Both the position numbers and the translations under genes were made by a program. 64,000 bases of DNA from Coprococcus phoceensis (GTDB lineage: Bacteria; Bacillota; Clostridia; Lachnospirales; Lachnospiraceae): positions 482,011-546,010 of the forward strand of contig NZ_FNWC01000006.1 in the NCBI RefSeq assembly GCF_900104635.1. The letters are read 5' to 3'. Of this stretch, positions 1-64,000 are shown in pieces (within the stretch, counting starts at the first letter, position 1; each line of letters starts with the position of its first letter). Below the pieces are notes generated by a model that saw only the letters and a program-made list of their open reading frames with translations, ran no database searches and was not told the DNA's origin.

Positions 1-2
1 AA

Positions 3-206
3 GATTCAAAATATCAGCGTTTGCTTCAAAATCAATACAAGTGTATTAAAGCTGACCGAGAACAAATTCAGTTGACGGCAAAAAGATTAAGAGATACCCT
101 TTTTAAGAAAAATGAACAATTGAATGGCAATGATAGGCGAATAAAGGAAAGATGTTGTGATTTGTCATTGTTGGAGGAGGTTTCGAAACATTATGACAAC
201 CATTAG
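3..206 (+). CDS. C-terminal part of an unidentified protein, cut by the window edge
   Basis: An open frame runs from the left edge to a TAG at 204-206. The visible 67 residues are charged, rich in Lys, Arg, Glu and Gln, and probably helical (LQNQYKCIKADREQIQ, then TAKRLRDTLFKKNEQL). I do not recognise a family. The next reading frame starts inside its end (ATG at 193), with GGAGGAGG at 173-180 as the ribosome binding site, so the two were probably translationally coupled. The following gene is broken, so this one may also be a decaying remnant of a mobile or accessory island. Confidence 0.4.
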   Translation, partial: DSKYQRLLQNQYKCIKADREQIQLTAKRLRDTLFKKNEQLNGNDRRIKERCCDLSLLEEVSKHYDNH

Positions 207-655
207 CAAAAAAGAAGTACATAAATTTTTAGATAAGCATCCGGATATACCTTTCTCAGCAGCTAAATTTGAATATAGTTTATACCTTGAGCCTGAAGCG
301 GTTGAATATGCCAATGCGATTTCAGAAAAAATATTAGGTGAGTCTGAAGAGGATTTGCATTCAAAAAGAATGATTGAACAAGCAGAAACAACAGAAGAAC
401 TGTTGAAATTGATGCGAAAGCCTTTATCGGGCGGAAACAGAAGAAGGTTAAGAAGAAAAGAAAGAATATGCCAATATTCGGAATGAATATTTAAAATCTA
501 TGTTGTGCTTAGTAATTGGGTTTCGAGGAGATGTAGAAATGATTCCGTTTTTGATGAAAGAAACAGAACGTCTGGAAAGAATGTATCCCCAAGAAACATA
601 TGCACAAGGTCCGATACTTGCTATTCAGGAACTTGCTGTCAGATTTCTTAGTTGA
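193..655 (+). pseudogene. broken hypothetical gene (frameshift plus internal stop)
   Basis: ATG at 193 has a good ribosome binding site. The frame (MTTISKKEVHKFLDKHPDIP...) stays open to 486, but its last ~20 residues turn into an Arg-rich string unlike the rest. The next frame over, from about 419, reads LYRAETEEG, a TAA stop at 449-451, then EEKKEYANIRNEYLKSM and a good protein sequence to TGA at 653-655. The simplest reading is one ancestral gene of about 150 codons that has suffered a frameshift near 415-421 and a nonsense change at 449. The family is unknown. Two separate short genes would be the alternative. Confidence 0.5.
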
Positions 656-864
656 AATTTATGAGGGTGGTGAGGAGTAACGAGAAGTCCTGTGTTTGTA
701 ACGTGTTTGCAACACCACATTCCAAGAACCCAGTAAAATCAAGCGTTCCCAGTTACCAAAACGTTAATTTCAAGGTTATCAGAGCACACAAAAACCACCC
801 TGATACTTTGAACGGTTGGTGTGCTATCCGTCAAGAGGACAATGAAAAATAACAAATTTTTCTT

Positions 865-889
865 CCGTCAGCCAGTAACTGGCTGGCGG
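865..889. repeat. 12-bp near-perfect inverted repeat
   Basis: CCGTCAGCCAGT (865-876) and ACTGGCTGGCGG (878-889) can pair along all 12 positions with one G-T wobble and a single-base centre, followed by TATTTT. In RNA it would be a very stable hairpin. It could be an old terminator on the plus strand or a relic of a mobile element end. Confidence 0.5.
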
Positions 890-903
890 TATTTTCATGC
901 CAC

Positions 904-959
904 CTGTAATGCAAGTTTATGAAATGCCATAGGGGCATGATATGTAACTTGCGTTGCAG
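904..959. repeat. 14-bp inverted repeat with nested hairpin
   Basis: CTGTAATGCAAGTT (904-917) pairs with AACTTGCGTTGCAG (946-959), all 14 positions with two wobbles. Inside it, ATGCC (924-928) pairs with GGCAT (934-938). The nested arrangement gives one long stem. It has no T-run and no flanking gene that explains it. Confidence 0.5.
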
Positions 960-1295
960 ACGTCGGTTATCATAGTAATCAATAGTAGACATCACAAGTG
1001 CATTATACATTGTCATTATGGCAACTGATTTTATAACTAACAATTCTACGATCATACAAATTCAGAAGAACTATAATAAGGCATATGAGATTGTAGCAGA
1101 GCACAAAGAGAACGTGTTCTGGAAAAACTTTATACGAAAGTACAGCTGGTAAACGAAAGAGAGAAAGATCAGAACCATCGTCGCGGATTCGGAAATCGGT
1201 ATGCAAGATAGTATTATAGTAAAATCAAAAATTATATTTTATTATATCACCTGGCGTACATTCCAGCACAAAACAGAGACGAGCAAGTATGTCAG

Positions 1296-1332
1296 AAAAA
1301 GGAACAATTGTGTTTGGCAATTGTTCCTTTTT
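1296..1332. terminator. bidirectional intrinsic terminator
   Basis: AAAAAGGAACAATTG (1296-1310) and CAATTGTTCCTTTTT (1318-1332) form a perfect 15-bp stem with a 7-base loop. The A-run on one side and T-run on the other allow termination on both strands. It lies just past the stop codon of the minus-strand Rrf2 gene. Confidence 0.8.
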
Positions 1333-1345
1333 CTGTTGCAATATT

Positions 1346-1753
1346 CTAAACAGTTCCATTAACCAGATCGGCAATTGTTATATGAAAGAAATAATCATGT
1401 ACAAGATTGTCGAATTTTTTCCACATAGGCAACGTTTTACAGTGGGAGCTTCTGGAACAAGTTTTCGTATCGGGAGCCAGGCAGGCTACCGGTGTAAGGC
1501 TGCCTTCCATCAATTCTAAAATTTCTCCTACATTATATTCTTCAGGGCTGGCAGTTAGTCGGTAACCACCGCCTTTTCCGCTGATTCCGGTTAACAATCC
1601 TTTCCCGACAAGTATTTTTACAATCTGCTGAAGATATTTTTCTGATATTCCCTGTCTTTTTGCAATTTCTTTCAAGGGAACATATGTGGTTGTATCTTGT
1701 TCAGCCAAATCAATCAGTACGCGTAGGGCATAGCGCCCTTTGGTTGAGATCAT
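1346..1753 (-). CDS. Rrf2-family transcriptional regulator (CymR/IscR-like)
   Basis: A 135-residue protein, the usual Rrf2 length. The N-terminus MISTKGRYALRVLIDLA and the winged-helix segment IAKRQGISEKYLQQIVKIL (residues 30-48), with the wing SGKGGGYRL (58-66), are diagnostic. Three cysteines follow at 91, 99 and 105, in the region where IscR carries its cluster-binding cysteines, although the spacing differs. The start ATG (complement of 1751-1753) has AAAGGAGG just upstream. The gene is divergent from a four-gene amino acid importer, with two matching palindromes between. I infer a CymR-type repressor of cystine uptake that also controls itself. An Fe-S sensor is the alternative. Confidence 0.9.
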   Translation of the reverse strand: MISTKGRYALRVLIDLAEQDTTTYVPLKEIAKRQGISEKYLQQIVKILVGKGLLTGISGKGGGYRLTASPEEYNVGEILELMEGSLTPVACLAPDTKTCSRSSHCKTLPMWKKFDNLVHDYFFHITIADLVNGTV

Positions 1754-1773
1754 AAAGAAACCTCCTTTCTTTT

Positions 1774-1792
1774 ACCTATTATATCACTAGGT
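1774..1792. promoter_or_regulatory. operator A, 19-bp palindrome ACCTA-N9-TAGGT
   Basis: ACCTA (1774-1778) and TAGGT (1788-1792) are exact inverted arms nine bases apart. The minus-strand hexamer TATAAT (complement of 1778-1783) lies inside it, so a bound dimer would cover the -10 box of the Rrf2 gene itself. The same geometry recurs at 1820-1838. Confidence 0.65.
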
Positions 1793-1819
1793 GTATCATT
1801 TTTAAAGAAAAAACAAATA

Positions 1820-1838
1820 ACCTATTGACATAGTAGGT
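1820..1838. promoter_or_regulatory. operator B, second ACCTA-N9-TAGGT palindrome
   Basis: This copy has the same arms, the same nine-base gap and a shared TT after the first arm, 46 bp from operator A. It overlaps the -35 hexamer of the rightward promoter. Occupancy would block transcription of the leader peptide and importer. Confidence 0.7.
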
Positions 1839-1853
1839 GAATGGGTGTAATAT
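1825..1853 (+). promoter_or_regulatory. sigma-A promoter of the leader peptide and importer operon
   Basis: TTGACA (1825-1830) and TAATAT (1848-1853) are separated by 17 bp. The start point would fall near 1860, about 40 bases before the leader peptide start. Confidence 0.75.
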
Positions 1854-1898
1854 TACAACAACGAATTTGAGTAGACTATGATTAAGGAGGCGAGTGCA

Positions 1899-2027
1899 GT
1901 GAAAATTTATAACATTACTGTAAATAATATGATGTGTTTCTGTCGAATGATTTTTTCCCGGGCATTTTTATATGGCCAGGTGTTTCGACATACATTGCTG
2001 TGCGCCTGTAAAGAACATTTAGATTAA
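1899..2027 (+). CDS. 42-residue cysteine-rich leader peptide
   Basis: A GTG start at 1899 has an AAGGAGG ribosome binding site at 1884-1890. The frame reads V/MKIYNITVNN, then MMCFCRMIF, and later LLCACKEHLD, stopping at 2025-2027. It holds four cysteines as two C-x-C pairs (residues 13/15 and 35/37) and no domain. A terminator follows 22 bases later and the first importer gene begins past it. This is the arrangement of an attenuation leader: ribosome position on the Cys codons would report charged tRNA-Cys. The alternative is a small secreted or metal-binding peptide, but it has no signal peptide. Function is inferred from context only. Confidence 0.6.
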   Translation: MKIYNITVNNMMCFCRMIFSRAFLYGQVFRHTLLCACKEHLD

Positions 2028-2055
2028 ATGTTACATATGCCATTTTGTCCGGGAG
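1955..2055 (+). promoter_or_regulatory. candidate antiterminator pairing in the leader
   Basis: TTCCCGGGCA (1955-1964, within the leader peptide frame) can pair with TGTCCGGGAG (2046-2055) over ten positions with two wobbles. The second strand contains most of the 5' arm of the following terminator, so the two structures exclude each other. This is a hand-found pairing, not a folded prediction. Confidence 0.4.
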
Positions 2056-2077
2056 TTGAAAGACTCCCGTTTTTTTT
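2050..2077 (+). terminator. intrinsic terminator (attenuator) before the importer
   Basis: CGGGAGT (2050-2056) pairs perfectly with ACTCCCG (2063-2069), loop of six, followed by eight T residues (2070-2077). It lies between the leader peptide stop and the first importer gene, in the direction of transcription. It would therefore cut expression unless disrupted. Confidence 0.85.
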
Positions 2078-2131
2078 CGCTCAATTTCGGAAAATGTAAA
2101 AGCACAATAAGAGAAAGAGAGGATATTTATT

Positions 2132-3004
2132 ATGAGAAAGAAGTTTTTGAAAAAAATCAGTACAGTAGGTCTTGCAGCGGTGGCGGCAGTCGGATTATTA
2201 GCAGGATGCGGAAAGACAGACCAGTCGTCAAAATCATCAAAAACAATCTATAGAACAGTGGATGAGATTAAGAAAAGCGGTACCATCAATATAGGCGTAT
2301 TTTCAGATAAAGCTCCATTTGGGTATGTAGATGAAAATGGAGAGTATCAAGGATACGATATTTATTTTGCCGAAAGACTTGGAAAGGATCTCGGGGTAAA
2401 GATTAACTATGTATCTACCGAGGCGGCGAACCGTATTGAGTATCTGCAGACTGGGAAGGTTGATGTGATTCTTGCAAACTTTACAGTGACAGATGAAAGA
2501 GCAGAAGAAGTTGATTTTGCTTTGCCATACATGAATGTTTCTCTTGGTGTGGTGTCGCATAAGGAGCATGTGATAACTGACCTGAGTCAGGTTGGTGCGG
2601 ATGAACAGGTGATTGTAATTTCGGGAACTACAGCAGAGACTTATCTGACGAAGAATTATCCGGATATTAAATTACAGAAATTTGATACATATGCAGCAGC
2701 AAAAAGTGCATTTGAGAATGGAACCGGAGTTGCATGGGCGAATGACAACACAGAAGTTATAGCATTTGCGAAAGAAAATGAAGGGTATACCATTGGAATT
2801 GACTCACTTGGAAGTTCGGATACGATTGCACCGGCTGTTACAAAAGGAAACACCTCTCTGTTAGACTGGCTGAATGAAGAAATAGAGACATTGGGAAAAG
2901 AGAAATTTTTCCATAAAGATTATGAGGAAACGCTTGCGGATGCTTATGGACTTGATTACGAAGATACGCTGGTAGTAGAAAGTGGTGTTGTGGAGAGCAA
3001 CTAA
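2132..3004 (+). CDS. amino acid (probably cystine) ABC importer, substrate-binding lipoprotein
   Basis: 290 residues. The N-terminus has positive charges, a hydrophobic stretch and lipobox LLAGC with Cys26, so it should be a membrane-anchored extracellular lipoprotein. The rest (about 50-285) is a family 3 solute-binding fold: INIGVFSDKAPFGYVDENG, then GYDIYFAERLGKDLG and DVILANFTVTDERAEEVDF, typical of polar amino acid receptors. Two permeases and an ATPase follow. The specificity for cystine is inferred from the Rrf2/CymR-like regulator and the Cys-rich leader upstream; glutamine, glutamate or arginine cannot be excluded from sequence alone. Confidence 0.88.
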   Translation: MRKKFLKKISTVGLAAVAAVGLLAGCGKTDQSSKSSKTIYRTVDEIKKSGTINIGVFSDKAPFGYVDENGEYQGYDIYFAERLGKDLGVKINYVSTEAANRIEYLQTGKVDVILANFTVTDERAEEVDFALPYMNVSLGVVSHKEHVITDLSQVGADEQVIVISGTTAETYLTKNYPDIKLQKFDTYAAAKSAFENGTGVAWANDNTEVIAFAKENEGYTIGIDSLGSSDTIAPAVTKGNTSLLDWLNEEIETLGKEKFFHKDYEETLADAYGLDYEDTLVVESGVVESN

Positions 3005-3026
3005 CGGAAGGAGATAAAATCAAAGA

Positions 3027-3686
3027 ATGAATTGGGAAGCAATGAAATCATACCTTCCGCTATATGAGAAGGCTTGTATATTAACTTTAAAGATTGGTTG
3101 GATTGGTATTTTGTTTGCGATTGTAATTGGTTTGTTCTGTGCTTTGATTCGGCATTATAAAGTGCCGGTTCTTAGCACGATCGCAGGGGGATATATCGAA
3201 TTTTTCCGGAATACTCCATTGCTGGTACAGCTGTTTTTTCTGTATTTTGGTTTGCCGAAATTGGGAATATCCATTGGAGCAGAATTTTGTGGAGTGTTAG
3301 GATTGGCGCTTTTGGGCGGCGCATATATGGCGGAAGCTTTTCGAAGCGGTTTAGAGTCTGTAGAACAAATCCAGATGGAAAGTGCGCTTTCGCTGGGAAT
3401 GAGCAGGCAGCAGGCGGTGAGGCATATTATTCTCCCGCAGGCGATTTCAATCAGTGTACCGGCATTTGTCGCAAATATCATATTTTTGCTGAAGGAGACG
3501 AGTGTGTTTTCAGCAATCAGTTTGATGGACTTGATGTTTACGGCAAAAGACTTGATAGGCTTGTATTATAAAACAACGGAATGCCTCGTGCTGCTTGTGA
3601 TTTTTTATCTCATTATTTTATTGCCGGTATCCCTTATTGGGAGCATTGTAGAAAGGAAGGTGCGTTATGCAGGATTTGGGGTTTGA
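3027..3686 (+). CDS. polar amino acid ABC transporter permease, first
   Basis: 219 residues of the HisM/GlnP type with about five membrane segments. The N-terminal block YIEFFRNTPLLVQLFFLYFG is the family hallmark, and the ATPase-contact EAA loop reads ESALSLGMSRQQAVRHIILP. AAGGAG precedes the ATG. It ends inside the start of the second permease gene (20-base overlap), so both are made together and probably pair as a heterodimer in the membrane. Confidence 0.92.
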   Translation: MNWEAMKSYLPLYEKACILTLKIGWIGILFAIVIGLFCALIRHYKVPVLSTIAGGYIEFFRNTPLLVQLFFLYFGLPKLGISIGAEFCGVLGLALLGGAYMAEAFRSGLESVEQIQMESALSLGMSRQQAVRHIILPQAISISVPAFVANIIFLLKETSVFSAISLMDLMFTAKDLIGLYYKTTECLVLLVIFYLIILLPVSLIGSIVERKVRYAGFGV

Positions 3687-4341
3687 TGTTTTGCTAAAAG
3701 GATCTAACATGCAGCGTCTTCTAATAGGGCTTTGGACCTCTTTGCGAATCAGCTTGATAGCAGTTGTGATTAGTATTTTTCTCGGCTTGATAGTGGGAGT
3801 TTTAATGACAAGGAAAAATATAATTCTCAAGGTGTTCACCCGTGTTTATTTAGAAATTGTAAGAATTATGCCTCAGCTGGTATTACTTTTTATTGTTTTC
3901 TTTGGAGCGACCAGAGTGTTTGGAATCGATATTGAGGCAGAAAAAGCATCTATTATTGTATTTAGTTTTTGGGGAACAGCGGAAATGGCGGATCTTGTAC
4001 GCGGTGCATTGATCAGCATTCCAAAACACCAATATGAGAGTGCAAAAGCATTGGGGATGAGTGAGCTGCAAATCTATTTACATATTGTAATGCCGCAGAC
4101 ATTGCGAAGATTAATTCCACTGTCCATGAATCTCATCACAAGAATGATCAAGACAACTAGCTTGATTATGATGATCGGGGTGGTCGAAGTCTTAAAAGTT
4201 GGTCAGCAGATTATTGAGGCGAACCGTACTTCGTCTCCAAATGCGGCATTTGGTGTTTTTGCAGCGGTGTTTGTCTTATACTTTATTGCATGCTGGCCGA
4301 TCAGTATGTTTTCAAAATACTTGGAAAGGAAATGGGTATAA
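3667..4341 (+). CDS. polar amino acid ABC transporter permease, second
   Basis: 224 residues, homologous in layout to the preceding permease but diverged: [20 protein letters not shown] replaces the usual E-x-x-R-x-T-P-L block, and the EAA loop is [20 protein letters not shown]. The start lies within the previous gene and the ATPase ATG comes two bases after the stop. Two different permeases, rather than one, match TcyL/TcyM- and HisQM-type systems. Confidence 0.92.
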
Positions 4342-4342
4342 T

Positions 4343-5095
4343 ATGGCGGAAGAATTAATAAAAATAGAGCAGGTTACAAAGAAATACAATGAAAATGTTA
4401 TTTTCGAGGATTTGTCATTATCTATTCGAAAAGGAGAGGTTGTAGTGATTGTTGGTCCTTCCGGATGCGGGAAAAGCACCCTTCTTCGGTGTATGAATGG
4501 GCTGGAGCCTATTGAAAAGGGAACAATCAGTTATTGTGGAGAAACCGTAGATGGCAGATCTAAAAATATTATGGAGATTCGCCAGAAAGTGGGGATGGTG
4601 TTCCAAAGCTATGAGCTTTTCCCGCATAAGACAATCCTTCAAAATATCACATTGGCGCCGAAATTGGTGCAGAGTCGTAATAAGCAGGAGACAGAGGCAG
4701 AAGCATTGGAACTTTTAAAACGGGTCGGGCTGGAAGAGAAGAAAGACAGCTATCCACGTCAACTTTCCGGAGGACAGAAACAGCGTGTTGCAATTGTGCG
4801 GGCTCTTTGCATGCATCCGGAAGTGCTTTTGTTTGATGAGGTGACAGCGGCACTGGATCCGGAGATGGTGCGGGAGGTGCTTGAGGTGCTTTTAGATCTC
4901 GCAAAACAGGGACGTACGATGGTCATCGTGACACATGAAATGTCTTTTGCAAAGGCAATAGCAGATCGTGTAATCTTTTTAGATAAAGGAATCATTGTGG
5001 AGGAAGGAAAAGCAGAAGAGTTTTTTGAATACCCGAAAACAGAGCGGGCGCAGAGATTTCTTCATACATTTACATACGAAAAAGTGAAAAAATAA
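4343..5095 (+). CDS. polar amino acid ABC transporter ATP-binding protein
   Basis: 250 residues starting [15 protein letters not shown] at ATG 4343, with GGAAAGGAAATGG upstream. The longer open frame back to 4199 only overlaps the permease. Walker A is GPSGCGKST (38-46), signature LSGGQKQR (141-148) and Walker B VLLFDE (161-166), followed by a D-loop and the H-loop in [13 protein letters not shown]. It energises the importer from the cytoplasm and closes the operon. Confidence 0.93.
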
Positions 5096-5203
5096 TTGTG
5101 AAGAGAAGTTACAATCCTGCCGGCAGTTGCCAGCATTACATAAACGTGATAAGATATCAATAAGAGAACAATCATTTACTTGAGTTATCGTTGCGGATTT
5201 CCA

Positions 5204-5252
5204 ACATAGAACCACCCTTATACCTTTGCGGTTAGGGTGGAATTTTCTATGT
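5204..5252. repeat. long bulged hairpin upstream of greA
   Basis: ACATAGAA plus CCACCCT (5204-5218) pair with AGGGTGG (5234-5240) and TTCTATGT (5245-5252), 15 bp in all with one four-base bulge (AATT). It may end the importer transcript (the bulge is T-rich) or act as a leader element for the next gene, which starts about 80 bases later. Confidence 0.55.
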
Positions 5253-5329
5253 CTGCAAAATTTCAGGATAATTTCTTGCGGGCGGTTGTTTCTTTTGAAA
5301 ATAGAAAAATCCAGCTAGGAGTGGTGAGT

Positions 5330-5833
5330 GTGTATAATCAATTGACACAAAAAGATATTGATGCAATGAAAGCGGAGATAGAACATCGAAAAGTCGTGGT
5401 GCGAAAAGAACTGTTGGAAGATGTGAAAGAGGCGAGAGCCCATGGTGATCTGAGTGAAAATTTTGAATACCATGCTGCGAAGAAAGAAAAAAACAGGAAC
5501 GAAAGCAGAATACGGTATTTGGAAAGAATGATAAAGACAGCGGAAGTGATCAGTGATGAATCAAAAGACGATGAAATCGGACTGAACAAGATTGTGGAGT
5601 TGTATTTTGAAGACGAAGATGATGTAGAGACATATAAAATTGTGACGACTGTGCGTGGAAATTCTCTTCAGGGACTTGTAAGTACAGAGTCTCCGATTGG
5701 AAAAGCATTGCTCGGCCACAAGGTAGGGGACAAAGTGTGGATTCCGATCAACGCTAATGCAGGATACTATGTAGTTGTGAAGTCAATCAAAATAGCGGAT
5801 CCGGATGAGGAAGATAAGCTGAGAAGTTTTTAA
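5330..5833 (+). CDS. greA: transcript cleavage factor GreA/GreB
   Basis: I place the start at GTG 5330 (VYNQLTQKDIDAMKAEIEHRK), 8 bases after TAGGAG, giving 167 residues against about 158 for typical GreA; GTG 5324 is equally possible. Upstream frame to 5237 looks non-coding. The N-terminal coiled coil with ARAHGDLSENFEYHAAKKEK carries the acidic-tip residues (D and E of GDLSENFEYHAAK) that stimulate RNA polymerase to cut backtracked RNA. The C-terminal FKBP-like domain contains SPIGKALLGHKVGD. It acts at the secondary channel of RNA polymerase and stands alone between two intergenic gaps. Confidence 0.92.
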   Translation: MYNQLTQKDIDAMKAEIEHRKVVVRKELLEDVKEARAHGDLSENFEYHAAKKEKNRNESRIRYLERMIKTAEVISDESKDDEIGLNKIVELYFEDEDDVETYKIVTTVRGNSLQGLVSTESPIGKALLGHKVGDKVWIPINANAGYYVVVKSIKIADPDEEDKLRSF

Positions 5834-5935
5834 TTAAATTGGAAATGCGGACAGTATTTTGTGATTGATTAAAAGTGACACATAAATATGCGGTGCACAT
5901 ATAATGGTATATAAAGAAAACATAGGAGAGATTTT

Positions 5936-6697
5936 ATGCCATATTCAATTATGCTCGATGCCGGACACGGCGGACGTGATCCCGGTGCAGTCTATCAGGG
6001 ACGGCAGGAAAAGGATGATACGCTCCGCCTGACGCTGGCAATCGGGGAAATTTTACAAAATAACGGGATTGATGTAGAATATACGAGAACGACGGACATC
6101 TACGAGTCGCCGCTTCAAAAAGCGCAGGAAGCAAATGCCGCGGGAGTGGATTTTTTCGTATCGATTCACCGCAATTCGTTTCCGACTGACAATGTTGTGT
6201 CAGGAGTGGAATCTTTGGTGTATGATTTGTCGGGAATCAAATATGAAATGGCAAAAAACATCAATGCACAGTTAGAGACGGTCGGGTTTGTGAATCTTGG
6301 TGTGAAGGCGAGACCGAATCTTATCGTGCTTCGGAGGACAAAGATGCCGGCGGTGTTGGTGGAAGTGGGATTTATCAACTCGGATGTGGACAATGAATTG
6401 TTTGACAGCCATTTTTATGATATTGCACAGGCAATCGCAGAGGGGATTTTAGATACACTGGAGGTTGAAAATGCACCGAGTACAAATAGATATAAAGTAC
6501 AGACAGGGGCGTTTCGGAATGAGGTGTATGCAAACAACCTGAAAAATGAACTGACAGAGATGGATTTCCCGGCACGTGTGGAACAGTCTAACGGATTCTT
6601 CCGTGTGATGGTTGGAAATTATGGGACACTGGACGAGGCGACTGCGATGGAACAAAGATTAAAAAGAGCTGGATATCAGACAGTTATCGTGACATAA
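5936..6697 (+). CDS. N-acetylmuramoyl-L-alanine amidase with SPOR domain
   Basis: 253 residues. The first ~175 are an Amidase_3 zinc domain: IMLDAGHGGRDPGA (His11), the ligand Glu25 in QEKDD, SIHRNS (His78) and the catalytic Glu in VLVEVGFINSD. Residues ~183-253 form a SPOR repeat (YKVQTGAFRNEVYANNLKNE... VMVGNYGTLDEA) that binds denuded glycan strands. There is no signal peptide or membrane segment at the N-terminus, so export would need another route, or the enzyme works inside a sporulating or lysing cell. It cleaves the bond between MurNAc and the stem peptide. Confidence 0.9.
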   Translation: MPYSIMLDAGHGGRDPGAVYQGRQEKDDTLRLTLAIGEILQNNGIDVEYTRTTDIYESPLQKAQEANAAGVDFFVSIHRNSFPTDNVVSGVESLVYDLSGIKYEMAKNINAQLETVGFVNLGVKARPNLIVLRRTKMPAVLVEVGFINSDVDNELFDSHFYDIAQAIAEGILDTLEVENAPSTNRYKVQTGAFRNEVYANNLKNELTEMDFPARVEQSNGFFRVMVGNYGTLDEATAMEQRLKRAGYQTVIVT

Positions 6698-6729
6698 TAG
6701 AGATACACAAGAACAATATGGAGGTATAT

Positions 6730-7482
6730 ATGGGAGGAAGAATAGAATTTCGTGAAAAACTAAGCGGTATTTTGAAGATGGCAGAAGAGAATGGATGCCA
6801 GATTACAATAGACGAGGTAGAATGTTATTTTGAAGAGGAACATTTGTCAAAGGAACAGATAGAATTAGTCTTCGACTATCTTTTAGCGCAAAAGATAGTC
6901 GTAAAAGGCTATGAGAAGACTGGAGGAAGTGTGACGAGCAGTGAGGAAAACAAGGCCGCATTTACTGAGGAAGAACAACGATATCTTAAAGAGTATATGA
7001 AAGATATTGGCGGAATCAGAGAGGCTGATGAAGAAGAACGAGAAGCGTTGTTTGAAAAGGTATTGGAAGGAGATGCACTCGCAAAAAGTAGGCTGGTGGA
7101 GATATATCTGCCGGAAGTTGTGGAAATTGCAAAACAGCTGTATCACCCGGAAGTATTTTTGGGAGATCTCGTTCAGGAGGGAAATGTCGGACTGATTCTC
7201 GGTGTAGATATGATAGACGATTTGGACAAGGCGCATGACGTGATTCGCAGAGAGATCAGACAGGCTATTCAAATGTTGATCGAAGAACAGACGGAATTAA
7301 AAAACAGAGACAAGAAGATGGTAGAAAAGGTGAATACACTGGATGAAAGTATTCAAGCATTAACAGAGGAACTTGGGCGTAAGGTGACGATCGAGGAGCT
7401 TGCAGTGTACATGGGAATGTCAGAAGAAGAGGTAGAAGATATTTTGCGGTTGACAGGAGAAGAGACAGAAGAAGAGGAATAG
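6730..7482 (+). CDS. sigma-70-like protein without region 4
   Basis: I choose ATG 6730 because GGAGG (6720-6724) sits five bases before it; the frame opens at 6718. The 250 residues resemble a housekeeping sigma factor up to region 3 only. The N-terminus (FREKLSGILKMAEENGCQIT, then LSKEQIELVFDYLLAQKI) looks like region 1.1. KSRLVEIYLPEVVEIAKQLY and LGDLVQEGNVGLI match regions 2.1-2.2 for core polymerase binding. The -10-reading segment is poorly kept. ALTEELGRKVTIEELAVYMGMS matches region 3. The protein ends there, in an acidic tail, with no -35-binding helix-turn-helix. Role unknown: a decoy or modulator of core polymerase is possible. Confidence 0.75.
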   Translation: MGGRIEFREKLSGILKMAEENGCQITIDEVECYFEEEHLSKEQIELVFDYLLAQKIVVKGYEKTGGSVTSSEENKAAFTEEEQRYLKEYMKDIGGIREADEEEREALFEKVLEGDALAKSRLVEIYLPEVVEIAKQLYHPEVFLGDLVQEGNVGLILGVDMIDDLDKAHDVIRREIRQAIQMLIEEQTELKNRDKKMVEKVNTLDESIQALTEELGRKVTIEELAVYMGMSEEEVEDILRLTGEETEEEE

Positions 7483-7486
7483 ATAT

Positions 7487-7521
7487 TAAGAGAGCGGGTA
7501 TTCGAAAGAAGACCCGCTTAA
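7487..7521. terminator. hairpin between convergent genes
   Basis: AGCGGGT (7493-7499) pairs with ACCCGCT (7512-7518), and flanking TTAA arms can extend it. There is no long T-run on either strand, so it is a weak terminator for the converging genes. Confidence 0.5.
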
Positions 7522-7534
7522 GAATCGACACAGA

Positions 7535-8839
7535 TTACTCTTCGTTGTTATCCTCCGAATCTTTTTTGTCATAGAAATCTTTCGGCAGATAAATATGAAC
7601 TTTTTCAACTCGATTCTTATCAAGGGAATCTACAACCATGCGTATTCCGTTTTCGGTCGTAATCTCATCACCTTTTTCCGGAAGACGATCAAGTTGTTCG
7701 ATAATGAAACCGCCAAGAGAATCATAGTCTTCAGACGAAAGATCCAAATCTAACCGATCATTGAGGTCATCCAGATTCATAGAACCCTCTACAACAAACT
7801 CTTCGCGAGTAATCTCTTTTAAAAACTCTTCTTCGTTCTCGTCGTATTCATCTCGAATCTCTCCGACAATCTCTTCTAAAATGTCTTCCAGTGTGATAAG
7901 ACCTGCTGTCTCGCCGTACTCATCCAAGACGATGGCAATGTTGAGAGATGCCTCTCGCATCTCGACAAGCAGTTCAGAGATACTTTTATACTCGTACGTA
8001 AAATATGCTTCGCGTAAAATATCACGGACATGAAATTCTTTTGTGTTATCGAATAAAAGAAGATCCTTCATATTAATTGTACCGATGACATTGTCAGTTG
8101 TCTCTTCATAGACCGGAAGACGAGTGAACTTGTCCTCGCGGAAAATGTCGAGCAGTTCGTCGTAAGTACTTTCCACATCAGCAAATGTGACATGTACACG
8201 AGGAACCATGACGTCTTTCGCCTTGGCATCCCCAAGGTCAAATACATTGTAAATCATCTCTTTTTCCTCGGATTCAATAACTCCGTCCTCATGACTGACA
8301 TCTACGATTGTCCGAAGCTCTGTCTCAGTCATTGTATTTACTTTTCCGTTCGGGTTGACGCGGAGAAGAAGAAGAATACCGCGAGACAACATATTTACGA
8401 TGAAACTGATTGGAGTCACAATCGTCATAATAAAATGAATCGGATAAGCATATACTAAAGCGAGCGTCTCAGAGTGGATTGTTGCAACAGTCTTTGGTGT
8501 GATCTCTCCAAAAATAAGAATCAGCACAGTGATGAGACCTGTTGCAACTGCAACGGCTGAGCCACCAAAATTATAGGCGATACTTGTAGTCAGGGCTGAA
8601 GCAGACAGATTCACAATATTGTTGCCGATTAAAATTGAGCTCAACATTTTTCCGGAATTGTCAGTCACCTTTAATGCCATTTTTGCGTGTCTATTACCTT
8701 CTTCTGCAAGAGAACGAAGGCGAATCTTGTTTATGGTGGTCAGAGAGGTCTCTGCCGAAGAAAAAAATGCAGATAACCCTAAGAGAATAATTAAAATAAT
8801 AATTTGTATGACGGCACTCAAGTCCAATGATAAATTCAC
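7535..8839 (-). CDS. CNNM/CorC-type membrane protein with CBS pair (hemolysin family)
   Basis: 434 residues. Residues 1-~185 are a DUF21 (CNNM) transmembrane domain with three to four hydrophobic segments and SAFFSSAETSLTTINKIRL near the start. Two CBS modules follow (VMVPRVHVTFADVE... and TAGLITLEDILEEIVGEIRDE), then a CorC_HlyC domain with EGSMNLDDLNDRLDL. In characterised relatives this family exports or senses Mg2+ or Co2+ and binds adenylates through the CBS pair; the old name hemolysin is misleading. It is the only gene on the minus strand here, read alone, with a short acidic Asp/Glu-rich C-terminus. Confidence 0.9.
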   Translation of the reverse strand: MNLSLDLSAVIQIIILIILLGLSAFFSSAETSLTTINKIRLRSLAEEGNRHAKMALKVTDNSGKMLSSILIGNNIVNLSASALTTSIAYNFGGSAVAVATGLITVLILIFGEITPKTVATIHSETLALVYAYPIHFIMTIVTPISFIVNMLSRGILLLLRVNPNGKVNTMTETELRTIVDVSHEDGVIESEEKEMIYNVFDLGDAKAKDVMVPRVHVTFADVESTYDELLDIFREDKFTRLPVYEETTDNVIGTINMKDLLLFDNTKEFHVRDILREAYFTYEYKSISELLVEMREASLNIAIVLDEYGETAGLITLEDILEEIVGEIRDEYDENEEEFLKEITREEFVVEGSMNLDDLNDRLDLDLSSEDYDSLGGFIIEQLDRLPEKGDEITTENGIRMVVDSLDKNRVEKVHIYLPKDFYDKKDSEDNNEE

Positions 8840-8902
8840 TCCTTTTAAAAATTACATATTGGAATTAATATACCGCATTTTATTGCATTTTGCAAGTGCC
8901 CG

Positions 8903-8931
8903 TTGAATTTGCAGGAGGTTTGTTGTATGAT
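8903..8931 (+). promoter_or_regulatory. sigma-A promoter of the murB cluster
   Basis: TTGAAT (8903-8908) and TATGAT (8926-8931) lie 17 bp apart, about 45 bases before the murB ATG. It would drive murB-rapZ-whiA-crh as one transcript, since these genes nearly touch or overlap. Confidence 0.6.
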
Positions 8932-8978
8932 GAAACATGTATATAAATGAATACATAGAAGTGTATGGAGAATGAGTA

Positions 8979-9890
8979 ATGAATTTGAATTTTTATAATA
9001 AACTTACAGACTATATAGAAGCAGAACGTATTTATCGAGAGGAACCGATGAAGAAGCATACGACATTCCGTGTGGGGGGCAATGCAGACTATTTTGTAGT
9101 TCCAAAGACGGAAAAAGAGGTGGAAAGGATTGTCGGCCTGTGTAAAGAAGAAGGAATGCCATATTACATTCTTGGGAATGGAAGTAACCTTTTAGTAGGT
9201 GATAAAGGGTACCATGGAGTGATCATTCAGATTTGTAAGGAGATGAATGAGATCAGTGTGGAAGATAATTTTTTGAATGTGCAGGCAGGTGCATTGCTTT
9301 CGAGGGTTGGCAATGTGGCGCTGGAGGCGGGACTTGCAGGATTTGAGTTTGCATCCGGCATCCCAGGAACGATGGGCGGCGCTGTGTTTATGAATGCAGG
9401 AGCCTATGGCGGAGAGATGAAAGACATTTTGACAGAAGTGACTGTTTTAGATGAAAATAACGAGGTACGGGTTCTGAAAAAAGAGGAGCTGGAGCTTGGG
9501 TATCGGACAAGTATTGTGGCGAAAAAAGGATATGTTGTACTGTCAGCGAAAGTAGAACTGAAGAAGGGTGACCAAACCAAGATCCGAGAAAGGATGAACG
9601 AACTGAAAGTGCAAAGAACAACAAAGCAGCCGCTTGAGTACCCGAGTGCAGGAAGTACATTTAAGCGACCGGAAGGATATTTTGCGGGGAAACTGATTGC
9701 AGATGCAGGGCTTCGCGGATTTCAGGTCGGAGGAGCACAGGTTTCCGAAAAACACTGTGGATTTGTGATCAATAAGGACAATGCTACAGCAGCTGATATT
9801 ATAGAGTTGATGAGGCAGGTTATAGAAAGAGTACAGAAGGAATTCGGCGTCGAATTAGAGCCGGAAGTAAAGAAGTTGGGAGAATTTTAA
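8979..9890 (+). CDS. murB: UDP-N-acetylenolpyruvoylglucosamine reductase
   Basis: 303 residues, the size of the short (type II) MurB. FAD-binding motifs are ILGNGSNLLVGDKGYHG and SGIPGTMGGAVFMNAGAYGG; the C-terminal active-site loop is PSAGSTFKRPEGYFAGKLI. It reduces the enolpyruvyl ether of UDP-GlcNAc with NADPH to give UDP-MurNAc, the second committed step of peptidoglycan synthesis in the cytoplasm. The stop is three bases from the rapZ start. Confidence 0.95.
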   Translation: MNLNFYNKLTDYIEAERIYREEPMKKHTTFRVGGNADYFVVPKTEKEVERIVGLCKEEGMPYYILGNGSNLLVGDKGYHGVIIQICKEMNEISVEDNFLNVQAGALLSRVGNVALEAGLAGFEFASGIPGTMGGAVFMNAGAYGGEMKDILTEVTVLDENNEVRVLKKEELELGYRTSIVAKKGYVVLSAKVELKKGDQTKIRERMNELKVQRTTKQPLEYPSAGSTFKRPEGYFAGKLIADAGLRGFQVGGAQVSEKHCGFVINKDNATAADIIELMRQVIERVQKEFGVELEPEVKKLGEF

Positions 9891-9893
9891 AAC

Positions 9894-10766
9894 ATGAGAT
9901 TTATAATTGTGACGGGAATGTCAGGGGCAGGAAAAAGTACAGCGTTAAAGATGCTTGAAGATGTGGGATATTTTTGTGTGGATAATTTGCCGGTACCGCT
10001 TGTCCCGAAGCTGGCAGAACTGTTGCGTGTTCCGAATTCTGAGATTAATAAGATTGCACTTGGAATCGACATCAGAAGTGGGCAGAAGTTTCCTGAATTG
10101 GAATGTATTTTAGAAGGATTTAAGGAAAGCGGAATGGATTATGAGATTCTGTTTTTGGATGCGAGTGACGACGTATTGATCAAACGATATAAGGAGACGA
10201 GGAGGAATCATCCGCTGGCGGGAGATGGGAGAGTTGATAAGGGTATCCAAAAAGAGCGTGCCTATGTAGAACAATTGAGACAGAAAGCAGATTACATATT
10301 GGACACAAGCAGATTGCTCACAAGGGAATTGAAGGTCGAACTGAATAAGATTTTCGTGGAAAATAAAGAGTTTAAGAATCTTTATGTTACAGTGCTTTCT
10401 TTCGGGTTTAAGTATGGAATCCCAAGTGATGCAGATTTGGTATTTGATGTTCGCTTCTTGCCGAATCCGTATTACATAGAAGAGATGCGTCCGAAGACCG
10501 GCAATGACAGAGAAGTCCGCGAATTTGTGATGAACAATGAAAAATCAACTCAATTTTTGGAGAAACTTGAGGATATGATTCGCTTTTTGATTCCGAATTA
10601 TATTATAGAAGGAAAACATCAACTGGTCATTGCCATAGGATGTACAGGGGGAAAACACAGATCTGTGACATTGGCAAATGAGTTGTATGAAAAACTTTGT
10701 GAAGATGAAAATTATGGAATAAAAATAGAACATCGGGATATTGAAAAAGATGCAAAAAGAAAATAG
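9894..10766 (+). CDS. rapZ: RNase adapter protein RapZ (YvcJ), nucleotide-binding
   Basis: 290 residues. Walker A GMSGAGKSTALK (6-17), then VDNLPVPLVP, RRNHPL and the C-terminal signature AIGCTGGKHRSV, which sits in the RNA- and metabolite-binding half. In E. coli RapZ controls GlcN6P synthase through sRNA; in Bacillus the homologue YvcJ has GTPase activity. The neighbourhood (cell wall, whiA, crh) matches the Bacillus yvcJ locus, but the usual yvcK/glmR gene is absent between rapZ and whiA. Confidence 0.95.
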   Translation: MRFIIVTGMSGAGKSTALKMLEDVGYFCVDNLPVPLVPKLAELLRVPNSEINKIALGIDIRSGQKFPELECILEGFKESGMDYEILFLDASDDVLIKRYKETRRNHPLAGDGRVDKGIQKERAYVEQLRQKADYILDTSRLLTRELKVELNKIFVENKEFKNLYVTVLSFGFKYGIPSDADLVFDVRFLPNPYYIEEMRPKTGNDREVREFVMNNEKSTQFLEKLEDMIRFLIPNYIIEGKHQLVIAIGCTGGKHRSVTLANELYEKLCEDENYGIKIEHRDIEKDAKRK

Positions 10767-10782
10767 TAATGGAAAACAGGAA

Positions 10783-11745
10783 ATGTCTTTTTCCGGAAAA
10801 ATAAAAGAAGAACTTGCCAGGCAGTGGTCCGAGGCGAGACATTGTCAAATAGCGGAACTTGCTGCGATTATCAGCATGTGTGGAAAGGTTTCGATTGACA
10901 GCAGAGAAAATTATTCGATTAAAGTGCGCACAGAAAATGTATCTGTTGCTAGAAAGTACTTTACATTATTGAAAAAAACATTTAATATAGATACTGAAAA
11001 TTCTGTCGCGAGAAATAAATCAAATGGAAGTATTTACTATACAGTCATTATAAAAAAACACGAGAACGCAATCAAAGTACTTCAGGCGACTAAATTGATG
11101 GATGGAGCAGGAGAGATATCAGAGGAATTTTCGGTTTCCAGAAATTTGCTGTTACAGCAGAGCTGCTGCAAGAGAGCGTTTATCAGAGGAGCTTTTTTAG
11201 GAGCAGGCTCCATGAGCAATCCGGCGAAAGGATACCATTTGGAGATCGTATGCATGTCAGGAAAGAAAGCGGAACAACTGCAATCGGTAATGCATGCATT
11301 TGAGATTGAAGCAAAAGTGGTGATTCGAAAAAAATCACATGTTGTATATTTGAAAGAGGGGTCTCAGATTGTCGATCTTTTGAATGTTATGGAAGCACCG
11401 GTTGCATTGATGGAATTTGAAAATGTGCGTATTCTAAAGGATATGAGAAATACAGTGAATCGAAAGGTGAATTGTGAGACTGCCAATATTCATAAAACCG
11501 TATCTGCCGCGGTCAAACAGGTGGAAGATATTACATACATAAAAAATACAGTAGGCTTAGACGAGTTGCCGGAGGGACTAGAAGAAATCGCAAAAATCAG
11601 GCTGCAATATCCGGAGGCAACGTTAAAGGAGCTTGGAGATTTACTGACGGTACCGTTAGGAAAATCAGGTGTGAACCACAGGCTTAGAAAGCTGAGCAAC
11701 ATGGCTGAAAAGCTTAGGGAAAACAAGGAGGAGAATTATGATTAG
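10783..11745 (+). CDS. whiA: DNA-binding protein WhiA
   Basis: I place the start at ATG 10783 (MSFSGKIKEELARQW), the standard WhiA beginning, giving 320 residues. ATG 10750 and TTG 10741 are in frame and would overlap rapZ; no start has a strong ribosome binding site, which suggests coupling to rapZ. The protein has a degenerate LAGLIDADG-type N-terminal domain (RGAFLGAGSMSNPAKGYHLE) and a C-terminal helix-turn-helix (LKELGDLLTVPLGKSGVNHRLRKL, about residues 283-306). In Bacillus it influences cell division and chromosome segregation; in Streptomyces it is a sporulation regulator. Confidence 0.93.
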   Translation: MSFSGKIKEELARQWSEARHCQIAELAAIISMCGKVSIDSRENYSIKVRTENVSVARKYFTLLKKTFNIDTENSVARNKSNGSIYYTVIIKKHENAIKVLQATKLMDGAGEISEEFSVSRNLLLQQSCCKRAFIRGAFLGAGSMSNPAKGYHLEIVCMSGKKAEQLQSVMHAFEIEAKVVIRKKSHVVYLKEGSQIVDLLNVMEAPVALMEFENVRILKDMRNTVNRKVNCETANIHKTVSAAVKQVEDITYIKNTVGLDELPEGLEEIAKIRLQYPEATLKELGDLLTVPLGKSGVNHRLRKLSNMAEKLRENKEENYD

Positions 11746-11995
11746 GAGAGAAGTAACTGTTAATTGTGTAGGTGGACTGGATGCACGCCCGATTGCGATG
11801 CTCGTACAAAAAGCAAGCCAGTTTGAAAGCAATGTATACATTGAAATTCTGGATCAGAAAAAGATCAATGCAAAAAGTATTATGGGCATGATGTCTTTGA
11901 ATATTTCAGATGGTGAAGCGGTTACTGTTGTAACGGACGGGGAAGATGAACAAGAGGCAGCAAGTGCGATTGAGGAGTACTTAAGTAAACAATAA
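11738..11995 (+). CDS. HPr-like protein with Asp in place of the phosphorylated His (Crh-like)
   Basis: 85 residues with the HPr fold signature. Position 15, normally His in G-L-H-A-R-P, is Asp here (GGLDARP). The regulatory Ser (KSIMGMMSL, Ser47, equal to Ser46 of HPr) is kept. Without His15 it cannot relay phosphate to sugar permeases, but it could be phosphorylated by HPr kinase and act with CcpA, as Bacillus Crh (Gln15) does. It overlaps the end of whiA by eight bases, the same position crh takes in Bacillus. A separate true HPr must exist elsewhere. Confidence 0.88.
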   Translation: MIRREVTVNCVGGLDARPIAMLVQKASQFESNVYIEILDQKKINAKSIMGMMSLNISDGEAVTVVTDGEDEQEAASAIEEYLSKQ

Positions 11996-12002
11996 GATGA
12001 GA

Positions 12003-12027
12003 AAAGAGCATGTGAATGCTCTTTTTT
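12003..12027 (+). terminator. intrinsic terminator after the crh-like gene
   Basis: AAAGAGCA (12003-12010) pairs with TGCTCTTT (12017-12024), loop of six, followed by TTTTT overlap. It closes the murB cluster transcript. Confidence 0.85.
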
Positions 12028-12058
12028 AACATCATTACAGTAGTGGGAGGTACAGATC

Positions 12059-13018
12059 ATGAAGAAAATGCTATTTGTATATAATCCAAATGCCGGAAAG
12101 GGGCTGCTTAGACCGAAAGTATCTGATATTGTGGATATTTTTGTAAAAGCCGGATATGAGGTTACAATTTATCCGACGCAGAGCTACAGAGATGCATATA
12201 AAAAAGTTTGTGAGCTGGAAGAAGGATATCAGCTTGTCGTGTGCAGTGGTGGAGACGGAACAATCGATGAGGTTGTGACGGGGATGATGCAGAGGGAGCA
12301 TAAGATTCCAATTGGTTATATCCCGACTGGAACGACGAATGATTTTGCAAACAGTCTGCATATTCCGAAGGATATTTTGATGGCAGCACATACATCTGTG
12401 AATGGGGCGCCGTTTGCGTGTGATATTGGACGATTTAATGATGATGTATTTGTGTACATAGCTGCCTTTGGGCTGTTTACTGATGTATCTTATCAGACAA
12501 AACAGAATGTAAAGAATGTGCTCGGTCATCTTGCGTATGTGCTTGAAGGTGTGAAACGGCTGTATAACATTCCGTCCTATCATGTGAAGGTGACATATGA
12601 TGATCAGGTGATTGAGGAAAATTTTGTGTATGGCATGGTGACAAACTCAAGATCTGTCGGTGGTTTCCGCAATATCATCGGAAAACATGTAGTGTTTGAC
12701 GACGGAGAATTTGAAGTGACCTTGATCAAAAGCCCAAAGAATGCGTTGGAACTTCAGGAAATTATAGCGGCGCTTTTGATTGAGCAGATTGATACAAAAC
12801 ATATGTATACATTCAAGACAAATCATATTACATTTGAATCATTAGAAGAAATTCCGTGGACACTGGATGGGGAATTTGGCGGTCAGCATGATTTTGTACA
12901 GATTCACAACGAAAAACAGGCGCTTCAGATTATGGTATCGCCTGAGCATATTTCATCTCTGATGGAATATCCGGAGAAACTGAGTTTGGAGGCGGCAGAA
13001 GAAAAGACAGAAGGGTAG
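12059..13018 (+). CDS. diacylglycerol/lipid kinase family protein (DgkB/YegS-like)
   Basis: 319 residues. NPNAGKG near the start and CSGGDGTIDEVV (62-73) are the nucleotide-binding motifs of the DAGK catalytic domain; PTGTTNDFANSL follows, and a C-terminal beta-sandwich contains LDGEFGG. The enzyme phosphorylates a lipid (diacylglycerol or a related one) with ATP at the inner face of the membrane. GGGAGG lies before the ATG. The SNF symporter gene starts 16 bases later, so they are probably co-transcribed, without an obvious functional link. Confidence 0.9.
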   Translation: MKKMLFVYNPNAGKGLLRPKVSDIVDIFVKAGYEVTIYPTQSYRDAYKKVCELEEGYQLVVCSGGDGTIDEVVTGMMQREHKIPIGYIPTGTTNDFANSLHIPKDILMAAHTSVNGAPFACDIGRFNDDVFVYIAAFGLFTDVSYQTKQNVKNVLGHLAYVLEGVKRLYNIPSYHVKVTYDDQVIEENFVYGMVTNSRSVGGFRNIIGKHVVFDDGEFEVTLIKSPKNALELQEIIAALLIEQIDTKHMYTFKTNHITFESLEEIPWTLDGEFGGQHDFVQIHNEKQALQIMVSPEHISSLMEYPEKLSLEAAEEKTEG

Positions 13019-13034
13019 AAAGGGAAAAGTTACT

Positions 13035-14405
13035 ATGGAAAAGAGAGAAAAGTTTTCGTCGAGACTTGGGTTTATCCTGATTTCGGCGGGCTGTGCAATT
13101 GGACTTGGGAATGTGTGGAGATTCCCTTACATTACGGGACAGTATGGCGGGGGAGTATTTGTACTAATTTATTTGTTTTTCTTATTGGTCCTTGGATTGC
13201 CAATTGTTATTATGGAATTTGCGGTCGGACGTGCCAGTCAGAAGAGTGTTGCCTTGTCGTATGAAGTACTGGAACCAAAAGGAAGTAAATGGCATATTCA
13301 CAAATATTTTGCAATCGCAGGAAATTTCCTCCTCATGATGTTCTATACAACAGTAGGTGGATGGATGCTTGCGTATTTCTTCAAGATGTTAAAAGGTGAG
13401 TTTGTTGGAGCAGACTCAGAGAAGATTACTAATATTTTTGGAACGCTTACATCGAACCGAAATGAGATGATTTTCTGGATGATCATTATCTCATTGCTGG
13501 GGCTTGCGGTTTGCTCCCTTGGCTTGGAAAAAGGCGTCGAAAAAATCACAAAAGCAATGATGGTAAGTTTGTTTTTCATTATGCTTGTGCTGGTGGTGAG
13601 AGCATTGACATTGCCAAATGCAATGGAAGGATTGGAGTTCTATCTGAAACCTGACTTGTCCAAAATCAAAGAAGCCGGAATTGGAACGACTGTGTTTGCG
13701 GCGATGGGACAATCATTTTTTACGTTGAGTATCGGAATCGGCGCATTGGCAATATTTGGAAGCTATATTGGAAAAGAGAGAGCGCTGACAGGCGAGGCGA
13801 TCAGCGTAACACTTTTGGATACATCCGTTGCGATTATGGCGGGGCTGATTATTTTCCCGGCGTGTTTTGCATTCGGAATCAATCCGGGGGAAGGACCGGG
13901 ACTTGTGTTTATTACACTGCCGAACGTATTCAATGAGATGGCAGGCGGACGTATTTGGGGAACTTTGTTCTTCCTCTTTATGACATTTGCGGCATTGTCT
14001 ACTGTCATTGCCGTTTTCCAGAACATTATTACATGTACCAGAGATCTTTGGGGATGGTCGCTGAAAAAAGCGACATTGTTAAACGGAATTTTGCTTATCG
14101 TTTTAGGACTTCCATGTGTGCTGGGAATGACAGACTGGGCAGGCTTTCAGATTGGCGGAAAGAATATCATGGATCTGGAAGATTTCCTTGTAAGTAATAA
14201 CCTGCTTCCGCTTGGTTCGCTTGTGTATCTGCTGTTCTGTGTGACAAGATACGGATGGGGATGGGACAATTTCCTGAAAGAAGCGAATACCGGAGAAGGC
14301 ATGAAATTCCCGGGAGGAAAGGCATTTAAGTTCTATCTTACCTATATTTTGCCATTGGTAGTACTGTTTATCTTTGTGCAAGGATACGTAGCGATGATAA
14401 AGTAG
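13035..14405 (+). CDS. sodium-dependent transporter of the SNF (neurotransmitter:sodium symporter) family
   Basis: 456 residues with about 11 membrane segments. TM1 carries GCAIGLGNVWRFPYITGQYGG (19-39), the unwound Na+/substrate site of LeuT-type transporters; TM6 has GQSFFTLSIGIGALAIFGSY and TM8 TFAALSTVIAVFQNII. The family takes up amino acids with Na+. The length, near 450 residues with 11 segments, matches the prokaryotic MhsT/TnaT group, which carries hydrophobic or aromatic amino acids. The substrate cannot be read from sequence. Confidence 0.92.
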   Translation: MEKREKFSSRLGFILISAGCAIGLGNVWRFPYITGQYGGGVFVLIYLFFLLVLGLPIVIMEFAVGRASQKSVALSYEVLEPKGSKWHIHKYFAIAGNFLLMMFYTTVGGWMLAYFFKMLKGEFVGADSEKITNIFGTLTSNRNEMIFWMIIISLLGLAVCSLGLEKGVEKITKAMMVSLFFIMLVLVVRALTLPNAMEGLEFYLKPDLSKIKEAGIGTTVFAAMGQSFFTLSIGIGALAIFGSYIGKERALTGEAISVTLLDTSVAIMAGLIIFPACFAFGINPGEGPGLVFITLPNVFNEMAGGRIWGTLFFLFMTFAALSTVIAVFQNIITCTRDLWGWSLKKATLLNGILLIVLGLPCVLGMTDWAGFQIGGKNIMDLEDFLVSNNLLPLGSLVYLLFCVTRYGWGWDNFLKEANTGEGMKFPGGKAFKFYLTYILPLVVLFIFVQGYVAMIK

Positions 14406-14447
14406 GAGATTGAGAGTTACTGCAGACTGATGTGTGAACTGTAACAA

Positions 14448-14476
14448 TTAAAAATAAAAAATAAAAAATAAAAAAA
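14448..14476. repeat. A-rich tandem repeat (AAAAATA units)
   Basis: Three to four copies of the 7-base unit AAAAATA stand immediately upstream of the tRNA-Glu promoter, in the position of an UP element. It may boost promoter strength or simply be low-complexity DNA. Confidence 0.5.
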
Positions 14477-14480
14477 GTAC

Positions 14481-14509
14481 TTGTATATTTTTCGGTCATG
14501 CGTTATAAT
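14481..14509 (+). promoter_or_regulatory. promoter of tRNA-Glu inside a 12-bp inverted repeat
   Basis: TTGTAT (14481-14486) and TATAAT (14504-14509) with a 17-bp spacer. The whole promoter lies between perfect inverted arms GTACTTGTATAT (14477-14488) and ATATACAAGTAC (14508-14519). Confidence 0.7.
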
Positions 14510-14528
14510 ATACAAGTACGAGTGATAC

Positions 14529-14600
14529 GGCTCCATGGTCAAGCGGTTAAGACGCTAGCCTCTCACGCTGGAATCAGGGGTTCGATTCCCCTTGGAGTCA
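14529..14600 (+). tRNA. tRNA-Glu (CTC)
   Basis: 72 nt cloverleaf. Acceptor GGCTCCA pairs with TGGAGTC (one wobble) plus discriminator A; the anticodon loop CTCTCAC sits on stem GCTAGC... and gives anticodon CTC; T-arm GGGGTTCGATTCCCC. CCA is not encoded. Confidence 0.93.
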
Positions 14601-14614
14601 TTTCTTGATAAGTG

Positions 14615-14641
14615 TCCGCAGAAGATTCTGCGGATATTTTT
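14615..14641 (+). terminator. intrinsic terminator of tRNA-Glu
   Basis: TCCGCAGA (14615-14622) pairs with TCTGCGGA (14627-14634), four-base loop, followed by TATTTTTTT. Confidence 0.88.
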
Positions 14642-14741
14642 TTGCCATGAAATACTTTGTTTTAAGGGTTTCTTTTTTGCAAAATATGGTTTATAATAAG
14701 AAACGTCAAAACTTATAGTAAAGAATCGGAGGGAAAGAATA

Positions 14742-15605
14742 ATGTTAGTATCAGCAAAAGAAATGCTTGAAAAAGCAAAAGCAGGACACTACGCAGTAGG
14801 TCAATTCAACATTAACAACTTAGAATGGACAAAATCAATTTTACTTACAGCTCAGGAATGCAATTCACCAGTAATTCTTGGTGTATCTGAAGGTGCTGGA
14901 AAATATATGGCGGGATACAAGACAATTGTAGGAATGGTAAATGGAATGTTAGAAGAACTGAATATCACAGTTCCAGTAGCACTTCACTTAGACCACGGAA
15001 GCTACGAAGGATGTTTGAAATGTATCGAAGCTGGATTTTCTTCAGTAATGTTTGATGGTTCACACTATCCAATCGAAGAAAACGTAGCAAAAACAAAAGA
15101 ATTAGTTGCAATCTGTAACGAAAAAGGAATGTCTCTTGAAGCTGAAGTTGGTTCAATCGGTGGAGAAGAAGATGGTGTTGTAGGAAAAGGTGAATGCGCA
15201 GATCCTAAGGAATGTAAAGCAATCGCTGATCTTGGAGTATCTATGTTAGCAGCAGGTATTGGTAACATCCACGGAAAATATCCAGAAAACTGGGAAGGAT
15301 TAAGCTTCGAGACTTTAGATGCTATTCAGCAGCTTACAGGAGAGATGCCATTAGTACTTCACGGAGGAACAGGTATTCCGGAAGACATGATTAAAAAAGC
15401 AATTGACTTAGGTGTTGCTAAGATCAATGTAAATACAGAGTGCCAGTTATCATTTGCTGCAGCAACTCGTGAATACATTGAAGCTGGTAAAGATTTACAG
15501 GGAAAAGGATTTGACCCACGTAAATTATTAGCTCCAGGTGCAGATGCAATCAAAGCAACTGTAAAAGAAAAAATGGAACTATTTGGTTCTGTTAATAAAG
15601 CTTAA
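14742..15605 (+). CDS. fba: class II fructose-bisphosphate aldolase
   Basis: 287 residues. Zinc ligands lie in ALHLDHGSYEGC (His pair), EAEVGSIGGEEDG and GIGNIHGKYP; VLHGGTGIPEDMI and KINVNTECQL close the active site. It splits fructose-1,6-bisphosphate into dihydroxyacetone phosphate and glyceraldehyde-3-phosphate in glycolysis and works in reverse in gluconeogenesis. Codon use is visibly different from neighbours (TTA, GGT, GCT and AAC favoured), as expected of a very highly expressed gene. It is monocistronic, with its own terminator. Confidence 0.96.
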   Translation: MLVSAKEMLEKAKAGHYAVGQFNINNLEWTKSILLTAQECNSPVILGVSEGAGKYMAGYKTIVGMVNGMLEELNITVPVALHLDHGSYEGCLKCIEAGFSSVMFDGSHYPIEENVAKTKELVAICNEKGMSLEAEVGSIGGEEDGVVGKGECADPKECKAIADLGVSMLAAGIGNIHGKYPENWEGLSFETLDAIQQLTGEMPLVLHGGTGIPEDMIKKAIDLGVAKINVNTECQLSFAAATREYIEAGKDLQGKGFDPRKLLAPGADAIKATVKEKMELFGSVNKA

Positions 15606-15627
15606 TAAGGACAAGTTCTTAATCGAG

Positions 15628-15664
15628 GGTGATGGAAGTTATTTCCGTCACCTTCTTTATTTTT
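15628..15664 (+). terminator. intrinsic terminator of fba
   Basis: GGTGATGGAA (15628-15637) pairs with TTCCGTCACC (15643-15652) over ten positions with one wobble, followed by TTCTTTATTTTT. Confidence 0.85.
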
Positions 15665-15743
15665 CCTTGCATTTTAAAAAAAATTAGAGTATCTTAGAAG
15701 AGAATATTTTGCAAGAAACGAATGAACTGGGAAGGGTGAAACA

Positions 15744-17867
15744 ATGAGTGAGATAATAAATGTAGCAGAGATATTTGGCGAAAATGTTTTCAATGATTCT
15801 GTTATGCAGGAGCGCCTGCCGAAAAAAGTATATAAAGAATTAAAGAGAACAATTCAAGAAGGAAAAGAATTAGAGCAGTCGATTGCGGATGTAGTGGCAC
15901 ATGAGATGAAAGAATGGGCGATTGAAAAAGGTGCGACGCATTATTCACATTGGTTTCAGCCTCTTACCGGGGCAACTGCGGAAAAACATGATTCCTTTAT
16001 TTCAGCGCCAAAGTCAGATGGGAAGGTGTTGATGGAGTTCTCAGGGAAAGAGCTTGTCAAGGGAGAACCTGATGCGTCGTCATTTCCGTCAGGAGGACTT
16101 AGAGCCACATTCGAGGCGAGAGGATATACGGCATGGGATTGTACGTCTCCGGCATTTATCAAAAAAGATGCAACCGGAACGGGAGCGATTCTTTACATAC
16201 CGACAGCATTTTGCTCGTATACAGGAGAAGCCTTGGACCAAAAGACACCATTACTTCGATCTATGGAGGCGATTAACAAACAGGCACTAAGACTTCTTCG
16301 CCTGTTTGGCAACACAACTTCTCAGAGAGTGACACCGTCAGTAGGAGCGGAGCAGGAATACTTTTTGGTTGACCGGGAAAAATATCTGAAACGGAAAGAT
16401 CTTATTTTTACGGGAAGAACGTTATTTGGCGCAATGCCGCCAAAGGGACAAGAACTGGATGATCATTATTTCGGGGCAATTCGTGAGCGTATTGCACTCT
16501 TTATGAAGGATGTCAATGAGGAACTCTGGAAATTAGGAGTGTCCGCAAAGACACAACATAATGAGGTTGCACCGGCACAGCACGAGCTGGCGCCAATTTA
16601 TGCACAGTGTAATGTGGCAGTTGACCACAATCAGCTTGTGATGGAGACATTAAAGCAGGTTGCATACCGTCATGGGCTGCACTGCTTATTGCATGAAAAA
16701 CCATTTGCGGGGGTGAACGGTTCAGGAAAGCATAACAACTGGTCTCTGACGACTGACGATGGAATTAATCTTTTAGATCCGGGAAAAACACCACATGAGA
16801 ATATTCAGTTTTTGCTTGTTCTGACATGTATTTTACGTGCGGTAGACAGACATGCCGAATTGTTGAGAGAATCTGCAGCAGATGTGGGAAATGACCACAG
16901 ACTTGGGGCGAATGAGGCGCCTCCGGCGATTATTTCGGTATATTTAGGTGAACAGTTAGAAGATGTACTTTCACAATTGATCAGTACAGGAGAGGCAACT
17001 CACAGTCTGAAAGGTGGAAAATTACAGACGGGTGTCCGCACCCTGCCTGATTTCGCGAAAGATGCGACAGATAGAAATCGTACCTCACCGTTTGCATTTA
17101 CCGGAAATAAGTTCGAGTTCCGTATGGTGGGCTCCAGAGATTCTGTGGCAGCGCCGAATGTCGTGCTGAATACGATTGTGGCAGAAGTATTTCAGGAAGT
17201 CTGCGATGAGTTGGAGAAAGCAGAAGACTTTGACATGAAAGTACATGATTTGATCAAGCAGTTTGCTTCTGAGCATCAAAGAATCGTATTTAACGGAAAC
17301 GGATATTCTGACGAATGGGTAGAGGAGGCAAAGAGAAGAGGGCTTCCGAATATTAGAACAACTGTGGAATCGATTGAATATCTGACAACGGAGAAAACGG
17401 TCGAGTTGTTTGAAAAGTTTGGCGTGTTCACAAGAGCGGAATTGGAATCACGTGCAGAGATTAAATACGAGACTTACGCGAAGGCGATCAATATAGAAGC
17501 GAGAGCGATGATCGACATTGCGAGCAAACATATTATTCCAGCTGTAATCAAATATATTACCTCTCTTGCAAATTCTATTAATCAGGTGCGTGAGGCGTGT
17601 GGAGATGTTGGAGTAAGTGTGCAGGAAGAGCTTTTGAAAGAATCTTCCGAATTGCTGGCTCAGACTAGAAAAGCTTTGAAAGATCTGATTGTGGTGACAG
17701 ATGAGGCATGCCAGATGCAGGAAGGTCCGGCACAGGCGGAATTTTTCAAAGATAGAGTTGTAACCGGAATGCAGGCGTTGCGTGAGCCGGTAGACGCACT
17801 GGAAATGATTGTAAATAAAGAGATGTGGCCGATGCCGTCTTACGGGGATCTGTTGTTCGAAGTATAA
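15744..17867 (+). CDS. glnN: glutamine synthetase type III
   Basis: 707 residues, the length of GSIII rather than the ~450 of GSI. Recognisable blocks: [71 protein letters not shown] and [19 protein letters not shown], which hold the metal- and ATP-binding glutamates and arginines. It makes glutamine from glutamate, ammonia and ATP in the cytoplasm, as a double-ring dodecamer in characterised GSIII enzymes. The gene stands alone with GGGAAGGGTG before the ATG; no glnR or amtB neighbour is present. Confidence 0.96.
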
Positions 17868-17894
17868 AAAACTGCTTTTCATATAGAAGCCTTT

Positions 17895-17922
17895 GTGTTA
17901 TTCTGCATATAAAGAATAACAC
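17895..17922. promoter_or_regulatory. 9-bp perfect inverted repeat abutting a ribosome binding site
   Basis: GTGTTATTC (17895-17903) and GAATAACAC (17914-17922), ten bases apart, end one base before GGAGGTG of the next gene. It could be a repressor operator, or a hairpin affecting the ribosome binding site. A terminator of glnN is unlikely because no T-run follows. Confidence 0.5.
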
Positions 17923-17934
17923 GGAGGTGAATGT

Positions 17935-18381
17935 ATGAGAAGCAGTGATTTTTTATTACAATTAAAAAAAGCATTGGAGAATGAATTGAGCGTAGCTCAG
18001 GTTCAGGATAATGTAGAATATTATAAAAACTATATCAAAGAGGAAATGAAAAGTGGAAAATCGGAGCAGGAAGTGATGGACATGCTTGGAGATCCATGGG
18101 CGATTGCCAAGACAATCCTATTGGAAGAAAAGATGAGTGGGCCGCAGGAGAGCATCAACTCAGAGGAAGTGTGGAGCGATCAGGAACAGAAACAGCAAAG
18201 CCAAAAGATTCATGTGTTTGGACTGGACACCTGGTGGAAGAAGGCCGCGGTTATTTTGGGCGTGATTGCTATTATTATTCTTATTATTTCTTTGATATTG
18301 GGGATTCTCTCGATTGTGTTGCCGATTGCAATTCCTTTGATATTGGTTGTGACGATTTTCAACATGCTCCGCCGAAAATAA
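17935..18381 (+). CDS. HAAS/DUF1700-domain membrane protein
   Basis: 148 residues. The N-terminal ~65 residues (FLLQLKKALENELSVAQVQDNVEYYKNYI, then EQEVMDMLGDPWAIAKTIL) match the HAAS signalling-associated helical domain. Two adjoining hydrophobic segments follow at about 103-145. Members of this family are usually next to a PadR regulator and modulate membrane or envelope stress responses; none is visible here. The start at 17935 has GGAGGTG seven bases upstream. Confidence 0.8.
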   Translation: MRSSDFLLQLKKALENELSVAQVQDNVEYYKNYIKEEMKSGKSEQEVMDMLGDPWAIAKTILLEEKMSGPQESINSEEVWSDQEQKQQSQKIHVFGLDTWWKKAAVILGVIAIIILIISLILGILSIVLPIAIPLILVVTIFNMLRRK

Positions 18382-18412
18382 AAAGACCAATGGGGGAGCC
18401 ATTGGTCTTTTT
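18381..18412. terminator. bidirectional intrinsic terminator
   Basis: AAAAGACCAATGG (18381-18393) pairs with CCATTGGTCTTTT (18399-18411), 13 bp with a five-base loop, A-run on one side and T-run on the other. It begins at the last base of the preceding stop codon. Confidence 0.85.
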
Positions 18413-18440
18413 GAGGGGAGTATAAATAATTAATAAGGGG

Positions 18441-18463
18441 TTGTAGAAAATCGCTTTCTACAA
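18441..18463. repeat. 9-bp inverted repeat of unknown role
   Basis: TTGTAGAAA (18441-18449) and TTTCTACAA (18455-18463), five-base loop, no T-run. It sits between a terminator and the promoter region of the small Asn-rich protein gene. Confidence 0.45.
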
Positions 18464-18566
18464 GAGTTAGTATAATATAGATTGGAAAAAAAAGCAAGTT
18501 AAAAATTAAAAATTTCTTAAGCAGGTTCAGAGACTGTTAAGAAGTAATTTGTGAAAAAAGTTGAAT

Positions 18567-18595
18567 GCATAAAACATTTCGGATGAGAGATAATA
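18567..18595 (+). promoter_or_regulatory. possible forespore-type (sigma-G-like) promoter
   Basis: GCATA (18567-18571) and GATAATA (18589-18595), 17 bp apart, resemble sigma-G hexamers (G-x-A-T-A and C-A-T-x-x-T-A). The match is partial and no sigma-A promoter of comparable quality is seen, so this is an inference only. Confidence 0.3.
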
Positions 18596-18633
18596 AGGTT
18601 TGTACCAATTAAAATCTCAGGAGGAATGAAACA

Positions 18634-18819
18634 ATGGCAAAAAATAATAATGCAACAAACAACAATTCAATGAACAACAACGCAACTTCTTCTTATGGTA
18701 ATGCACAGAGCAAGAATAAGACATCTAACAAGGCAACAAGCAAAAATACAAACTCAAATGCATCTAAGAATAAAGCGAGCGCATCTGATGCAAGCAGAAA
18801 CGAAAGCAACAACTATTAA
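18634..18819 (+). CDS. 61-residue Asn/Ser/Lys-rich protein (possible spore protein)
   Basis: AGGAGGAATGAAACA precedes the ATG. The protein is low complexity: blocks of Asn (MAKNNNATNNNSMNNNAT), then alternating Ser, Lys, Asn, Thr and Ala; it has almost no hydrophobic residues and ends in NNY. I do not recognise a family. Composition and size recall gamma-type small acid-soluble spore proteins, which are also Asn/Gln/Ser-rich and serve as amino acid stores, but the charge is basic rather than acidic. A hairpin follows 14 bases after the stop. Function is open. Confidence 0.7.
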   Translation: MAKNNNATNNNSMNNNATSSYGNAQSKNKTSNKATSKNTNSNASKNKASASDASRNESNNY

Positions 18820-18832
18820 GCGGACAGCAAGG

Positions 18833-18858
18833 GATGGGGAATGTGATCATTTCCCATC
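18833..18858 (+). terminator. hairpin terminator after the Asn-rich protein gene
   Basis: GATGGGGAATG (18833-18843) pairs with CATTTCCCATC (18848-18858), 11 bp with one wobble and loop TGAT, then TCTATTAAT. The T-run is weak. Confidence 0.6.
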
Positions 18859-18879
18859 TCTATTAATATGTGGCATCTC

Positions 18880-18908
18880 TTGACAGTGGGACGCCTTACA
18901 CGTAATAT
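18880..18908 (+). promoter_or_regulatory. sigma-A promoter of the methyltransferase operon
   Basis: TTGACA (18880-18885) and TAATAT (18903-18908) with a 17-bp spacer, 28 bases before the ATG at 18936. It would serve the three-gene operon 18936-21175. Confidence 0.75.
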
Positions 18909-18935
18909 AAAGTATATAGAAACAGGAGGAAGAGA

Positions 18936-20084
18936 ATGGAAAGAATGGAATTAATAGCGCCATGTCATTTTGGACTTGAGGCTGTGTTAAAAAGAGAAAT
19001 ACAGGATCTCGGATATGAGATTTCAAATGTAGAAGATGGAAGGGTATCATTTTATGGAAATGCAGAGGCAATCTGCAGGGCGAATATATTTTTGCGGACC
19101 GCAGAGAGAGTACTTCTGAAAGTGGGAAGTTTTAAGGCAGTTACATTTGAAGAGCTGTTTGAACATACAAAGAAAATTCCTTGGGAGAAATACATTCCGA
19201 AAGATGGAAAGTTTTGGGTGACAAAGGCGGCATCAGTAAAAAGTAAACTGTTTAGTCCATCCGATATCCAGTCTATTATGAAAAAAGCGATGGTAAACCG
19301 CATGAGAGAACACTATCATGTGGATTGGTTTGAAGAAAGTGGAGCCTCCTATCCGGTACGTGTTTTTCTGATGAAAGATATCGTGACGGTCGGAATTGAC
19401 ACATCCGGTGTTTCTTTACATAAGAGAGGATACAGACAGCTGTCAAGCAAGGCCCCGATTACTGAGACTCTTGCGGCAGCGCTGATCATGCTGACACCTT
19501 GGAGAAAAGATAGAATACTTGTCGACCCATTTTGCGGAAGTGGAACATTTCCGATTGAGGCGGCGATGATTGCGGCGAATATTGCACCCGGAATGAACCG
19601 ATCGTTTACCGCAGAAGAATGGAGTAACCTGATTCCGAAAAAAGCGTGGTACGATGCCATTGATGAAGCGAACAGTTTGATTAATGATGACATTGAAGTG
19701 GATATCCAGGGATATGATATCGATGGAGATGTAGTCAGAGCAGCTCGTGAAAACGCAAAAGAGGCAGGGGTGGATCATTTGATTCATTTTCAGGAGCGTG
19801 CTGTGAAAGATCTGCGCCATCCAAAAAAATATGGATTCATTATCACAAACCCGCCGTACGGAGAGCGTTTGGAAGAAAAAGAGAACCTTCCCGGGCTATA
19901 TAGAGAGTTTGGTGACAGCTTCCGCAACTTGGACAGCTGGTCGGCATATATGATTACAAGCTATGAGGATACAGAAAAGTATTTTGGCAGAAAAGCGGAC
20001 AAGAACCGAAAGATTTACAATGGAATGTTGAAGACGTATTTTTATCAATTTCTGGGACCGAAACCACCAAAACAGAAGAAATAA
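18936..20084 (+). CDS. THUMP-domain class I SAM-dependent RNA methyltransferase (RlmL/YpsC-like)
   Basis: 382 residues. Residues ~45-155 form a THUMP RNA-binding domain. The methyltransferase half has KAPITETLAAALIML, the SAM motif DPFCGSGTFPIEAAM and the motif IV NPPYGERL, the N-P-P-Y type used for N2-guanine methylation. The likely target is a guanine in 23S rRNA, by similarity to RlmL; E. coli RlmL is a fusion, and this protein covers only its N-terminal half. rdgB follows after 15 bases. Confidence 0.9.
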   Translation: MERMELIAPCHFGLEAVLKREIQDLGYEISNVEDGRVSFYGNAEAICRANIFLRTAERVLLKVGSFKAVTFEELFEHTKKIPWEKYIPKDGKFWVTKAASVKSKLFSPSDIQSIMKKAMVNRMREHYHVDWFEESGASYPVRVFLMKDIVTVGIDTSGVSLHKRGYRQLSSKAPITETLAAALIMLTPWRKDRILVDPFCGSGTFPIEAAMIAANIAPGMNRSFTAEEWSNLIPKKAWYDAIDEANSLINDDIEVDIQGYDIDGDVVRAARENAKEAGVDHLIHFQERAVKDLRHPKKYGFIITNPPYGERLEEKENLPGLYREFGDSFRNLDSWSAYMITSYEDTEKYFGRKADKNRKIYNGMLKTYFYQFLGPKPPKQKK

Positions 20085-20099
20085 AGGAGGAAACCGAAT

Positions 20100-20699
20100 A
20101 TGGAACCAAAGATTATATTTGCAACAGGTAATGAGAATAAAATGAAAGAGATCTGCATGATCCTTTCTGACCTTGGAATGCCAATCCAGGCGATGAAAGA
20201 AGCTGGTATTGATGTGGATGTTGTGGAAGATGGAAGCACGTTTGAAGAAAATGCATTGATCAAGGCGACGGAGATTGCAAAAATTGCCGGCAACTGTATT
20301 GTGCTTGCAGATGATTCTGGTTTGGAGATTGATTACCTGAACAAGGAGCCGGGAATTTATTCTGCACGCTATGCGGGGGTGGATACATCGTATGATATCA
20401 AAAATAATATGCTGCTTGACCGTCTGAAAGGAGTACCGGATGAAAAACGTACAGCGAGATTTGTCTGTGCAGTGGCTGCGGCATTTCCAGACGGAACGAC
20501 AGAAGTAGTCAGAGGGACAATTGAAGGGCGTATCGGCTACGAAATCGCCGGAGAGCATGGTTTTGGCTATGATCCGATCTTTTATCTCCCGGAATACGGA
20601 TGCACGACAGCAGAACTTGATCCGGAGAAGAAGAATGAACTGAGCCACCGAGGGAAAGCACTTCGTGCAATGCGTGAAATTATGGAGAAAAAACTATGA
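20100..20699 (+). CDS. rdgB: XTP/dITP diphosphatase (non-canonical purine NTP pyrophosphatase)
   Basis: 199 residues. Motifs: FATGNENKMKEI at the start, LADDSGLEIDYLNKEPGIYSARYAG in the active site, GFGYDPIFYLPEYG and SHRGKALRAM at the end. It hydrolyses ITP, dITP and XTP to monophosphates and keeps them out of nucleic acids. AAAGGAGG precedes the ATG. The stop overlaps the next start (ATGA). Confidence 0.95.
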   Translation: MEPKIIFATGNENKMKEICMILSDLGMPIQAMKEAGIDVDVVEDGSTFEENALIKATEIAKIAGNCIVLADDSGLEIDYLNKEPGIYSARYAGVDTSYDIKNNMLLDRLKGVPDEKRTARFVCAVAAAFPDGTTEVVRGTIEGRIGYEIAGEHGFGYDPIFYLPEYGCTTAELDPEKKNELSHRGKALRAMREIMEKKL

Positions 20700-21175
20700 G
20701 AGTATTAATTGTAAGTGATACACATGGAAGTCACAGAAATTTAGATGCGGTGTTAGAACGCGTCGGAAAAATTGATGCACTCATCCATATGGGAGATGTG
20801 GAGAACGGTGAACATTACATTGAAGCGGTGGCGGACTGCGAGACTTATATGGTTGCAGGGAATAATGATTTCTTTTCATTTTTGCCGAAAGAAAGAGAGT
20901 TCACACTTGGAAAGTATAATATATTCATCACCCATGGACATAATTACTATGTATCTATGGGAACTGCTCGGTTAAAAGAAGAGGCAAGATTGAGAAAAGC
21001 GGATATCGTCATGTACGGGCATACACATAAGCCGGATTTGGAATTTGATGAAGATATCATCGTCATTAACCCGGGAAGCCTCTCATATCCACGGCAGGAG
21101 GGGCGGAGAGCGACTTATGTGATGATGGAGATTGATAAAAATGGAGAGGCTCATTTTGAGCTGGAATATGTGTAA
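20696..21175 (+). CDS. YfcE/MJ0936-family metallophosphoesterase
   Basis: 159 residues carrying the whole calcineurin-like metal site: SDTHGS, HMGDVENGE, AGNNDF, ITHGHNY and MYGHTHKPD. Members hydrolyse phosphodiesters with Mn2+ in the cytoplasm; the physiological substrate is not known. It overlaps rdgB by four bases and ends the operon, just before the tRNA cluster promoter. Confidence 0.9.
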   Translation: MRVLIVSDTHGSHRNLDAVLERVGKIDALIHMGDVENGEHYIEAVADCETYMVAGNNDFFSFLPKEREFTLGKYNIFITHGHNYYVSMGTARLKEEARLRKADIVMYGHTHKPDLEFDEDIIVINPGSLSYPRQEGRRATYVMMEIDKNGEAHFELEYV

Positions 21176-21218
21176 AATAACCGATTTTGAAAAAAATAAA
21201 AAAAATTAAAAAAAGTTG

Positions 21219-21247
21219 TTGACATTTCCGTGATGTGCATATATAAT
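21219..21247 (+). promoter_or_regulatory. consensus promoter of the tRNA operon
   Basis: TTGACA (21219-21224) and TATAAT (21242-21247), both perfect, 17-bp spacer, preceded by A-rich DNA (UP-element-like) at 21189-21214. Confidence 0.9.
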
Positions 21248-21288
21248 AGCTATTGTGTCACGGAGATAACAACAAGAAAACAAAATAA

Positions 21289-21363
21289 CGGGGTGTGGCT
21301 CAGCTTGGCTAGAGCGCCTGGTTTGGGACCAGGAGGTCGCAGGTTCGAATCCTGTCACCCCGA
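21289..21363 (+). tRNA. tRNA-Pro (TGG)
   Basis: 75 nt. Acceptor CGGGGTG/CACCCCG, anticodon arm CCTGG-TTTGGGA-CCAGG giving TGG, T-arm CAGGTTCGAATCCTG, discriminator A. CCA not encoded. Confidence 0.95.
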
Positions 21364-21367
21364 CTTT

Positions 21368-21438
21368 GCGGGTGTAGTTCAATGGTAGAACACTAGCCTT
21401 CCAAGCTAGATACGTGGGTTCGATTCCCATCACCCGCT
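21368..21438 (+). tRNA. tRNA-Gly (TCC)
   Basis: 71 nt. Acceptor GCGGGTG/CACCCGC, anticodon arm CTAGC-CTTCCAA-GCTAG giving TCC, discriminator T. Only four bases separate it from tRNA-Pro. Confidence 0.95.
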
Positions 21439-21482
21439 TTCCTAAAGCCTTTTAGAGGATTTGGGAACAGGAAATCAAATGT

Positions 21483-21556
<74 letters not shown>

Positions 21557-21562
21557 CTTTGT

Positions 21563-21637
21563 GGTGGGTATGGTGCAGTTGGTTAGCGCGCCAGATTGTG
21601 GTTCTGGATATCGTGGGTTCGAGTCCCACTATCCACC
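21563..21637 (+). tRNA. tRNA-His (GTG)
   Basis: Acceptor GTGGGTA/TATCCAC plus the extra 5' G (position -1) expected of tRNA-His; anticodon arm CCAGA-TTGTGGT-TCTGG giving GTG; discriminator C. Confidence 0.94.
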
Positions 21638-21646
21638 CTTCTATAG

Positions 21647-21718
21647 TGGGCTATCGCCAAGCGGTAAGGCACAGGACTTTGACTCCTGCATTCGTTGGTT
21701 CGAATCCAACTAGCCCAG
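21647..21718 (+). tRNA. tRNA-Gln (TTG)
   Basis: 72 nt. Acceptor TGGGCTA/TAGCCCA, anticodon arm CAGGA-CTTTGAC-TCCTG giving TTG, discriminator G. Confidence 0.95.
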
Positions 21719-21728
21719 TAATTATTAT

Positions 21729-21801
21729 GGAGCATTAGCTCAGTCGGTAGAGCACTTGACTTTTAATCAAGTTGTCCGGGGTTCGAATCCCCGATGCTTC
21801 A
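21729..21801 (+). tRNA. tRNA-Lys (TTT)
   Basis: 73 nt. Acceptor GGAGCAT/ATGCTTC (one G-T wobble and one A-T), anticodon arm CTTGA-CTTTTAA-TCAAG giving TTT, discriminator A. Confidence 0.94.
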
Positions 21802-21866
21802 CTAAATGGACAAGCGTAAGCTTGTTCATATTTATTCTTCGGGAGATATTCCGATAAATCAGATAT

Positions 21867-21946
21867 GCGGATGTGGCGGAACTGGCAGACGCGCTAGACT
21901 TAGGATCTAGTGGGAGACCGTGCAGGTTCGATTCCTGTCATCCGCA
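21867..21946 (+). tRNA. tRNA-Leu (TAG)
   Basis: 80 nt, class II with a short extra arm (TGGGAGACCGT). Acceptor GCGGATG/CATCCGC, anticodon arm CTAGA-CTTAGGA-TCTAG giving TAG. It is the last gene of the tRNA operon. Confidence 0.94.
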
Positions 21947-21953
21947 GTATAGA

Positions 21954-21992
21954 AGTCGTGATTCTTGAGAAATCAAGGGTTGCGGCTTTTTT
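21954..21992 (+). terminator. terminator of the tRNA operon
   Basis: AGTCGT (21954-21959) pairs with GCGGCT (21982-21987) around an inner TTGA-GAAA-TCAA stem, followed by six T residues. Confidence 0.8.
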
Positions 21993-22117
21993 CGTGTGTG
22001 GAATTATATTTTAAGATAGATATTTTTTGGGGATAGTGGGAACAGATAAAGAGACCCTTGGAGGAAATGCGAATGAGAAATTTGTATATTTGTTACAGAA
22101 CATTCCCTATAAAAAGG

Positions 22118-22140
22118 AAAGGGCCGGTCTTTCGACCGGC
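22118..22140 (-). terminator. likely terminator of the LacI-family gene
   Basis: Read on the minus strand, GCCGGTC and GACCGGC form a 7-bp stem closed by a GAAA tetraloop (plus-strand 22123-22140), followed by CCTTTCCTTTTTA. It lies about 100 bases past the stop of the minus-strand regulator. The stretch 21993-22236 holds no other feature I can support. Confidence 0.6.
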
Positions 22141-22236
22141 GTTATGAAAAAAGAAACTTAAAGGTTTTATCCTTTATTCATATACTATAATACTATGAAA
22201 ATGTGATAAAAGTGTGTTTAAAAAATGACATCTTTG

Positions 22237-23238
22237 TTAACGAAGTTTAAAAATTCTATCAGTCGAATTTCTCACGATCAATTGCGCATGAAGTAATATA
22301 GTTCCAATCGATACGTTATTTAGTAGACTGTCTAGTGCATAATAACCACATTTGCCGAGCTCAATCCGGTTCTGACGGATCGTGGTGAGTGGGGGAGAGG
22401 TGTAGGCACAAAGAGGGAGATCGTCAAAACCGATAATACTGATGTCTTTGGGAACACGGTAACCGAGTTGTTGACATTGCACGATGACCGAGTTAGCAAT
22501 CTGGTCGTGGCTGCATATGATTGCGGTCATTCCAAGATCTAGAAGACGTGGCAAATGTTTTTCAATACACTGTGTAATGTAGTAAGAGGAACCAGCATAA
22601 TTTGGCTCGGTTTTTAGATCGTTTTGTTTCATAGCATGAAAAAATGCCTTGTGCCGTACTTGCATAATATGGGAGCCGAGTGCACTGCTGAGGTATCCGA
22701 TTTTTTGATGTCCCAGTTTTTTTAGATGGGATACAGCAAGTGCCATACCTTCGCTGTTGTCGATTCCGATGGAAGCGATAAATGGGTTGGCTGGTATGTA
22801 GTTGTCATAAAGAACGGTGGGAGTGTGGCTTGTCTTGAAATCTTTCATCCAAGGATCATTGAGAGAAAAGCCGAGTACAAATGCTCCTACATAATCATTT
22901 TGTAGCATAAAGACGTCGTAAGGCGTCTTTTTTTGTATTTGTATGGTCGTCTCGATAACATCCACAACAAAACCAGCAGGTTCTGCCATCTGCCGAAAAC
23001 CGATGATAAAATCATATCCAAATTGATGTGGTTCTTCGTATTCCATATTTTCTATAATGATGCAAAATTTTTTTGCTTCGTTTTTCTGTCGCCGCAATCT
23101 GGAGTAACCCATTTCAACAGCGGTGTCTAGAATTGTTTTTCGTAAAGTTTCGCTAATGTCTGGAGCGTTATTAATCGCTTTTGATACAGTGCCTTTGGAA
23201 ACGCCCAATTTATCAGCGATATCTTGTATTGTAGCCAT
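22237..23238 (-). CDS. LacI-family transcriptional regulator (probable maltodextrin operon regulator)
   Basis: 333 residues, the usual LacI length. The helix-turn-helix ATIQDIADKLGVSKGTVSKAI (2-22) and hinge-type SETLRKTILDTAVEMGY are at the N-terminus; a periplasmic-binding-like sensor domain follows, ending in SIIGFDDLPLCAYTSPPLTTI, the family hallmark. It is divergent from the maltodextrin operon 250 bases away, so it most likely senses a maltodextrin or derivative and controls that operon. Repeated CGAAAC half-sites between the two genes are candidate binding sites. Confidence 0.92.
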   Translation of the reverse strand: MATIQDIADKLGVSKGTVSKAINNAPDISETLRKTILDTAVEMGYSRLRRQKNEAKKFCIIIENMEYEEPHQFGYDFIIGFRQMAEPAGFVVDVIETTIQIQKKTPYDVFMLQNDYVGAFVLGFSLNDPWMKDFKTSHTPTVLYDNYIPANPFIASIGIDNSEGMALAVSHLKKLGHQKIGYLSSALGSHIMQVRHKAFFHAMKQNDLKTEPNYAGSSYYITQCIEKHLPRLLDLGMTAIICSHDQIANSVIVQCQQLGYRVPKDISIIGFDDLPLCAYTSPPLTTIRQNRIELGKCGYYALDSLLNNVSIGTILLHAQLIVRNSTDRIFKLR

Positions 23239-23417
23239 ATAATTGCCTTTCTGCTTTTTAAGATTTTGATAAAAAATACTATCTTTATTATAACGAAAAT
23301 TTTACGAGAAATCAATTGTTTGAAGTAGGTTTGTTTCGAATAAAAGATGTAGAATAGTTAAAGTGTACAAAAAGTAATAAAAAAAACTGTGAAAAATAGA
23401 GAAAGTGATATGACATA

Positions 23418-23446
23418 TTGACGTTTTTAATGTTGTGAGTTATATT
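23418..23446 (+). promoter_or_regulatory. sigma-A promoter of the maltodextrin operon
   Basis: TTGACG (23418-23423) and TATATT (23441-23446) with a 17-bp spacer, 39 bases before the ATG. Confidence 0.75.
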
Positions 23447-23454
23447 ACAAATAA

Positions 23455-23470
23455 CGAAACAATACGAAAC
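23455..23470. promoter_or_regulatory. candidate operator: CGAAAC direct repeats at the transcription start
   Basis: CGAAAC occurs at 23455-23460 and 23465-23470, ten bases apart and just past the -10 box. An inverted copy, GTTTCG, lies at 23333-23338 nearer the LacI-type gene. The same hexamer on both sides suggests the regulator's half-site, but a full palindrome is not evident. Confidence 0.4.
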
Positions 23471-23484
23471 AAAGGAGACGAAAA

Positions 23485-24726
23485 ATGAAGAAGCGAGGAG
23501 TGGCATTATTGATGGCGGCAGTATTTGCGGTTGCAAATCTTTCTGGATGTGGAAGAAATGCAGGTGGAGATGGCACGCTTGGTGAGAAAGAAAAAGTACG
23601 TCTTATGGTCTGGTCACCATCGGAAGATCAGTCAAAAGAAAGTGGGGAATGGCTACAGAGTACTTGTGAGAAGTTTGCAGAGGAACATCCAGAATGGGAT
23701 ATTACATTTGTCTATGGAGTTGCAGATGAGGCAACTGCGGCGAGTCAGGTGGCACAGGATCCGGAAGAGAGTGCAGATGTATTTATGTATGCGAACGATA
23801 CACTTACGACAATGACGGATGCGAAGGCATTGGCAAAGTTTGGAGGCAAGTATCGAGAAGAGATTGAAAATACGAATTCAGAAGAAGTATTATCGTCCCT
23901 GATAAAAGATGGAGATTTATATGGGGTACCATTTACGACGAATACGTGGTTTATGTACTATGATAAAAGTGTTTTTTCGGAAGAAGATATTAAGAATCTG
24001 GATAGCATGTTGGAAAAAGGGACTGTGGCATTTCCGCTGACAAACTCATGGTATACACCGGCATTTTATATTGGAAATGGTTGTACTTTGTTCGGAGATG
24101 GAACAGATGAGTCAAAAGGTGTGGATTTTGCAGGGGAGAAAGCGGTTAGTGTGACGGAGTATCTGGTGGATTTGGCTGCAAATCCGAATTTTAAAATTGA
24201 TGCGGATGGTTCTGGACTTGCAGGCTTACGAGATGGAAGTATCTCAGCTATTTTTTCGGGTTCTTGGGATGCGAATGCTGTGAAAGAAGCGCTAGGTGAA
24301 AATATGGGGGCTGCTGCACTTCCTACATTTACTGTGAATGGAGAGGAAAAACAGATGATGGCATATGCTGGTTCAAAAGCAATCGGAGTGAATCCGTACA
24401 GTAAGAATATGGTTGCGGCAGTGGAACTTGCAGTGTACCTTGGTTCAGCCGAGGCACAGATGAGTCATTATAAGCTCAGAAATGTGATTCCGTGTAATAC
24501 AGAGTTGCTTGCAGATGAGACAATTGCTTCAGATCCACTTGTTTCGGCACAAAATAATACATTCAATCATACTTCAATTTTGCAGCCATTTGTGGCGAAG
24601 ATGAATAATTGTTGGGTTCCAGTTGAAAATATGGGAAAAGGAATCCGCAATGGAAGTGTGACACATGAGAATGTGGCAGAACAGACGGAAGCGATGAATG
24701 AAGCGATGAATAGCGATGGAATTTAA
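23485..24726 (+). CDS. malE: maltodextrin ABC importer, substrate-binding lipoprotein
   Basis: 413 residues. Signal segment MKKRGVALLMAAVFAVANLS ends in the lipobox LSGC with Cys22, so it is a lipoprotein on the outer face of the membrane. The mature part is a family 1 solute-binding protein: KVRLMVWSPSEDQ at the start, VPFTTNTWFMYYDKSVF and FSGSWDANAVKEAL, as in MalE/MdxE. AAAGGAGACG precedes the ATG. It delivers linear maltodextrins to the permeases next to it. Confidence 0.9.
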   Translation: MKKRGVALLMAAVFAVANLSGCGRNAGGDGTLGEKEKVRLMVWSPSEDQSKESGEWLQSTCEKFAEEHPEWDITFVYGVADEATAASQVAQDPEESADVFMYANDTLTTMTDAKALAKFGGKYREEIENTNSEEVLSSLIKDGDLYGVPFTTNTWFMYYDKSVFSEEDIKNLDSMLEKGTVAFPLTNSWYTPAFYIGNGCTLFGDGTDESKGVDFAGEKAVSVTEYLVDLAANPNFKIDADGSGLAGLRDGSISAIFSGSWDANAVKEALGENMGAAALPTFTVNGEEKQMMAYAGSKAIGVNPYSKNMVAAVELAVYLGSAEAQMSHYKLRNVIPCNTELLADETIASDPLVSAQNNTFNHTSILQPFVAKMNNCWVPVENMGKGIRNGSVTHENVAEQTEAMNEAMNSDGI

Positions 24727-24731
24727 AAGGG

Positions 24732-26117
24732 GTGAAGAGGAATGTTGAAATTAAAAAGAAAGTAAATCAATTTCCAACACCATATACTTGTATGCGGGCA
24801 ATCAAGGAAGGCGGAATTGAGACGAAGCTTTCTATGATATTGATGGGATTTGGAAATTTTGTACACAAACAGAAAATAAAAGGACTTTTATATTTGACTT
24901 TGGAAGTGGCTTATATTGTTTTTATGGCAGTGAATGGAATTCATTTTCTCAGCACGCTCGGTTCACTTGGCAGTGCACCGCAAAAAGAAGTATGGGATGC
25001 GACAAAACAGGTGTATCTGTATACAAAAGGGGATCAGTCGGTACTGCTATTGTTGTATGGAGTGGCGACGGTTTTAGTGACACTATTGATGATTTGGGCA
25101 TGGAGAGGAGCGCTTAAGAGTGCTTTCAAAGCAGAATGTCTGGATAAAGAGGGGCGTCATGTTAATTCATTTGTAGAAGATTTGAAATCACTACTGCATG
25201 AGAATCTACACAGACTTTTAATGACACCACCTATGGTATTTATTTTTACCCTGACAATATTGCCGCTGGTTTTTATGATTTGTATGGCATTTACGAATTA
25301 CAGCAAGCTTGGAAATCATTTGATGCTGTTTGATTGGGTTGGTTTGGACAATTTTAAGGCGTTATTTGATACGAATAGTATTCTGGGAAGTACCTTCTGG
25401 TCAGTTCTTGGCTGGACGCTTGTTTGGGCATTCTTTGCCACATTCAGCAATTATATTTTCGGTATGATTCTTTCGCTTGTAATTAACAGAAAAGATACGA
25501 AAGCAAAAGGATTTTGGAGGTTCTGCTTTGTATTATCTTGTGCGGTACCGATGTTCGTTTCTCTGCTGATTATGAGAACGATGCTTCAACCAAATGGTGC
25601 GGTGAATGTACTTTTAAGAAATCTTGGCTGGATTGCGCAGGACGCAAGTCTCCCGTTTTTTACGGACCCAACATGGGCGAGAGTGACTGTGATTGTTGTT
25701 AATATCTGGGTAGGTGTTCCGTATACGTTGCTTCAGTTGACCGGTGTACTTCAGAACATTCCGGAAGAGCTTTATGAGGCAGCGAAAGTGGATGGAGCAA
25801 ATGCACTTCAGATTTTTTTCAAGATCACAATGCCATATATGCTTTATGTGACAGCACCGTATTTGATTGTGACATTTACAGGAAATGTAAATAACTTTAA
25901 TGTGATCTATTTGCTGTCGGGGGGAGATCCGGTAACAGATCTGGCATCTACGGCAGGAAAGACTGATTTACTTGTGACTTGGCTTTATAAATTGACAATT
26001 GACAAGCAATACTACAATATTGGTGCAGTTATCGGTATTCTGACATTTATCATTTTGGCGGTTGGCGCATTGCTTACATATAGAAACAGTAAATCTTATA
26101 AGGAAGGAGAAATTTAG
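24732..26117 (+). CDS. malF: maltodextrin ABC transporter permease, MalF type
   Basis: The frame opens at GTG 24732 (461 residues). The GTG lies inside the ribosome binding site itself (AAGGGGTGA), so this start is doubtful. ATG 24742 has correct spacing but is one base out of frame (see findings). About eight membrane segments; the EAA loop is EELYEAAKVDGANALQIFFKITMP. The N-terminal extension before the first MalF-type segment (VKRNVEIKKK...GGIETKLSMILMGFGNF) is shared by many Clostridial MalF proteins. It pairs with MalG. Confidence 0.85.
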   Translation: MKRNVEIKKKVNQFPTPYTCMRAIKEGGIETKLSMILMGFGNFVHKQKIKGLLYLTLEVAYIVFMAVNGIHFLSTLGSLGSAPQKEVWDATKQVYLYTKGDQSVLLLLYGVATVLVTLLMIWAWRGALKSAFKAECLDKEGRHVNSFVEDLKSLLHENLHRLLMTPPMVFIFTLTILPLVFMICMAFTNYSKLGNHLMLFDWVGLDNFKALFDTNSILGSTFWSVLGWTLVWAFFATFSNYIFGMILSLVINRKDTKAKGFWRFCFVLSCAVPMFVSLLIMRTMLQPNGAVNVLLRNLGWIAQDASLPFFTDPTWARVTVIVVNIWVGVPYTLLQLTGVLQNIPEELYEAAKVDGANALQIFFKITMPYMLYVTAPYLIVTFTGNVNNFNVIYLLSGGDPVTDLASTAGKTDLLVTWLYKLTIDKQYYNIGAVIGILTFIILAVGALLTYRNSKSYKEGEI

Positions 26118-26119
26118 AT

Positions 26120-26992
26120 ATGGCAGTACAAAAAATGCGATCAGCAAAAAAGAAGCGCAGGATCAATAACGTGATCGTGCATACAAGTTTGGCCGTACTG
26201 GCGGCTGTGTGGGTATTCCCGATTATATGGGTAGTCCTTACAAGTTTTCGTGCGGAAAAAGGGTCTTATGTATCTACATTTTTCCCAAAAGAATTTACGC
26301 TAGATAACTATATCAAATTGTTTACCGATACTTCCATTTTGAACTTTCCTAAAATGTTTATGAATACGTTGATCATTGCAATATGCTCTTGTATTCTTGC
26401 GACATTTTACACATTGGCAGTCTCATATTGTTTATCAAGGTTAAAATTTAAACTGAGAAAACCATATATGAACATGGCAATGATATTAGGACTGTTTCCG
26501 GGATTTATGTCAATGATTGCTGTGTATTTTATTTTGAAAGCGATTGGACTAACAGAAGGAAATCTGATTCGTGTGGCTCTCATCTTGTGTTATTCAGGTG
26601 GTGCAGGACTTGGTTTTCAGATTGCAAAGGGATTTTTTGATACGATTCCATATGCGGTGGATGAGGCAGCAATCTTAGATGGATGTACGAGGTGGCAGGT
26701 GTTTCAAAAGATTACACTTCCACTTAGCAAACCAATTATTGTATATACAGTGTTGACAGCATTTATGGGACCATGGCTGGACTTTATTTTTGCAAAAGTA
26801 ATCTGTAGAGCCAACTCCGACCAATATACAGTTGCAATTGGACTTTGGAAAATGCTTGAGAAGGAATATATTGACAGTTGGTACACAAGCTTTGCGGCGG
26901 GTGCAGTTCTGATTTCGATTCCGATTGCGATTTTGTTCTTGATCATGCAGAGGTATTATGTGGACGGAGTTTCAGGTGCCGTAAAGGGATAA
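26120..26992 (+). CDS. malG: maltodextrin ABC transporter permease, MalG type
   Basis: 290 residues, six membrane segments. The EAA loop is YAVDEAAILDGCTRWQVFQKITLP, and the C-terminal YYVDGVSGAVKG is the MalG signature. It begins two bases after the malF stop. No ATPase gene follows in this operon, so an MsmX-type shared ATPase encoded elsewhere must power the importer. Confidence 0.93.
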   Translation: MAVQKMRSAKKKRRINNVIVHTSLAVLAAVWVFPIIWVVLTSFRAEKGSYVSTFFPKEFTLDNYIKLFTDTSILNFPKMFMNTLIIAICSCILATFYTLAVSYCLSRLKFKLRKPYMNMAMILGLFPGFMSMIAVYFILKAIGLTEGNLIRVALILCYSGGAGLGFQIAKGFFDTIPYAVDEAAILDGCTRWQVFQKITLPLSKPIIVYTVLTAFMGPWLDFIFAKVICRANSDQYTVAIGLWKMLEKEYIDSWYTSFAAGAVLISIPIAILFLIMQRYYVDGVSGAVKG

Positions 26993-27007
26993 AAAGAGGG
27001 CTAGATT

Positions 27008-28933
27008 ATGAAGACAAGAAAAGAGTTAAAAAAATTGTACAACACTTTAGAGTTCCAGAAAGAGTATCAATACGATGGAAAGGATCTGGGAGCTTTGTGT
27101 ACGCAGGCGGGAACTACATTCCACCTGTGGAGCCCTTTGGCAGAAGAAGTGGAGTTGCGATTGTATAGAGATGGAAAGCATAGTGAGTGCTTTCAAAAAA
27201 TTGCTATGCAGAAAGAAAAGAGGGGAGTCTGGAGCTACCAGACAGAGAGATATCTGCATGGCGTTTATTATGATTATCAAATCCCGTGGGACGGAGAAAT
27301 AGTTGAGCTTGGAGATCCCTATGCGAGAGGTTGCGGAGTGAATGGTATCCGGAGTATGGTCGTGGATTTGAATAGAACGAATCCACTGCAATGGGAGCAT
27401 GATCAAAGACCGAAAAAAAGGGAAGAGAATATTATCTATGAGCTTCATATCAAAGAATTTTCTTGGGATGAGTCTGGAGGATTTTCAAAAGAAAATAGAG
27501 GAAAATACAAGGCATTCACAGAAGAACATACGACACTTTTTGGAGATGGAGAGCATTCAACCGGATTGGATTATCTCAAGGAATTGGGAGTGACACATGT
27601 GCAGTTGATGCCGGTGTATGACTACGGCTCTGTGGACGAGTCCAATGATGAGGAATTCAATTGGGGATATGATCCGGAGAACTATAATGTGCCTGAGGGG
27701 TCGTATGCAACTGATACAGAAGATGGGGCGGTTCGCATTCGGGAGTTCAAAGAAATGGTGCAGTCTCTCCATAAGAATGGATTCCGAGTAATCATGGATG
27801 TTGTCTATAATCACATGTATTCGTTGGAGTCGAATTTGAATAAGGCGGTTCCGTGGTATTATTTTCGAACGAAGGATGATGGAACAATCTCAAACGGCTC
27901 TGCCTGTGGAAATGATTTGGCAAGTGAGCGGCCAATGTGTGCGAACTATATTGTCGATTCAGTTCTGTATTGGGCAGAAGAATATCACATAGACGGATTC
28001 CGGTTTGATTTGATGGGACTTTTGGATGTGGATCTGATGAACCGAATCAGACGAGAACTTGATGTCCGTTATGGACGAGGAGAGATATTAGTCTTTGGAG
28101 AGCCTTGGGCAGCAGATGAGACTGCGATAGAAGGGACGGCAGTCCCGGCGTTGAAGAAACATATTGCTCAGTTGGATTGTGAAATTGGAATGTTTTGTGA
28201 TGACACGAGAGATGCAATCAAAGGACATGTATTTGAAGCAGAAATTCCGGGATTCGTCAATGGAGCGAATGGTTTGGAAGAAAAAATCTTAAACAGTGTG
28301 CGCGCATGGAGCACAGACGGGCGGAACGTGAAAGCGCCAAGTCAAGTGATTACTTATGTATCTGCACATGATAACTGGACATTGTGGGATAAACTTGAAA
28401 AGACAATTTCAGATGAGGAAGAGCGTATTCGCATCAACAAGATGGCAGCGGCAATGTATATGACTTGTCAGGGAAATCTGTTTTTCTTATCAGGAGAAGA
28501 ATTTGCAAGAACGAAAGATGGGCTTGAGAATACATATAATGCACCGATTGAGTTGAATCGTCTCGACTGGGAACGTGCCTATAGATATACGGATTTGCGA
28601 ACGTATTATCAGGGACTGATTGCGCTCAGAAAACAACTTCCTGAATTATGCGATAAATCAGAAGGAGCATGGAAACGAATCTTTGAAGAGTGGAAAACAG
28701 AAGGTGTTGTTGGATTTTTTGTGGATAACACAGGAAAAGCGTATGAATCAAAGTGGAAAACATTGTGTGTGATATATAACAGTACGACGGAAACAGTTTC
28801 GAAAGAGCTGAAAGAAGGGGACTGGGAGATATTAGTTGATTCAGAGAGTAGTTTTCGATGGAAGGAAGGGAAAAAAGTAGGATGTGCGAAGGCAGCTCCA
28901 AAGAGTGTGCTCGTACTTGGACAGAGGAGTTAA
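27008..28933 (+). CDS. pulA: type I pullulanase (GH13_14), cytosolic
   Basis: 641 residues. A CBM48-like N-domain (TTFHLWSPLAEEVELRLYRDG) precedes a TIM barrel with NWGYDPENYNVPEGSYATD, the type I hallmark; VVYNHMY, DGFRFDLMG (nucleophile Asp), VFGEPW (acid Glu) and YVSAHDN follow. No signal peptide, so it works inside the cell on imported dextrins or on glycogen, cutting alpha-1,6 branches. It starts 15 bases after malG. Confidence 0.92.
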   Translation: MKTRKELKKLYNTLEFQKEYQYDGKDLGALCTQAGTTFHLWSPLAEEVELRLYRDGKHSECFQKIAMQKEKRGVWSYQTERYLHGVYYDYQIPWDGEIVELGDPYARGCGVNGIRSMVVDLNRTNPLQWEHDQRPKKREENIIYELHIKEFSWDESGGFSKENRGKYKAFTEEHTTLFGDGEHSTGLDYLKELGVTHVQLMPVYDYGSVDESNDEEFNWGYDPENYNVPEGSYATDTEDGAVRIREFKEMVQSLHKNGFRVIMDVVYNHMYSLESNLNKAVPWYYFRTKDDGTISNGSACGNDLASERPMCANYIVDSVLYWAEEYHIDGFRFDLMGLLDVDLMNRIRRELDVRYGRGEILVFGEPWAADETAIEGTAVPALKKHIAQLDCEIGMFCDDTRDAIKGHVFEAEIPGFVNGANGLEEKILNSVRAWSTDGRNVKAPSQVITYVSAHDNWTLWDKLEKTISDEEERIRINKMAAAMYMTCQGNLFFLSGEEFARTKDGLENTYNAPIELNRLDWERAYRYTDLRTYYQGLIALRKQLPELCDKSEGAWKRIFEEWKTEGVVGFFVDNTGKAYESKWKTLCVIYNSTTETVSKELKEGDWEILVDSESSFRWKEGKKVGCAKAAPKSVLVLGQRS

Positions 28934-28937
28934 AAAT

Positions 28938-30881
28938 ATGAGATGGATATATGGAAAACAAGATTTTAGTACAATAGAGAGAGGGCAGGAGAATTGCTAT
29001 CTTTTGACAAATGGTCTTGGAGGATTTTCATCTTTGACGATGACCGGTTCGGCAGCGAGAAATGACCATGCACTTCTAATGGCTTGTATTCAGGCACCAA
29101 ACCACAGATACAATATGGTGCATCGTCTTGCGGAGACATTGGCAATTGGGAAGGACGAGTTTATCTTGTCCACTCAGGAATTTGCAGATGGAGCAAAAGA
29201 GGAGGGATATCGGTATCTTTCTGCATTTGTCTATGATGATAGCCCGATTTGGAAATTCCATGTGCAGGGAGTAGAATTGCAAAAGGAAATCGGCATGAAG
29301 CAGGAAGAAAATACGGTTGCAGTCCGTTATACAATATGGAATCGTCAAAAAAAAGATGCGGTCTTTCGTGTGACACCGTTTTTTCAGTTCACAAGAAAAG
29401 GAAGTGAACCAAAGTCCACACAAGTGTTTACGTTAGAAAGGGATACAGTATACTCTGAGGGAATGACATTGTACTTTGAGACAAATGGAGAGATTCGTAA
29501 GATCGAAGAAAAAGAGGAAATCTATTTTTATAGTTATGATGTCTGCGATGGAAGAAGAGAGAAGGGGCTTGCAAAGGCCAATCATGAAATCAGTATTTTT
29601 GTACCAGAAGGGGAATGCGTGAAGTTGAAGATTGTATACTCGATGGAAAATGCGCTACAGGACGCAGATTTGATTATTGAAGGTATGAGAAAATATCGAA
29701 GAAGCTTAGAAGAACAGGCGGCTTTTGTGATGCCAATGGCAAGAGAGTTGTCGAAAAGCGCAAACCAGTTTGTATCAAAAAGAGAGTCGACAGGTGGAAG
29801 TACGATACTTGCAGGGTATCCGTTTTTTGAAGATTGGGGAAGGGATACGATGATAGCACTTCCTGGTGTATGTATAGTGACAGGGCAGTATGAGACGGCA
29901 AAAAAAATTTTGCGTACATTTGCTGTGAATGAGCGAAAAGGACTGATGCCGAATCTTTTTCCAGAAGGAGGAAATGAGCCACTTTATAATACGGTAGATG
30001 CGGCGTTATTGTTTATCAATTGTGTATATCTCTACTACGAAGCAACAAAAGATGTGGCGTTTGTGAAAGAGATGTATCCAGTGATGGAGCGCATTATCAA
30101 AGGTTATCGAGAAGGGACCGACTATGGAATTTGCATGGATTCAGATGGGTTGATTCAGGCGGGAGAAGGATTGTGGCAGGTAACATGGATGGATGTGCGT
30201 ATAGGAGAGATTCTGCCGACACCAAGACATGGAAAACCGGTTGAGATTAATGCGTATTGGTATAATGCGCTGTGTATTATGGAGCAGTTTGCTTCGCTTG
30301 TGAACCGGACGTGGGAGTATTCACAGTTAAAAGAGCAGGTAAAAGTATCTTTTGTGGAAAAGTTCTGGATGGAGGACAGACGGTGTTTAAAAGATTTAGT
30401 ATCCGGAACAAAAGCGGATAGACAGATTCGTTGTAACCAGATTTGGGCGGTGTCAATGCCGTTTACGATGCTGGATGAGACGAAAGAACGACAGGTTGTG
30501 GAGACGGTGTTCGAGACGCTTTATACACCTTATGGACTTCGGACACTTGAGATAGCAGATGAGGAATTTCGTTCAAACTATCAGGGAGAGATGGAAGAGC
30601 GTGATATGGCATATCATCAGGGAACTGTGTGGACATTTCCGCTAGGTGCATATTATTTGGCATATCTGAAAGTGAATGGATACAGCAAAGAGGCGAAAGC
30701 GGATGTCAAAGACCAGCTGGAAGTGATAGAGAGTGCGATGCGGGAAGGCTGTATCGGACAGCTTCCTGAAATTTACGACGGAGAGAATCCAACCAGATCC
30801 AAGGGCTGTTTTGCACAGGCTTGGAGTGTCGGTGAAATATTGAGAGTTTATGCGGTAATTGAAAAAAGAGAAGGAGAATAG
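28938..30881 (+). CDS. amylo-alpha-1,6-glucosidase / glycogen debranching enzyme (GH133)
   Basis: ATG 28938 ([19 protein letters not shown]) has GGAG eight bases upstream; the open frame extends further back only in overlap with pulA. 647 residues: an N-terminal GDE domain ([13 protein letters not shown]...RNDHALLMA) and a C-terminal (alpha/alpha)6 barrel with [27 protein letters not shown] and [13 protein letters not shown]. It removes alpha-1,6-linked glucose from phosphorylase limit dextrins, which fits the adjacent phosphorylase. Confidence 0.92.
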
Positions 30882-30885
30882 TAAG

Positions 30886-33147
30886 ATGGAAAAGTTATTA
30901 GAGCAGATTTTAGAAGAGAAATATAAAAAGAGCATCAAAGAGGCATCAAACGAAGAGATTTATACTGCCTTATTGATTTTGACAAAAGAGAAAATGCAAG
31001 GTGCTAAAAGAAACGAAGGAAAGAAAAAACTGTATTACATTTCTGCCGAGTTTCTGATTGGAAAACTGTTGTCTAACAATCTGATCAACTTAGGTTTGTT
31101 TGATGAGACAAAAGAAGTACTGGAAAAACACGGTCATAATATCACGGAGATTGAAGAAATCGAGCAGGAACCGTCTCTTGGAAACGGCGGGCTTGGACGT
31201 CTTGCGGCATGTTTTCTTGATTCAATTGCAACTTTAGGACTGAATGGGGATGGTGTCGGATTAAACTACCATGATGGATTGTTCCGTCAGAGATTTGTGG
31301 ACCACAAGCAGAAGGAAGAGAAAAATCCATGGATTACAGACTTCAGCTGGCTGACAAAGACAGATGTAAAGTTTGAAGTACCGTTTAAAGATTTTACATT
31401 GACTTCTACTATGTACGATATCGATGTGCCGGGATATAAGAGCGGATGCAACAGACTTCATTTATTTGACATTGATACAGTGGATGAGAGCATTATTGGG
31501 GATGGAATTAATTTTGACAAGACAGATATTCAGAAAAATCTGACATTGTTCCTCTATCCGGATGACAGCGATGAGGCGGGACAATTACTTCGTATCTATC
31601 AGCAGTATTTTATGGTAAGCAATGCGGCGCAGTTAATCCTGAAGGAGGCTGAAGACAATGGATATGATCTTTACAAACTGAATGAACATGTTGCAGTGCA
31701 GATCAATGATACACATCCAACGATGGTCATTCCGGAATTGATTCGTCTGTTGACTGTAAAAGGATTCAATATGGATACAGCAATCGACGTAGTGAGAAAG
31801 ACATGTGCATATACGAACCACACAATTCTTGCAGAAGCGTTAGAAAAATGGCCAATCTCGTATTTAGAAAAAGTTGTACCGCATCTGATGCCAATTATTC
31901 GTGAATTGGATGCACGTGTAAGAAGAGATTATCACGATGAGCGTGTCTATATTATCGACGAAATGGATCGTGTGCATATGGCACATATCGACATTCACTT
32001 TGGGTATGCAGTAAATGGTGTGGCGGCACTTCATACACAAATTTTAAAAGAGTCTGAACTGAAACCGTTCTATGACATTTATCCGGAAAAATTTAATAAC
32101 AAGACAAATGGAATTACATTTAGAAGATGGCTTGTTCATTGTAACCCAGAGCTTTCCGCCTACTTGAAAGAATTAATCGGTCCAGAGTATATGGAAAATG
32201 CAGCAAATCTTGAAAAACTGATTGCATATAAAGATGACGAAACTGTTTTGAAAAAACTAAGAGAAATTAAAAAGAACTCGAAGGAAGAGCTGAAAGCATA
32301 TTTGAAGCTGACGCAGAATGTGGATATTGACAGTAATTCGGTATTTGATATTCAAATCAAACGTCTTCATGAGTACAAAAGACAGCAGATGAATGCACTT
32401 TATGCGATTTATAAATACAAAGAGATCAAAAAAGGGAACTTACCAAAACGTCCGCTGACGATGATTTTCGGAGCGAAGGCAGCACCGGCTTACACGATTG
32501 CAAAAGACATTATTCATTTGATTTTGTGCCTGCAGCAGTTGATTGAGAATGATCCGATTGTGAGCAAATATATGAAGATTGTCATGGTGGAAAATTACAA
32601 TGTGACGAAAGCAGCAAAACTAATTCCGGCATGTGATATTTCGGAGCAGATTTCTCTTGCGTCAAAAGAGGCATCAGGAACTGGAAATATGAAGTTTATG
32701 TTAAATGGTGCTGTGACACTTGGAACAGAAGACGGTGCAAATGTAGAGATTCATGAGCTTGTTGGAGACGACAATATCTATATTTTTGGAAAGAAATCAG
32801 AAGATGTGATCAAGTTATATGACGAGGCAAGTTATTGCTCACGCGAGATCTATGAGAGCGATGTACTTGTGGAAGAGCTTGTAGATTTTATTATCAGCAA
32901 AGAGTTGATTCAGATTGGGGATCCTGTAAATCTTGGAAGACTTTATAAGGAAATCATATCAAAAGACTGGTTCATGGCGCTACTTGATATCAAAGAGTAT
33001 ATTGCGAAGAAAGAACAGATGTTGGCAGATTATGAAGATGAGACAACTTGGGCGAAGAAAGCCCTTGTAAATATCGCAAAGGCAGGATACTTTTCAGCAG
33101 ACCGTACGATTGCAGAGTATAATGAAGATATTTGGAAATTATCATAA
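30886..33147 (+). CDS. glycogen/maltodextrin phosphorylase (GT35)
   Basis: Start ATG 30886 after AAGGAGAATAGTA; 753 residues, at the short end of the family. [48 protein letters not shown] and the PLP-lysine region [14 protein letters not shown] with [12 protein letters not shown] are all present. It releases glucose-1-phosphate from alpha-1,4 chains using phosphate. The region between [12 protein letters not shown] and the NDTHPT block is shorter than in E. coli enzymes. Confidence 0.93.
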
Positions 33148-33160
33148 AGAGGATTGGATT

Positions 33161-34612
33161 ATGAGAGAAACAGGGATATTGATGCCCGTGTCTTCGCTCC
33201 CGTCGCGTACGGGAGTCGGAGAACTGGGAAGGGAAACAAAAGAGTTCCTTGATTATTTAAAAGAAGCAGGTGTAAAAATCTGGCAAATTTTGCCGCTGAA
33301 TCCGGTGGGATACGGGAATTCTCCGTATCAGCCATATTCATCCTGCGCAGGAGATGAGATTTATATCAGTATGGAAACATTATATGAACAGGGACTTTTA
33401 AAAGATCTACCACCGGCATTTTTAGAAAAGGAAACTCATGTCCGGTACGATCAAGTCCGAGCATGGAAAGAAAGTTATTTAAGAGAGGCATTTTCTCGTT
33501 TTGAAGAAACAGACGATTATAAAACATTTGCACAGCAGAGCTGGGTGTTAGAATATGGGATGTTTCGTGCATTAAAAGAAAAAAATGAGAATCGTTGCTG
33601 GAATGAATGGGATACAGCGGATAAGACATGGCCAGAGGCTAAAAAGGAAGTGCCTTTGGAGATTGCACATGAGGCGGCTTATCAAATGTTTTTACAGTAT
33701 ATATTTTTCTGCCAGTGGATGGAAATTAAAAAGACTGCAAATGAAAAAGGAATTCAAATTATGGGAGATGTGCCGTTTTACGTCGGTGTGGATTCTGTGG
33801 ATGTGTGGGCAGGAAAAGACAATTTCCTATTAGATACAGACGGAAGACCGACTTTCATTGCAGGTGTGCCGCCGGATTATTTCAGTGCGACAGGGCAGAG
33901 ATGGGGAAATCCAATTTATGACTGGGATTATCTCAAAGAGAATGGATATCAGTTTTGGGTGGATCGAATCGGATACAGTAGCCGACTGTTTGACATTATC
34001 AGAATCGATCATTTTCGTGCGTTTGACACTTTCTGGAAGATTCCGGCTACTTGTCCGACTGCAATTGAAGGAGAATGGATTGAGGCACCGGGATATGAAG
34101 TGATTGACACACTTTTGGAAAAGATACCTGAAGTAAATCTTGTGGCAGAAGATTTGGGAGATCTCAGACCAGAAGTGTTGGAGCTCAAAGAACATTATCA
34201 TTTTAAAGGAATGAAGATACTTGTGTTTTCGATTGATACATCTGGAAAATATGCGAAAGATATTTTTCATGATGTGAAAAATATGATCATCTATACGGGA
34301 ACACATGACAATGATACATTAATGGAATGGTATGATGCATTGTCTGTTGCAGCAAAACGAAAAGTGCGTCGTTTTCTTGCAAGGGAAGGAATCCGTCAGG
34401 GGTCTGTTAAAGACCGACTTTTAGCTTATACATGGAAGAGTAAGGCTGAATATGCAATCGTTCCGATGGCGGATATTTTAGGAATGGGAAAAGAGGCCCA
34501 TCTAAATACACCTGGTACGGTTGGAAGTCCGAACTGGGAATGGAGAATGCCAGATATGCGAAAAATGGAAATAAGTTTGAAAAAATATAGTAGACAGATG
34601 CGACAAAGATAA
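33161..34612 (+). CDS. malQ: 4-alpha-glucanotransferase (GH77, amylomaltase)
   Basis: Start ATG 33161 (MRETGILMPVSSLPSRTGVG) after AAAGAGGATTG; 483 residues. WQILPLNPVGYGNSPYQPYS, FDIIRIDHFRAFDTFW (nucleophile Asp), LVAEDLGDL (acid Glu) and YTGTHDNDT are the GH77 motifs. It disproportionates short maltodextrins into longer chains for the phosphorylase plus free glucose. 13 bases separate it from the phosphorylase gene. Confidence 0.95.
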   Translation: MRETGILMPVSSLPSRTGVGELGRETKEFLDYLKEAGVKIWQILPLNPVGYGNSPYQPYSSCAGDEIYISMETLYEQGLLKDLPPAFLEKETHVRYDQVRAWKESYLREAFSRFEETDDYKTFAQQSWVLEYGMFRALKEKNENRCWNEWDTADKTWPEAKKEVPLEIAHEAAYQMFLQYIFFCQWMEIKKTANEKGIQIMGDVPFYVGVDSVDVWAGKDNFLLDTDGRPTFIAGVPPDYFSATGQRWGNPIYDWDYLKENGYQFWVDRIGYSSRLFDIIRIDHFRAFDTFWKIPATCPTAIEGEWIEAPGYEVIDTLLEKIPEVNLVAEDLGDLRPEVLELKEHYHFKGMKILVFSIDTSGKYAKDIFHDVKNMIIYTGTHDNDTLMEWYDALSVAAKRKVRRFLAREGIRQGSVKDRLLAYTWKSKAEYAIVPMADILGMGKEAHLNTPGTVGSPNWEWRMPDMRKMEISLKKYSRQMRQR

Positions 34613-34629
34613 GAAGAGAGGAACAGGAT

Positions 34630-36393
34630 ATGAATTTTACCGGAGTCTATCATAAGACATCAGAGCAGATGAGCTATCCACAGAATGAAAAGGAACTTAT
34701 TATCAATCTCAAAACCGGTTACGATGTGAAACGGGTCTTCATACATTATGGAGACCCGTTTGAAGCAGGTATTCTTGGTGGAAATGAGAGATGGATTGGG
34801 AAACGAGAGGAAATCTGTTATAAGAAACGGCTGAAATATCAGATTTGGTGGACAACAACAGTTGTTCCGACTTACAAAAGATGTAAATACTATTTTGAAC
34901 TGCAGACAGAGTCAGAGGTATGGTATTATTTTGAAGATGGTTTTTTGACCGAAGAGCAGATTAATATGGATGGAAGAATGTTGCAGTGCTTTATCGTGCC
35001 GTGGATGAATCCGGCAGATATTAATCGGACACCGAAGTGGGTGAACGATACAGTATGGTATCAGATTTTTCCGGATCGTTTTTGTAATGGGACACCTGAA
35101 AGAAATACTGCAGAAATTGTTCCGTGGAGGACTGGAAAGGTGACAAATGATGAGCGTTTTGGCGGAAATCTTGCAGGGATTCGCAAAAAACTATCTTACT
35201 TAAAAGAGTTGGGAATCAATGGAATCTATTTGAATCCCATTATGGAGGCAGAGTCCAACCATAAATACGACACGACGGATTATACAAAGATCGATCCGCA
35301 TTTTGGAACGAACGAGGAGTTTGTACAGCTTGTGAAAGAAGCACACGGGCATGGAATTCGAGTGATGGTTGATGCAGTATTCAATCACAGTGGAAGCAAG
35401 TTTGTTCCGTGGCGTGATGTACAGGAATACGGAAAAGAGTCGAAGTATGCAGATTGGTTTATGGTGAACGATTGGAGCAATATTAAGAAAAAAGCAGATA
35501 CACGGGATGAAAGATTTTATTCTTTCGCATTCATCGACAATATGCCAAAACTCAATACAAACAACGAAGAAGTGATTCAATATTTCTGTGGGATCTGTGA
35601 AAATTGGATTAAAGAATTTGATGTTGATGGAATCCGATTTGATGTGGGAAATGAAGTTTCACACCGGTTTTTAAAACGAATTCGTGAGCATGTAAGAAGC
35701 ATTAAGCCAGATATCTATTTGCTGGGAGAGATATGGCATGATGCAAGTCAGTGGTTGATGGGGGATGAGTACGATTCGGTTATGAATTATCCGTTGATGA
35801 GTGGGATTCATGATTTCTTTTTGGACGAGCAGGATACCAAAGAAGATTTTGAATATATGATCAACCGATGTTATACGATGTACATGCAGCAGTGCAACAA
35901 TGTGTTATTTAATCTTTTGGATTCACATGATACCGAACGGCTTATGAACAGATTAAATAATTTGGACATTTTTTATCAACAACTTGCTGTGTTGTTTACA
36001 ATGCCGGGAAGTCCGTGTATTTACTATGGAACAGAAATTGCAATGGAAGGTGGATATGACCCGGATTGCAGAAGATGTATGCCGTGGGAGGAACTTGATA
36101 CAGTGGAAAATCAGCGGCGAATCCATGGGACGAAAACATTGATTGAACTTCGTAGAAAAGAAACGGCATTCAAAAGCCTGTATTTTCATTTCCCGGATAC
36201 TTATAAAGAGTCACGGCTTGTGGAATATGTAAAGCTAGATGATGAGGGAAATCAATTGGAGATTCTATTGAATTGTACAAAAGAGGAAGTGAAAATAGAA
36301 AGGCAGGGAGAAATCTTATTCCAACGAGGGTATGAGAATGGAAAATTGCAAAAAAATGGAACATTGATTCGAAGGATAAAAGGAGAAAAATAA
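34630..36393 (+). CDS. GH13_20-type alpha-glycosidase (neopullulanase/cyclomaltodextrinase-like)
   Basis: 587 residues. An N-terminal beta-domain of ~130 residues precedes a catalytic barrel: VWYQIFPDRFCNG, GIYLNPIMEAESNHKYDT, VDAVFNHSG, DGIRFDVGNEV (nucleophile), LGEIWHD (acid) and LLDSHDTERL. This combination of N-domain and motifs is that of maltogenic amylase-like intracellular enzymes. It acts on cyclodextrins, pullulan or short dextrins; which one cannot be read from sequence. Its stop is immediately followed by the next start. Confidence 0.88.
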   Translation: MNFTGVYHKTSEQMSYPQNEKELIINLKTGYDVKRVFIHYGDPFEAGILGGNERWIGKREEICYKKRLKYQIWWTTTVVPTYKRCKYYFELQTESEVWYYFEDGFLTEEQINMDGRMLQCFIVPWMNPADINRTPKWVNDTVWYQIFPDRFCNGTPERNTAEIVPWRTGKVTNDERFGGNLAGIRKKLSYLKELGINGIYLNPIMEAESNHKYDTTDYTKIDPHFGTNEEFVQLVKEAHGHGIRVMVDAVFNHSGSKFVPWRDVQEYGKESKYADWFMVNDWSNIKKKADTRDERFYSFAFIDNMPKLNTNNEEVIQYFCGICENWIKEFDVDGIRFDVGNEVSHRFLKRIREHVRSIKPDIYLLGEIWHDASQWLMGDEYDSVMNYPLMSGIHDFFLDEQDTKEDFEYMINRCYTMYMQQCNNVLFNLLDSHDTERLMNRLNNLDIFYQQLAVLFTMPGSPCIYYGTEIAMEGGYDPDCRRCMPWEELDTVENQRRIHGTKTLIELRRKETAFKSLYFHFPDTYKESRLVEYVKLDDEGNQLEILLNCTKEEVKIERQGEILFQRGYENGKLQKNGTLIRRIKGEK

Positions 36394-36394
36394 T

Positions 36395-38023
36395 ATGGAA
36401 GAACAGAAGAAATGGTGGCGAAATGCGGTCGTATATCAGATTTATCCGAGAAGTTTTCAGGACAGTAATGGAGACGGAATTGGGGATATTCAAGGAATTA
36501 TCGACAGACTGGATTATTTGAAGAAGCTTGGAATTGATGCAATTTGGCTGTCTCCGGTCTGCCGTTCACCGCAGGATGACAATGGGTATGATATTTCAGA
36601 CTATCAGGATATCGATCCGATGTTTGGAAATATGAATGATATGGAACGTTTGATCGCAGAAGCAAAAAAATGCAATATTCGCATTATGATCGACCTTGTG
36701 CTGAATCATTCTTCAGATGAACACAGATGGTTTCAGGAGGCAAAAAAAGGTAAAGACAATCCATATCATGATTACTATGTGTGGCGTGATGGGGAAGAAG
36801 GAGTTCTTCCGAATGATATGGGCTCAGTGTTTGGAGGTCCGGCATGGGAGTGGGTTCCGGAATTAAAACAATATTATTTTCATCAGTTTTCCGTGAAACA
36901 GCCGGATTTAAATTGGGAAAATCCAAAACTTAGAAAAGAAATTTATGATATGATTTTGTGGTGGATGGAAAAAGGCGCAGGCGGTTTCAGGCTGGATGTC
37001 ATCGACCAGATTGCAAAAGAACCAGATCAGAAAATTACAAATAATGGTCCAAGACTTCATGAATTTATCCGAGAACTGAGTAAAGAGACATTTCAAAAGG
37101 GCGACCTGATCACAGTAGGGGAAGCTTGGGGAGCAGACACGGAACGTGCAAAATTATACAGCAATCCGGATGGAAGTGAGTTTTCAATGGTATTTCAGTT
37201 TGAGCATATGATGTTAGATCAGGAGGCAGGGAAAGAAAAGTGGGATTTTTGTCCGTTGCCATTTGTAAAACTCAAACAAAATTTGGCAAAATGGCAGACA
37301 GCGCTTTTTGAATGTGGCTGGAACAGCCTGTTTTGGAATAATCATGACCTTCCGAGAATCGTGTCCAGATGGGGAAATGATAAAGAATACCGTGTGGAAT
37401 CGGCAAAGATGCTTGCGACGGTCTTACATGGAATGCAGGGAACACCTTACATTTATCAGGGGGAAGAACTCGGAATGACCAATGTAAGGTTTGAAAGTAT
37501 CGACCAATATCAAGATATTGAAATCCGCAACATGTATAAGGAGCGTCTCCAAAAAGGATATTCAGAGGCGGAAATCATGGAATCTATCTATACAAAGGGA
37601 CGTGACAATGCAAGAACACCGATGCAATGGGACGACAGTGTAAATGCGGGATTTACAACAGGGATACCGTGGATGGAGGTAAATCCGAATTATACGGAAA
37701 TCAATGCAGAAAAAGCATTAGAAAACGAAAATTCAGTATTCTATTATTACCAGAAATTGATTCAACTTCGAAAAGAATATGATATTTTTGCGGAAGGTGA
37801 TTTTCGGCTGCTTTTGGAAGAAGATGAGAATATTTTCGCTTATGTAAGAGAATATCAAGGGAAACAGATGCTTGTAGTGGCAAACTTTACAGAGAACACA
37901 GTTCCGTGTACACTGCTAAAAGAATGGCAGGATGGAGAGGTATTGATTTGCAATTATTCGGAAGATGGTGAGGAAGGTATGCTTCGCCCATATGAAAGTG
38001 CCATTTATCTGTGCGGTTTCTGA
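36395..38023 (+). CDS. GH13_31 alpha-glucosidase (oligo-1,6-glucosidase-like)
   Basis: 542 residues. AVVYQIYPRSFQDSNGDGIGD, LSPVCRSPQDDNGYDISDY, LVLNHSSDEHRWFQ, GGFRLDVIDQIAKEPD (nucleophile Asp), VGEAWGA (acid Glu) and FWNNHDLPRIVSRWGND define subfamily 31. The V-I-D after the nucleophile points to alpha-1,6 activity (isomaltase/dextran glucosidase type) more than alpha-1,4, though exceptions exist. Last gene of the operon; it starts two bases after the preceding stop. A T-rich tract (38043-38058) follows, with only a weak hairpin. Confidence 0.9.
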   Translation: MEEQKKWWRNAVVYQIYPRSFQDSNGDGIGDIQGIIDRLDYLKKLGIDAIWLSPVCRSPQDDNGYDISDYQDIDPMFGNMNDMERLIAEAKKCNIRIMIDLVLNHSSDEHRWFQEAKKGKDNPYHDYYVWRDGEEGVLPNDMGSVFGGPAWEWVPELKQYYFHQFSVKQPDLNWENPKLRKEIYDMILWWMEKGAGGFRLDVIDQIAKEPDQKITNNGPRLHEFIRELSKETFQKGDLITVGEAWGADTERAKLYSNPDGSEFSMVFQFEHMMLDQEAGKEKWDFCPLPFVKLKQNLAKWQTALFECGWNSLFWNNHDLPRIVSRWGNDKEYRVESAKMLATVLHGMQGTPYIYQGEELGMTNVRFESIDQYQDIEIRNMYKERLQKGYSEAEIMESIYTKGRDNARTPMQWDDSVNAGFTTGIPWMEVNPNYTEINAEKALENENSVFYYYQKLIQLRKEYDIFAEGDFRLLLEEDENIFAYVREYQGKQMLVVANFTENTVPCTLLKEWQDGEVLICNYSEDGEEGMLRPYESAIYLCGF

Positions 38024-38097
38024 CATTATTGTAAGATTAGATAATTTTTCTTTTTTTTCCATGTGGAAGCCTTTATAATGGGAATGAGGTGAAACAG

Positions 38098-38778
38098 ATG
38101 GAAGGAAAGATAACAGTCTTTATAGTGGAAGATGATGAAGCATTGGCAAAAGAACTGGAAAGTTATCTGATGCGATGGAATTATGATGCGGTTGTGGCAA
38201 AAGAGTTTGAGAGGATCAGTGAAGAATTTCAAGATTGCAGACCGCATATTGTATTGCTGGATGTGAATCTTCCTTATTATGATGGGTTTTATTGGTGCAG
38301 GAAAATTCGGGAACGCTCAGAGGTTCCGATTGTGTTCGTGAGTAGCAGAAGCGATGATGCAGACAAAATAATGGGAATTGCACAAGGGGGCGACGATTAT
38401 ATCGAAAAACCATTTCATTTGGAGCTTTTGAGGGCAAAAGTTGATGCAGTATTACGGCGGGCGTATGAATATAAAGTAAAAGATAAAATTTGTGTTTTGA
38501 AGGATCTTTACTATGATGTGGACAGCCAGACGTTATTGTTTCAATCTGAAAAAATAGAATTGACCAAGATGGAGAACAGGATTCTTGTAAAATTGCTGGA
38601 GGAAAAAAGCAAGGTTGTGACCAGAGAAGAACTGATGATGGAGCTGTGGAGTACGGATGAGTATGTGTCTGATGGAACTTTGACGACTATTGTAAGCCGT
38701 CTTCGTGCGAAACTCAAAGCCAATTGTAATGATGATGTGATACACACAAAAAAGGGAGTGGGGTATTTTATCGAATGA
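38098..38778 (+). CDS. OmpR-family response regulator (BceR-like)
   Basis: ATG 38098 (MEGKITVFIVEDDEAL) with GAGGTGA upstream; 226 residues. Receiver domain with acidic EDDE, phospho-site Asp in IVLLDVNLPYYDGF and conserved Lys in YIEKPF; winged helix at the C-terminus (TKMENRILVKLLEEKSKVVTREELM, SDGTLTTIVSRLRAKL). It overlaps the kinase gene by four bases. The operator upstream of the transporter promoter is its likely target. Confidence 0.93.
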   Translation: MEGKITVFIVEDDEALAKELESYLMRWNYDAVVAKEFERISEEFQDCRPHIVLLDVNLPYYDGFYWCRKIRERSEVPIVFVSSRSDDADKIMGIAQGGDDYIEKPFHLELLRAKVDAVLRRAYEYKVKDKICVLKDLYYDVDSQTLLFQSEKIELTKMENRILVKLLEEKSKVVTREELMMELWSTDEYVSDGTLTTIVSRLRAKLKANCNDDVIHTKKGVGYFIE

Positions 38779-39764
38779 TGTGGTATTTGAAAAAGAATCG
38801 AAAGATGTTCCTTCTGCTTTTGACTGTCATTCTTGCATACAACTTATATTTTGGTCTGCTTTTTGCAGATGTAGATAGAGAGAATCTTTTTTATCTGGAT
38901 ATGTTAATTGGAATTGCATTGATAAGTTTTGTCATCATAGATTATAGGCAGCAGGCGCAAAAAAGGCGACAAGTTGAGGAACTGCTTGAGGTGGAGGATG
39001 TTATTTATTCGGAGCTTTCGGAGTTTGAAAACAGAGAAATTGTGATTCATGATGTGGAGGTTCTGAAAGGACAGCTGGATGAGCTGTTTGAAATGAATTG
39101 CAATCTGCAGGATTACATTACAAAATGGTGTCATGAGGTGAAGCTGCCTCTTGCTGCCCTGCTTTTGATGAATGAAAAAATTGAGGATAGTGTACAGAAA
39201 AAGGCGATGAAGGAGCAATTGGAGCGAATCCGTCAGCTGTTGAACGGAGCGCTGATTGGAAGTCGTGTACAAAGTACGATGTACGATTTGCAGATCGGAA
39301 AGACAAGTTTGAGTCAATGTGTGCGTGCCTCTGTTAAAAACAATCAGTTTTTCCTGATTCAGAATCGGTTTGAGATGGAAGTGTCGGTGCCTGAACTTAC
39401 AGTGTACACAGATAAAGAGTGGTTGATTTATGTCCTGGATCAGATTATCGGTAATGCAATCAAGTATACATCCGAATGTCCGAGACTTTCTATCTGGGGA
39501 GAGTCAGAGGAGGATGTGACACGGCTTTATATAGAAGACAATGGTGAAGGAATCAAGGATTGTGATTTGAAAAATGTATTTGAGAAGGGCTTTACCGGAA
39601 GTAACCATCATAACGGAAAATATAAATCTACCGGAATGGGTTTATATTTGGCGCATTTGATTATGAAAAAACTTGGACATACGATTACGGTGGAGAGTGA
39701 ATTTGGCTGTTTCACGAGAGTGATCCTGGGCTTTCGGGATAACAGAGACTATTTTCAGCTCTGA
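38775..39764 (+). CDS. sensor histidine kinase (BceS-like, intramembrane-sensing)
   Basis: 329 residues. Two membrane segments near the N-terminus (about 11-30 and 38-55) with only a few residues outside between them, so it cannot bind a ligand itself; kinases of this type sense flux through the partner transporter. The H-box is KWCHEVKLPLAALL; N-box DQIIGNAIKYT; G1 EDNGEGIKD and G2 STGMGLYLA. Genes for the expected BceAB partner lie 1.9 kb downstream, past an inserted IS. Confidence 0.92.
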   Translation: MMWYLKKNRKMFLLLLTVILAYNLYFGLLFADVDRENLFYLDMLIGIALISFVIIDYRQQAQKRRQVEELLEVEDVIYSELSEFENREIVIHDVEVLKGQLDELFEMNCNLQDYITKWCHEVKLPLAALLLMNEKIEDSVQKKAMKEQLERIRQLLNGALIGSRVQSTMYDLQIGKTSLSQCVRASVKNNQFFLIQNRFEMEVSVPELTVYTDKEWLIYVLDQIIGNAIKYTSECPRLSIWGESEEDVTRLYIEDNGEGIKDCDLKNVFEKGFTGSNHHNGKYKSTGMGLYLAHLIMKKLGHTITVESEFGCFTRVILGFRDNRDYFQL

Positions 39765-39804
39765 CATTACAATTTTTGTAATGTTGGGGCTGTTTTTGTA
39801 ATGT
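39764..39804 (+). promoter_or_regulatory. response-regulator binding region upstream of the transporter promoter
   Basis: ACATTAC (39764-39770) and GTAATGT (39778-39784) form a perfect 7-bp inverted repeat with a seven-base centre. TTTTTGTAATGT repeats exactly 20 bp later (39773 and 39793), two helical turns, ending nine bases before the -35 box. This spacing is what a BceR/OmpR-type activator needs. Confidence 0.7.
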
Positions 39805-39812
39805 GGATGTAA

Positions 39813-39841
39813 GGACAAATGAGCAGAACTTTTCGTATAAT
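39813..39841 (+). promoter_or_regulatory. original promoter of the BceAB-like transporter
   Basis: GGACAA (39813-39818) and TATAAT (39836-39841), 17 bp apart. The poor -35 suits an activator-dependent promoter. The IS begins five bases after the -10 box. Confidence 0.7.
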
Positions 39842-39846
39842 ATTGC

Positions 39847-41645
39847 ATAATCTCTCGGAATCCTGAGTGATTATTATCGGCAACAGCCGAAATGCGTACT
39901 TTGAAAAGTAAATATGATTCGGAACAGAAAAAAGAACATGGAAAACAGACATAACTGTCGCTATGCCTGAAAAATAGTGTATAATGATCAAAGGATTATG
40001 CCACATTTAAAATCAACTTTGCGAGGGTGGATTCAAAGGGCAAATCCCAAGCATCCAAATGCTGAAGCATGAGGATGTGATACAGGCGGCAGTACCACAT
40101 CTTAGTTGAGCGGTGTCTGCCGCTTTCTAATTGAAAGTCTATTTTCTCACGTTTATTCGAACGTTCTGCTGAAGTTCTGGCATTGTATTCTAACTTCCAT
40201 TGTTCACTGTCACGAGGCGGGAAATTGATCAGCCTTGGATTATCTTTCATTGCAAGATGAACGGTGCGCCCATATTTGGAGTCTGAGCAGGGAGTGCTAC
40301 AAGAACATCCGTATTTACGGCTGGCAAGCGGACAACGGAATTTTAACCGTGCCTTTGAAGGCTCAGAACCGTCATGATTCATTTTTCGTCCTGCTTTGCA
40401 GATAGGGACACCATCTTTTCCAATGGTAAAATCATCTTTGTATTTCATGCTGATTCCCCGCTTTTCGTTTAAATCAATGAAAGGCTGAATATCATTCTTG
40501 CGACAGTATAAGTAATAAGACATGGCATCATGAGCGGAATCTAAAAGCCATTTTCTGACATGAAAATCAGGAAGAAAAGCTTTGAAACGAAAGTAAGCTT
40601 CCAAAAACCCATGAGAATCATGCTTTGATGCAGGATTGAATAAAGGAAATAAAGGCAGGTCGCTTTCTGAGTTCGCTGCAACCAATATATATAAGTGGTA
40701 GCCATGGTAAAAGCATTCTCTGGAAGAATCATAACCGATGTCACAGTCAGGCTGGGAAAAGTAACGGTCACAATGACAGGAAGTAATTCCATTTTTGGAA
40801 CATTCGCAAATACGGTGCTTCCGTTCGCGTGCAGATGTTGTAACAGGCATTCCATCGCCGGCAATGGAAAGATTGGAGATATCAATCAATCCTTTGGATA
40901 TGGAGACCGATAAAAATTCATGATCATAAATCTTGAAAAGAGAAGCATAAGGCTGTTCATCTATGGAAAAAGAAGAATGTTCCATAGATTGGAAAAGTTG
41001 TTCAACTGTGACTTTTTCAATGGGTTCTGCCTTATCGCCTTTTTGTTTTGGTTTTTTGACCTTCTTCTTTTTTACAGGATGGATATGAGGAGAAAGATTA
41101 TCAGAATCAGAATCCCAAAGCCTGTCAAGGAAGTCATAGAAGGTGCCGACACCGGGAGTATCACCAAACTGGAATCCGCTGAGGATTGCATAGAGTGGAT
41201 TTATCTTCAATTGAGCAGCCCAATCGGTAAGGGAATGGACTTTAAAATCAATGGAAAGAAGATAAGAACGTTGCATACAGGAAGGAGTCCTTGGTTTTGG
41301 ACCAAAGACAGAGTATTTGCTGCGGAGCAGTTCATCGGTATAAGAAAGATCGAGATTCCAGAAACGTTCGATGATGTCCCATGTTGATTTAGCAAAAACA
41401 GTGGGATCCGGATAATATTTACGAAGGTTTTCGAGTACAAAAGTTTGATAGGCGGTATGACCGCCGGAATTAACAGGTAACATAAAAATCGCCCTCCAGT
41501 CGATGAAAATAAAATATATTCAATCGGCTTCGCCGCAAATTTTGAGCGATTTGTCAAGACTTTTTGGGCAAAAAAGGGGGGGATTTTAATAAAAAAGGAA
41601 TCTGCAAGCCTTGATTTTACTGAGCTAAAGATTCCGAGAGATTAT
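39847..41645. mobile_element. complete insertion sequence, 1,799 bp, with 16-bp terminal inverted repeats
   Basis: The left end starts ATAATCTCTCGGAATC (39847-39862) and the right end finishes with the exact reverse complement (41630-41645). The 4-bp sequence TTGC flanks both ends (39843-39846 and 41646-41649) as a target-site duplication. One transposase gene on the minus strand fills most of it. Length, 4-bp duplication and the single long DDE-type gene suit the IS5/IS1182 group, but I cannot assign the family with certainty. The exact repeats and intact gene suggest a recent insertion. Confidence 0.9.
39996..41483 (-). CDS. transposase of the inserted element
   Basis: 495 residues; GGAGGG lies eight bases before the ATG. 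The N-terminal ~115 residues (YYPDPTVFAKSTWDIIERFWNLD, SYLLSIDFKVHSLTDWAAQL) resemble the helical domain before the catalytic core in IS1182-like enzymes. Possible DDE residues: SIAGDGMPV (Asp), WLLDSAHDAMSYY (Asp) and a late Glu near WKLEYNARTSAERSN, which matches the Y-x-R-x-x-x-E-x-x-N-K block of IS4/IS5/IS1182 transposases. A Cys-rich insert (CECSKNGITSCHC; CSCSTPC) may bind zinc. The reading frame is intact. Confidence 0.85.
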   Translation of the reverse strand: MLPVNSGGHTAYQTFVLENLRKYYPDPTVFAKSTWDIIERFWNLDLSYTDELLRSKYSVFGPKPRTPSCMQRSYLLSIDFKVHSLTDWAAQLKINPLYAILSGFQFGDTPGVGTFYDFLDRLWDSDSDNLSPHIHPVKKKKVKKPKQKGDKAEPIEKVTVEQLFQSMEHSSFSIDEQPYASLFKIYDHEFLSVSISKGLIDISNLSIAGDGMPVTTSARERKHRICECSKNGITSCHCDRYFSQPDCDIGYDSSRECFYHGYHLYILVAANSESDLPLFPLFNPASKHDSHGFLEAYFRFKAFLPDFHVRKWLLDSAHDAMSYYLYCRKNDIQPFIDLNEKRGISMKYKDDFTIGKDGVPICKAGRKMNHDGSEPSKARLKFRCPLASRKYGCSCSTPCSDSKYGRTVHLAMKDNPRLINFPPRDSEQWKLEYNARTSAERSNKREKIDFQLESGRHRSTKMWYCRLYHILMLQHLDAWDLPFESTLAKLILNVA

Positions 41646-41668
41646 TTGCTTGTAAAGGAGGATGAAAT

Positions 41669-42427
41669 ATGGAAGGTAAAGTATTAGAAGTAAACAATCT
41701 GACAAAGACATATGGCTCGAAAGGTTTTCAGACAAAGGTGTTGAAGGGAATCAGTCTCAGCATATGTGAGCGTGATTTTATTGCGATTATGGGACCGAGT
41801 GGCTCCGGAAAAACAACGCTTTTGAATATGCTGTCGACCATTGATAAGCCGACGCATGGTTCGGTGATCTTAGATGGAAAGGACATTACAAAAATTCACA
41901 ATAAAGAGTTATCTAAGATACGGCGGGATAAGGTGGGATTTATTTTTCAGGATTATAATCTGTTAGACACGATGAGTCTTCAGGATAACATTGCACTGCC
42001 ATTGTCATTGAATGGAGTTCCTGCATCAGAATGTATTGCACGGACAAGGCAGATGGGGGCGATGTTTGGATTGAAAGAGCATTTGGAGAAATATCCGTAT
42101 CAATTGTCAGGAGGGCAAAAACAAAGAGGGGCAGCGTGCCGGGCGTTGATTACAAATCCCAAAATCCTTTTTGCAGACGAACCGACAGGGGCGTTGGATT
42201 CGAGATCGAGTAAAGAGCTGCTAGAATGTCTGCGTGCTGTGAACGAGAAGGAAAAGGCGGCTATTTTGATGGTTACACACGATGCGTTTACAGCCTCTTA
42301 TGCGAAAGAAGTTTATATTCTAAGCGATGGTGTCATTAAATGTAAGATTAACCGGGGAAAAGACAGAAAAGAATTCTACGACCGTATCATTGATATGCAG
42401 GCGTCTATGGGAGGGGATTTTTCATGA
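41669..42427 (+). CDS. BceA-like ABC transporter ATP-binding protein
   Basis: 252 residues. Walker A GPSGSGKTT, signature [10 protein letters not shown], Walker B ILFADEPTGALD and H-loop MVTHDAF, typical of the MacB/LolD/BceA group. AAAGGAGG precedes the ATG but the promoter that belonged to it now lies beyond the IS. Overlaps the permease start by four bases. With the permease it probably protects against peptide antibiotics such as bacitracin-like or lantibiotic compounds (inferred from family and from the adjacent two-component pair). Confidence 0.92.
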   Translation: MEGKVLEVNNLTKTYGSKGFQTKVLKGISLSICERDFIAIMGPSGSGKTTLLNMLSTIDKPTHGSVILDGKDITKIHNKELSKIRRDKVGFIFQDYNLLDTMSLQDNIALPLSLNGVPASECIARTRQMGAMFGLKEHLEKYPYQLSGGQKQRGAACRALITNPKILFADEPTGALDSRSSKELLECLRAVNEKEKAAILMVTHDAFTASYAKEVYILSDGVIKCKINRGKDRKEFYDRIIDMQASMGGDFS

Positions 42428-44313
42428 GTATGTGGAAACTGGCATTCAAAAATTTCAAAGAAAGTCTGAAAAACTATCTTTCGCTCATGGTATCATTGGC
42501 ATTCACAGTTTTGATTCTTCTGAATTTTCAAAATGTGATTGATTCGGGGATTCTGGATGGACTTGGAAAAACGAATCGAGAAAATGCAGAGTTCGTCATT
42601 CAGGCAGTCACGTTTGTATTAATTTGTTTTATGCTATTTTTTATATGGTATTCCACGAGTGTATTTCTTACAAAAAAGAAAAAGGAAATCGGAATTTATG
42701 CATTTATGGGATTGACGAATCAAAAAATCGGGAAGTTATATATGATAGAGACTTCGATGACAGGCCTTTTATCACTGGCGCTTGGACTTGGAGTCGGCAC
42801 CTTGACAGCGCGTCTTTTCCAAATGATTATGATGAAGCTATCTGACATTACGGTGGAGGTTTTTAACAGTATTTCGCTCAAATCAATCTTGACAGTTTCT
42901 GCCTGTTACGTGGTCATATATGTGATTTTTGCGGTCAAAGGCTATGTCAATATCGTGAGAAGCAGTGTGTTGGAGATGATTTCTGCCAGCAGAAAAAATG
43001 AGTATGTCAGACAGCATCCGGTAATTCTGCTTGTAAAAACGGTTCTCGGAGTTGCCGCACTTTCAACAGGATATTACCTAGCGATTGTCAAAGGTGGAAT
43101 GGAAGTATTTAGAAATACATTATCCGCAGTTGTGTTTGTTACGATTGGAGTTTACCTTGTGTTTGGTGGTCTGATTCCGATTATTTTTCAGGGTATTACA
43201 AAGAGAAAATCATTTCTTTATAAAAAACAGAGAACGCTTTGGGTGAATAATATCGTATTTCGCATGAAGAGAAATTATCGGACATATGCAATTGTATCTG
43301 TTTTAATGTTGTGTTCAGTTACCGCACTGGCAGCAGGATTTGCGATGAAAGAGCGATATGACGGGATGGTACACTTCAGAAATACTTACACATATCAGGT
43401 GCTAAGTACAAGTGCGGGGAAATACAAAGAGTTTGAAAAATTAATTCAAAAGGATAACGATATTGTGTATGGAACAGAAGTGTCTATGATTCAATTAGAA
43501 CAATCCGAAATCAAGGCAAGGTGGAAATCCACTGGGTATGCAGTTTTATCGTATTCCAAAGTGAAAGAGGTGGCAAAAGAAGCAAATCTAAAATTTAATC
43601 TGAAAGAGCCGAAGGATGACGAATATATCAATGTAGATAAGTTGGTACTGCTGTCATTGATTACGGATAGGAAAGAGGACACTATAGAGATTCATGATAA
43701 GATCTATGAATGTGCAGATGTGACCACGGAGCCGTATCTTGGATATTTGCAGGAAATGACAGAATTTTATCTTGTCAATGATCATGAATATGAAAGGCTG
43801 AAAAATATTGGCGAAGAAGTTTATGTGTATAATTATAGAATTAAAGATGTAAAAAATTTTGAGGCTTCTGTAGCGGCGCTGCAAGGGAGTGCAGATTGTG
43901 CAGGATTGATTAAAATTGATCCTGATGATCAGGAAGCAAGCTGGATTCAGATTATTTATTCAGTGTGTATTTTCATGTTTATGGTATTCATACTTGCGAG
44001 TGGAAGTATCATTTTTGTGAAGATTTATAATGATGCATTTGAAGAGCGGGAACGATATGCTATCTTGAACAAAATCGGCGTGGGCAGCAGAACTGTAAAA
44101 AAAGAAATTGCGTGTGAACTTCGGTTTGCCTATTTGTCACCGTTCCTTGTGATGGCGATATCCTCTTATTTTTCTGTGAAAGCATTAGGAAATATGATGC
44201 GCACAGAACTACTTGAAATCAACATTTTAAGTGTTGTGATCATAGGAATTTTCTTCCTTATATGTTATCTGTTCTCAGTGTCGGTCTACATGAAAAATAT
44301 AAAAATGAAGTAG
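42424..44313 (+). CDS. BceB-like ABC transporter permease
   Basis: 629 residues with about ten membrane segments: four near the N-terminus, FtsX-type blocks, a ~200-residue extracellular domain (about 310-510) between TM7 and TM8, and three segments at the end. This is the BceB layout rather than MacB. The large outside domain is where the antibiotic-target complex is recognised in characterised relatives. The gene is intact. Confidence 0.92.
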   Translation: MSMWKLAFKNFKESLKNYLSLMVSLAFTVLILLNFQNVIDSGILDGLGKTNRENAEFVIQAVTFVLICFMLFFIWYSTSVFLTKKKKEIGIYAFMGLTNQKIGKLYMIETSMTGLLSLALGLGVGTLTARLFQMIMMKLSDITVEVFNSISLKSILTVSACYVVIYVIFAVKGYVNIVRSSVLEMISASRKNEYVRQHPVILLVKTVLGVAALSTGYYLAIVKGGMEVFRNTLSAVVFVTIGVYLVFGGLIPIIFQGITKRKSFLYKKQRTLWVNNIVFRMKRNYRTYAIVSVLMLCSVTALAAGFAMKERYDGMVHFRNTYTYQVLSTSAGKYKEFEKLIQKDNDIVYGTEVSMIQLEQSEIKARWKSTGYAVLSYSKVKEVAKEANLKFNLKEPKDDEYINVDKLVLLSLITDRKEDTIEIHDKIYECADVTTEPYLGYLQEMTEFYLVNDHEYERLKNIGEEVYVYNYRIKDVKNFEASVAALQGSADCAGLIKIDPDDQEASWIQIIYSVCIFMFMVFILASGSIIFVKIYNDAFEERERYAILNKIGVGSRTVKKEIACELRFAYLSPFLVMAISSYFSVKALGNMMRTELLEINILSVVIIGIFFLICYLFSVSVYMKNIKMK

Positions 44314-44392
44314 ATATTGCCTACCTATCTGCAACATGTTAAACTAAGAGTAGTAATATACTCTAGGACATAACTAACAGGAGAGAGCAGAT

Positions 44393-45751
44393 ATGAAGAA
44401 CGGAATGGAAAATGCCGTTTGGCAGATGAAACAAAAAGAAGAGGACGGATTGAATTATATTTACTCCCAGACGTATAACTTTGTCTATCTACGTGCGAAA
44501 AGTATTTTGAAAAATGAGGAAGATATCAAGCTGTTTATGCAGACGGTGTATGTGGATTTATATCGGTCTGCAGATGAGATACAGCTGGATAATTTATATG
44601 AATGGCTCGGAAAGCATGTGTATCGGATTGGATGCGAGCATTTTAAAAAGAGAAAAGAAAGAGAAGCAGCTTTTGTGGAGATGGAAGAGGAAGAGCTGAA
44701 TCCGAAGCAAAAGCAGCATCTGAATGAGAATGTAGATGTTATCAGCAAAAGTTTGGAGCAGCTTCCGGATTTGTATCAGGCAACTCTGTTTGCATTTTAT
44801 TTTGATTATTTGAAAATGGATGAGATTGCGGACCTGATGGACTGTAGTGTGGGCGTGATCATTAACCGATTGAATTATACAAGAAAATATTTCAAAAAAG
44901 CGATAGAGAATGCATGGGAAGAGCGTGGTGAGAGCAAGGAAGGCTGTGATACATTTTCTGTGGAGGCGGTTTGTCTGGCACTTCGCAAATGGGGAGTTGA
45001 ACATTGCCTCGGTATAACCAGTGCGCAAAATATATATTATAATATCTGCAAGACACTTGATCTGCACGGACATTCTATTTCTCTGAGCGGAAAAGAATTT
45101 GCAGGTGTGAAAAAGACGGTTGTCTATTATAAAGCAGACGATTGGAATCCGATACAGGAAGAGATTATTATACATGGGAAAAAGAAAAGGTTGGATAAAA
45201 GGCTTGCTGTCTGTCTGGCAGGAGCGGCAGTGGTACTTGCGATTGTCGCAGTAGTGATTGCCGTGGTGGTGAATCGTCCGGAAAAGAAAAAGCCGTCATC
45301 AGAAGAGCCGAAAGTGACTAAAGAACAGAATAGTTCCAAAAAAGAGGAGCAAAAACAGGAAAATACGGATGCGAAGGAGCCGGAAGATCAGACGAATGGA
45401 ACAGTAGACGAACCTGTGAGCGAGCCGGCGGATCAACAGACGGATGAATCTGCAGACGAACCGGCAAGTGAGCCGGCAGAGACAGATTATATTTTCCCGA
45501 ACAGTGGGACAACAGAACTGACAAGAGAAGAGGTTCAAGGACATACAAAAGAGGAATTACGCATTGCTAGAAATGAGATTTATGCAAGACATGGTGCAAT
45601 CTTCGGAGTAGATGATCTGGATGCATATTTCCAAAGTAAATCATGGTATACACCTACACTTTCGATCAGTGAGCTGCTGGATACAGTAGAATTGAGCATG
45701 GTAGAGGAAAACAATATCAGCCTGATCAGCGAGATTGAATCGGGAATGTAG
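44393..45751 (+). CDS. membrane-anchored ECF-type sigma factor with extracellular YARHG domain
   Basis: 452 residues. About 19-88 resembles sigma region 2 (YNFVYLRAKSILKNEEDIKLFMQTVYVDLY) and 115-168 region 4 (LPDLYQATLFAFYFDYLKMDEIADLMDCSVGVIINRL), a recognisable helix-turn-helix. Residues 185-262 are an unassigned cytosolic segment. A Lys/Arg-flanked hydrophobic helix at 271-293 is the only membrane segment and predicts the rest outside: a charged, Glu/Pro/Ala-rich linker with EPxSEPA repeats (300-365), then a YARHG domain (386-421, RNEIYARHGAIFG). GGAGAG precedes the ATG. Sigma activity would require release or contact at the membrane; an anti-sigma gene is absent. A bacteriohemerythrin gene follows after 32 bases. 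Confidence 0.85.
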   Translation: MKNGMENAVWQMKQKEEDGLNYIYSQTYNFVYLRAKSILKNEEDIKLFMQTVYVDLYRSADEIQLDNLYEWLGKHVYRIGCEHFKKRKEREAAFVEMEEEELNPKQKQHLNENVDVISKSLEQLPDLYQATLFAFYFDYLKMDEIADLMDCSVGVIINRLNYTRKYFKKAIENAWEERGESKEGCDTFSVEAVCLALRKWGVEHCLGITSAQNIYYNICKTLDLHGHSISLSGKEFAGVKKTVVYYKADDWNPIQEEIIIHGKKKRLDKRLAVCLAGAAVVLAIVAVVIAVVVNRPEKKKPSSEEPKVTKEQNSSKKEEQKQENTDAKEPEDQTNGTVDEPVSEPADQQTDESADEPASEPAETDYIFPNSGTTELTREEVQGHTKEELRIARNEIYARHGAIFGVDDLDAYFQSKSWYTPTLSISELLDTVELSMVEENNISLISEIESGM

Positions 45752-45783
45752 TGTAAATATAATAATGAAAGGGAGTAAACACA

Positions 45784-46209
45784 ATGTATAATGTAGAATT
45801 TGATGAAAGCTTAGTAACAGGGAATGAGATGATTGATGAACAACACAAAGAACTGATTGGGAAAATTCAGGATTTGCTTAGAAGTTGTGAAAAAGGAAGT
45901 GAAAAAGCAACAGCAGTAAAGATGCTCAATTATCTGGCAACATATACGGATTATCACTTCAAGGAAGAGGAAAAACTTCAGGAAAAGATTGAATATCCGG
46001 GAATAAAAGAACACAAAGAAAAACACAAAGAATTTGTGGAAGCAATCGATGATCTTCATGAGATGTTAGAGGAAGAGGAAGGACCATCGGATGCGTTTGT
46101 CGCACAGGTGAATAAAAGAGTGGTAGATTGGTTATTTGGACATATCAAAACATTTGACAGATCTGTTGCGGAATATAAAAATATGAGAAAGAACAGTGAA
46201 ATGATCTAA
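45784..46209 (+). CDS. bacteriohemerythrin
   Basis: 141 residues with the full set of di-iron ligands: His21 (IDEQHKEL), His58 and Glu62 (HFKEEE), His77, His81 (EHKEKH), His120 and Asp125 (GHIKTFD). It binds O2 reversibly in the cytoplasm, for delivery, storage or removal of oxygen in an anaerobe. AAAGGGAG lies before the ATG. The short distance from the membrane-bound sigma gene suggests co-expression. Confidence 0.95.
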   Translation: MYNVEFDESLVTGNEMIDEQHKELIGKIQDLLRSCEKGSEKATAVKMLNYLATYTDYHFKEEEKLQEKIEYPGIKEHKEKHKEFVEAIDDLHEMLEEEEGPSDAFVAQVNKRVVDWLFGHIKTFDRSVAEYKNMRKNSEMI

Positions 46210-46240
46210 TTCGAAGGTGTGGACAGTTCACGTCCTGATA

Positions 46241-46294
46241 AAAACAGCAATTGACATTGGCATGCTTGCATGTAGAATGGAGATTGCTGTTTTT
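46241..46294 (+). terminator. terminator after the bacteriohemerythrin gene
   Basis: AAAACAGCAAT (46241-46251) pairs with ATTGCTGTTTT (46283-46293) around an inner GCATG stem, followed by T. Confidence 0.75.
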
Positions 46295-46363
46295 GGATAT
46301 ATGAGCAGAGATTAAAAAGATAAGTGTAAAAATCTGTAAATTTTAAAAAAAATTAAAAATGTA

Positions 46364-46391
46364 TTGACAAATATAAAAATGATGATATAAT
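46364..46391 (+). promoter_or_regulatory. consensus promoter for the intergenic RNA
   Basis: TTGACA (46364-46369) and TATAAT (46386-46391), both perfect, 16-bp spacer. No open reading frame worth the name follows before the terminator at 46718, so it probably drives a non-coding RNA. Confidence 0.85.
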
Positions 46392-46397
46392 GACGGT

Positions 46398-46755
46398 ATA
46401 AACAAAATAAATAAAGTTAATAACAGATAAAAATATCTTTTTATTAAATTTATTTATTGTTGGTAAGAGCTTTGAAGATATCGGAATCGGAGAGGCAAAT
46501 CTATAACAGGAGGTACGGACCACCAGAATAGTAAGAGAATGAGGACTTCACTCATAAGAAAAACCATTATAGTTTCGGAATTCGGATTTGCAAGACACGG
46601 TTGGTTAGTGAGAATGTCAATTCTTATTAAGGATTGTGGAAGCAGATGTTAGAAAGAGAAATGAAAAGATGGGAAAATGAAGAAAGGGTAAAAGAATGAT
46701 TGAAGAATCGAAGTAAGAAGGAGTATTGATTAGAAGATAATTGATACTCCTTTTT
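46398..46755 (+). ncRNA. candidate structured non-coding RNA (~358 nt), family unknown
   Basis: The stretch between a perfect promoter and a strong terminator has no gene but many stems. AATAAATAAA/TTTATTTATT (46406-46415 with 46449-46458) encloses ATAAAAA/TTTTTAT (46427-46433 with 46438-46444). GGAGGT/ACCACC (46509-46524), ATGAG/CTCAT (46539-46555) and AGTGAGAAT/ATTCTTATT (46607-46628) are local hairpins. GCAAATC (46495-46501) can pair with GATTTGC (46585-46591), enclosing two of them. I cannot assign an Rfam family from memory. The next gene on this strand is fabH, beyond a terminator, so a riboswitch is unlikely. Confidence 0.55.
46718..46755 (+). terminator. strong intrinsic terminator of the intergenic RNA
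   Basis: AAGGAGTATTGATTA (46718-46732) pairs with TAATTGATACTCCTT (46738-46752) along 15 positions with two wobbles, loop GAAGA, T-run to 46755. Confidence 0.88.
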
Positions 46756-46770
46756 ACGATTTCTGAAAAT

Positions 46771-46808
46771 AAAAAAATACAGAAACCCTTGTATATCAAA
46801 GGCTTCTG
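46771..46808 (-). terminator. terminator of the minus-strand tRNA-Leu
   Basis: On the minus strand CAGAA-x-CCTT pairs with AAGG-xx-TTCTG (plus 46780-46808), followed by a T-run (A-run on plus, 46771-46777). Confidence 0.7.
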
Positions 46809-46821
46809 CATCTTAGTTATA

Positions 46822-46904
46822 TGCGGAAAATGGGACTTGAACCCACACGTGGTAACCCACACTAGAACCTGAATCTAGCTCGTCTGCCATTCCGACATTT
46901 CCGC
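46822..46904 (-). tRNA. tRNA-Leu (CAG)
   Basis: 83 nt class II tRNA on the minus strand. Acceptor GCGGAAA/TTTTCCGC region, anticodon arm CTAGA-TTCAGGT-TCTAG giving CAG, long extra arm TGTGGGTTACCACG, T-arm GTGGGTTCAAGTCCCAT, discriminator A. CCA not encoded. Confidence 0.93.
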
Positions 46905-47016
46905 TAACAAAAAATATATTACCACAAAAATGTGTGTATGGCAATAGAAAATATGATAATATACAAAAAAACTTGAATGAAACGTGTTGATATTTCACAC
47001 AATGTCAAGCTTTCTC

Positions 47017-47044
47017 TTGACAAATATTTTTTTGATGATATACT
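47017..47044 (+). promoter_or_regulatory. sigma-A promoter of the fatty acid synthesis operon
   Basis: TTGACA (47017-47022) and TATACT (47039-47044) with a 16-bp spacer, 68 bases before the fabH ATG. Confidence 0.8.
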
Positions 47045-47056
47045 TTGAATATCAAA
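47044..47056. promoter_or_regulatory. FabT-like operator
   Basis: TTTGAATATCAAA is a palindrome of arms TTTGA and TCAAA, starting at the last base of the -10 box. FabT of streptococci and enterococci binds TTTGA-N-TCAAA-type sequences at fab promoters, and a MarR-family gene closes this same operon. Binding here would block the promoter. Confidence 0.6.
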
Positions 47057-47111
47057 ATACTTTAGAATAAAAATATAAGAAAACAAAAACAATATAGTTT
47101 GGAGAAAAATA

Positions 47112-48035
47112 ATGATAGGAAAAATAAGTGGAACGGGTTCTTATGTACCGTCAAGGTATCTGGATAATCATAATCTGTCCCAGATAGTGGATACCTCGGA
47201 TGAGTGGATTCAAGAGCGAACAGGAATAATCAGGAGACATATTGTGGAGGCAGACACGACGGTTTCGATGGCGGCACAAGCCGCGGAAAAAGCGTTGGAA
47301 TCGGCAAAGATGCTGCCGGAAGAAATCGATTTGTTGATTGTGTCTACGATTTCTTCGAATGTGATTCTGCCCTGCACGGCGTGTGAAGTGCAAAAGCAGA
47401 TTCATGCAGTACATGCGACCTGTTTTGATCTGAATGCAGCCTGTACGGGATTTTTGTTTGCATATAATACGGCGCAGGCTTATATCGCAAGCGGCATGTA
47501 TAAAAATGTACTGGTGATCGGGGCAGAGAGTTTATCGAGCCTCGTGGACTGGAAAGACAGAAGCACCTGTATCTTGTTTGGAGATGGAGCGGGGGCAGTG
47601 GTACTCAGGGCAGAAGAGGGAGAGTCATACCATATGGTGACACATTCCGATGGGAGCAAGGGAGAAGCGCTGACGTGCGACACAGGCTCGTTTATGAAAA
47701 TGGATGGGCAGGAGGTCTTTAAATTTGCAGTAAGACAGGTTCCTGCTTGCATCGCAGAAGTGATGGAACACAATCACTTAATGGCAGAAGATATTGACTA
47801 TTTTATATTACATCAGGCAAACCGGCGGATTGTGGAGGCGGTTGCCAAAAGGATGAAGGTAGAGCTGACAAAATTTCCGATGAATCTGCAGGAGTATGGA
47901 AATACATCTTCTGCCAGTATTCCGTTATTGTTAGACGAGATGAATCGGGAAGGCAGACTAAAGAAAGGGCAAAAGCTTGTCCTGGCAGGATTTGGAGCAG
48001 GACTCTCGTGGGGAGCAAGCTTGTTAGAGTGGTAA
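47112..48035 (+). CDS. fabH: 3-oxoacyl-[acyl-carrier-protein] synthase III
   Basis: 307 residues, slightly short for FabH. Cys-His-Asn triad in DLNAACTGFLFAYN, ILHQANRRIVE and YGNTSSASIPLLL. It condenses acetyl-CoA (or branched starters) with malonyl-ACP to begin each fatty acid. First gene of a twelve-gene operon that continues to 57693 with gaps mostly under 65 bases. Confidence 0.95.
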   Translation: MIGKISGTGSYVPSRYLDNHNLSQIVDTSDEWIQERTGIIRRHIVEADTTVSMAAQAAEKALESAKMLPEEIDLLIVSTISSNVILPCTACEVQKQIHAVHATCFDLNAACTGFLFAYNTAQAYIASGMYKNVLVIGAESLSSLVDWKDRSTCILFGDGAGAVVLRAEEGESYHMVTHSDGSKGEALTCDTGSFMKMDGQEVFKFAVRQVPACIAEVMEHNHLMAEDIDYFILHQANRRIVEAVAKRMKVELTKFPMNLQEYGNTSSASIPLLLDEMNREGRLKKGQKLVLAGFGAGLSWGASLLEW

Positions 48036-48097
48036 TTTCCCTTTGGGATTACATAAAAACAGAATCAAAAATAAGTGAGATAAAAGGAGAAAAAAAG

Positions 48098-48316
48098 ATG
48101 TTAGAGAAAGTAAAAGAAATTGTAGCAGATTCATTGGGAGCGGATGTAGAGACACTTACAGAGGCGACTTCTTTTAAAGAAGATTTGGGAGCAGATTCGT
48201 TAGATTTATTCGAGATGGTAATGGCGTTTGAGGAAGAGTTTGAAAAAGAGATTCCATCAGAAGATTTAGAACAATTAACAACCATTGGAGCGGTGGTAGC
48301 ATATTTGGAAAAATAG
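48098..48316 (+). CDS. acpP: acyl carrier protein
   Basis: ATG 48098 follows AAAGGAG; 72 residues. The phosphopantetheine serine is Ser34 in EDLGADSLDLFEM. Acidic helical bundle; carries growing acyl chains for the enzymes encoded around it. Confidence 0.96.
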   Translation: MLEKVKEIVADSLGADVETLTEATSFKEDLGADSLDLFEMVMAFEEEFEKEIPSEDLEQLTTIGAVVAYLEK

Positions 48317-48328
48317 AAAAGGAACAAG

Positions 48329-49270
48329 ATGATGAAGACAGAGATCACAAAGTTATTAGGAATTGAATATCCAATCATTCAAGGTGGTATGGCCTGGGTT
48401 GCAGAATACCATCTTGCTGCCGCCGTATCAGAAGCCGGAGGTCTGGGACTGATTGGAGCAGCAAGTGCGCCGCCAGAATGGGTGCGTGAGCAGATCAGAG
48501 AAGTGAAGAAGCTTACAGACAAGCCATTTGGTGTGAATATTATGCTTATGAGTCCGAATGCGGACGAGGTGGCAAAGATTATTGTCGAGGAAGGAGTCCC
48601 TGTTGTGACGACGGGGGCTGGGAATCCTGAAAAATATATGCAGATGTGGAAAGCGGCGGGGGTGAAAGTGATTCCGGTTGTCGCATCGGTAGCAATGGCA
48701 AAGCGGATGGAGCGCTGCGGGGCAGATGCGATTGTGGCAGAAGGGACAGAAGCCGGAGGTCATATCGGAGAGAATACGACGATGGTTCTGGTGCCTCAGA
48801 TTGTAGATGCGGTTTCAATTCCGGTCATCGCAGCCGGAGGAATCGCGGATGGAAGAGGAATTGCCGCAGTGTTTCTGCTGGGAGCAAGAGCAGTTCAGAT
48901 GGGAACACATTTTGTAGTGACAAAAGAGTCTCAGGTGCATGAAAATTATAAAAAATGTATTTTAAAGGCAAAGGATATTGATTCGAGAGTGACAGGCAGA
49001 ACAACCGGTCATCCGGTGCGTGCACTTCGAAACCAGATGACAAAAGAGTATCTTCGTCTGGAAAAAGAAGGAGCCTCTTTTGAAGAGTTGGAGCTGCTTA
49101 CGCTTGGAGGTCTGCGAAAGGCAGTAGTAGAAGGCGATGTTGTACACGGGAGTGTGATGGCAGGTCAGATTGCAGGAATGGTCAAAGAAGAGATGACCTG
49201 CAGAGAACTGATTGAAAAACTGGTGAGGGAGACAGATTCATTGATGAAAGGAACCGGCTTTTATGAGTAA
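48329..49270 (+). CDS. fabK: enoyl-[acyl-carrier-protein] reductase II (FMN)
   Basis: 313 residues with TIM-barrel, nitronate monooxygenase-like sequence: GIEYPIIQGGMAWVAE, VTTGAGNP, GTEAGGHIGENTT and PVIAAGGIADGRGIAA, ARAVQMGT. These are the FMN-binding blocks of FabK. It carries out the last reduction of each elongation cycle and replaces FabI. A second in-frame ATG at 48332 is equally possible. Overlaps fabD by eight bases. Confidence 0.93.
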   Translation: MMKTEITKLLGIEYPIIQGGMAWVAEYHLAAAVSEAGGLGLIGAASAPPEWVREQIREVKKLTDKPFGVNIMLMSPNADEVAKIIVEEGVPVVTTGAGNPEKYMQMWKAAGVKVIPVVASVAMAKRMERCGADAIVAEGTEAGGHIGENTTMVLVPQIVDAVSIPVIAAGGIADGRGIAAVFLLGARAVQMGTHFVVTKESQVHENYKKCILKAKDIDSRVTGRTTGHPVRALRNQMTKEYLRLEKEGASFEELELLTLGGLRKAVVEGDVVHGSVMAGQIAGMVKEEMTCRELIEKLVRETDSLMKGTGFYE

Positions 49271-50195
49271 GACAGCATTTATTTTCCCGGGGCAGGGCGT
49301 ACAGAAAGCCGGCATGGGAAAAGATTTTTATGAAAATAGTGAAGTGGCAAGATACATTTACGATACCGCAACGGAAGCATTGCAGCTTGATATGAGGAAA
49401 CTTTGTTTTGAAGAAAATGCGAAGCTTGACAGGACAGAATATACACAGGCAGCGCTTGTAGCTACCTGTCTTGCGATGGCGAGGGTGTTGGAAAGCAAAG
49501 GAATCAGACCGGATGTGACCGCGGGATTAAGTCTTGGTGAGTACTGTGCCGTGGCGATGGCAGGAGGAATTAATGACCAAGATGCTATTATGGCGGTAAG
49601 GCAGAGAGGAATTTTGATGCAGGAGGCAGTACCGTTGGGAGTCGGGGCAATGGCAGCGATTCTTGGAATGTCAGGAGAAGCGGTAGAGGCTGTCTTAGAG
49701 GAGATACCAGATGTATTTGTTGCAAATTACAATTGTCCGGGACAGATTGTGATTACCGGAAAGGCGGAAGCGGTTCGGAAAGCAAATGAGGCGCTGTTGT
49801 CCAGTGGCGCTAAAAGAGCGATTTTACTGAATGTAAGCGGACCATTTCATTCGCCGTTTTTGAAAGAAGCAGGAGAAAAATTAGGAAAAGTTTTAGAGGG
49901 AATTTCGTTCAAAGAGCTGGAAAGACCATATGTTACAAATGTGACTGCGCAGTATGTCACAGATATTGAGGATACGAAACCTCTTTTGGAGAAGCAGGTA
50001 TATTCTTCTGTGAGATGGCAGCAAAGTGTGGAACAAATGATTGCGGACGGTGTGGATATGTTTGTGGAAATTGGTCCGGGCAAGACGCTTGCAGGATTTA
50101 TACGTAAAATCAATAAAGAAGTGAAGGTTTTCCATGTCAGTGAGTGGGAAGATGTGGAAAAGATAGGAGAAAATATATGTTACAGGGGAAAATAG
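49263..50195 (+). CDS. fabD: malonyl-CoA:ACP transacylase
   Basis: 310 residues. FPGQGVQKAGMGKDFYE at the start, nucleophile Ser in GLSLGEYCA, NVSGPFHSPFL (His) and EIGPGKTLAGFI. It loads malonyl groups on ACP. Its end overlaps the fabG start (50177). Confidence 0.96.
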   Translation: MSKTAFIFPGQGVQKAGMGKDFYENSEVARYIYDTATEALQLDMRKLCFEENAKLDRTEYTQAALVATCLAMARVLESKGIRPDVTAGLSLGEYCAVAMAGGINDQDAIMAVRQRGILMQEAVPLGVGAMAAILGMSGEAVEAVLEEIPDVFVANYNCPGQIVITGKAEAVRKANEALLSSGAKRAILLNVSGPFHSPFLKEAGEKLGKVLEGISFKELERPYVTNVTAQYVTDIEDTKPLLEKQVYSSVRWQQSVEQMIADGVDMFVEIGPGKTLAGFIRKINKEVKVFHVSEWEDVEKIGENICYRGK

Positions 50196-50917
50196 CGGTC
50201 ATCACAGGGGCATCAAGAGGAATCGGCAAAGCGATTGCGGAAAGATTTGCATCAGAAGGTGCGTTTGTGATCATTAACTATAACGGTTCAAAGGAACATG
50301 CACAAGAAGTGAAGCGTGAAATCTTGGAGCATAGAGGAAATGCAGAAATTATGCAGTGCAATGTGGCTGATTTTGCGGCATGCGAGACATTTATCAAACA
50401 GATTGTGGATAAATATGGAAGAATTGATGTCCTTGTGAATAATGCGGGCATCACAAAAGATGGTCTGCTGATGAGAATGTCAGAGGAGGCGTTTGATGAC
50501 GTGATTGCGACGAATCTGAAGGGAGCATTTCACTGTATCCGGTTCGCATCAAGATATATGATGAAACAGCGTCAGGGAAGAATTATCAATATGTCTTCGG
50601 TTGTAGGCGTTGCAGGGAATGTGGGACAGGCAAACTATGCAGCGTCCAAAGCCGGGCTGATCGGACTGACGAAGTCTGCTGCAAAAGAGCTTGCATCCAG
50701 AAATATTACGGTAAATGCGATTGCTCCGGGATTTATTCAGACTGAGATGACCGAGATTCTTTCAGATGCGGTGAAGGAAGAGACAAAGGCGAAAATTCCT
50801 CTTGGAACATTTGGAAGTCCAAAAGATGTGGCAAATGCGGCAGCATTTCTTGCGTCGGAGGAGGCCGGCTATATTACAGGGCAGGTGCTTCATGTAGACG
50901 GTGGAATGGTAATTTAA
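50177..50917 (+). CDS. fabG: 3-oxoacyl-[acyl-carrier-protein] reductase
   Basis: ATG 50177 (MLQGKIAVITGASRGIGKAI) follows AGGAGAA; 246 residues. SDR fold: TGASRGIG cofactor loop, NNAG, and Ser-Tyr-Lys in SSVVGVAGN...ANYAASKAG. Uses NADPH to reduce 3-oxoacyl-ACP. Starts inside fabD. Confidence 0.96.
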   Translation: MLQGKIAVITGASRGIGKAIAERFASEGAFVIINYNGSKEHAQEVKREILEHRGNAEIMQCNVADFAACETFIKQIVDKYGRIDVLVNNAGITKDGLLMRMSEEAFDDVIATNLKGAFHCIRFASRYMMKQRQGRIINMSSVVGVAGNVGQANYAASKAGLIGLTKSAAKELASRNITVNAIAPGFIQTEMTEILSDAVKEETKAKIPLGTFGSPKDVANAAAFLASEEAGYITGQVLHVDGGMVI

Positions 50918-50935
50918 AAGGAGGAGCAGGAGCGC

Positions 50936-52174
50936 ATGAAAAAGAGAGTTGTAATAACAGGAATGGGGGCGATCACCCCAGTCGGAAACAGTGTGACGGA
51001 ATTTTGGGACAGTATCAGAGCGGGAAGAGTAGGAATCGGACCGATCACAAAATTTGATACTTCAGAGTATAAAGTAAAGATCGCTGCGGAAGTAAAGGAT
51101 TTTCAGGCAAAGGATCATATGGATTTTAAAGCGGCAAAACGTATGGAGCCATTTTCTCAATACGCGGTAGCTGCGGCAAAAGAAGCGTTTGCAGATGCGG
51201 GAATTGACATGGAAAAAGAAGATCCGTTCCGTGTGGGAGTGATGGTTGGATCCGGAATCGGAAGTCTGCAGGTCGTGGAGCGAGAGTATACAAAGATTAT
51301 GGAAAAGGGTCCTTCGAGAGTCAATCCATTGATGGTTCCGCTGATGATTTCTAACATGGCAGCAGGGAATGTTTCCATACAATTAGGAGCACGAGGAAAG
51401 TGTACGAATGTTGTAACCGCATGTGCATCAGGGACAAACTCCATCGGAGATGCGTTTCGTGCCATTCAATATGGCGATGCAGATGTGATGGTTGCAGGAG
51501 GAACTGAGAGTGCAATCTGCCCGACAGGAGTGGCAGGGTTCACCGGATTGACTGCGCTTACGGCAGAGGAAAATCCGATGCGGGCGTCAATTCCGTTTGA
51601 CAAAGACCGAAGCGGATTTGTGATTGGGGAGGGTTCTGGGATCGTTGTACTGGAAGAGTTGGAGCATGCAAAGGCAAGAGGAGCAAATATTTATGCAGAA
51701 CTTGTCGGCTATGGTGCAACAGGGGATGCTTACCATATTACATCTCCGGCAGAAGATGGAAGCGGTGCGGCAAAAGCGATGCTGCTTGCGATGGAAGAAG
51801 CGGGGATAGAGCCAAAAGAAGTTGCCTACATCAATGCACATGGCACGAGCACACATCACAATGATTTGTTCGAGACGTATGCGATTAAAAGTGCATTTGG
51901 TGAGGCGGCAAAAGATGTCGTCGTCAATTCTACAAAATCAATGATTGGACATTTGCTTGGAGCAGCAGGCGGGGTGGAATTGATCGTCTGTGTAAAAGCG
52001 ATACAGGAAGGGTTTATTCATCAGACAATGGGAACAAAAGAACCGGAGGCAGATTGTGATTTGAATTATGCAGTCGGAGCGCCGATTGAGAAAGAGATTC
52101 GTTATGCGATGAGTAATTCTTTGGGATTTGGCGGACATAATGCGACGCTGCTTGTCAAGAAATATGAAGGATAG
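50936..52174 (+). CDS. fabF: 3-oxoacyl-[acyl-carrier-protein] synthase II
   Basis: 412 residues. Active-site Cys in VTACASGTNSIGDAF, His in AHGTSTHHND and in KSMIGHLLGAAGG; last block NSLGFGGHNATLL. It elongates acyl-ACP by condensing with malonyl-ACP. AAAGGAGGAG stands upstream of the ATG. Confidence 0.96.
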   Translation: MKKRVVITGMGAITPVGNSVTEFWDSIRAGRVGIGPITKFDTSEYKVKIAAEVKDFQAKDHMDFKAAKRMEPFSQYAVAAAKEAFADAGIDMEKEDPFRVGVMVGSGIGSLQVVEREYTKIMEKGPSRVNPLMVPLMISNMAAGNVSIQLGARGKCTNVVTACASGTNSIGDAFRAIQYGDADVMVAGGTESAICPTGVAGFTGLTALTAEENPMRASIPFDKDRSGFVIGEGSGIVVLEELEHAKARGANIYAELVGYGATGDAYHITSPAEDGSGAAKAMLLAMEEAGIEPKEVAYINAHGTSTHHNDLFETYAIKSAFGEAAKDVVVNSTKSMIGHLLGAAGGVELIVCVKAIQEGFIHQTMGTKEPEADCDLNYAVGAPIEKEIRYAMSNSLGFGGHNATLLVKKYEG

Positions 52175-52184
52175 GTGTGAAAAT

Positions 52185-52604
52185 ATGGAATTTGAACAGC
52201 TTGTGAAATTGATTGATGTGGTGTCAAAGTCCGCATTGAATAGTTTTAAATATGAAGAAAAGGGCGTAAAGCTATCTTTGCAAAAAGAAAGTTCCGCAAA
52301 AGCGGTAACTGTTTATCAGGAGGAAGAACTTCCGATACCGGAAGCACCTGTAAGGGCAGAAAAACAAGAGGGGTGTGTGGTAAAGTCTCCGTTAGTTGGA
52401 ACTTTTTATACGGCTCCTTCGGAAGATGCGGATCCATTTGTACAGGTTGGCGATCAGGTGAAAAGCGGTCAGACACTTGCAATTGTGGAGGCGATGAAAC
52501 TGATGAATGAGATTGAGAGTGAATACACAGGAGAAATCAAGGAAGTTTTGGTGGAAAATGGGCAGATGGTGGAATATGGACAACCATTGTTCCGCATCGG
52601 ATAG
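52185..52604 (+). CDS. accB: biotin carboxyl carrier protein of acetyl-CoA carboxylase
   Basis: ATG 52185 (MEFEQLVKLIDVVSKS), ten bases after the fabF stop; 139 residues. A short helical N-terminus, a linker, then the biotinyl domain with the acceptor Lys in VEAMKLMNEIES. Carries carboxybiotin between AccC and the carboxyltransferase. Confidence 0.95.
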   Translation: MEFEQLVKLIDVVSKSALNSFKYEEKGVKLSLQKESSAKAVTVYQEEELPIPEAPVRAEKQEGCVVKSPLVGTFYTAPSEDADPFVQVGDQVKSGQTLAIVEAMKLMNEIESEYTGEIKEVLVENGQMVEYGQPLFRIG

Positions 52605-52626
52605 ATTTGAGAAGAGGAGATCACGT

Positions 52627-53055
52627 ATGAGGTATTTGAGTACAAAACAGATTCAGGAAATCATTCCGCACAGACATCCGTTTCTTTTGGTGGATTACAT
52701 TGAGGATTATGAGCCGGGTGTGTTTGCTACAGGATATAAATGTGTCACATACAGAGAAGATTTTTTTGCCGGACATTTCCCTCAGGAACCGGTTATGCCG
52801 GGTGTGCTGACAGTGGAGGCGTTGGCGCAGGTTGGCGCAGTTGCAATTCTTGCAAAAGAAGAGAATCGTGGAAAAATTGCATATTTCGGAGGAATTCAGA
52901 AGTGCAAATTTAAAGGAAAGATTGTACCCGGAGATAAAGTGAAGCTGGAGACGAAGATTATTCGGCAAAAAGGACCGGTCGGAGTCGGTGAAGCGGTAGC
53001 AAGTGTAGATGGGAAAATAGTAGTCAGCGCAGAATTGACATTTATGATTGGATAG
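52627..53055 (+). CDS. fabZ: 3-hydroxyacyl-[acyl-carrier-protein] dehydratase
   Basis: ATG 52627 (MRYLSTKQIQEIIPHRHPFLL) after GAGGAGATC; 142 residues. Hot-dog fold with catalytic His and Glu in AGHFPQEPVMPGVLTVEALAQ. It removes water from 3-hydroxyacyl-ACP. It lies between accB and accC, a common Firmicute order. Confidence 0.96.
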   Translation: MRYLSTKQIQEIIPHRHPFLLVDYIEDYEPGVFATGYKCVTYREDFFAGHFPQEPVMPGVLTVEALAQVGAVAILAKEENRGKIAYFGGIQKCKFKGKIVPGDKVKLETKIIRQKGPVGVGEAVASVDGKIVVSAELTFMIG

Positions 53056-53063
53056 GTGAGAAA

Positions 53064-54404
53064 ATGATAAAAAAGGTGTTAATTGCCAACAGAGGAGAAA
53101 TTGCAGTGCGCATTATAAGGGCATGCCGTGAGATGGGAATTGAGACCGTTGCCGTTTATTCAGAGGCGGATGCGGAAGCGCTGCATACACAGCTTGCAGA
53201 TGAGGCGGTCTGTATCGGTCCGGCACCGTCAAAAGACAGTTATCTGAATATGGAACAGATCATCAGTGCGACGATTGTATCAGGTGCAGATGCGATTCAT
53301 CCCGGATTTGGTTTTTTGTCGGAAAACAGCAAGTTTGTGGAGCTTTGTGAGCAGTGTCATATTACTTTTATCGGACCGAATTCGGATGTCATCCGCAAAA
53401 TGGGGCACAAGGCTGAGGCGAGAAACACGATGATCCAAGCAGGGGTGCCGGTCATTCCCGGAAGTAAGGAGCCGATATATGATGCGAAGATGGGAGCAAA
53501 GATTGCAGAGGAAATAGGTTATCCTGTCATCGTAAAAGCCGCGCTTGGCGGAGGGGGGAAAGGAATGCGTGTCGCCCACAATGCAGCTGAATTTGAGACA
53601 AGTTTTCAGACGGCACAAAAAGAAGCTGAGATGGCATTTGCAGATGGCACCATGTACATTGAACATTTTGTACAGCATCCACGCCATATTGAATTTCAGA
53701 TTCTGGCAGACAGCTATGGAAACGTGATTCATCTTGGGGAGCGAGACTGTTCCATTCAAAGAAATCATCAGAAAATGATAGAGGAATCTCCGTCGGCAGC
53801 AATTTCAGATACACTTCGTGAGAAAATGGGGCAGGCAGCAATAAAGGCAGCAAAGGCAGCACATTATGTCAATGCGGGAACGATTGAGTTTTTGCTGGAA
53901 TCAAATGAGCAGTTTTATTTTATGGAGATGAATACAAGAATTCAGGTGGAGCATCCGGTCACAGAATGTGTGACAGGGATTGATCTGATCAAGGAGCAGA
54001 TTCGTATCGCGGCAGGGAAAAAACTCTCCTATCGCCAGCAGGATGTAAGGATTGGGGGACATGCGATTGAGTGTAGGATCAATGCGGAGAATCCAAAAGA
54101 GCAGTTCCGTCCATCGCCGGGGCTGATCACAGATGTGTATTTTCCGGGCGGAAAAGGAGTTCGGATTGATACAGCTGTCTATAATGGCTATGAAGTGCCG
54201 GCGTATTATGATTCCATGCTCGCAAAACTGATTGTGCATGCAAAGACCAGAAAAGAGGCGATTTCCAAGATGAGAAGCGCGCTCGGAGAAGTGATTATCG
54301 AGGGGGTCGATACGAATGTGGACTATCAGTATGAAATTATGAATCATCCGGATTATCAGGCGGGAAATGTGGATATTGAATTCATTTCCGAAAAGATGTG
54401 TTGA
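53064..54404 (+). CDS. accC: biotin carboxylase subunit of acetyl-CoA carboxylase
   Basis: 446 residues with ATP-grasp organisation: KKVLIANRGEIAVRIIRACRE, HPGFGFLSEN, the Gly-rich lid KAALGGGGKGMRV, EMNTRIQVEHPVTE and the C-terminal domain with HAIECRINAENP. It carboxylates the biotin on AccB with bicarbonate and ATP. Confidence 0.96.
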   Translation: MIKKVLIANRGEIAVRIIRACREMGIETVAVYSEADAEALHTQLADEAVCIGPAPSKDSYLNMEQIISATIVSGADAIHPGFGFLSENSKFVELCEQCHITFIGPNSDVIRKMGHKAEARNTMIQAGVPVIPGSKEPIYDAKMGAKIAEEIGYPVIVKAALGGGGKGMRVAHNAAEFETSFQTAQKEAEMAFADGTMYIEHFVQHPRHIEFQILADSYGNVIHLGERDCSIQRNHQKMIEESPSAAISDTLREKMGQAAIKAAKAAHYVNAGTIEFLLESNEQFYFMEMNTRIQVEHPVTECVTGIDLIKEQIRIAAGKKLSYRQQDVRIGGHAIECRINAENPKEQFRPSPGLITDVYFPGGKGVRIDTAVYNGYEVPAYYDSMLAKLIVHAKTRKEAISKMRSALGEVIIEGVDTNVDYQYEIMNHPDYQAGNVDIEFISEKMC

Positions 54405-54435
54405 TAAAGGATAGAAAAAAAGGCAGGTGATACAG

Positions 54436-56124
54436 TTGAGACTAAAAAACATGTTTAAAAAGAATACTTATATTTCGCTTACAGAAAACAGCTCCAAAAA
54501 GCCGGAAGTGCCGGAAGGATTGTTGAAAAAATGTAATGCCTGCAAATCAGCAATTTTTGCGCAGGACGTAAAGAATGCAGACTATATCTGTCCGAAATGT
54601 CACAATTATTTTCGGATCCATGCACGTCATAGAATTGAGATGGTTGCGGATGAAGGAAGTTTTGAAGAATGGAATACCGATCTGGTGACAAGGAATCCTC
54701 TGCATTATAAAGGCTATGAAGAGAAAATTAAAATGATGCAGGAAAAGACAGGACTTGATGAAGCTGTCTTGACTGGAAGCGCTTTGGTTCATGGAATCAA
54801 AGCAGCAATTGGTGTGTGCGACAGCCGGTTTATTATGGCAAGTATGGGAGAAGTTGTGGGAGAAAAAATTACGCGTATGGTTGAGCGTGCGACAGAGGAA
54901 AAACTTCCCGTCATTCTATTTGCCTGCTCAGGCGGAGCGAGAATGCAGGAAGGAATCGTGTCGCTGATGCAGATGGCAAAGACGTCGGCAGCATTGAAGC
55001 GGCACAGTGATGCAGGGCTCCTTTATATTTCGGTGTTGACAAATCCCACAACCGGAGGAGTGACAGCAAGTTTTGCAATGCTTGGAGATGTGATTCTGGC
55101 AGAACCTGGGGCATTGATCGGGTTTGCGGGTCCAAGAGTCATTGAGCAGACAATCGGACAAAAACTCCCGCAGGGATTTCAGCGTTCTGAATTTTTACTG
55201 GAACATGGATTTATTGACCGGATTGTAGCGCGAAAAGAATTGAAGGCTGTACTTTCAAAAATTCTTTCCATGCATCAAAAAAGAGACATCCCGATTGCAG
55301 AAAGGCAGCAGGAGGAAAATGAAAGAGAGGCAGAAAGGAAGATGATGTCTGCGTGGGAGCGTGTTCAACTGTCTCGCAGAAAAGATCGACCGACCGGAAG
55401 TGACTATATCAAACGTCTGTTTACGGATTTTATAGAGCTTCACGGAGACCGCTGTTATAAAGATGACAAGGCGATTATCGGTGGAATTGCAAAGTTCCAG
55501 GGAATTCCGGTTACAGTGATTGCGCAGGAAAAAGGAAGGACAACGAAAGAAAATATTGAGTGTAATTTTGGAATGCCTTTTCCGGAAGGATACCGAAAAG
55601 CACTTCGTCTAATGAAACAGGCTGAGAAGTTTGGTCGCCCAATCATCTGTCTGGTAGATACGCCGGGAGCATTTTGCGGTCTGGAGGCAGAAGAGAGAGG
55701 TCAGGGAGAAGCAATTGCGAGAAATCTATTTGAAATGTCTGGGTTGAAAGTTCCTGTGCTCTCGATTGTAATTGGAGAAGGTGGAAGTGGTGGAGCGCTT
55801 GCCGTGGCAGTGGCAGATGAAGTGTGGATGTTGGAAAACTCCGTATACTCCATCCTTTCACCGGAAGGATTTGCTTCTATTTTATGGAAAGACAGCAAGA
55901 AGGCGAAGGAGGCTGCGGAGGTCATGCGCCTTACAGCAGAAGATTTAAAACAGATGGGTGTTGTGGAGCGCGTGATTTTTGAAGAGTCAGATTTGACAGC
56001 AGATCGGATGGGAAGGGTCTGTGAAAGGCTTTCTATTTATATGGGACAGTTTTTTGGTGTCTATTCCAATATGACAGAGGGAGAATTGATGGAACATCGA
56101 TATGCGCGTTTTCGAAAATACTAA
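54436..56124 (+). CDS. accDA: fused acetyl-CoA carboxylase carboxyltransferase, beta + alpha
   Basis: TTG 54436 ([14 protein letters not shown]) has CAGGTGA upstream; GTG 54427 and ATG 54451 are alternatives. 562 residues from one frame. The first ~285 are AccD: a zinc ribbon with CxxC pairs ([11 protein letters not shown]...[10 protein letters not shown]) and [28 protein letters not shown]. The remaining ~265 are Acc[50 protein letters not shown] and [17 protein letters not shown]. It moves the carboxyl group from biotin to acetyl-CoA. In most bacteria these are two genes; a linker of ~30 charged residues joins them here. Confidence 0.94.
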
Positions 56125-56143
56125 CGTATAAGAAGGGAAAAGG

Positions 56144-57205
56144 ATGGGTTCGTTTAAACTAGGAGAAAAAGAAATAAAAGTTCCGGTGATACAGGGCGGT
56201 ATGGGGATTGGAATCAGTCTGGGAAATTTGGCTGGAACGGTAGCAAGAGAAGGTGGGATTGGTCTGATTTCTGCGGCGCAGATTGGTTTTTTGGAGCCGG
56301 ATTTTGAAGAAAATCCGTTGGAAGCGAATTTGCGGGCAATAGAGAATCAATTACGGAAAGCAAGAAGTATTGCGCAAGATGGAATAGTAGGATTCAATAT
56401 TATGACTGCGATGAGAGATTATGAGAAATATGTCCGTGCAGCAGTGGAGGCGGGAGCCGATCTTATTGTATCCGGCGCAGGACTTCCGGTAGATCTGCCT
56501 GCATATGTAAAAGGAAGTAATACAAAGGTTGCTCCGATTGTATCTACCTGTAAATCAGCAAATGTTATTTTAAAATATTGGGATAGAAAATATGGACGAA
56601 CGGCAGATATGGTGATCATTGAAGGACCAAAAGCCGGCGGACATCTTGGTTTTTCAGAAGAAGAACTTTCGTATTATACAGATGAAAAATATGCCCATGA
56701 GATCGGAAACATTCAAAAGACAGTCGATAGTTATGCGAAAAAGTATGACACAAAGATTCCGATTGCGGTGGCAGGAGGGATTGACACACCGCAAAAAGTG
56801 AAACATGTATTGAATTTGGGAGTTCAGGCAGTACAAGTGGGAACAAGGTTTGTCACGACAGAAGAATGTGACGCAGATATCCGGTATAAACAAGCGTATA
56901 TCAAAGCTTGTAAAGAAGATATTGTAATTGTGAAAAGTCCGGTTGGTATGCCGGGGAGAGCAATCAAAAATACAATGCTTGAGAGTGTGCTGCGAGGTGA
57001 GAACATACCTCCAAGAAAATGCTATCATTGTCTTGCAAAATGTGATCCTGGAAAAATCCCATATTGTATCACAAAAGCGCTCATAGAAGCGGCGAAAGGA
57101 AATACAGAAGAGGGGTTGCTGTTTTGTGGTGCAAATGCTTATCGAGCAGAGAAAATAGAAACTGTAAAAGAAGTCATTGCGAATTTGATGCAAGAATGTG
57201 TATAA
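56144..57205 (+). CDS. nitronate monooxygenase/FabK-like FMN protein with C-terminal Cys cluster
   Basis: 353 residues. VIQGGMGIGISLGNLAGTVA, SGAGLPVDLP, IEGPKAGGHLGFS and VAGGIDTPQKV, VQAVQVGT show an FMN barrel related to fabK (48329) and to 2-nitropropane dioxygenase. Residues ~285-300 carry four cysteines (KCYHCLAKCDPGKIPYC), not seen in fabK. Its place inside the fab operon suggests a lipid-related reductase or detoxification role, but the reaction is unknown. Confidence 0.82.
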   Translation: MGSFKLGEKEIKVPVIQGGMGIGISLGNLAGTVAREGGIGLISAAQIGFLEPDFEENPLEANLRAIENQLRKARSIAQDGIVGFNIMTAMRDYEKYVRAAVEAGADLIVSGAGLPVDLPAYVKGSNTKVAPIVSTCKSANVILKYWDRKYGRTADMVIIEGPKAGGHLGFSEEELSYYTDEKYAHEIGNIQKTVDSYAKKYDTKIPIAVAGGIDTPQKVKHVLNLGVQAVQVGTRFVTTEECDADIRYKQAYIKACKEDIVIVKSPVGMPGRAIKNTMLESVLRGENIPPRKCYHCLAKCDPGKIPYCITKALIEAAKGNTEEGLLFCGANAYRAEKIETVKEVIANLMQECV

Positions 57206-57246
57206 TAGAAAAGGAAAGATATTCTGGTTGAAGGAGAGAGAATAAC

Positions 57247-57693
57247 GTGAATGCTTATGAGACGATCAATGATATATTGGTTCACTTGTTCAATGAGATC
57301 TGGGAACTGGAAGAAAAAGCAATTATTACGGAGGAATATAAAGACATCAGTAATAATGATATGCACATTATAGAAGCAATCGGATTAGGCAAAGGTAACA
57401 ACATGTCTGCGATTGCAAAAAAGCTCAATATTACAGTTGGCTCTCTGACAACTTCTATGAACAGCCTGGTGAATAAAAAATATGCAGTCCGAATTCGCAG
57501 TGAGGAGGACAGGCGTGTTGTCTATATCAGACTGACAAAGAAGGGGGAGAAGGCGTATCGACATCACGAAGATTTCCATACGCAGATGACACAGGCGGTT
57601 GTGGATAAACTGACAGAAGAAGAGATCCCGGTATTATTGAAGACACTAAATGGGTTATCAGAGTTTTTCCGGAACTATCATGAACGAGAATAA
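57247..57693 (+). CDS. MarR-family regulator (FabT-like)
   Basis: GTG start at 57247 after AAGGAGAGAG; 148 residues. Winged helix: NMSAIAKKLNITVGSLTTSMNSLVNKKYAVRIRSEEDRRVVYIRLTKKGE-type arrangement, shown here by MSAIAKKLNITVGSLTTSM and SEEDRRVVYIRLTKKG. It closes the fatty acid operon, and a TTTGA-N3-TCAAA palindrome covers the operon promoter, so I infer acyl-ACP-dependent repression of the operon as in FabT. In streptococci fabT lies at the front of the operon, not the end. Confidence 0.85.
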   Translation: MNAYETINDILVHLFNEIWELEEKAIITEEYKDISNNDMHIIEAIGLGKGNNMSAIAKKLNITVGSLTTSMNSLVNKKYAVRIRSEEDRRVVYIRLTKKGEKAYRHHEDFHTQMTQAVVDKLTEEEIPVLLKTLNGLSEFFRNYHERE

Positions 57694-57708
57694 AGAAAAT
57701 AAGAAATG

Positions 57709-57733
57709 AGGCGATGCTAATATAGTATCGCCT
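57709..57733 (+). terminator. hairpin at the end of the fab operon
   Basis: AGGCGATGCTA (57709-57719) pairs with TAGTATCGCCT (57723-57733), 11 bp with one wobble and a three-base loop, followed by AAGTTTG. Strong stem but weak T-run. Confidence 0.6.
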
Positions 57734-57759
57734 AAGTTTGTATAAAAGGAGAAGAGAAT

Positions 57760-58320
57760 ATGAAGATTATGATTGCATCAGATATACACGGTTCTGCATT
57801 TTATTGTGAGAAAATGATTGAGGCCTATCGGAGAGAGAAAGCAGATAAGCTGCTGCTTCTAGGTGATATATTATATCACGGACCGCGAAATGATTTGCCA
57901 AAAGAATACAATCCAAAGAAAGTGATTCAGATGTTGAATGATATCAAAGAAGACATTCTTTGCGTCCGTGGAAACTGTGATACAGAGGTGGATCAGATGG
58001 TATTGGAATTTCCGGTTTTGGCAGAGTACTGTATTTTATATGTAAAAGACCGCATGATATTTGCCACACACGGACATACATTTAACGCAGAACATCTTCC
58101 GATGCTGAAAGCGGGCGATATTTTGTTAAACGGACATTTTCATGTGCCAGCATATCGAACCGTTGGCAATATTATTTATATGAACCCGGGCTCTGTATCT
58201 ATCCCAAAAGAGGATTCGGAGCATAGTTATATGATTATGGAAGATGAGACATTTACATGGAAGAATTTAGAGGGAGATTCCTATAAAAAGGTGTCAATCA
58301 CAACGATGGAGAAAGAGTAA
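57760..58320 (+). CDS. YfcE-type phosphodiesterase
   Basis: 186 residues, a metallophosphoesterase: ASDIHGSAFYCEKM, LLGDILYHGPRND, VRGNCDTEVD, ATHGHTF and LNGHFHVPA hold the metal ligands; ILYHGPRNDLPKEYNPK is specific to the YfcE subgroup. Same superfamily as the gene at 20696 but a different branch. It stands alone with AAAGGAG before the ATG. Confidence 0.9.
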   Translation: MKIMIASDIHGSAFYCEKMIEAYRREKADKLLLLGDILYHGPRNDLPKEYNPKKVIQMLNDIKEDILCVRGNCDTEVDQMVLEFPVLAEYCILYVKDRMIFATHGHTFNAEHLPMLKAGDILLNGHFHVPAYRTVGNIIYMNPGSVSIPKEDSEHSYMIMEDETFTWKNLEGDSYKKVSITTMEKE

Positions 58321-58367
58321 GGGAAAGTATAAAGAGAACAAAAAAGAAAATATGAATATCTTTTCTC

Positions 58368-58396
58368 TTGACAATAAAATTTTCTTTCATTATACT
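58368..58396 (+). promoter_or_regulatory. sigma-A promoter of the marR-ABC exporter operon
   Basis: TTGACA (58368-58373) and TATACT (58391-58396) with a 17-bp spacer. Confidence 0.8.
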
Positions 58397-58404
58397 TGTT
58401 AAAG

Positions 58405-58418
58405 GTTAGGAAACTAAC
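58405..58418. promoter_or_regulatory. candidate MarR operator
   Basis: GTTAG (58405-58409) and CTAAC (58414-58418) are inverted arms with a four-base centre, overlapping the predicted transcription start. This length and content are typical of MarR sites, and the MarR gene is immediately downstream. Confidence 0.55.
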
Positions 58419-58420
58419 TA

Positions 58421-58936
58421 ATGAAAGGAAGTGAAGATGTGCAGGAAACAGACGGACAAAGACAAAAGGTTCATGCAGGAAAGTTGATTCATATGTTATC
58501 ACATCGCTTAAAACGTCAGAATATTATACCTTGTGGAGATGACGGACTTACAACGATGCAAAAGCATGTATTGAAATTCATTCTATTGGAGACGTTGCAC
58601 AGAGAGATTTACCAAAAAGATGTAGAAGAAGAATTTCAGATACGAAAATCAACGGCAACCGGTATTCTTCAGCTGATGGAAAAGAACGGCTTTATTTACA
58701 GAGAATCTTCCGAGAAAGATGCCCGACTTAAGACGATTGTACCGACCAAAAAGGCGGAGGCGCTTCGAGCAGAGATTCTGGAAAATATACGCGTTATGGA
58801 AAAGCGGCTGACGAAAGGAATTTCAGAAGAAGAATTTTCGATGTGCATGTATGTATTGTGGAAGATGTTTGACAATCTTGCACAGACGGAGACACAACAA
58901 GCAGAAAAAAAGGAGGAAAACGAAAACAATGAATAG
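58421..58936 (+). CDS. MarR-family regulator of the ABC exporter
   Basis: 171 residues from ATG 58421, which lacks a clear ribosome binding site; GTG 58439 (165 residues) follows AAAGGAAG at a good distance and may be the real start. Winged helix: YQKDVEEEFQIRKSTATGILQLMEKNGFIYRES, seen as VEEEFQIRKSTATGILQLME and EKDARLKTIVPTKKAEAL. Acidic C-terminal tail. It overlaps the first exporter gene by eight bases. I infer repression of its own operon, relieved by an exported compound. Confidence 0.85.
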   Translation: MKGSEDVQETDGQRQKVHAGKLIHMLSHRLKRQNIIPCGDDGLTTMQKHVLKFILLETLHREIYQKDVEEEFQIRKSTATGILQLMEKNGFIYRESSEKDARLKTIVPTKKAEALRAEILENIRVMEKRLTKGISEEEFSMCMYVLWKMFDNLAQTETQQAEKKEENENNE

Positions 58937-60662
58937 AACATTACTAAAATCGATTCGAGAATATAAAAAGCAATCTGTACTGGCACCGCTTTTCGTAATC
59001 CTGGAAGTGTTTATGGAAGTTTTGATTCCATTGCAGATGGCAAAAATTATCGATGTGGGAATTGCCAAAGGAGATTTAGGATACATTGTAAAAATGGGTG
59101 TGATTCTCGTGGTGATGGCAATGCTTGCGCTTTGGTTTGGTGTGCTGGCAGGAAAATTTGCTGCAATAGCAGGAGCGGGATATGCGAAAAATCTGCGACA
59201 TGATATTTTTTATAAAATACAGGATTTTTCATTTAAAAATATTGATCATTTCTCCACACCGAGTTTGGTGACCCGAATGACAACCGACATTACAAATGTG
59301 CAGATGGCATATATGATGAGTATCCGTCTTTTGGCGAGGGCGCCGATTATGGTGATTCTGTCATGGATTATGACACTCACGATCAATGTAGAGATTGCGC
59401 TGTTGTTTTTGGTAGTGATTCCGCTTTTAGGAGGCGCGCTCATTTTTATTGCGAAGAAAGCGCATCCGCATTTCATAAAGGTGTTTGACGAATATGATAT
59501 TTTGAATAATTCTGTGCAGGAAAATGTCAATGCTTCCCGTGTTGTGAAAGCATATGTACGAGAAGATCATGAGATTGAAAAATTTCATGGAATTTCAAAA
59601 ATTGTGTATAGCCTGTTTACAAAAGCGGAGAAAATTGTAGCATGGAATTCTCCGGTGATGCAATTTACGATGTATATCGTAGTATTGCTGATCGTGTATC
59701 TGGGGGGACGCAATATTGTATTCCAGACGATGGAGACCGGCGAACTGACAAGTATTATGGTGTATGCAATACAGATTTTGATGTCACTGATGATGGTGAC
59801 TTTTGTGTTTGTCTTGATTATGATTGCAGAGGCATCTACAGATCGTATTGAAGAAGTGTTAAAAGAAGTTCCGGAGATGCAGGATAAAGAAGACGCAGTA
59901 AAAGAAGTTCCGGACGGTTCCATATCTTTTGAAAATGTAGACTTTAGTTATGCAGGAGAAGGTGGCAACCTGTCTTTGAAAAATATTAACATACACATTA
60001 AATCAGGTCAGACAATCGGTATTATCGGTGGAACCGGAAGTGCAAAATCAACATTTGTTCAGATGATTCCAAGACTTTACGATGTGACAGGTGGAAGTGT
60101 AAAAGTAGGTGGAATTGATGTCCGAGAATATAATTTGGAGGCGCTGCGAGATCAGGTTTCCATGGTATTACAGAAAAATGTTCTTTTCTCAGGGACAATT
60201 TATGAAAATATCCGTTGGGGAAACGAACATGCAACCGACGAAGAGGTACAAAGAGTTTGTAAATTGGCTCAGGCAGACGGTTTCGTACAGGAGTTCCCGA
60301 ATAAATATAATACGATGATCGTACAAGGCGGTAACAATGTGTCCGGTGGACAAAAACAGCGTCTCTGTATTGCAAGGGCATTGCTGAAAAAACCAAAGAT
60401 TTTAATTTTGGATGATTCGACAAGTGCGGTTGATACAAAGACCGATGCATTGATTCGAAAAGCATTTAGGGAAGAAATTCCGAATACAACGAAAATTATC
60501 ATTGCACAGAGGGTTTCTTCTATAGAAGATGCAGATCAGATTATTGTATTAGATGAAGGCCGCATTAGCGGAATCGGAACTTCAAAAGAATTGCTTGAAA
60601 CAAATGAAATTTACAGAGAAGTATACGAGTCACAAGTAAAAGGAGGTGGAGACGATGAGTAA
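58929..60662 (+). CDS. ABC exporter half-transporter with degenerate ATP site
   Basis: ATG 58929 (MNRTLLKSIREYKKQS) after AAAGGAGG; 577 residues: six membrane segments then an ATPase. Walker A reads GGTGSAKST, with Ala where Gly is conserved; the Walker B is LILDDSTS, with Asp in place of the catalytic Glu; the signature VSGGQKQR is normal. This is the degenerate-site half of a heterodimeric exporter (BmrC/LmrC, TM287 type). The stop overlaps the next start by eight bases. Confidence 0.92.
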   Translation: MNRTLLKSIREYKKQSVLAPLFVILEVFMEVLIPLQMAKIIDVGIAKGDLGYIVKMGVILVVMAMLALWFGVLAGKFAAIAGAGYAKNLRHDIFYKIQDFSFKNIDHFSTPSLVTRMTTDITNVQMAYMMSIRLLARAPIMVILSWIMTLTINVEIALLFLVVIPLLGGALIFIAKKAHPHFIKVFDEYDILNNSVQENVNASRVVKAYVREDHEIEKFHGISKIVYSLFTKAEKIVAWNSPVMQFTMYIVVLLIVYLGGRNIVFQTMETGELTSIMVYAIQILMSLMMVTFVFVLIMIAEASTDRIEEVLKEVPEMQDKEDAVKEVPDGSISFENVDFSYAGEGGNLSLKNINIHIKSGQTIGIIGGTGSAKSTFVQMIPRLYDVTGGSVKVGGIDVREYNLEALRDQVSMVLQKNVLFSGTIYENIRWGNEHATDEEVQRVCKLAQADGFVQEFPNKYNTMIVQGGNNVSGGQKQRLCIARALLKKPKILILDDSTSAVDTKTDALIRKAFREEIPNTTKIIIAQRVSSIEDADQIIVLDEGRISGIGTSKELLETNEIYREVYESQVKGGGDDE

Positions 60663-62544
60663 GAATCAAAAATCCGGAGTGTCTAAAAACACGGCAAAGA
60701 CAGCAAAACGTCTCCTAAAATATGTAACAGGAATGTATAAAGTGCAGTTTGTTATTGTGTTTGTCTGTATTTTATTAAGTTCTGTGGCATCTATATCAGT
60801 ATCGTTGTCCTTGAAATTTTTATTGGATGATTTTATCATTCCGTTGATCGGACAAAAGCAGCCAAACTTTGCGGAATTATATCAGGCTATGGCGGTGCTG
60901 GGATGTATTTTTCTAGTGGGAGTTGTTTCTACTTTTGTGTATACAAGAATGATGGTAACGATTGGTCAGGGTGTGTTAAAGCAAGTCAGAGATGACATGT
61001 TTGAGCATATGCAGACGCTTCCGATTCGCTACTTTGACCAGAATACAAATGGTTCTATTATGAGTCTTTACACAAATGATACAGATACATTGAGACAGAT
61101 GATCAATCAGTCAATTCCGCAGGCATTGATGTCATTTTTTACAATCATAGTAACATTTATTTCTATGCTTATTTTAAGTCCGTTACTAACTGTACTTGCG
61201 GTTGTGATGATTGGTGTGTTGCTGTTAGTGACAAAGAAAATCGGTGGAAACAGTGGAAAATTCTTTGTTCGCCAGCAGATTGCACTTGCTGATGTGACAG
61301 GATACGTAGAAGAACGTATGAATGGACAGCGTGTTGTAAAAGTGTTTAATCATGAAAATAAATCAAAAGAAGAATTTGACAAGCTAAATGAGCAGCTGTT
61401 CGAAAGCGCGGCAAATGCAAATACGTTTGCAAACATGATGGGACCGGTTATTGGAAATATCGGAAATCTTCAGTTTGTATTGACAGCCGTACTCGGTGGA
61501 TTTTTATCTGTTCGGGGAGTTGGAGGAATTACGCTTGGAGTGATGGCATCTTACCTGCAGTTTACAAAGAGTTTCACACAGCCGTTTATGCAGGTAGCGC
61601 AGCAGTTCAACTCGATTGTAATGGCGCTGGCAGGTGCGGAACGTATTTTCAACTTGATTGATGAAGAACCGGAAATGGATGAAGGATATGTAGAGCTTGT
61701 CAATGCAAAGAAAGATGCACAGGGAAATATTGTAGAGTGCAAAGAGAGAACTGGTATGTGGGCATGGAAACATCCGCACGAAGCAGATGGAACAGTTACT
61801 TACACAGAGCTAAAAGGAGATGTCCGCTTTGAGGATGTCACATTTGGATATAACAGTGACAAAGTTATTCTTCAGGACATCAGTTTGTTTGCAAAGCCAG
61901 GACAGAAACTTGCGTTTGTTGGTTCCACAGGAGCCGGAAAGACGACAATTACGAATTTAATTAATCGTTTCTATGATATTCAGGGCGGAAAGATTCGTTA
62001 TGATGGAATTAATATTACAAAGATTAAAAAAGATGATCTGAGACGTTCGCTTGGCATTGTACTGCAGGATACACATTTGTTCACAGGAACGATTATGGAA
62101 AATATTCGCTATGGAAAGCTGGATGCGACAGATGAAGAGGTGTATGAAGCAGCAAGACTGTCTCATGCGGATCAGTTTATCAGAATGCTCCCAAATGGAT
62201 ACGATACAGTATTAAGTGGTGATGGAGAGGAACTTTCCCAAGGACAACGACAGCTTCTTTCGATTGCGCGAGCAGCAGTTGCGAATCCACCGGTACTGAT
62301 TTTGGATGAAGCGACATCAAGTATCGATACCCGAACAGAGAGTATCGTGCAAAAAGGTATGGATAATCTTATGAAAGGTCGTACCGTGTTTGTAATTGCA
62401 CATAGATTATCGACTATCCGCAATAGTGATGCGATTATCGTATTGGAACATGGAAAGATCATTGAGCGTGGAGATCATGAAGATCTGATTCAGATGAAAG
62501 GAACCTATTATCAGTTGTATACAGGAAAACTGGAATTATCATAG
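60655..62544 (+). CDS. ABC exporter half-transporter with canonical ATP site
   Basis: ATG 60655 (MSKNQKSGVSKNTAKT) after AAAGGAGG; 629 residues. Walker A GSTGAGKTT and Walker B LILDEATSSID are complete; the signature LSQGQRQL is the altered one, as expected of the partner in a heterodimer. A ~40-residue insert (MDEGYVELVNAKKDAQGN... MWAWKHP) lies between the membrane part and the ATPase. The pair probably expels drugs, lipids or peptides. Confidence 0.93.
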   Translation: MSKNQKSGVSKNTAKTAKRLLKYVTGMYKVQFVIVFVCILLSSVASISVSLSLKFLLDDFIIPLIGQKQPNFAELYQAMAVLGCIFLVGVVSTFVYTRMMVTIGQGVLKQVRDDMFEHMQTLPIRYFDQNTNGSIMSLYTNDTDTLRQMINQSIPQALMSFFTIIVTFISMLILSPLLTVLAVVMIGVLLLVTKKIGGNSGKFFVRQQIALADVTGYVEERMNGQRVVKVFNHENKSKEEFDKLNEQLFESAANANTFANMMGPVIGNIGNLQFVLTAVLGGFLSVRGVGGITLGVMASYLQFTKSFTQPFMQVAQQFNSIVMALAGAERIFNLIDEEPEMDEGYVELVNAKKDAQGNIVECKERTGMWAWKHPHEADGTVTYTELKGDVRFEDVTFGYNSDKVILQDISLFAKPGQKLAFVGSTGAGKTTITNLINRFYDIQGGKIRYDGINITKIKKDDLRRSLGIVLQDTHLFTGTIMENIRYGKLDATDEEVYEAARLSHADQFIRMLPNGYDTVLSGDGEELSQGQRQLLSIARAAVANPPVLILDEATSSIDTRTESIVQKGMDNLMKGRTVFVIAHRLSTIRNSDAIIVLEHGKIIERGDHEDLIQMKGTYYQLYTGKLELS

Positions 62545-62589
62545 AGGAGTAGTGAAAGAAAAATAGGAGAAAGGACTTAGGAGAAACAT

Positions 62590-63639
62590 ATGAGTGAGCA
62601 TGTAAAATTAAAAAGGCAAAAGTTGTTGCTTCTGGCATTAAAAACTGCGATCGGAGGAAGTGCAGCAATTTATATTGCGGAAAAGATAGGATTGCAGTTT
62701 GCGCCTTCGGCAGGGATTATTGCCATGCTTTCGCTCGTATCGACAAAATGGGGGACATTAAAGCTGTCCCTCCTCAGAGTCCTTACTTTTTTGATGTCAG
62801 TTGCACTTTGCTGGGGAATTTTTCACTTGATGTCTGGCAAATGGATTGAATTTGGGATTTTTCTGTTTTTCCTGATACTGATCTGTGATAAATTAGGGTG
62901 CAGAAATACGATTTCTGTCAACGCAGTAATCGGAACACATTTTTTGGCTACACAAGACTTTTCGGTTGCATTTATATTTGATGAGTTTTTGCTTGTCGGA
63001 ATAGGAATTACCATTGCGATTATTCTGAATCTCTTTCACATCAATGGAAGTCATGAACAAGATATCATACAAAGTATGCGTCATGTAGAACGCCAGATGC
63101 AGGAAATATTAGAAGAATTGGCAGGATATTTAAAACAACAGGTAATTGGAGAACATGTGTGGAGAGGCATCAGTGCATTGGAAAAAGATTTGGAAGAATT
63201 TGTAGAACAGGCGGTTGAGTATCAGAATAATACATTTCATTCACATCCGAGCTATTATATTTACTATTTTGAGATGCGCTTAAAACAATGTGGGGTGCTG
63301 CAGAGTCTGCATGCGGAGATGCAGAAAATTCGAAATCTTCCCAGACAAGCAGACATTATATCTGATTATATCAAAGAAGTAAAAAAGCATGTCACTGAGA
63401 TGAACGATCCGAAATTACAGATGAAACAACTGGAAAGGGTGCTAGAGCAAATGAAAGAGCATGCTCTTCCGAGAAATTTTGAAGAGTTTGAAAATGAGGC
63501 AAAACTATATCATATTATGATGGATCTAGAAGAGTTTTTGATGTATAAAAAACGCTTTATTGAGTCAATTGATGCAAAACAGTTTCGGATTTATTGGAAG
63601 AGAGAGATTGAAGGTCAATCTTTTAAGGAAAGTAGATAA
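62590..63639 (+). CDS. aromatic acid exporter family (ArAE_1/FUSC-like) membrane protein
   Basis: 349 residues. About five membrane segments in the first ~150 residues (LALKTAIGGSAAIYIAEKIGL, PSAGIIAMLSLVSTKWGT, LLRVLTFLMSVALCWGIF and others), then a ~190-residue helical cytosolic domain. This is the YqjA-like layout of the ArAE_1 group. Substrate unknown. It follows the exporter pair after 45 bases and has AGGAGAAA before the ATG; co-transcription is likely. Confidence 0.82.
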   Translation: MSEHVKLKRQKLLLLALKTAIGGSAAIYIAEKIGLQFAPSAGIIAMLSLVSTKWGTLKLSLLRVLTFLMSVALCWGIFHLMSGKWIEFGIFLFFLILICDKLGCRNTISVNAVIGTHFLATQDFSVAFIFDEFLLVGIGITIAIILNLFHINGSHEQDIIQSMRHVERQMQEILEELAGYLKQQVIGEHVWRGISALEKDLEEFVEQAVEYQNNTFHSHPSYYIYYFEMRLKQCGVLQSLHAEMQKIRNLPRQADIISDYIKEVKKHVTEMNDPKLQMKQLERVLEQMKEHALPRNFEEFENEAKLYHIMMDLEEFLMYKKRFIESIDAKQFRIYWKREIEGQSFKESR

Positions 63640-63705
63640 GAAATGATAGCTATGGGAAGACAAATTGTGCCAATTGTACAAATAAAATAAAAAATATAAA
63701 AAGTA

Positions 63706-63734
63706 TTGACAATTAGAAAGAGGCATGATAGAAT
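63706..63734 (+). promoter_or_regulatory. rRNA operon promoter P1
   Basis: TTGACA (63706-63711) and TAGAAT (63729-63734) with a 17-bp spacer, preceded by A/T-rich DNA. A 17-bp stem-loop region TTCGTCGC/GCGGCGAA (63739-63762) follows. Confidence 0.75.
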
Positions 63735-63830
63735 AACATTCGTCGCTGAGAGATGCGGCGAACACAACAGAGGTTTAAACAGACAGAAATGAATGACAGA
63801 AAAAAGAATCTCAAAAAAATAAAAAAGTTG

Positions 63831-63859
63831 TTGACAAGCGAAAAGAGATGTGGTAATCT
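63831..63859 (+). promoter_or_regulatory. rRNA operon promoter P2
   Basis: TTGACA (63831-63836) and TAATCT (63854-63859) with a 17-bp spacer, again behind an A-rich block. Tandem promoters 125 bp apart are the rule for rrn operons. Confidence 0.75.
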
Positions 63860-63865
63860 AATATA

Positions 63866-64000
63866 GCTGTCGCAAGACAACAAAAACAAAGAACATTGAT
63901 AATTAAACAACAGATGACAAGATAACCCTGAAAGATTCTTAAAAGAGAAAAATTCAGAACAGACATGAAAATGTCAACCTAAAACAGTAAAGGGAAAGAT
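63866..64000 (+). other. rRNA operon leader (16S gene lies beyond the window)
   Basis: The text ACAAAGAACATTGATAATT followed by A-rich sequence and GACAAGATAACC resembles leaders before 16S rRNA in Lachnospiraceae, including the part that carries antitermination signals. No 16S start (AGAGTTTGATCCTGGCTCAG) is reached before the window ends. Identification is from pattern memory. Confidence 0.6.

Follow-up and report, generated by a model that had tools for sequence, protein, structure and literature searches.

Introduction

Attenuators of the trp/his type possess a leader rich in the regulated residue, a terminator that competes with a mutually exclusive antiterminator, and a choice between the two that depends on ribosome stalling. 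T-box RNA reads tRNA directly, without a leader frame. The Cys-codon leaders of Mycobacterium and relatives are reportedly termed leaderless in the title of a work by Canestrari from 2020.

Upstream of cysS in Rhodobacterales the uORFC-8-2 leader carries tandem Cys codons, usually at positions 14-15, together with a terminator, and attenuation through tRNA-Cys has been proposed for it in the accessible part of that text (PMC8632094). Leader frames with Cys codons also precede cys operons of Mycobacterium and relatives, and the accessible part of the source describes those of Mycobacterium as lacking conserved terminator hairpins (PMC1262725). For clostridia, the available sections of another study report a cysteine-specific T-box before cysK and cyst(e)ine uptake genes, the cysteine genes of Clostridium perfringens being run by T-boxes (PMC2940859). 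A survey from 2010, in its accessible sections, presents hisS/hisZ of bacilli, with a His leader peptide, as classical attenuation in Firmicutes which it deems noticeable, and has this bacillar case of its own as the sole instance known to it of classical leader-peptide attenuation beyond the Proteobacteria and Actinobacteria (PMC2965389).

Here we analyse an element of a 64,000-nt stretch of Coprococcus phoceensis DNA (this whole stretch is called the window below) and the family of RNA elements to which it belongs. The family resembles the trp/his-type attenuators in its residue-rich leader, its terminator with a mutually exclusive antiterminator and the proposed stall-dependent choice, and differs from them in that cysteine would be the amino acid sensed, in a core conserved at the nucleotide level across different operons, in that two arms, A and B, both pair with the 3' element, and in its combination with an Rrf2-type operator. 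With uORFC-8-2 it shares a Cys-codon leader, a terminator and the proposed tRNA-Cys attenuation; that leader is reported, in the accessible text, only before alphaproteobacterial cysS, the genes of our family are different, and the two are set apart by description (PMC8632094). Unlike the Mycobacterium leaders as the accessible source describes them (PMC1262725), the window's family has an intrinsic terminator, and in contrast to leaders reportedly termed leaderless it has a Shine-Dalgarno sequence. The clostridial Cys T-box, as the available sections present it (PMC2940859), answers to the same signal and precedes the same kinds of genes, whereas the window element has a leader frame and no T-box match. 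The bacillar hisS/hisZ leader, judged from the accessible sections, belongs to the same classical leader-peptide type and concerns histidine and unrelated genes (PMC2965389). In the literature searched (open papers only, some of them in part, which leaves absence unproven) we found no comparable Cys attenuator in Clostridia; the family, very probably a trp-type attenuator in kind, is new as a family as far as this search goes.

Results

The leader and its surroundings

The initial annotation had described a 42-codon frame with a strong ribosome binding site and four Cys codons in two pairs, and our coordinates agree with it throughout, the Cys codons 13, 15, 35 and 37 starting at 1935, 1941, 2001 and 2007. 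On one side of the frame is a divergent gene of the Rrf2 family, on the other an amino-acid ABC importer of four genes:

1346..1753, minus strand: divergent Rrf2-family regulator gene (NCBIfam rrf2_super, 121 bits, cut-off 73.3)
1821..1837, no strand assigned: operator-like palindrome CCTA-N9-TAGG over the -35 box, a pattern that recurs near the leaders of relatives
1825..1853, plus strand: promoter TTGACA, 17-nt spacer, TAATAT (10/12 matches)
1884..1890, plus strand: Shine-Dalgarno sequence AAGGAGG of the leader, 8-nt spacer to GTG 1899
GTG 1899 to TAA 2027, plus strand: leader frame of 42 codons
1935..1943, plus strand: codons 13 and 15, a Cys cluster that is conserved across relatives and is proposed as the place of the stall
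2001..2009, plus strand: second Cys pair, codons 35 and 37, overlapping the 3' arm of hairpin P2, position not conserved
2132..3004, plus strand: substrate-binding lipoprotein of family 3 (PF00497; closest solved relatives 2yjp and 1xt8)
3027..3686, plus strand: amino-acid ABC permease (NCBIfam, Pfam)
3667..4341, plus strand: amino-acid ABC permease (NCBIfam, Pfam)
4343..5095, plus strand: ABC ATPase, best NCBIfam match TcyN, below cut-off (297.8 of 406 bits)

The leader matches no NCBIfam or Pfam family at E <= 1, and no Rfam family reaches its gathering score over the element. The T-box model RF00230 has no match at gathering score in the window and is absent from the six E-value matches for 1750-2140; elsewhere in the genome 11 T-box matches occur. 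A T-box, or another Rfam element, was accordingly ruled out as the identity of the element. The divergent regulator satisfies the superfamily model, its score with the CymR equivalog (90.4 bits) staying below the cut-off of 195.

The naming of the importer as a probable cystine importer holds in part. The NCBIfam cystine equivalogs do not reach their cut-offs (297.8 of 406 bits for the TcyN ATPase, 85.5 of 312 for the cystine-binding protein); in its favour, the closest solved relatives of the binding protein, 2yjp and 1xt8, are presumably L-cysteine receptors. The predicted structure of the binding protein is poor, with a mean pLDDT of 44.5. A GreA-family gene directly follows the importer (5327-5833; TIGR01462, 141.1 bits, cut-off 139), and a cluster of seven tRNA genes lies at 21289-21946 of the window.

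Relatives of the element

When searched as a protein at E <= 1, the 42-residue leader peptide finds matches in 201 of 397 genomes, which are probably chance ones for the most part; on its own the peptide is too short to give clean results. Among 30 of these matches made into loci, six possessed the DNA pattern (L002, L003, L005, L008, L010, L018), and these six and the window's own element were built into a covariance model, R1, with the A-A' helix alone as its structure (arms listed below). R1 matches 50 of 397 same-family genomes at E <= 0.05, including the window's own and at least one false one (G134), and 27 of 392 genomes of an order-level draw at E <= 0.01, seven of which are the own genome or had been matched before. 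From 65 R1 matches 62 were kept: G162:C92 and G070 (E 0.015 and 0.035) were left out, and G134, having no core, was dropped.

A scan of named genomes with the DNA pattern found at least 119 stretches. The hosts, judged from 80 titles among those listed, are mostly Lachnospiraceae and other Clostridia, many of them from rumen or gut, and Anaerovibrio lipolyticus DSM 3074 and Anaerovibrio sp. JC8 are among the pattern matches listed. Matches in Ruegeria (L148) and Pseudomonas (L190) have no A' and were taken as chance; these two and eight others, some cut by contig ends or N, make up the 10 of 120 pattern places that were dropped for want of a recognised A'. At 85% ungapped identity, 172 elements were reduced to 157 non-redundant ones, 62 found by the model and 95 by the pattern. 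In the 95 pattern-found elements TGY CGAATG and most of arm A give no evidence, being fixed by the pattern; nor does the invariance of the ATG core, since this core was imposed as the anchor.

As R1 contains TGT, a further model, R2, was built free of Cys codons from 41 elements starting 3' of the core ATG. Its seeds were 45 elements drawn from 130 eligible ones (A' motif, T run, A-A' distance of 60-95), of which four (L081, L111, L176, L177) were removed by hand. At E <= 0.01 R2 matches 49 of 387 genomes, and 57 of its 62 matches are known elements; R2, run on 387 genomes where R1 had been run on 397, missed five of the 62 R1 elements. Outside the known set it gave five weak matches, L328-L331 and L332. 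The first four (L328, L329, L330, L331), judged in alignment, lack the layout and consist of short hairpins or partial matches; they appear spurious. At the phylum level, with E <= 1e-4, five of 378 genomes matched, namely the window's own and four others, and of the four new elements three precede MetY and one precedes permeases. Judged from these sequence comparisons, the window element belongs to a conserved family of RNAs for which Rfam has no matching family.

The downstream MetY of L334, L335 and L336, from another class of the same phylum, is 79-82% identical to the same-family MetY of G120, which suggests transfer of the operon together with its element. Some genomes carry two to four copies before different operons (L074 in G007; L062 and L102 in G357; L072, L075, L097 and L061 in G236), and in G007 two elements stand in tandem, before MetY and before an operon of a cystathionine enzyme and CysK.

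Genes downstream of the family

The genes that follow were counted for 153 non-redundant elements with at least 500 nt of downstream sequence. The first recognised gene within 700 nt resembles MetY in 81, the binding protein of the window in 28 and MetQ in 13; then come resemblances to amino-acid permeases (6), cystathionine gamma-synthase/lyase (5), M20 peptidase (4), a glutathione-transferase-like protein (3; named by eye, with no NCBIfam family at E <= 1e-10), ABC ATPase (2), CysK (2) and six others once each, and three elements have none. A gene of Cys/Met synthesis or an amino-acid importer gene lies on the same strand within about 4 kb of 144 of the 153, the main kinds being O-acetylhomoserine sulfhydrylase, CysK, cystathionine enzymes and amino-acid importers; the importer counts are generous, as the permease and ATPase queries are generic. 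One element stands before a gene for (2S)-3-sulfopropanediol dehydratase (1397.7 bits; the cut-off is 1000).

Eight genomes were chosen for comparison, six that carry the element and two from the window's genus that lack it. Four of the eight (G000, G268, G037, G225) encode an ortholog of the window's binding protein (E <= 1e-30), and in all four the element sits before it. In L099 and L094, a single polypeptide joins a relative of this binding protein to a MetQ/NlpA-type domain.

Conservation of the frame and of the Cys codons

A start preceded by a Shine-Dalgarno sequence of at least 5 bases, with a frame open through arm A, is present in the leader frame of 130 of the 157 elements; the other two frames give 4 and 2. 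Cys codons stand 2-4 codons before the ATG core in 62/62 model-found elements, the search pattern having forced a Cys there in the remaining 95. All 57 elements re-found by the Cys-free R2 have the cluster, and so do all four further elements from the phylum level; this test is strong and not fully independent, as the R2 seeds were originally found by Cys-containing queries. Codon -3, which the pattern leaves free, is Cys in 65 of the 95 pattern-found elements. At codons -3 to -6, near the cluster, the commonest residue where Cys is absent is Met (ATG), as in M-C-M-C and M-M-C-C.

Late Cys codons are enriched as well (276 of 2554 tail codons vs 26 of 1352 N-terminal codons) and occur in 140 of 157 leaders at no fixed place; the leader of G194 (L095) stops short of their position. 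It had been proposed that the ribosome stalls at codons 35-37, and this part of the earlier reading does not hold: the conserved site is that of codons 13/15, and 17 of 157 leaders have no late Cys at all. The expectation that Cys codons are conserved wherever the terminator is kept is borne out for the first pair and only partly for the second (140/157, unfixed).

The competing helices

The following RNA features, all on the plus strand, were recognised in the window:

1862..1871: 5' arm of helix P0, lying close to where the RNA is expected to begin and able to pair with 2080-2089 save for one mismatch
1941..1947: 5' arm of the P1 hairpin, TGTCGAA, which would lie under the stalled ribosome in the proposed model
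1955..1964: antiterminator arm A, covarying with 2046-2055
1972..1976: antiterminator arm B (ATGGC), pairing with 2039-2043 in the window fold
1977..1983: 5' arm of the P2 hairpin, predicted in the window fold to pair with 2002-2008
1984..1990: 3' arm of the P1 hairpin, TTCGACA, pairing with 1941-1947
2039..2043: antiterminator arm B' (GCCAT), partner of 1972-1976 by covariation and window fold
2046..2055: antiterminator arm A', of which 2050-2055 is common to the 5' arm of the terminator
2050..2077: intrinsic terminator with an 8-bp stem (2050-2069), GAAA loop and eight T (2070-2077)
2080..2089: 3' arm of helix P0, which exists in read-through RNA only

The terminator, which the initial annotation had placed 22 bases 3' of the leader stop, is present there, and the region 1700-2200 contains one terminator against 0.1 expected from shuffles. 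The pairing of 1955-1964 with 2046-2055 that was noted as competing with it is likewise present, covaries, and exceeds chance by far; a pairing check gave 89% complementarity for 1956-1964/2046-2054. Over 64 aligned R1 matches, an alignment that was fitted to the A-A' helix and still contains two rows that are spurious (L088 and the match of L094 on the plus strand), 96.6% of the A-A' cells are paired and 9 of 10 pairs are changed on both sides. This alignment has 39 cells with double-sided changes; its shuffles have 7.2 +/- 2.2, none of the 500 reaching 39, and the signal collapses once the helix is slid. In A4 (MAFFT, 41 elements) 99.3% of the A-A' cells are paired, partly because the members were selected for an A'; of the 10 pairs, 3 vary on both sides and 5 do not vary. 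The unselected B-B' helix in A4 has 79.5% of its cells paired and all 5 of 5 pairs changed on both sides.

If the best candidate in each element is taken, 150 of 157 have an A' in which 8 or more of the 10 pairs form, a clear one being missing in 7, and a terminator-like hairpin starts within A' in 140 of these 150, a clear terminator being missing in 10. The distance from the ATG core to arm A is identical in 60 of 62 model-found elements. The alignment of relatives thus bears out what had been expected of it: the antiterminator pairing covaries, the terminator is kept (140/150) and so is the first Cys cluster, and the combination of a Cys-codon leader with a competing antiterminator recurs.

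For the 9-mer in which CGAATG follows the last Cys codon, complementarity to the leader 3' of it exceeds that of shuffles (mean z -1.19 over 157 elements; three control pairs gave -0.04, -0.21 and -0.03), which supports the P1 hairpin, formed in the window by 1941-1947 with 1984-1990. This backing from sequence statistics does not extend to single pairs. Arm A is weakly complementary to the B region (mean z -0.42).

An inverted repeat, P0, surrounds the whole element (CGAATTTGAG / CTCAATTTCG, one mismatch). P0-like pairs, some with compensating changes, occur in a subgroup (G235, G225, G268, L121, L183, L189, L209, L210, L222); over 129 elements the mean z is -0.10, which does not support P0 as a family-wide feature, and the helix was observed within the window's subgroup alone.

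Folding with a masked ribosome

The ribosome was masked codon by codon and the RNA then folded, for the 52 elements whose A' was located by motif. In the window the antiterminator probability reaches 0.87 with the A site at codon 15, against 0.06 without a ribosome, 0.00 with the ribosome at the stop codon and 0.03-0.14 for stalls 18 to 30 nt 5' of the core ATG. Across four footprint sizes it takes values of 0.55-0.87 at codon 15, 0.00-0.21 at codon 35 and 0.02-0.64 at codon 37. Codons 35-37 as the main switch were rejected as a conserved site, the late Cys being unfixed in the family and weaker in this folding.

Over the 52 elements the mean antiterminator is 0.70 with the A site two codons before the ATG and 0.39 and 0.07 one and two codons later, so that codon -2, which is Cys in most of these elements, would be about the last stall that leaves arm A free. 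Larger footprints shift this edge by about one codon, and the mean at codon -2 drops to 0.52-0.56. On the upstream side the mean is not specific to Cys, any earlier stall giving 0.67-0.72. Without a ribosome it is 0.62, with a terminator of 0.27, and at most late codons it is 0.4-0.6. When the terminator value is subtracted from the antiterminator value, a stall at codon -2 exceeds a ribosome at the stop codon in 31 of 52 elements and falls below it in 9; compared with ribosome-free RNA, it lies above in 21 and below in 6. Late Cys codons are barely better than other late codons (0.28 over 52 codons vs 0.19 over 298). The isolated RNA 1941-2077 folds as the antiterminator, and termination must therefore depend on ribosome position, on the upstream leader sequence or on kinetics. 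As a model, equilibrium folding supports a switch in the window and stops short of proving a family-wide one, to which the other members fit less well.

The operator-like palindrome

Of the 157 elements, 99 carry CCTA-N6..12-TAGG no more than 110 nt 5' of the leader start; of 438 control windows, 3 do. In 24 of 25 examples inspected the palindrome contains the -35 TTGAC. An Rrf2 relative lies upstream of 22 of the 157 elements, the window's included, where the upstream DNA is of unequal length (at least 700 nt for 144 of 157). We infer that an Rrf2 protein binds at the palindrome. The earlier suggestion that the importer is controlled twice gains strength from these comparisons, as the palindrome recurs and the attenuator has relatives, and the counts of 99/157 against 3/438 make dual control look family-wide.

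Discussion

From the leader frame with its Cys cluster, the covarying A-A' and B-B' helices, the terminator that overlaps A' and the palindrome at the promoter, all read in sequence, we consider it very probable that the window element is a ribosome-mediated transcription attenuator that senses charged tRNA-Cys. If Cys-tRNA is plentiful, the ribosome would cross arms A and B and reach the stop codon, arm A being held by the ribosome first and by the P1 hairpin next, with A' left free for the terminator. If it is scarce, the ribosome would stall at codons 13-15 with its leading edge about at the start of arm A, so that the 5' arm of P1 would be covered and A and B would be free; these would pair with A' and B', the terminator would be blocked and the importer transcribed. 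The late Cys codons probably offer a second, weaker stall, and control at the promoter by an Rrf2-type repressor probably adds another, independent layer.

One may ask whether the conserved core acts instead as an arrest peptide, where the nascent peptide or the codon context C-C-Arg(CGA)-Met would sense free cysteine, a thiol or a metal and not tRNA charging. The core M-C-C-R-M-x-x-S-R-A does recur, and CGA precedes the ATG in 55 of the 62 model-found elements with CGC as its sole synonymous variant (in the 95 pattern-found elements CGA was part of the search pattern); the S-R-A is, however, explained by the pairing of arm A, CGAATG can be explained by P1, the residues upstream vary, and both TGT and TGC are used at the Cys positions. 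Arrest peptides usually conserve residues further upstream, and we hold such a mechanism to be improbable here. Another account would have a translated leader whose terminator is weak or constitutive, with all regulation coming from the Rrf2 repressor and the Cys codons merely tuning basal read-through. It would agree with the operator-like palindrome near 99 of 157 leaders and with the several members that fold as the antiterminator regardless of the ribosome, but the Cys cluster is present in all 157 elements, although pattern-forced in 95, and thus also in the 58 without the operator pattern, and the antiterminator covaries, which makes this account very unlikely. A metabolite-binding riboswitch or a protein-binding RNA, with the reading frame as a secondary overlap, is the least credible in view of the frame test (130 vs 4 and 2 of 157) and of the well-conserved A4 columns being those of arms A and A', even with core nucleotides strongly conserved and no Rfam family at gathering score.

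Taking attenuation by tRNA-Cys charging as the preferred reading, it would be tempting to suggest, tentatively and with more doubt than confidence, that the Rrf2-type operator and the Cys attenuator form a portable cassette that defines a cysteine regulon in Clostridia and Negativicutes. Such a cassette would join two signals, an Rrf2 cue and the charging of tRNA-Cys; its staged Cys codons may grade the response, and in the subgroup a 5'-3' helix of the read-through RNA may protect the 5' end of the mRNA.

Cys attenuators that form a family in gut and rumen Clostridia would make cysteine sensing by these bacteria directly testable, and would cover sulfhydrylase, CysK, cystathionine enzymes, importers and the sulfopropanediol dehydratase. 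The covariance model is also a means to locate sulfur genes of unknown function in these gut and rumen Clostridia.
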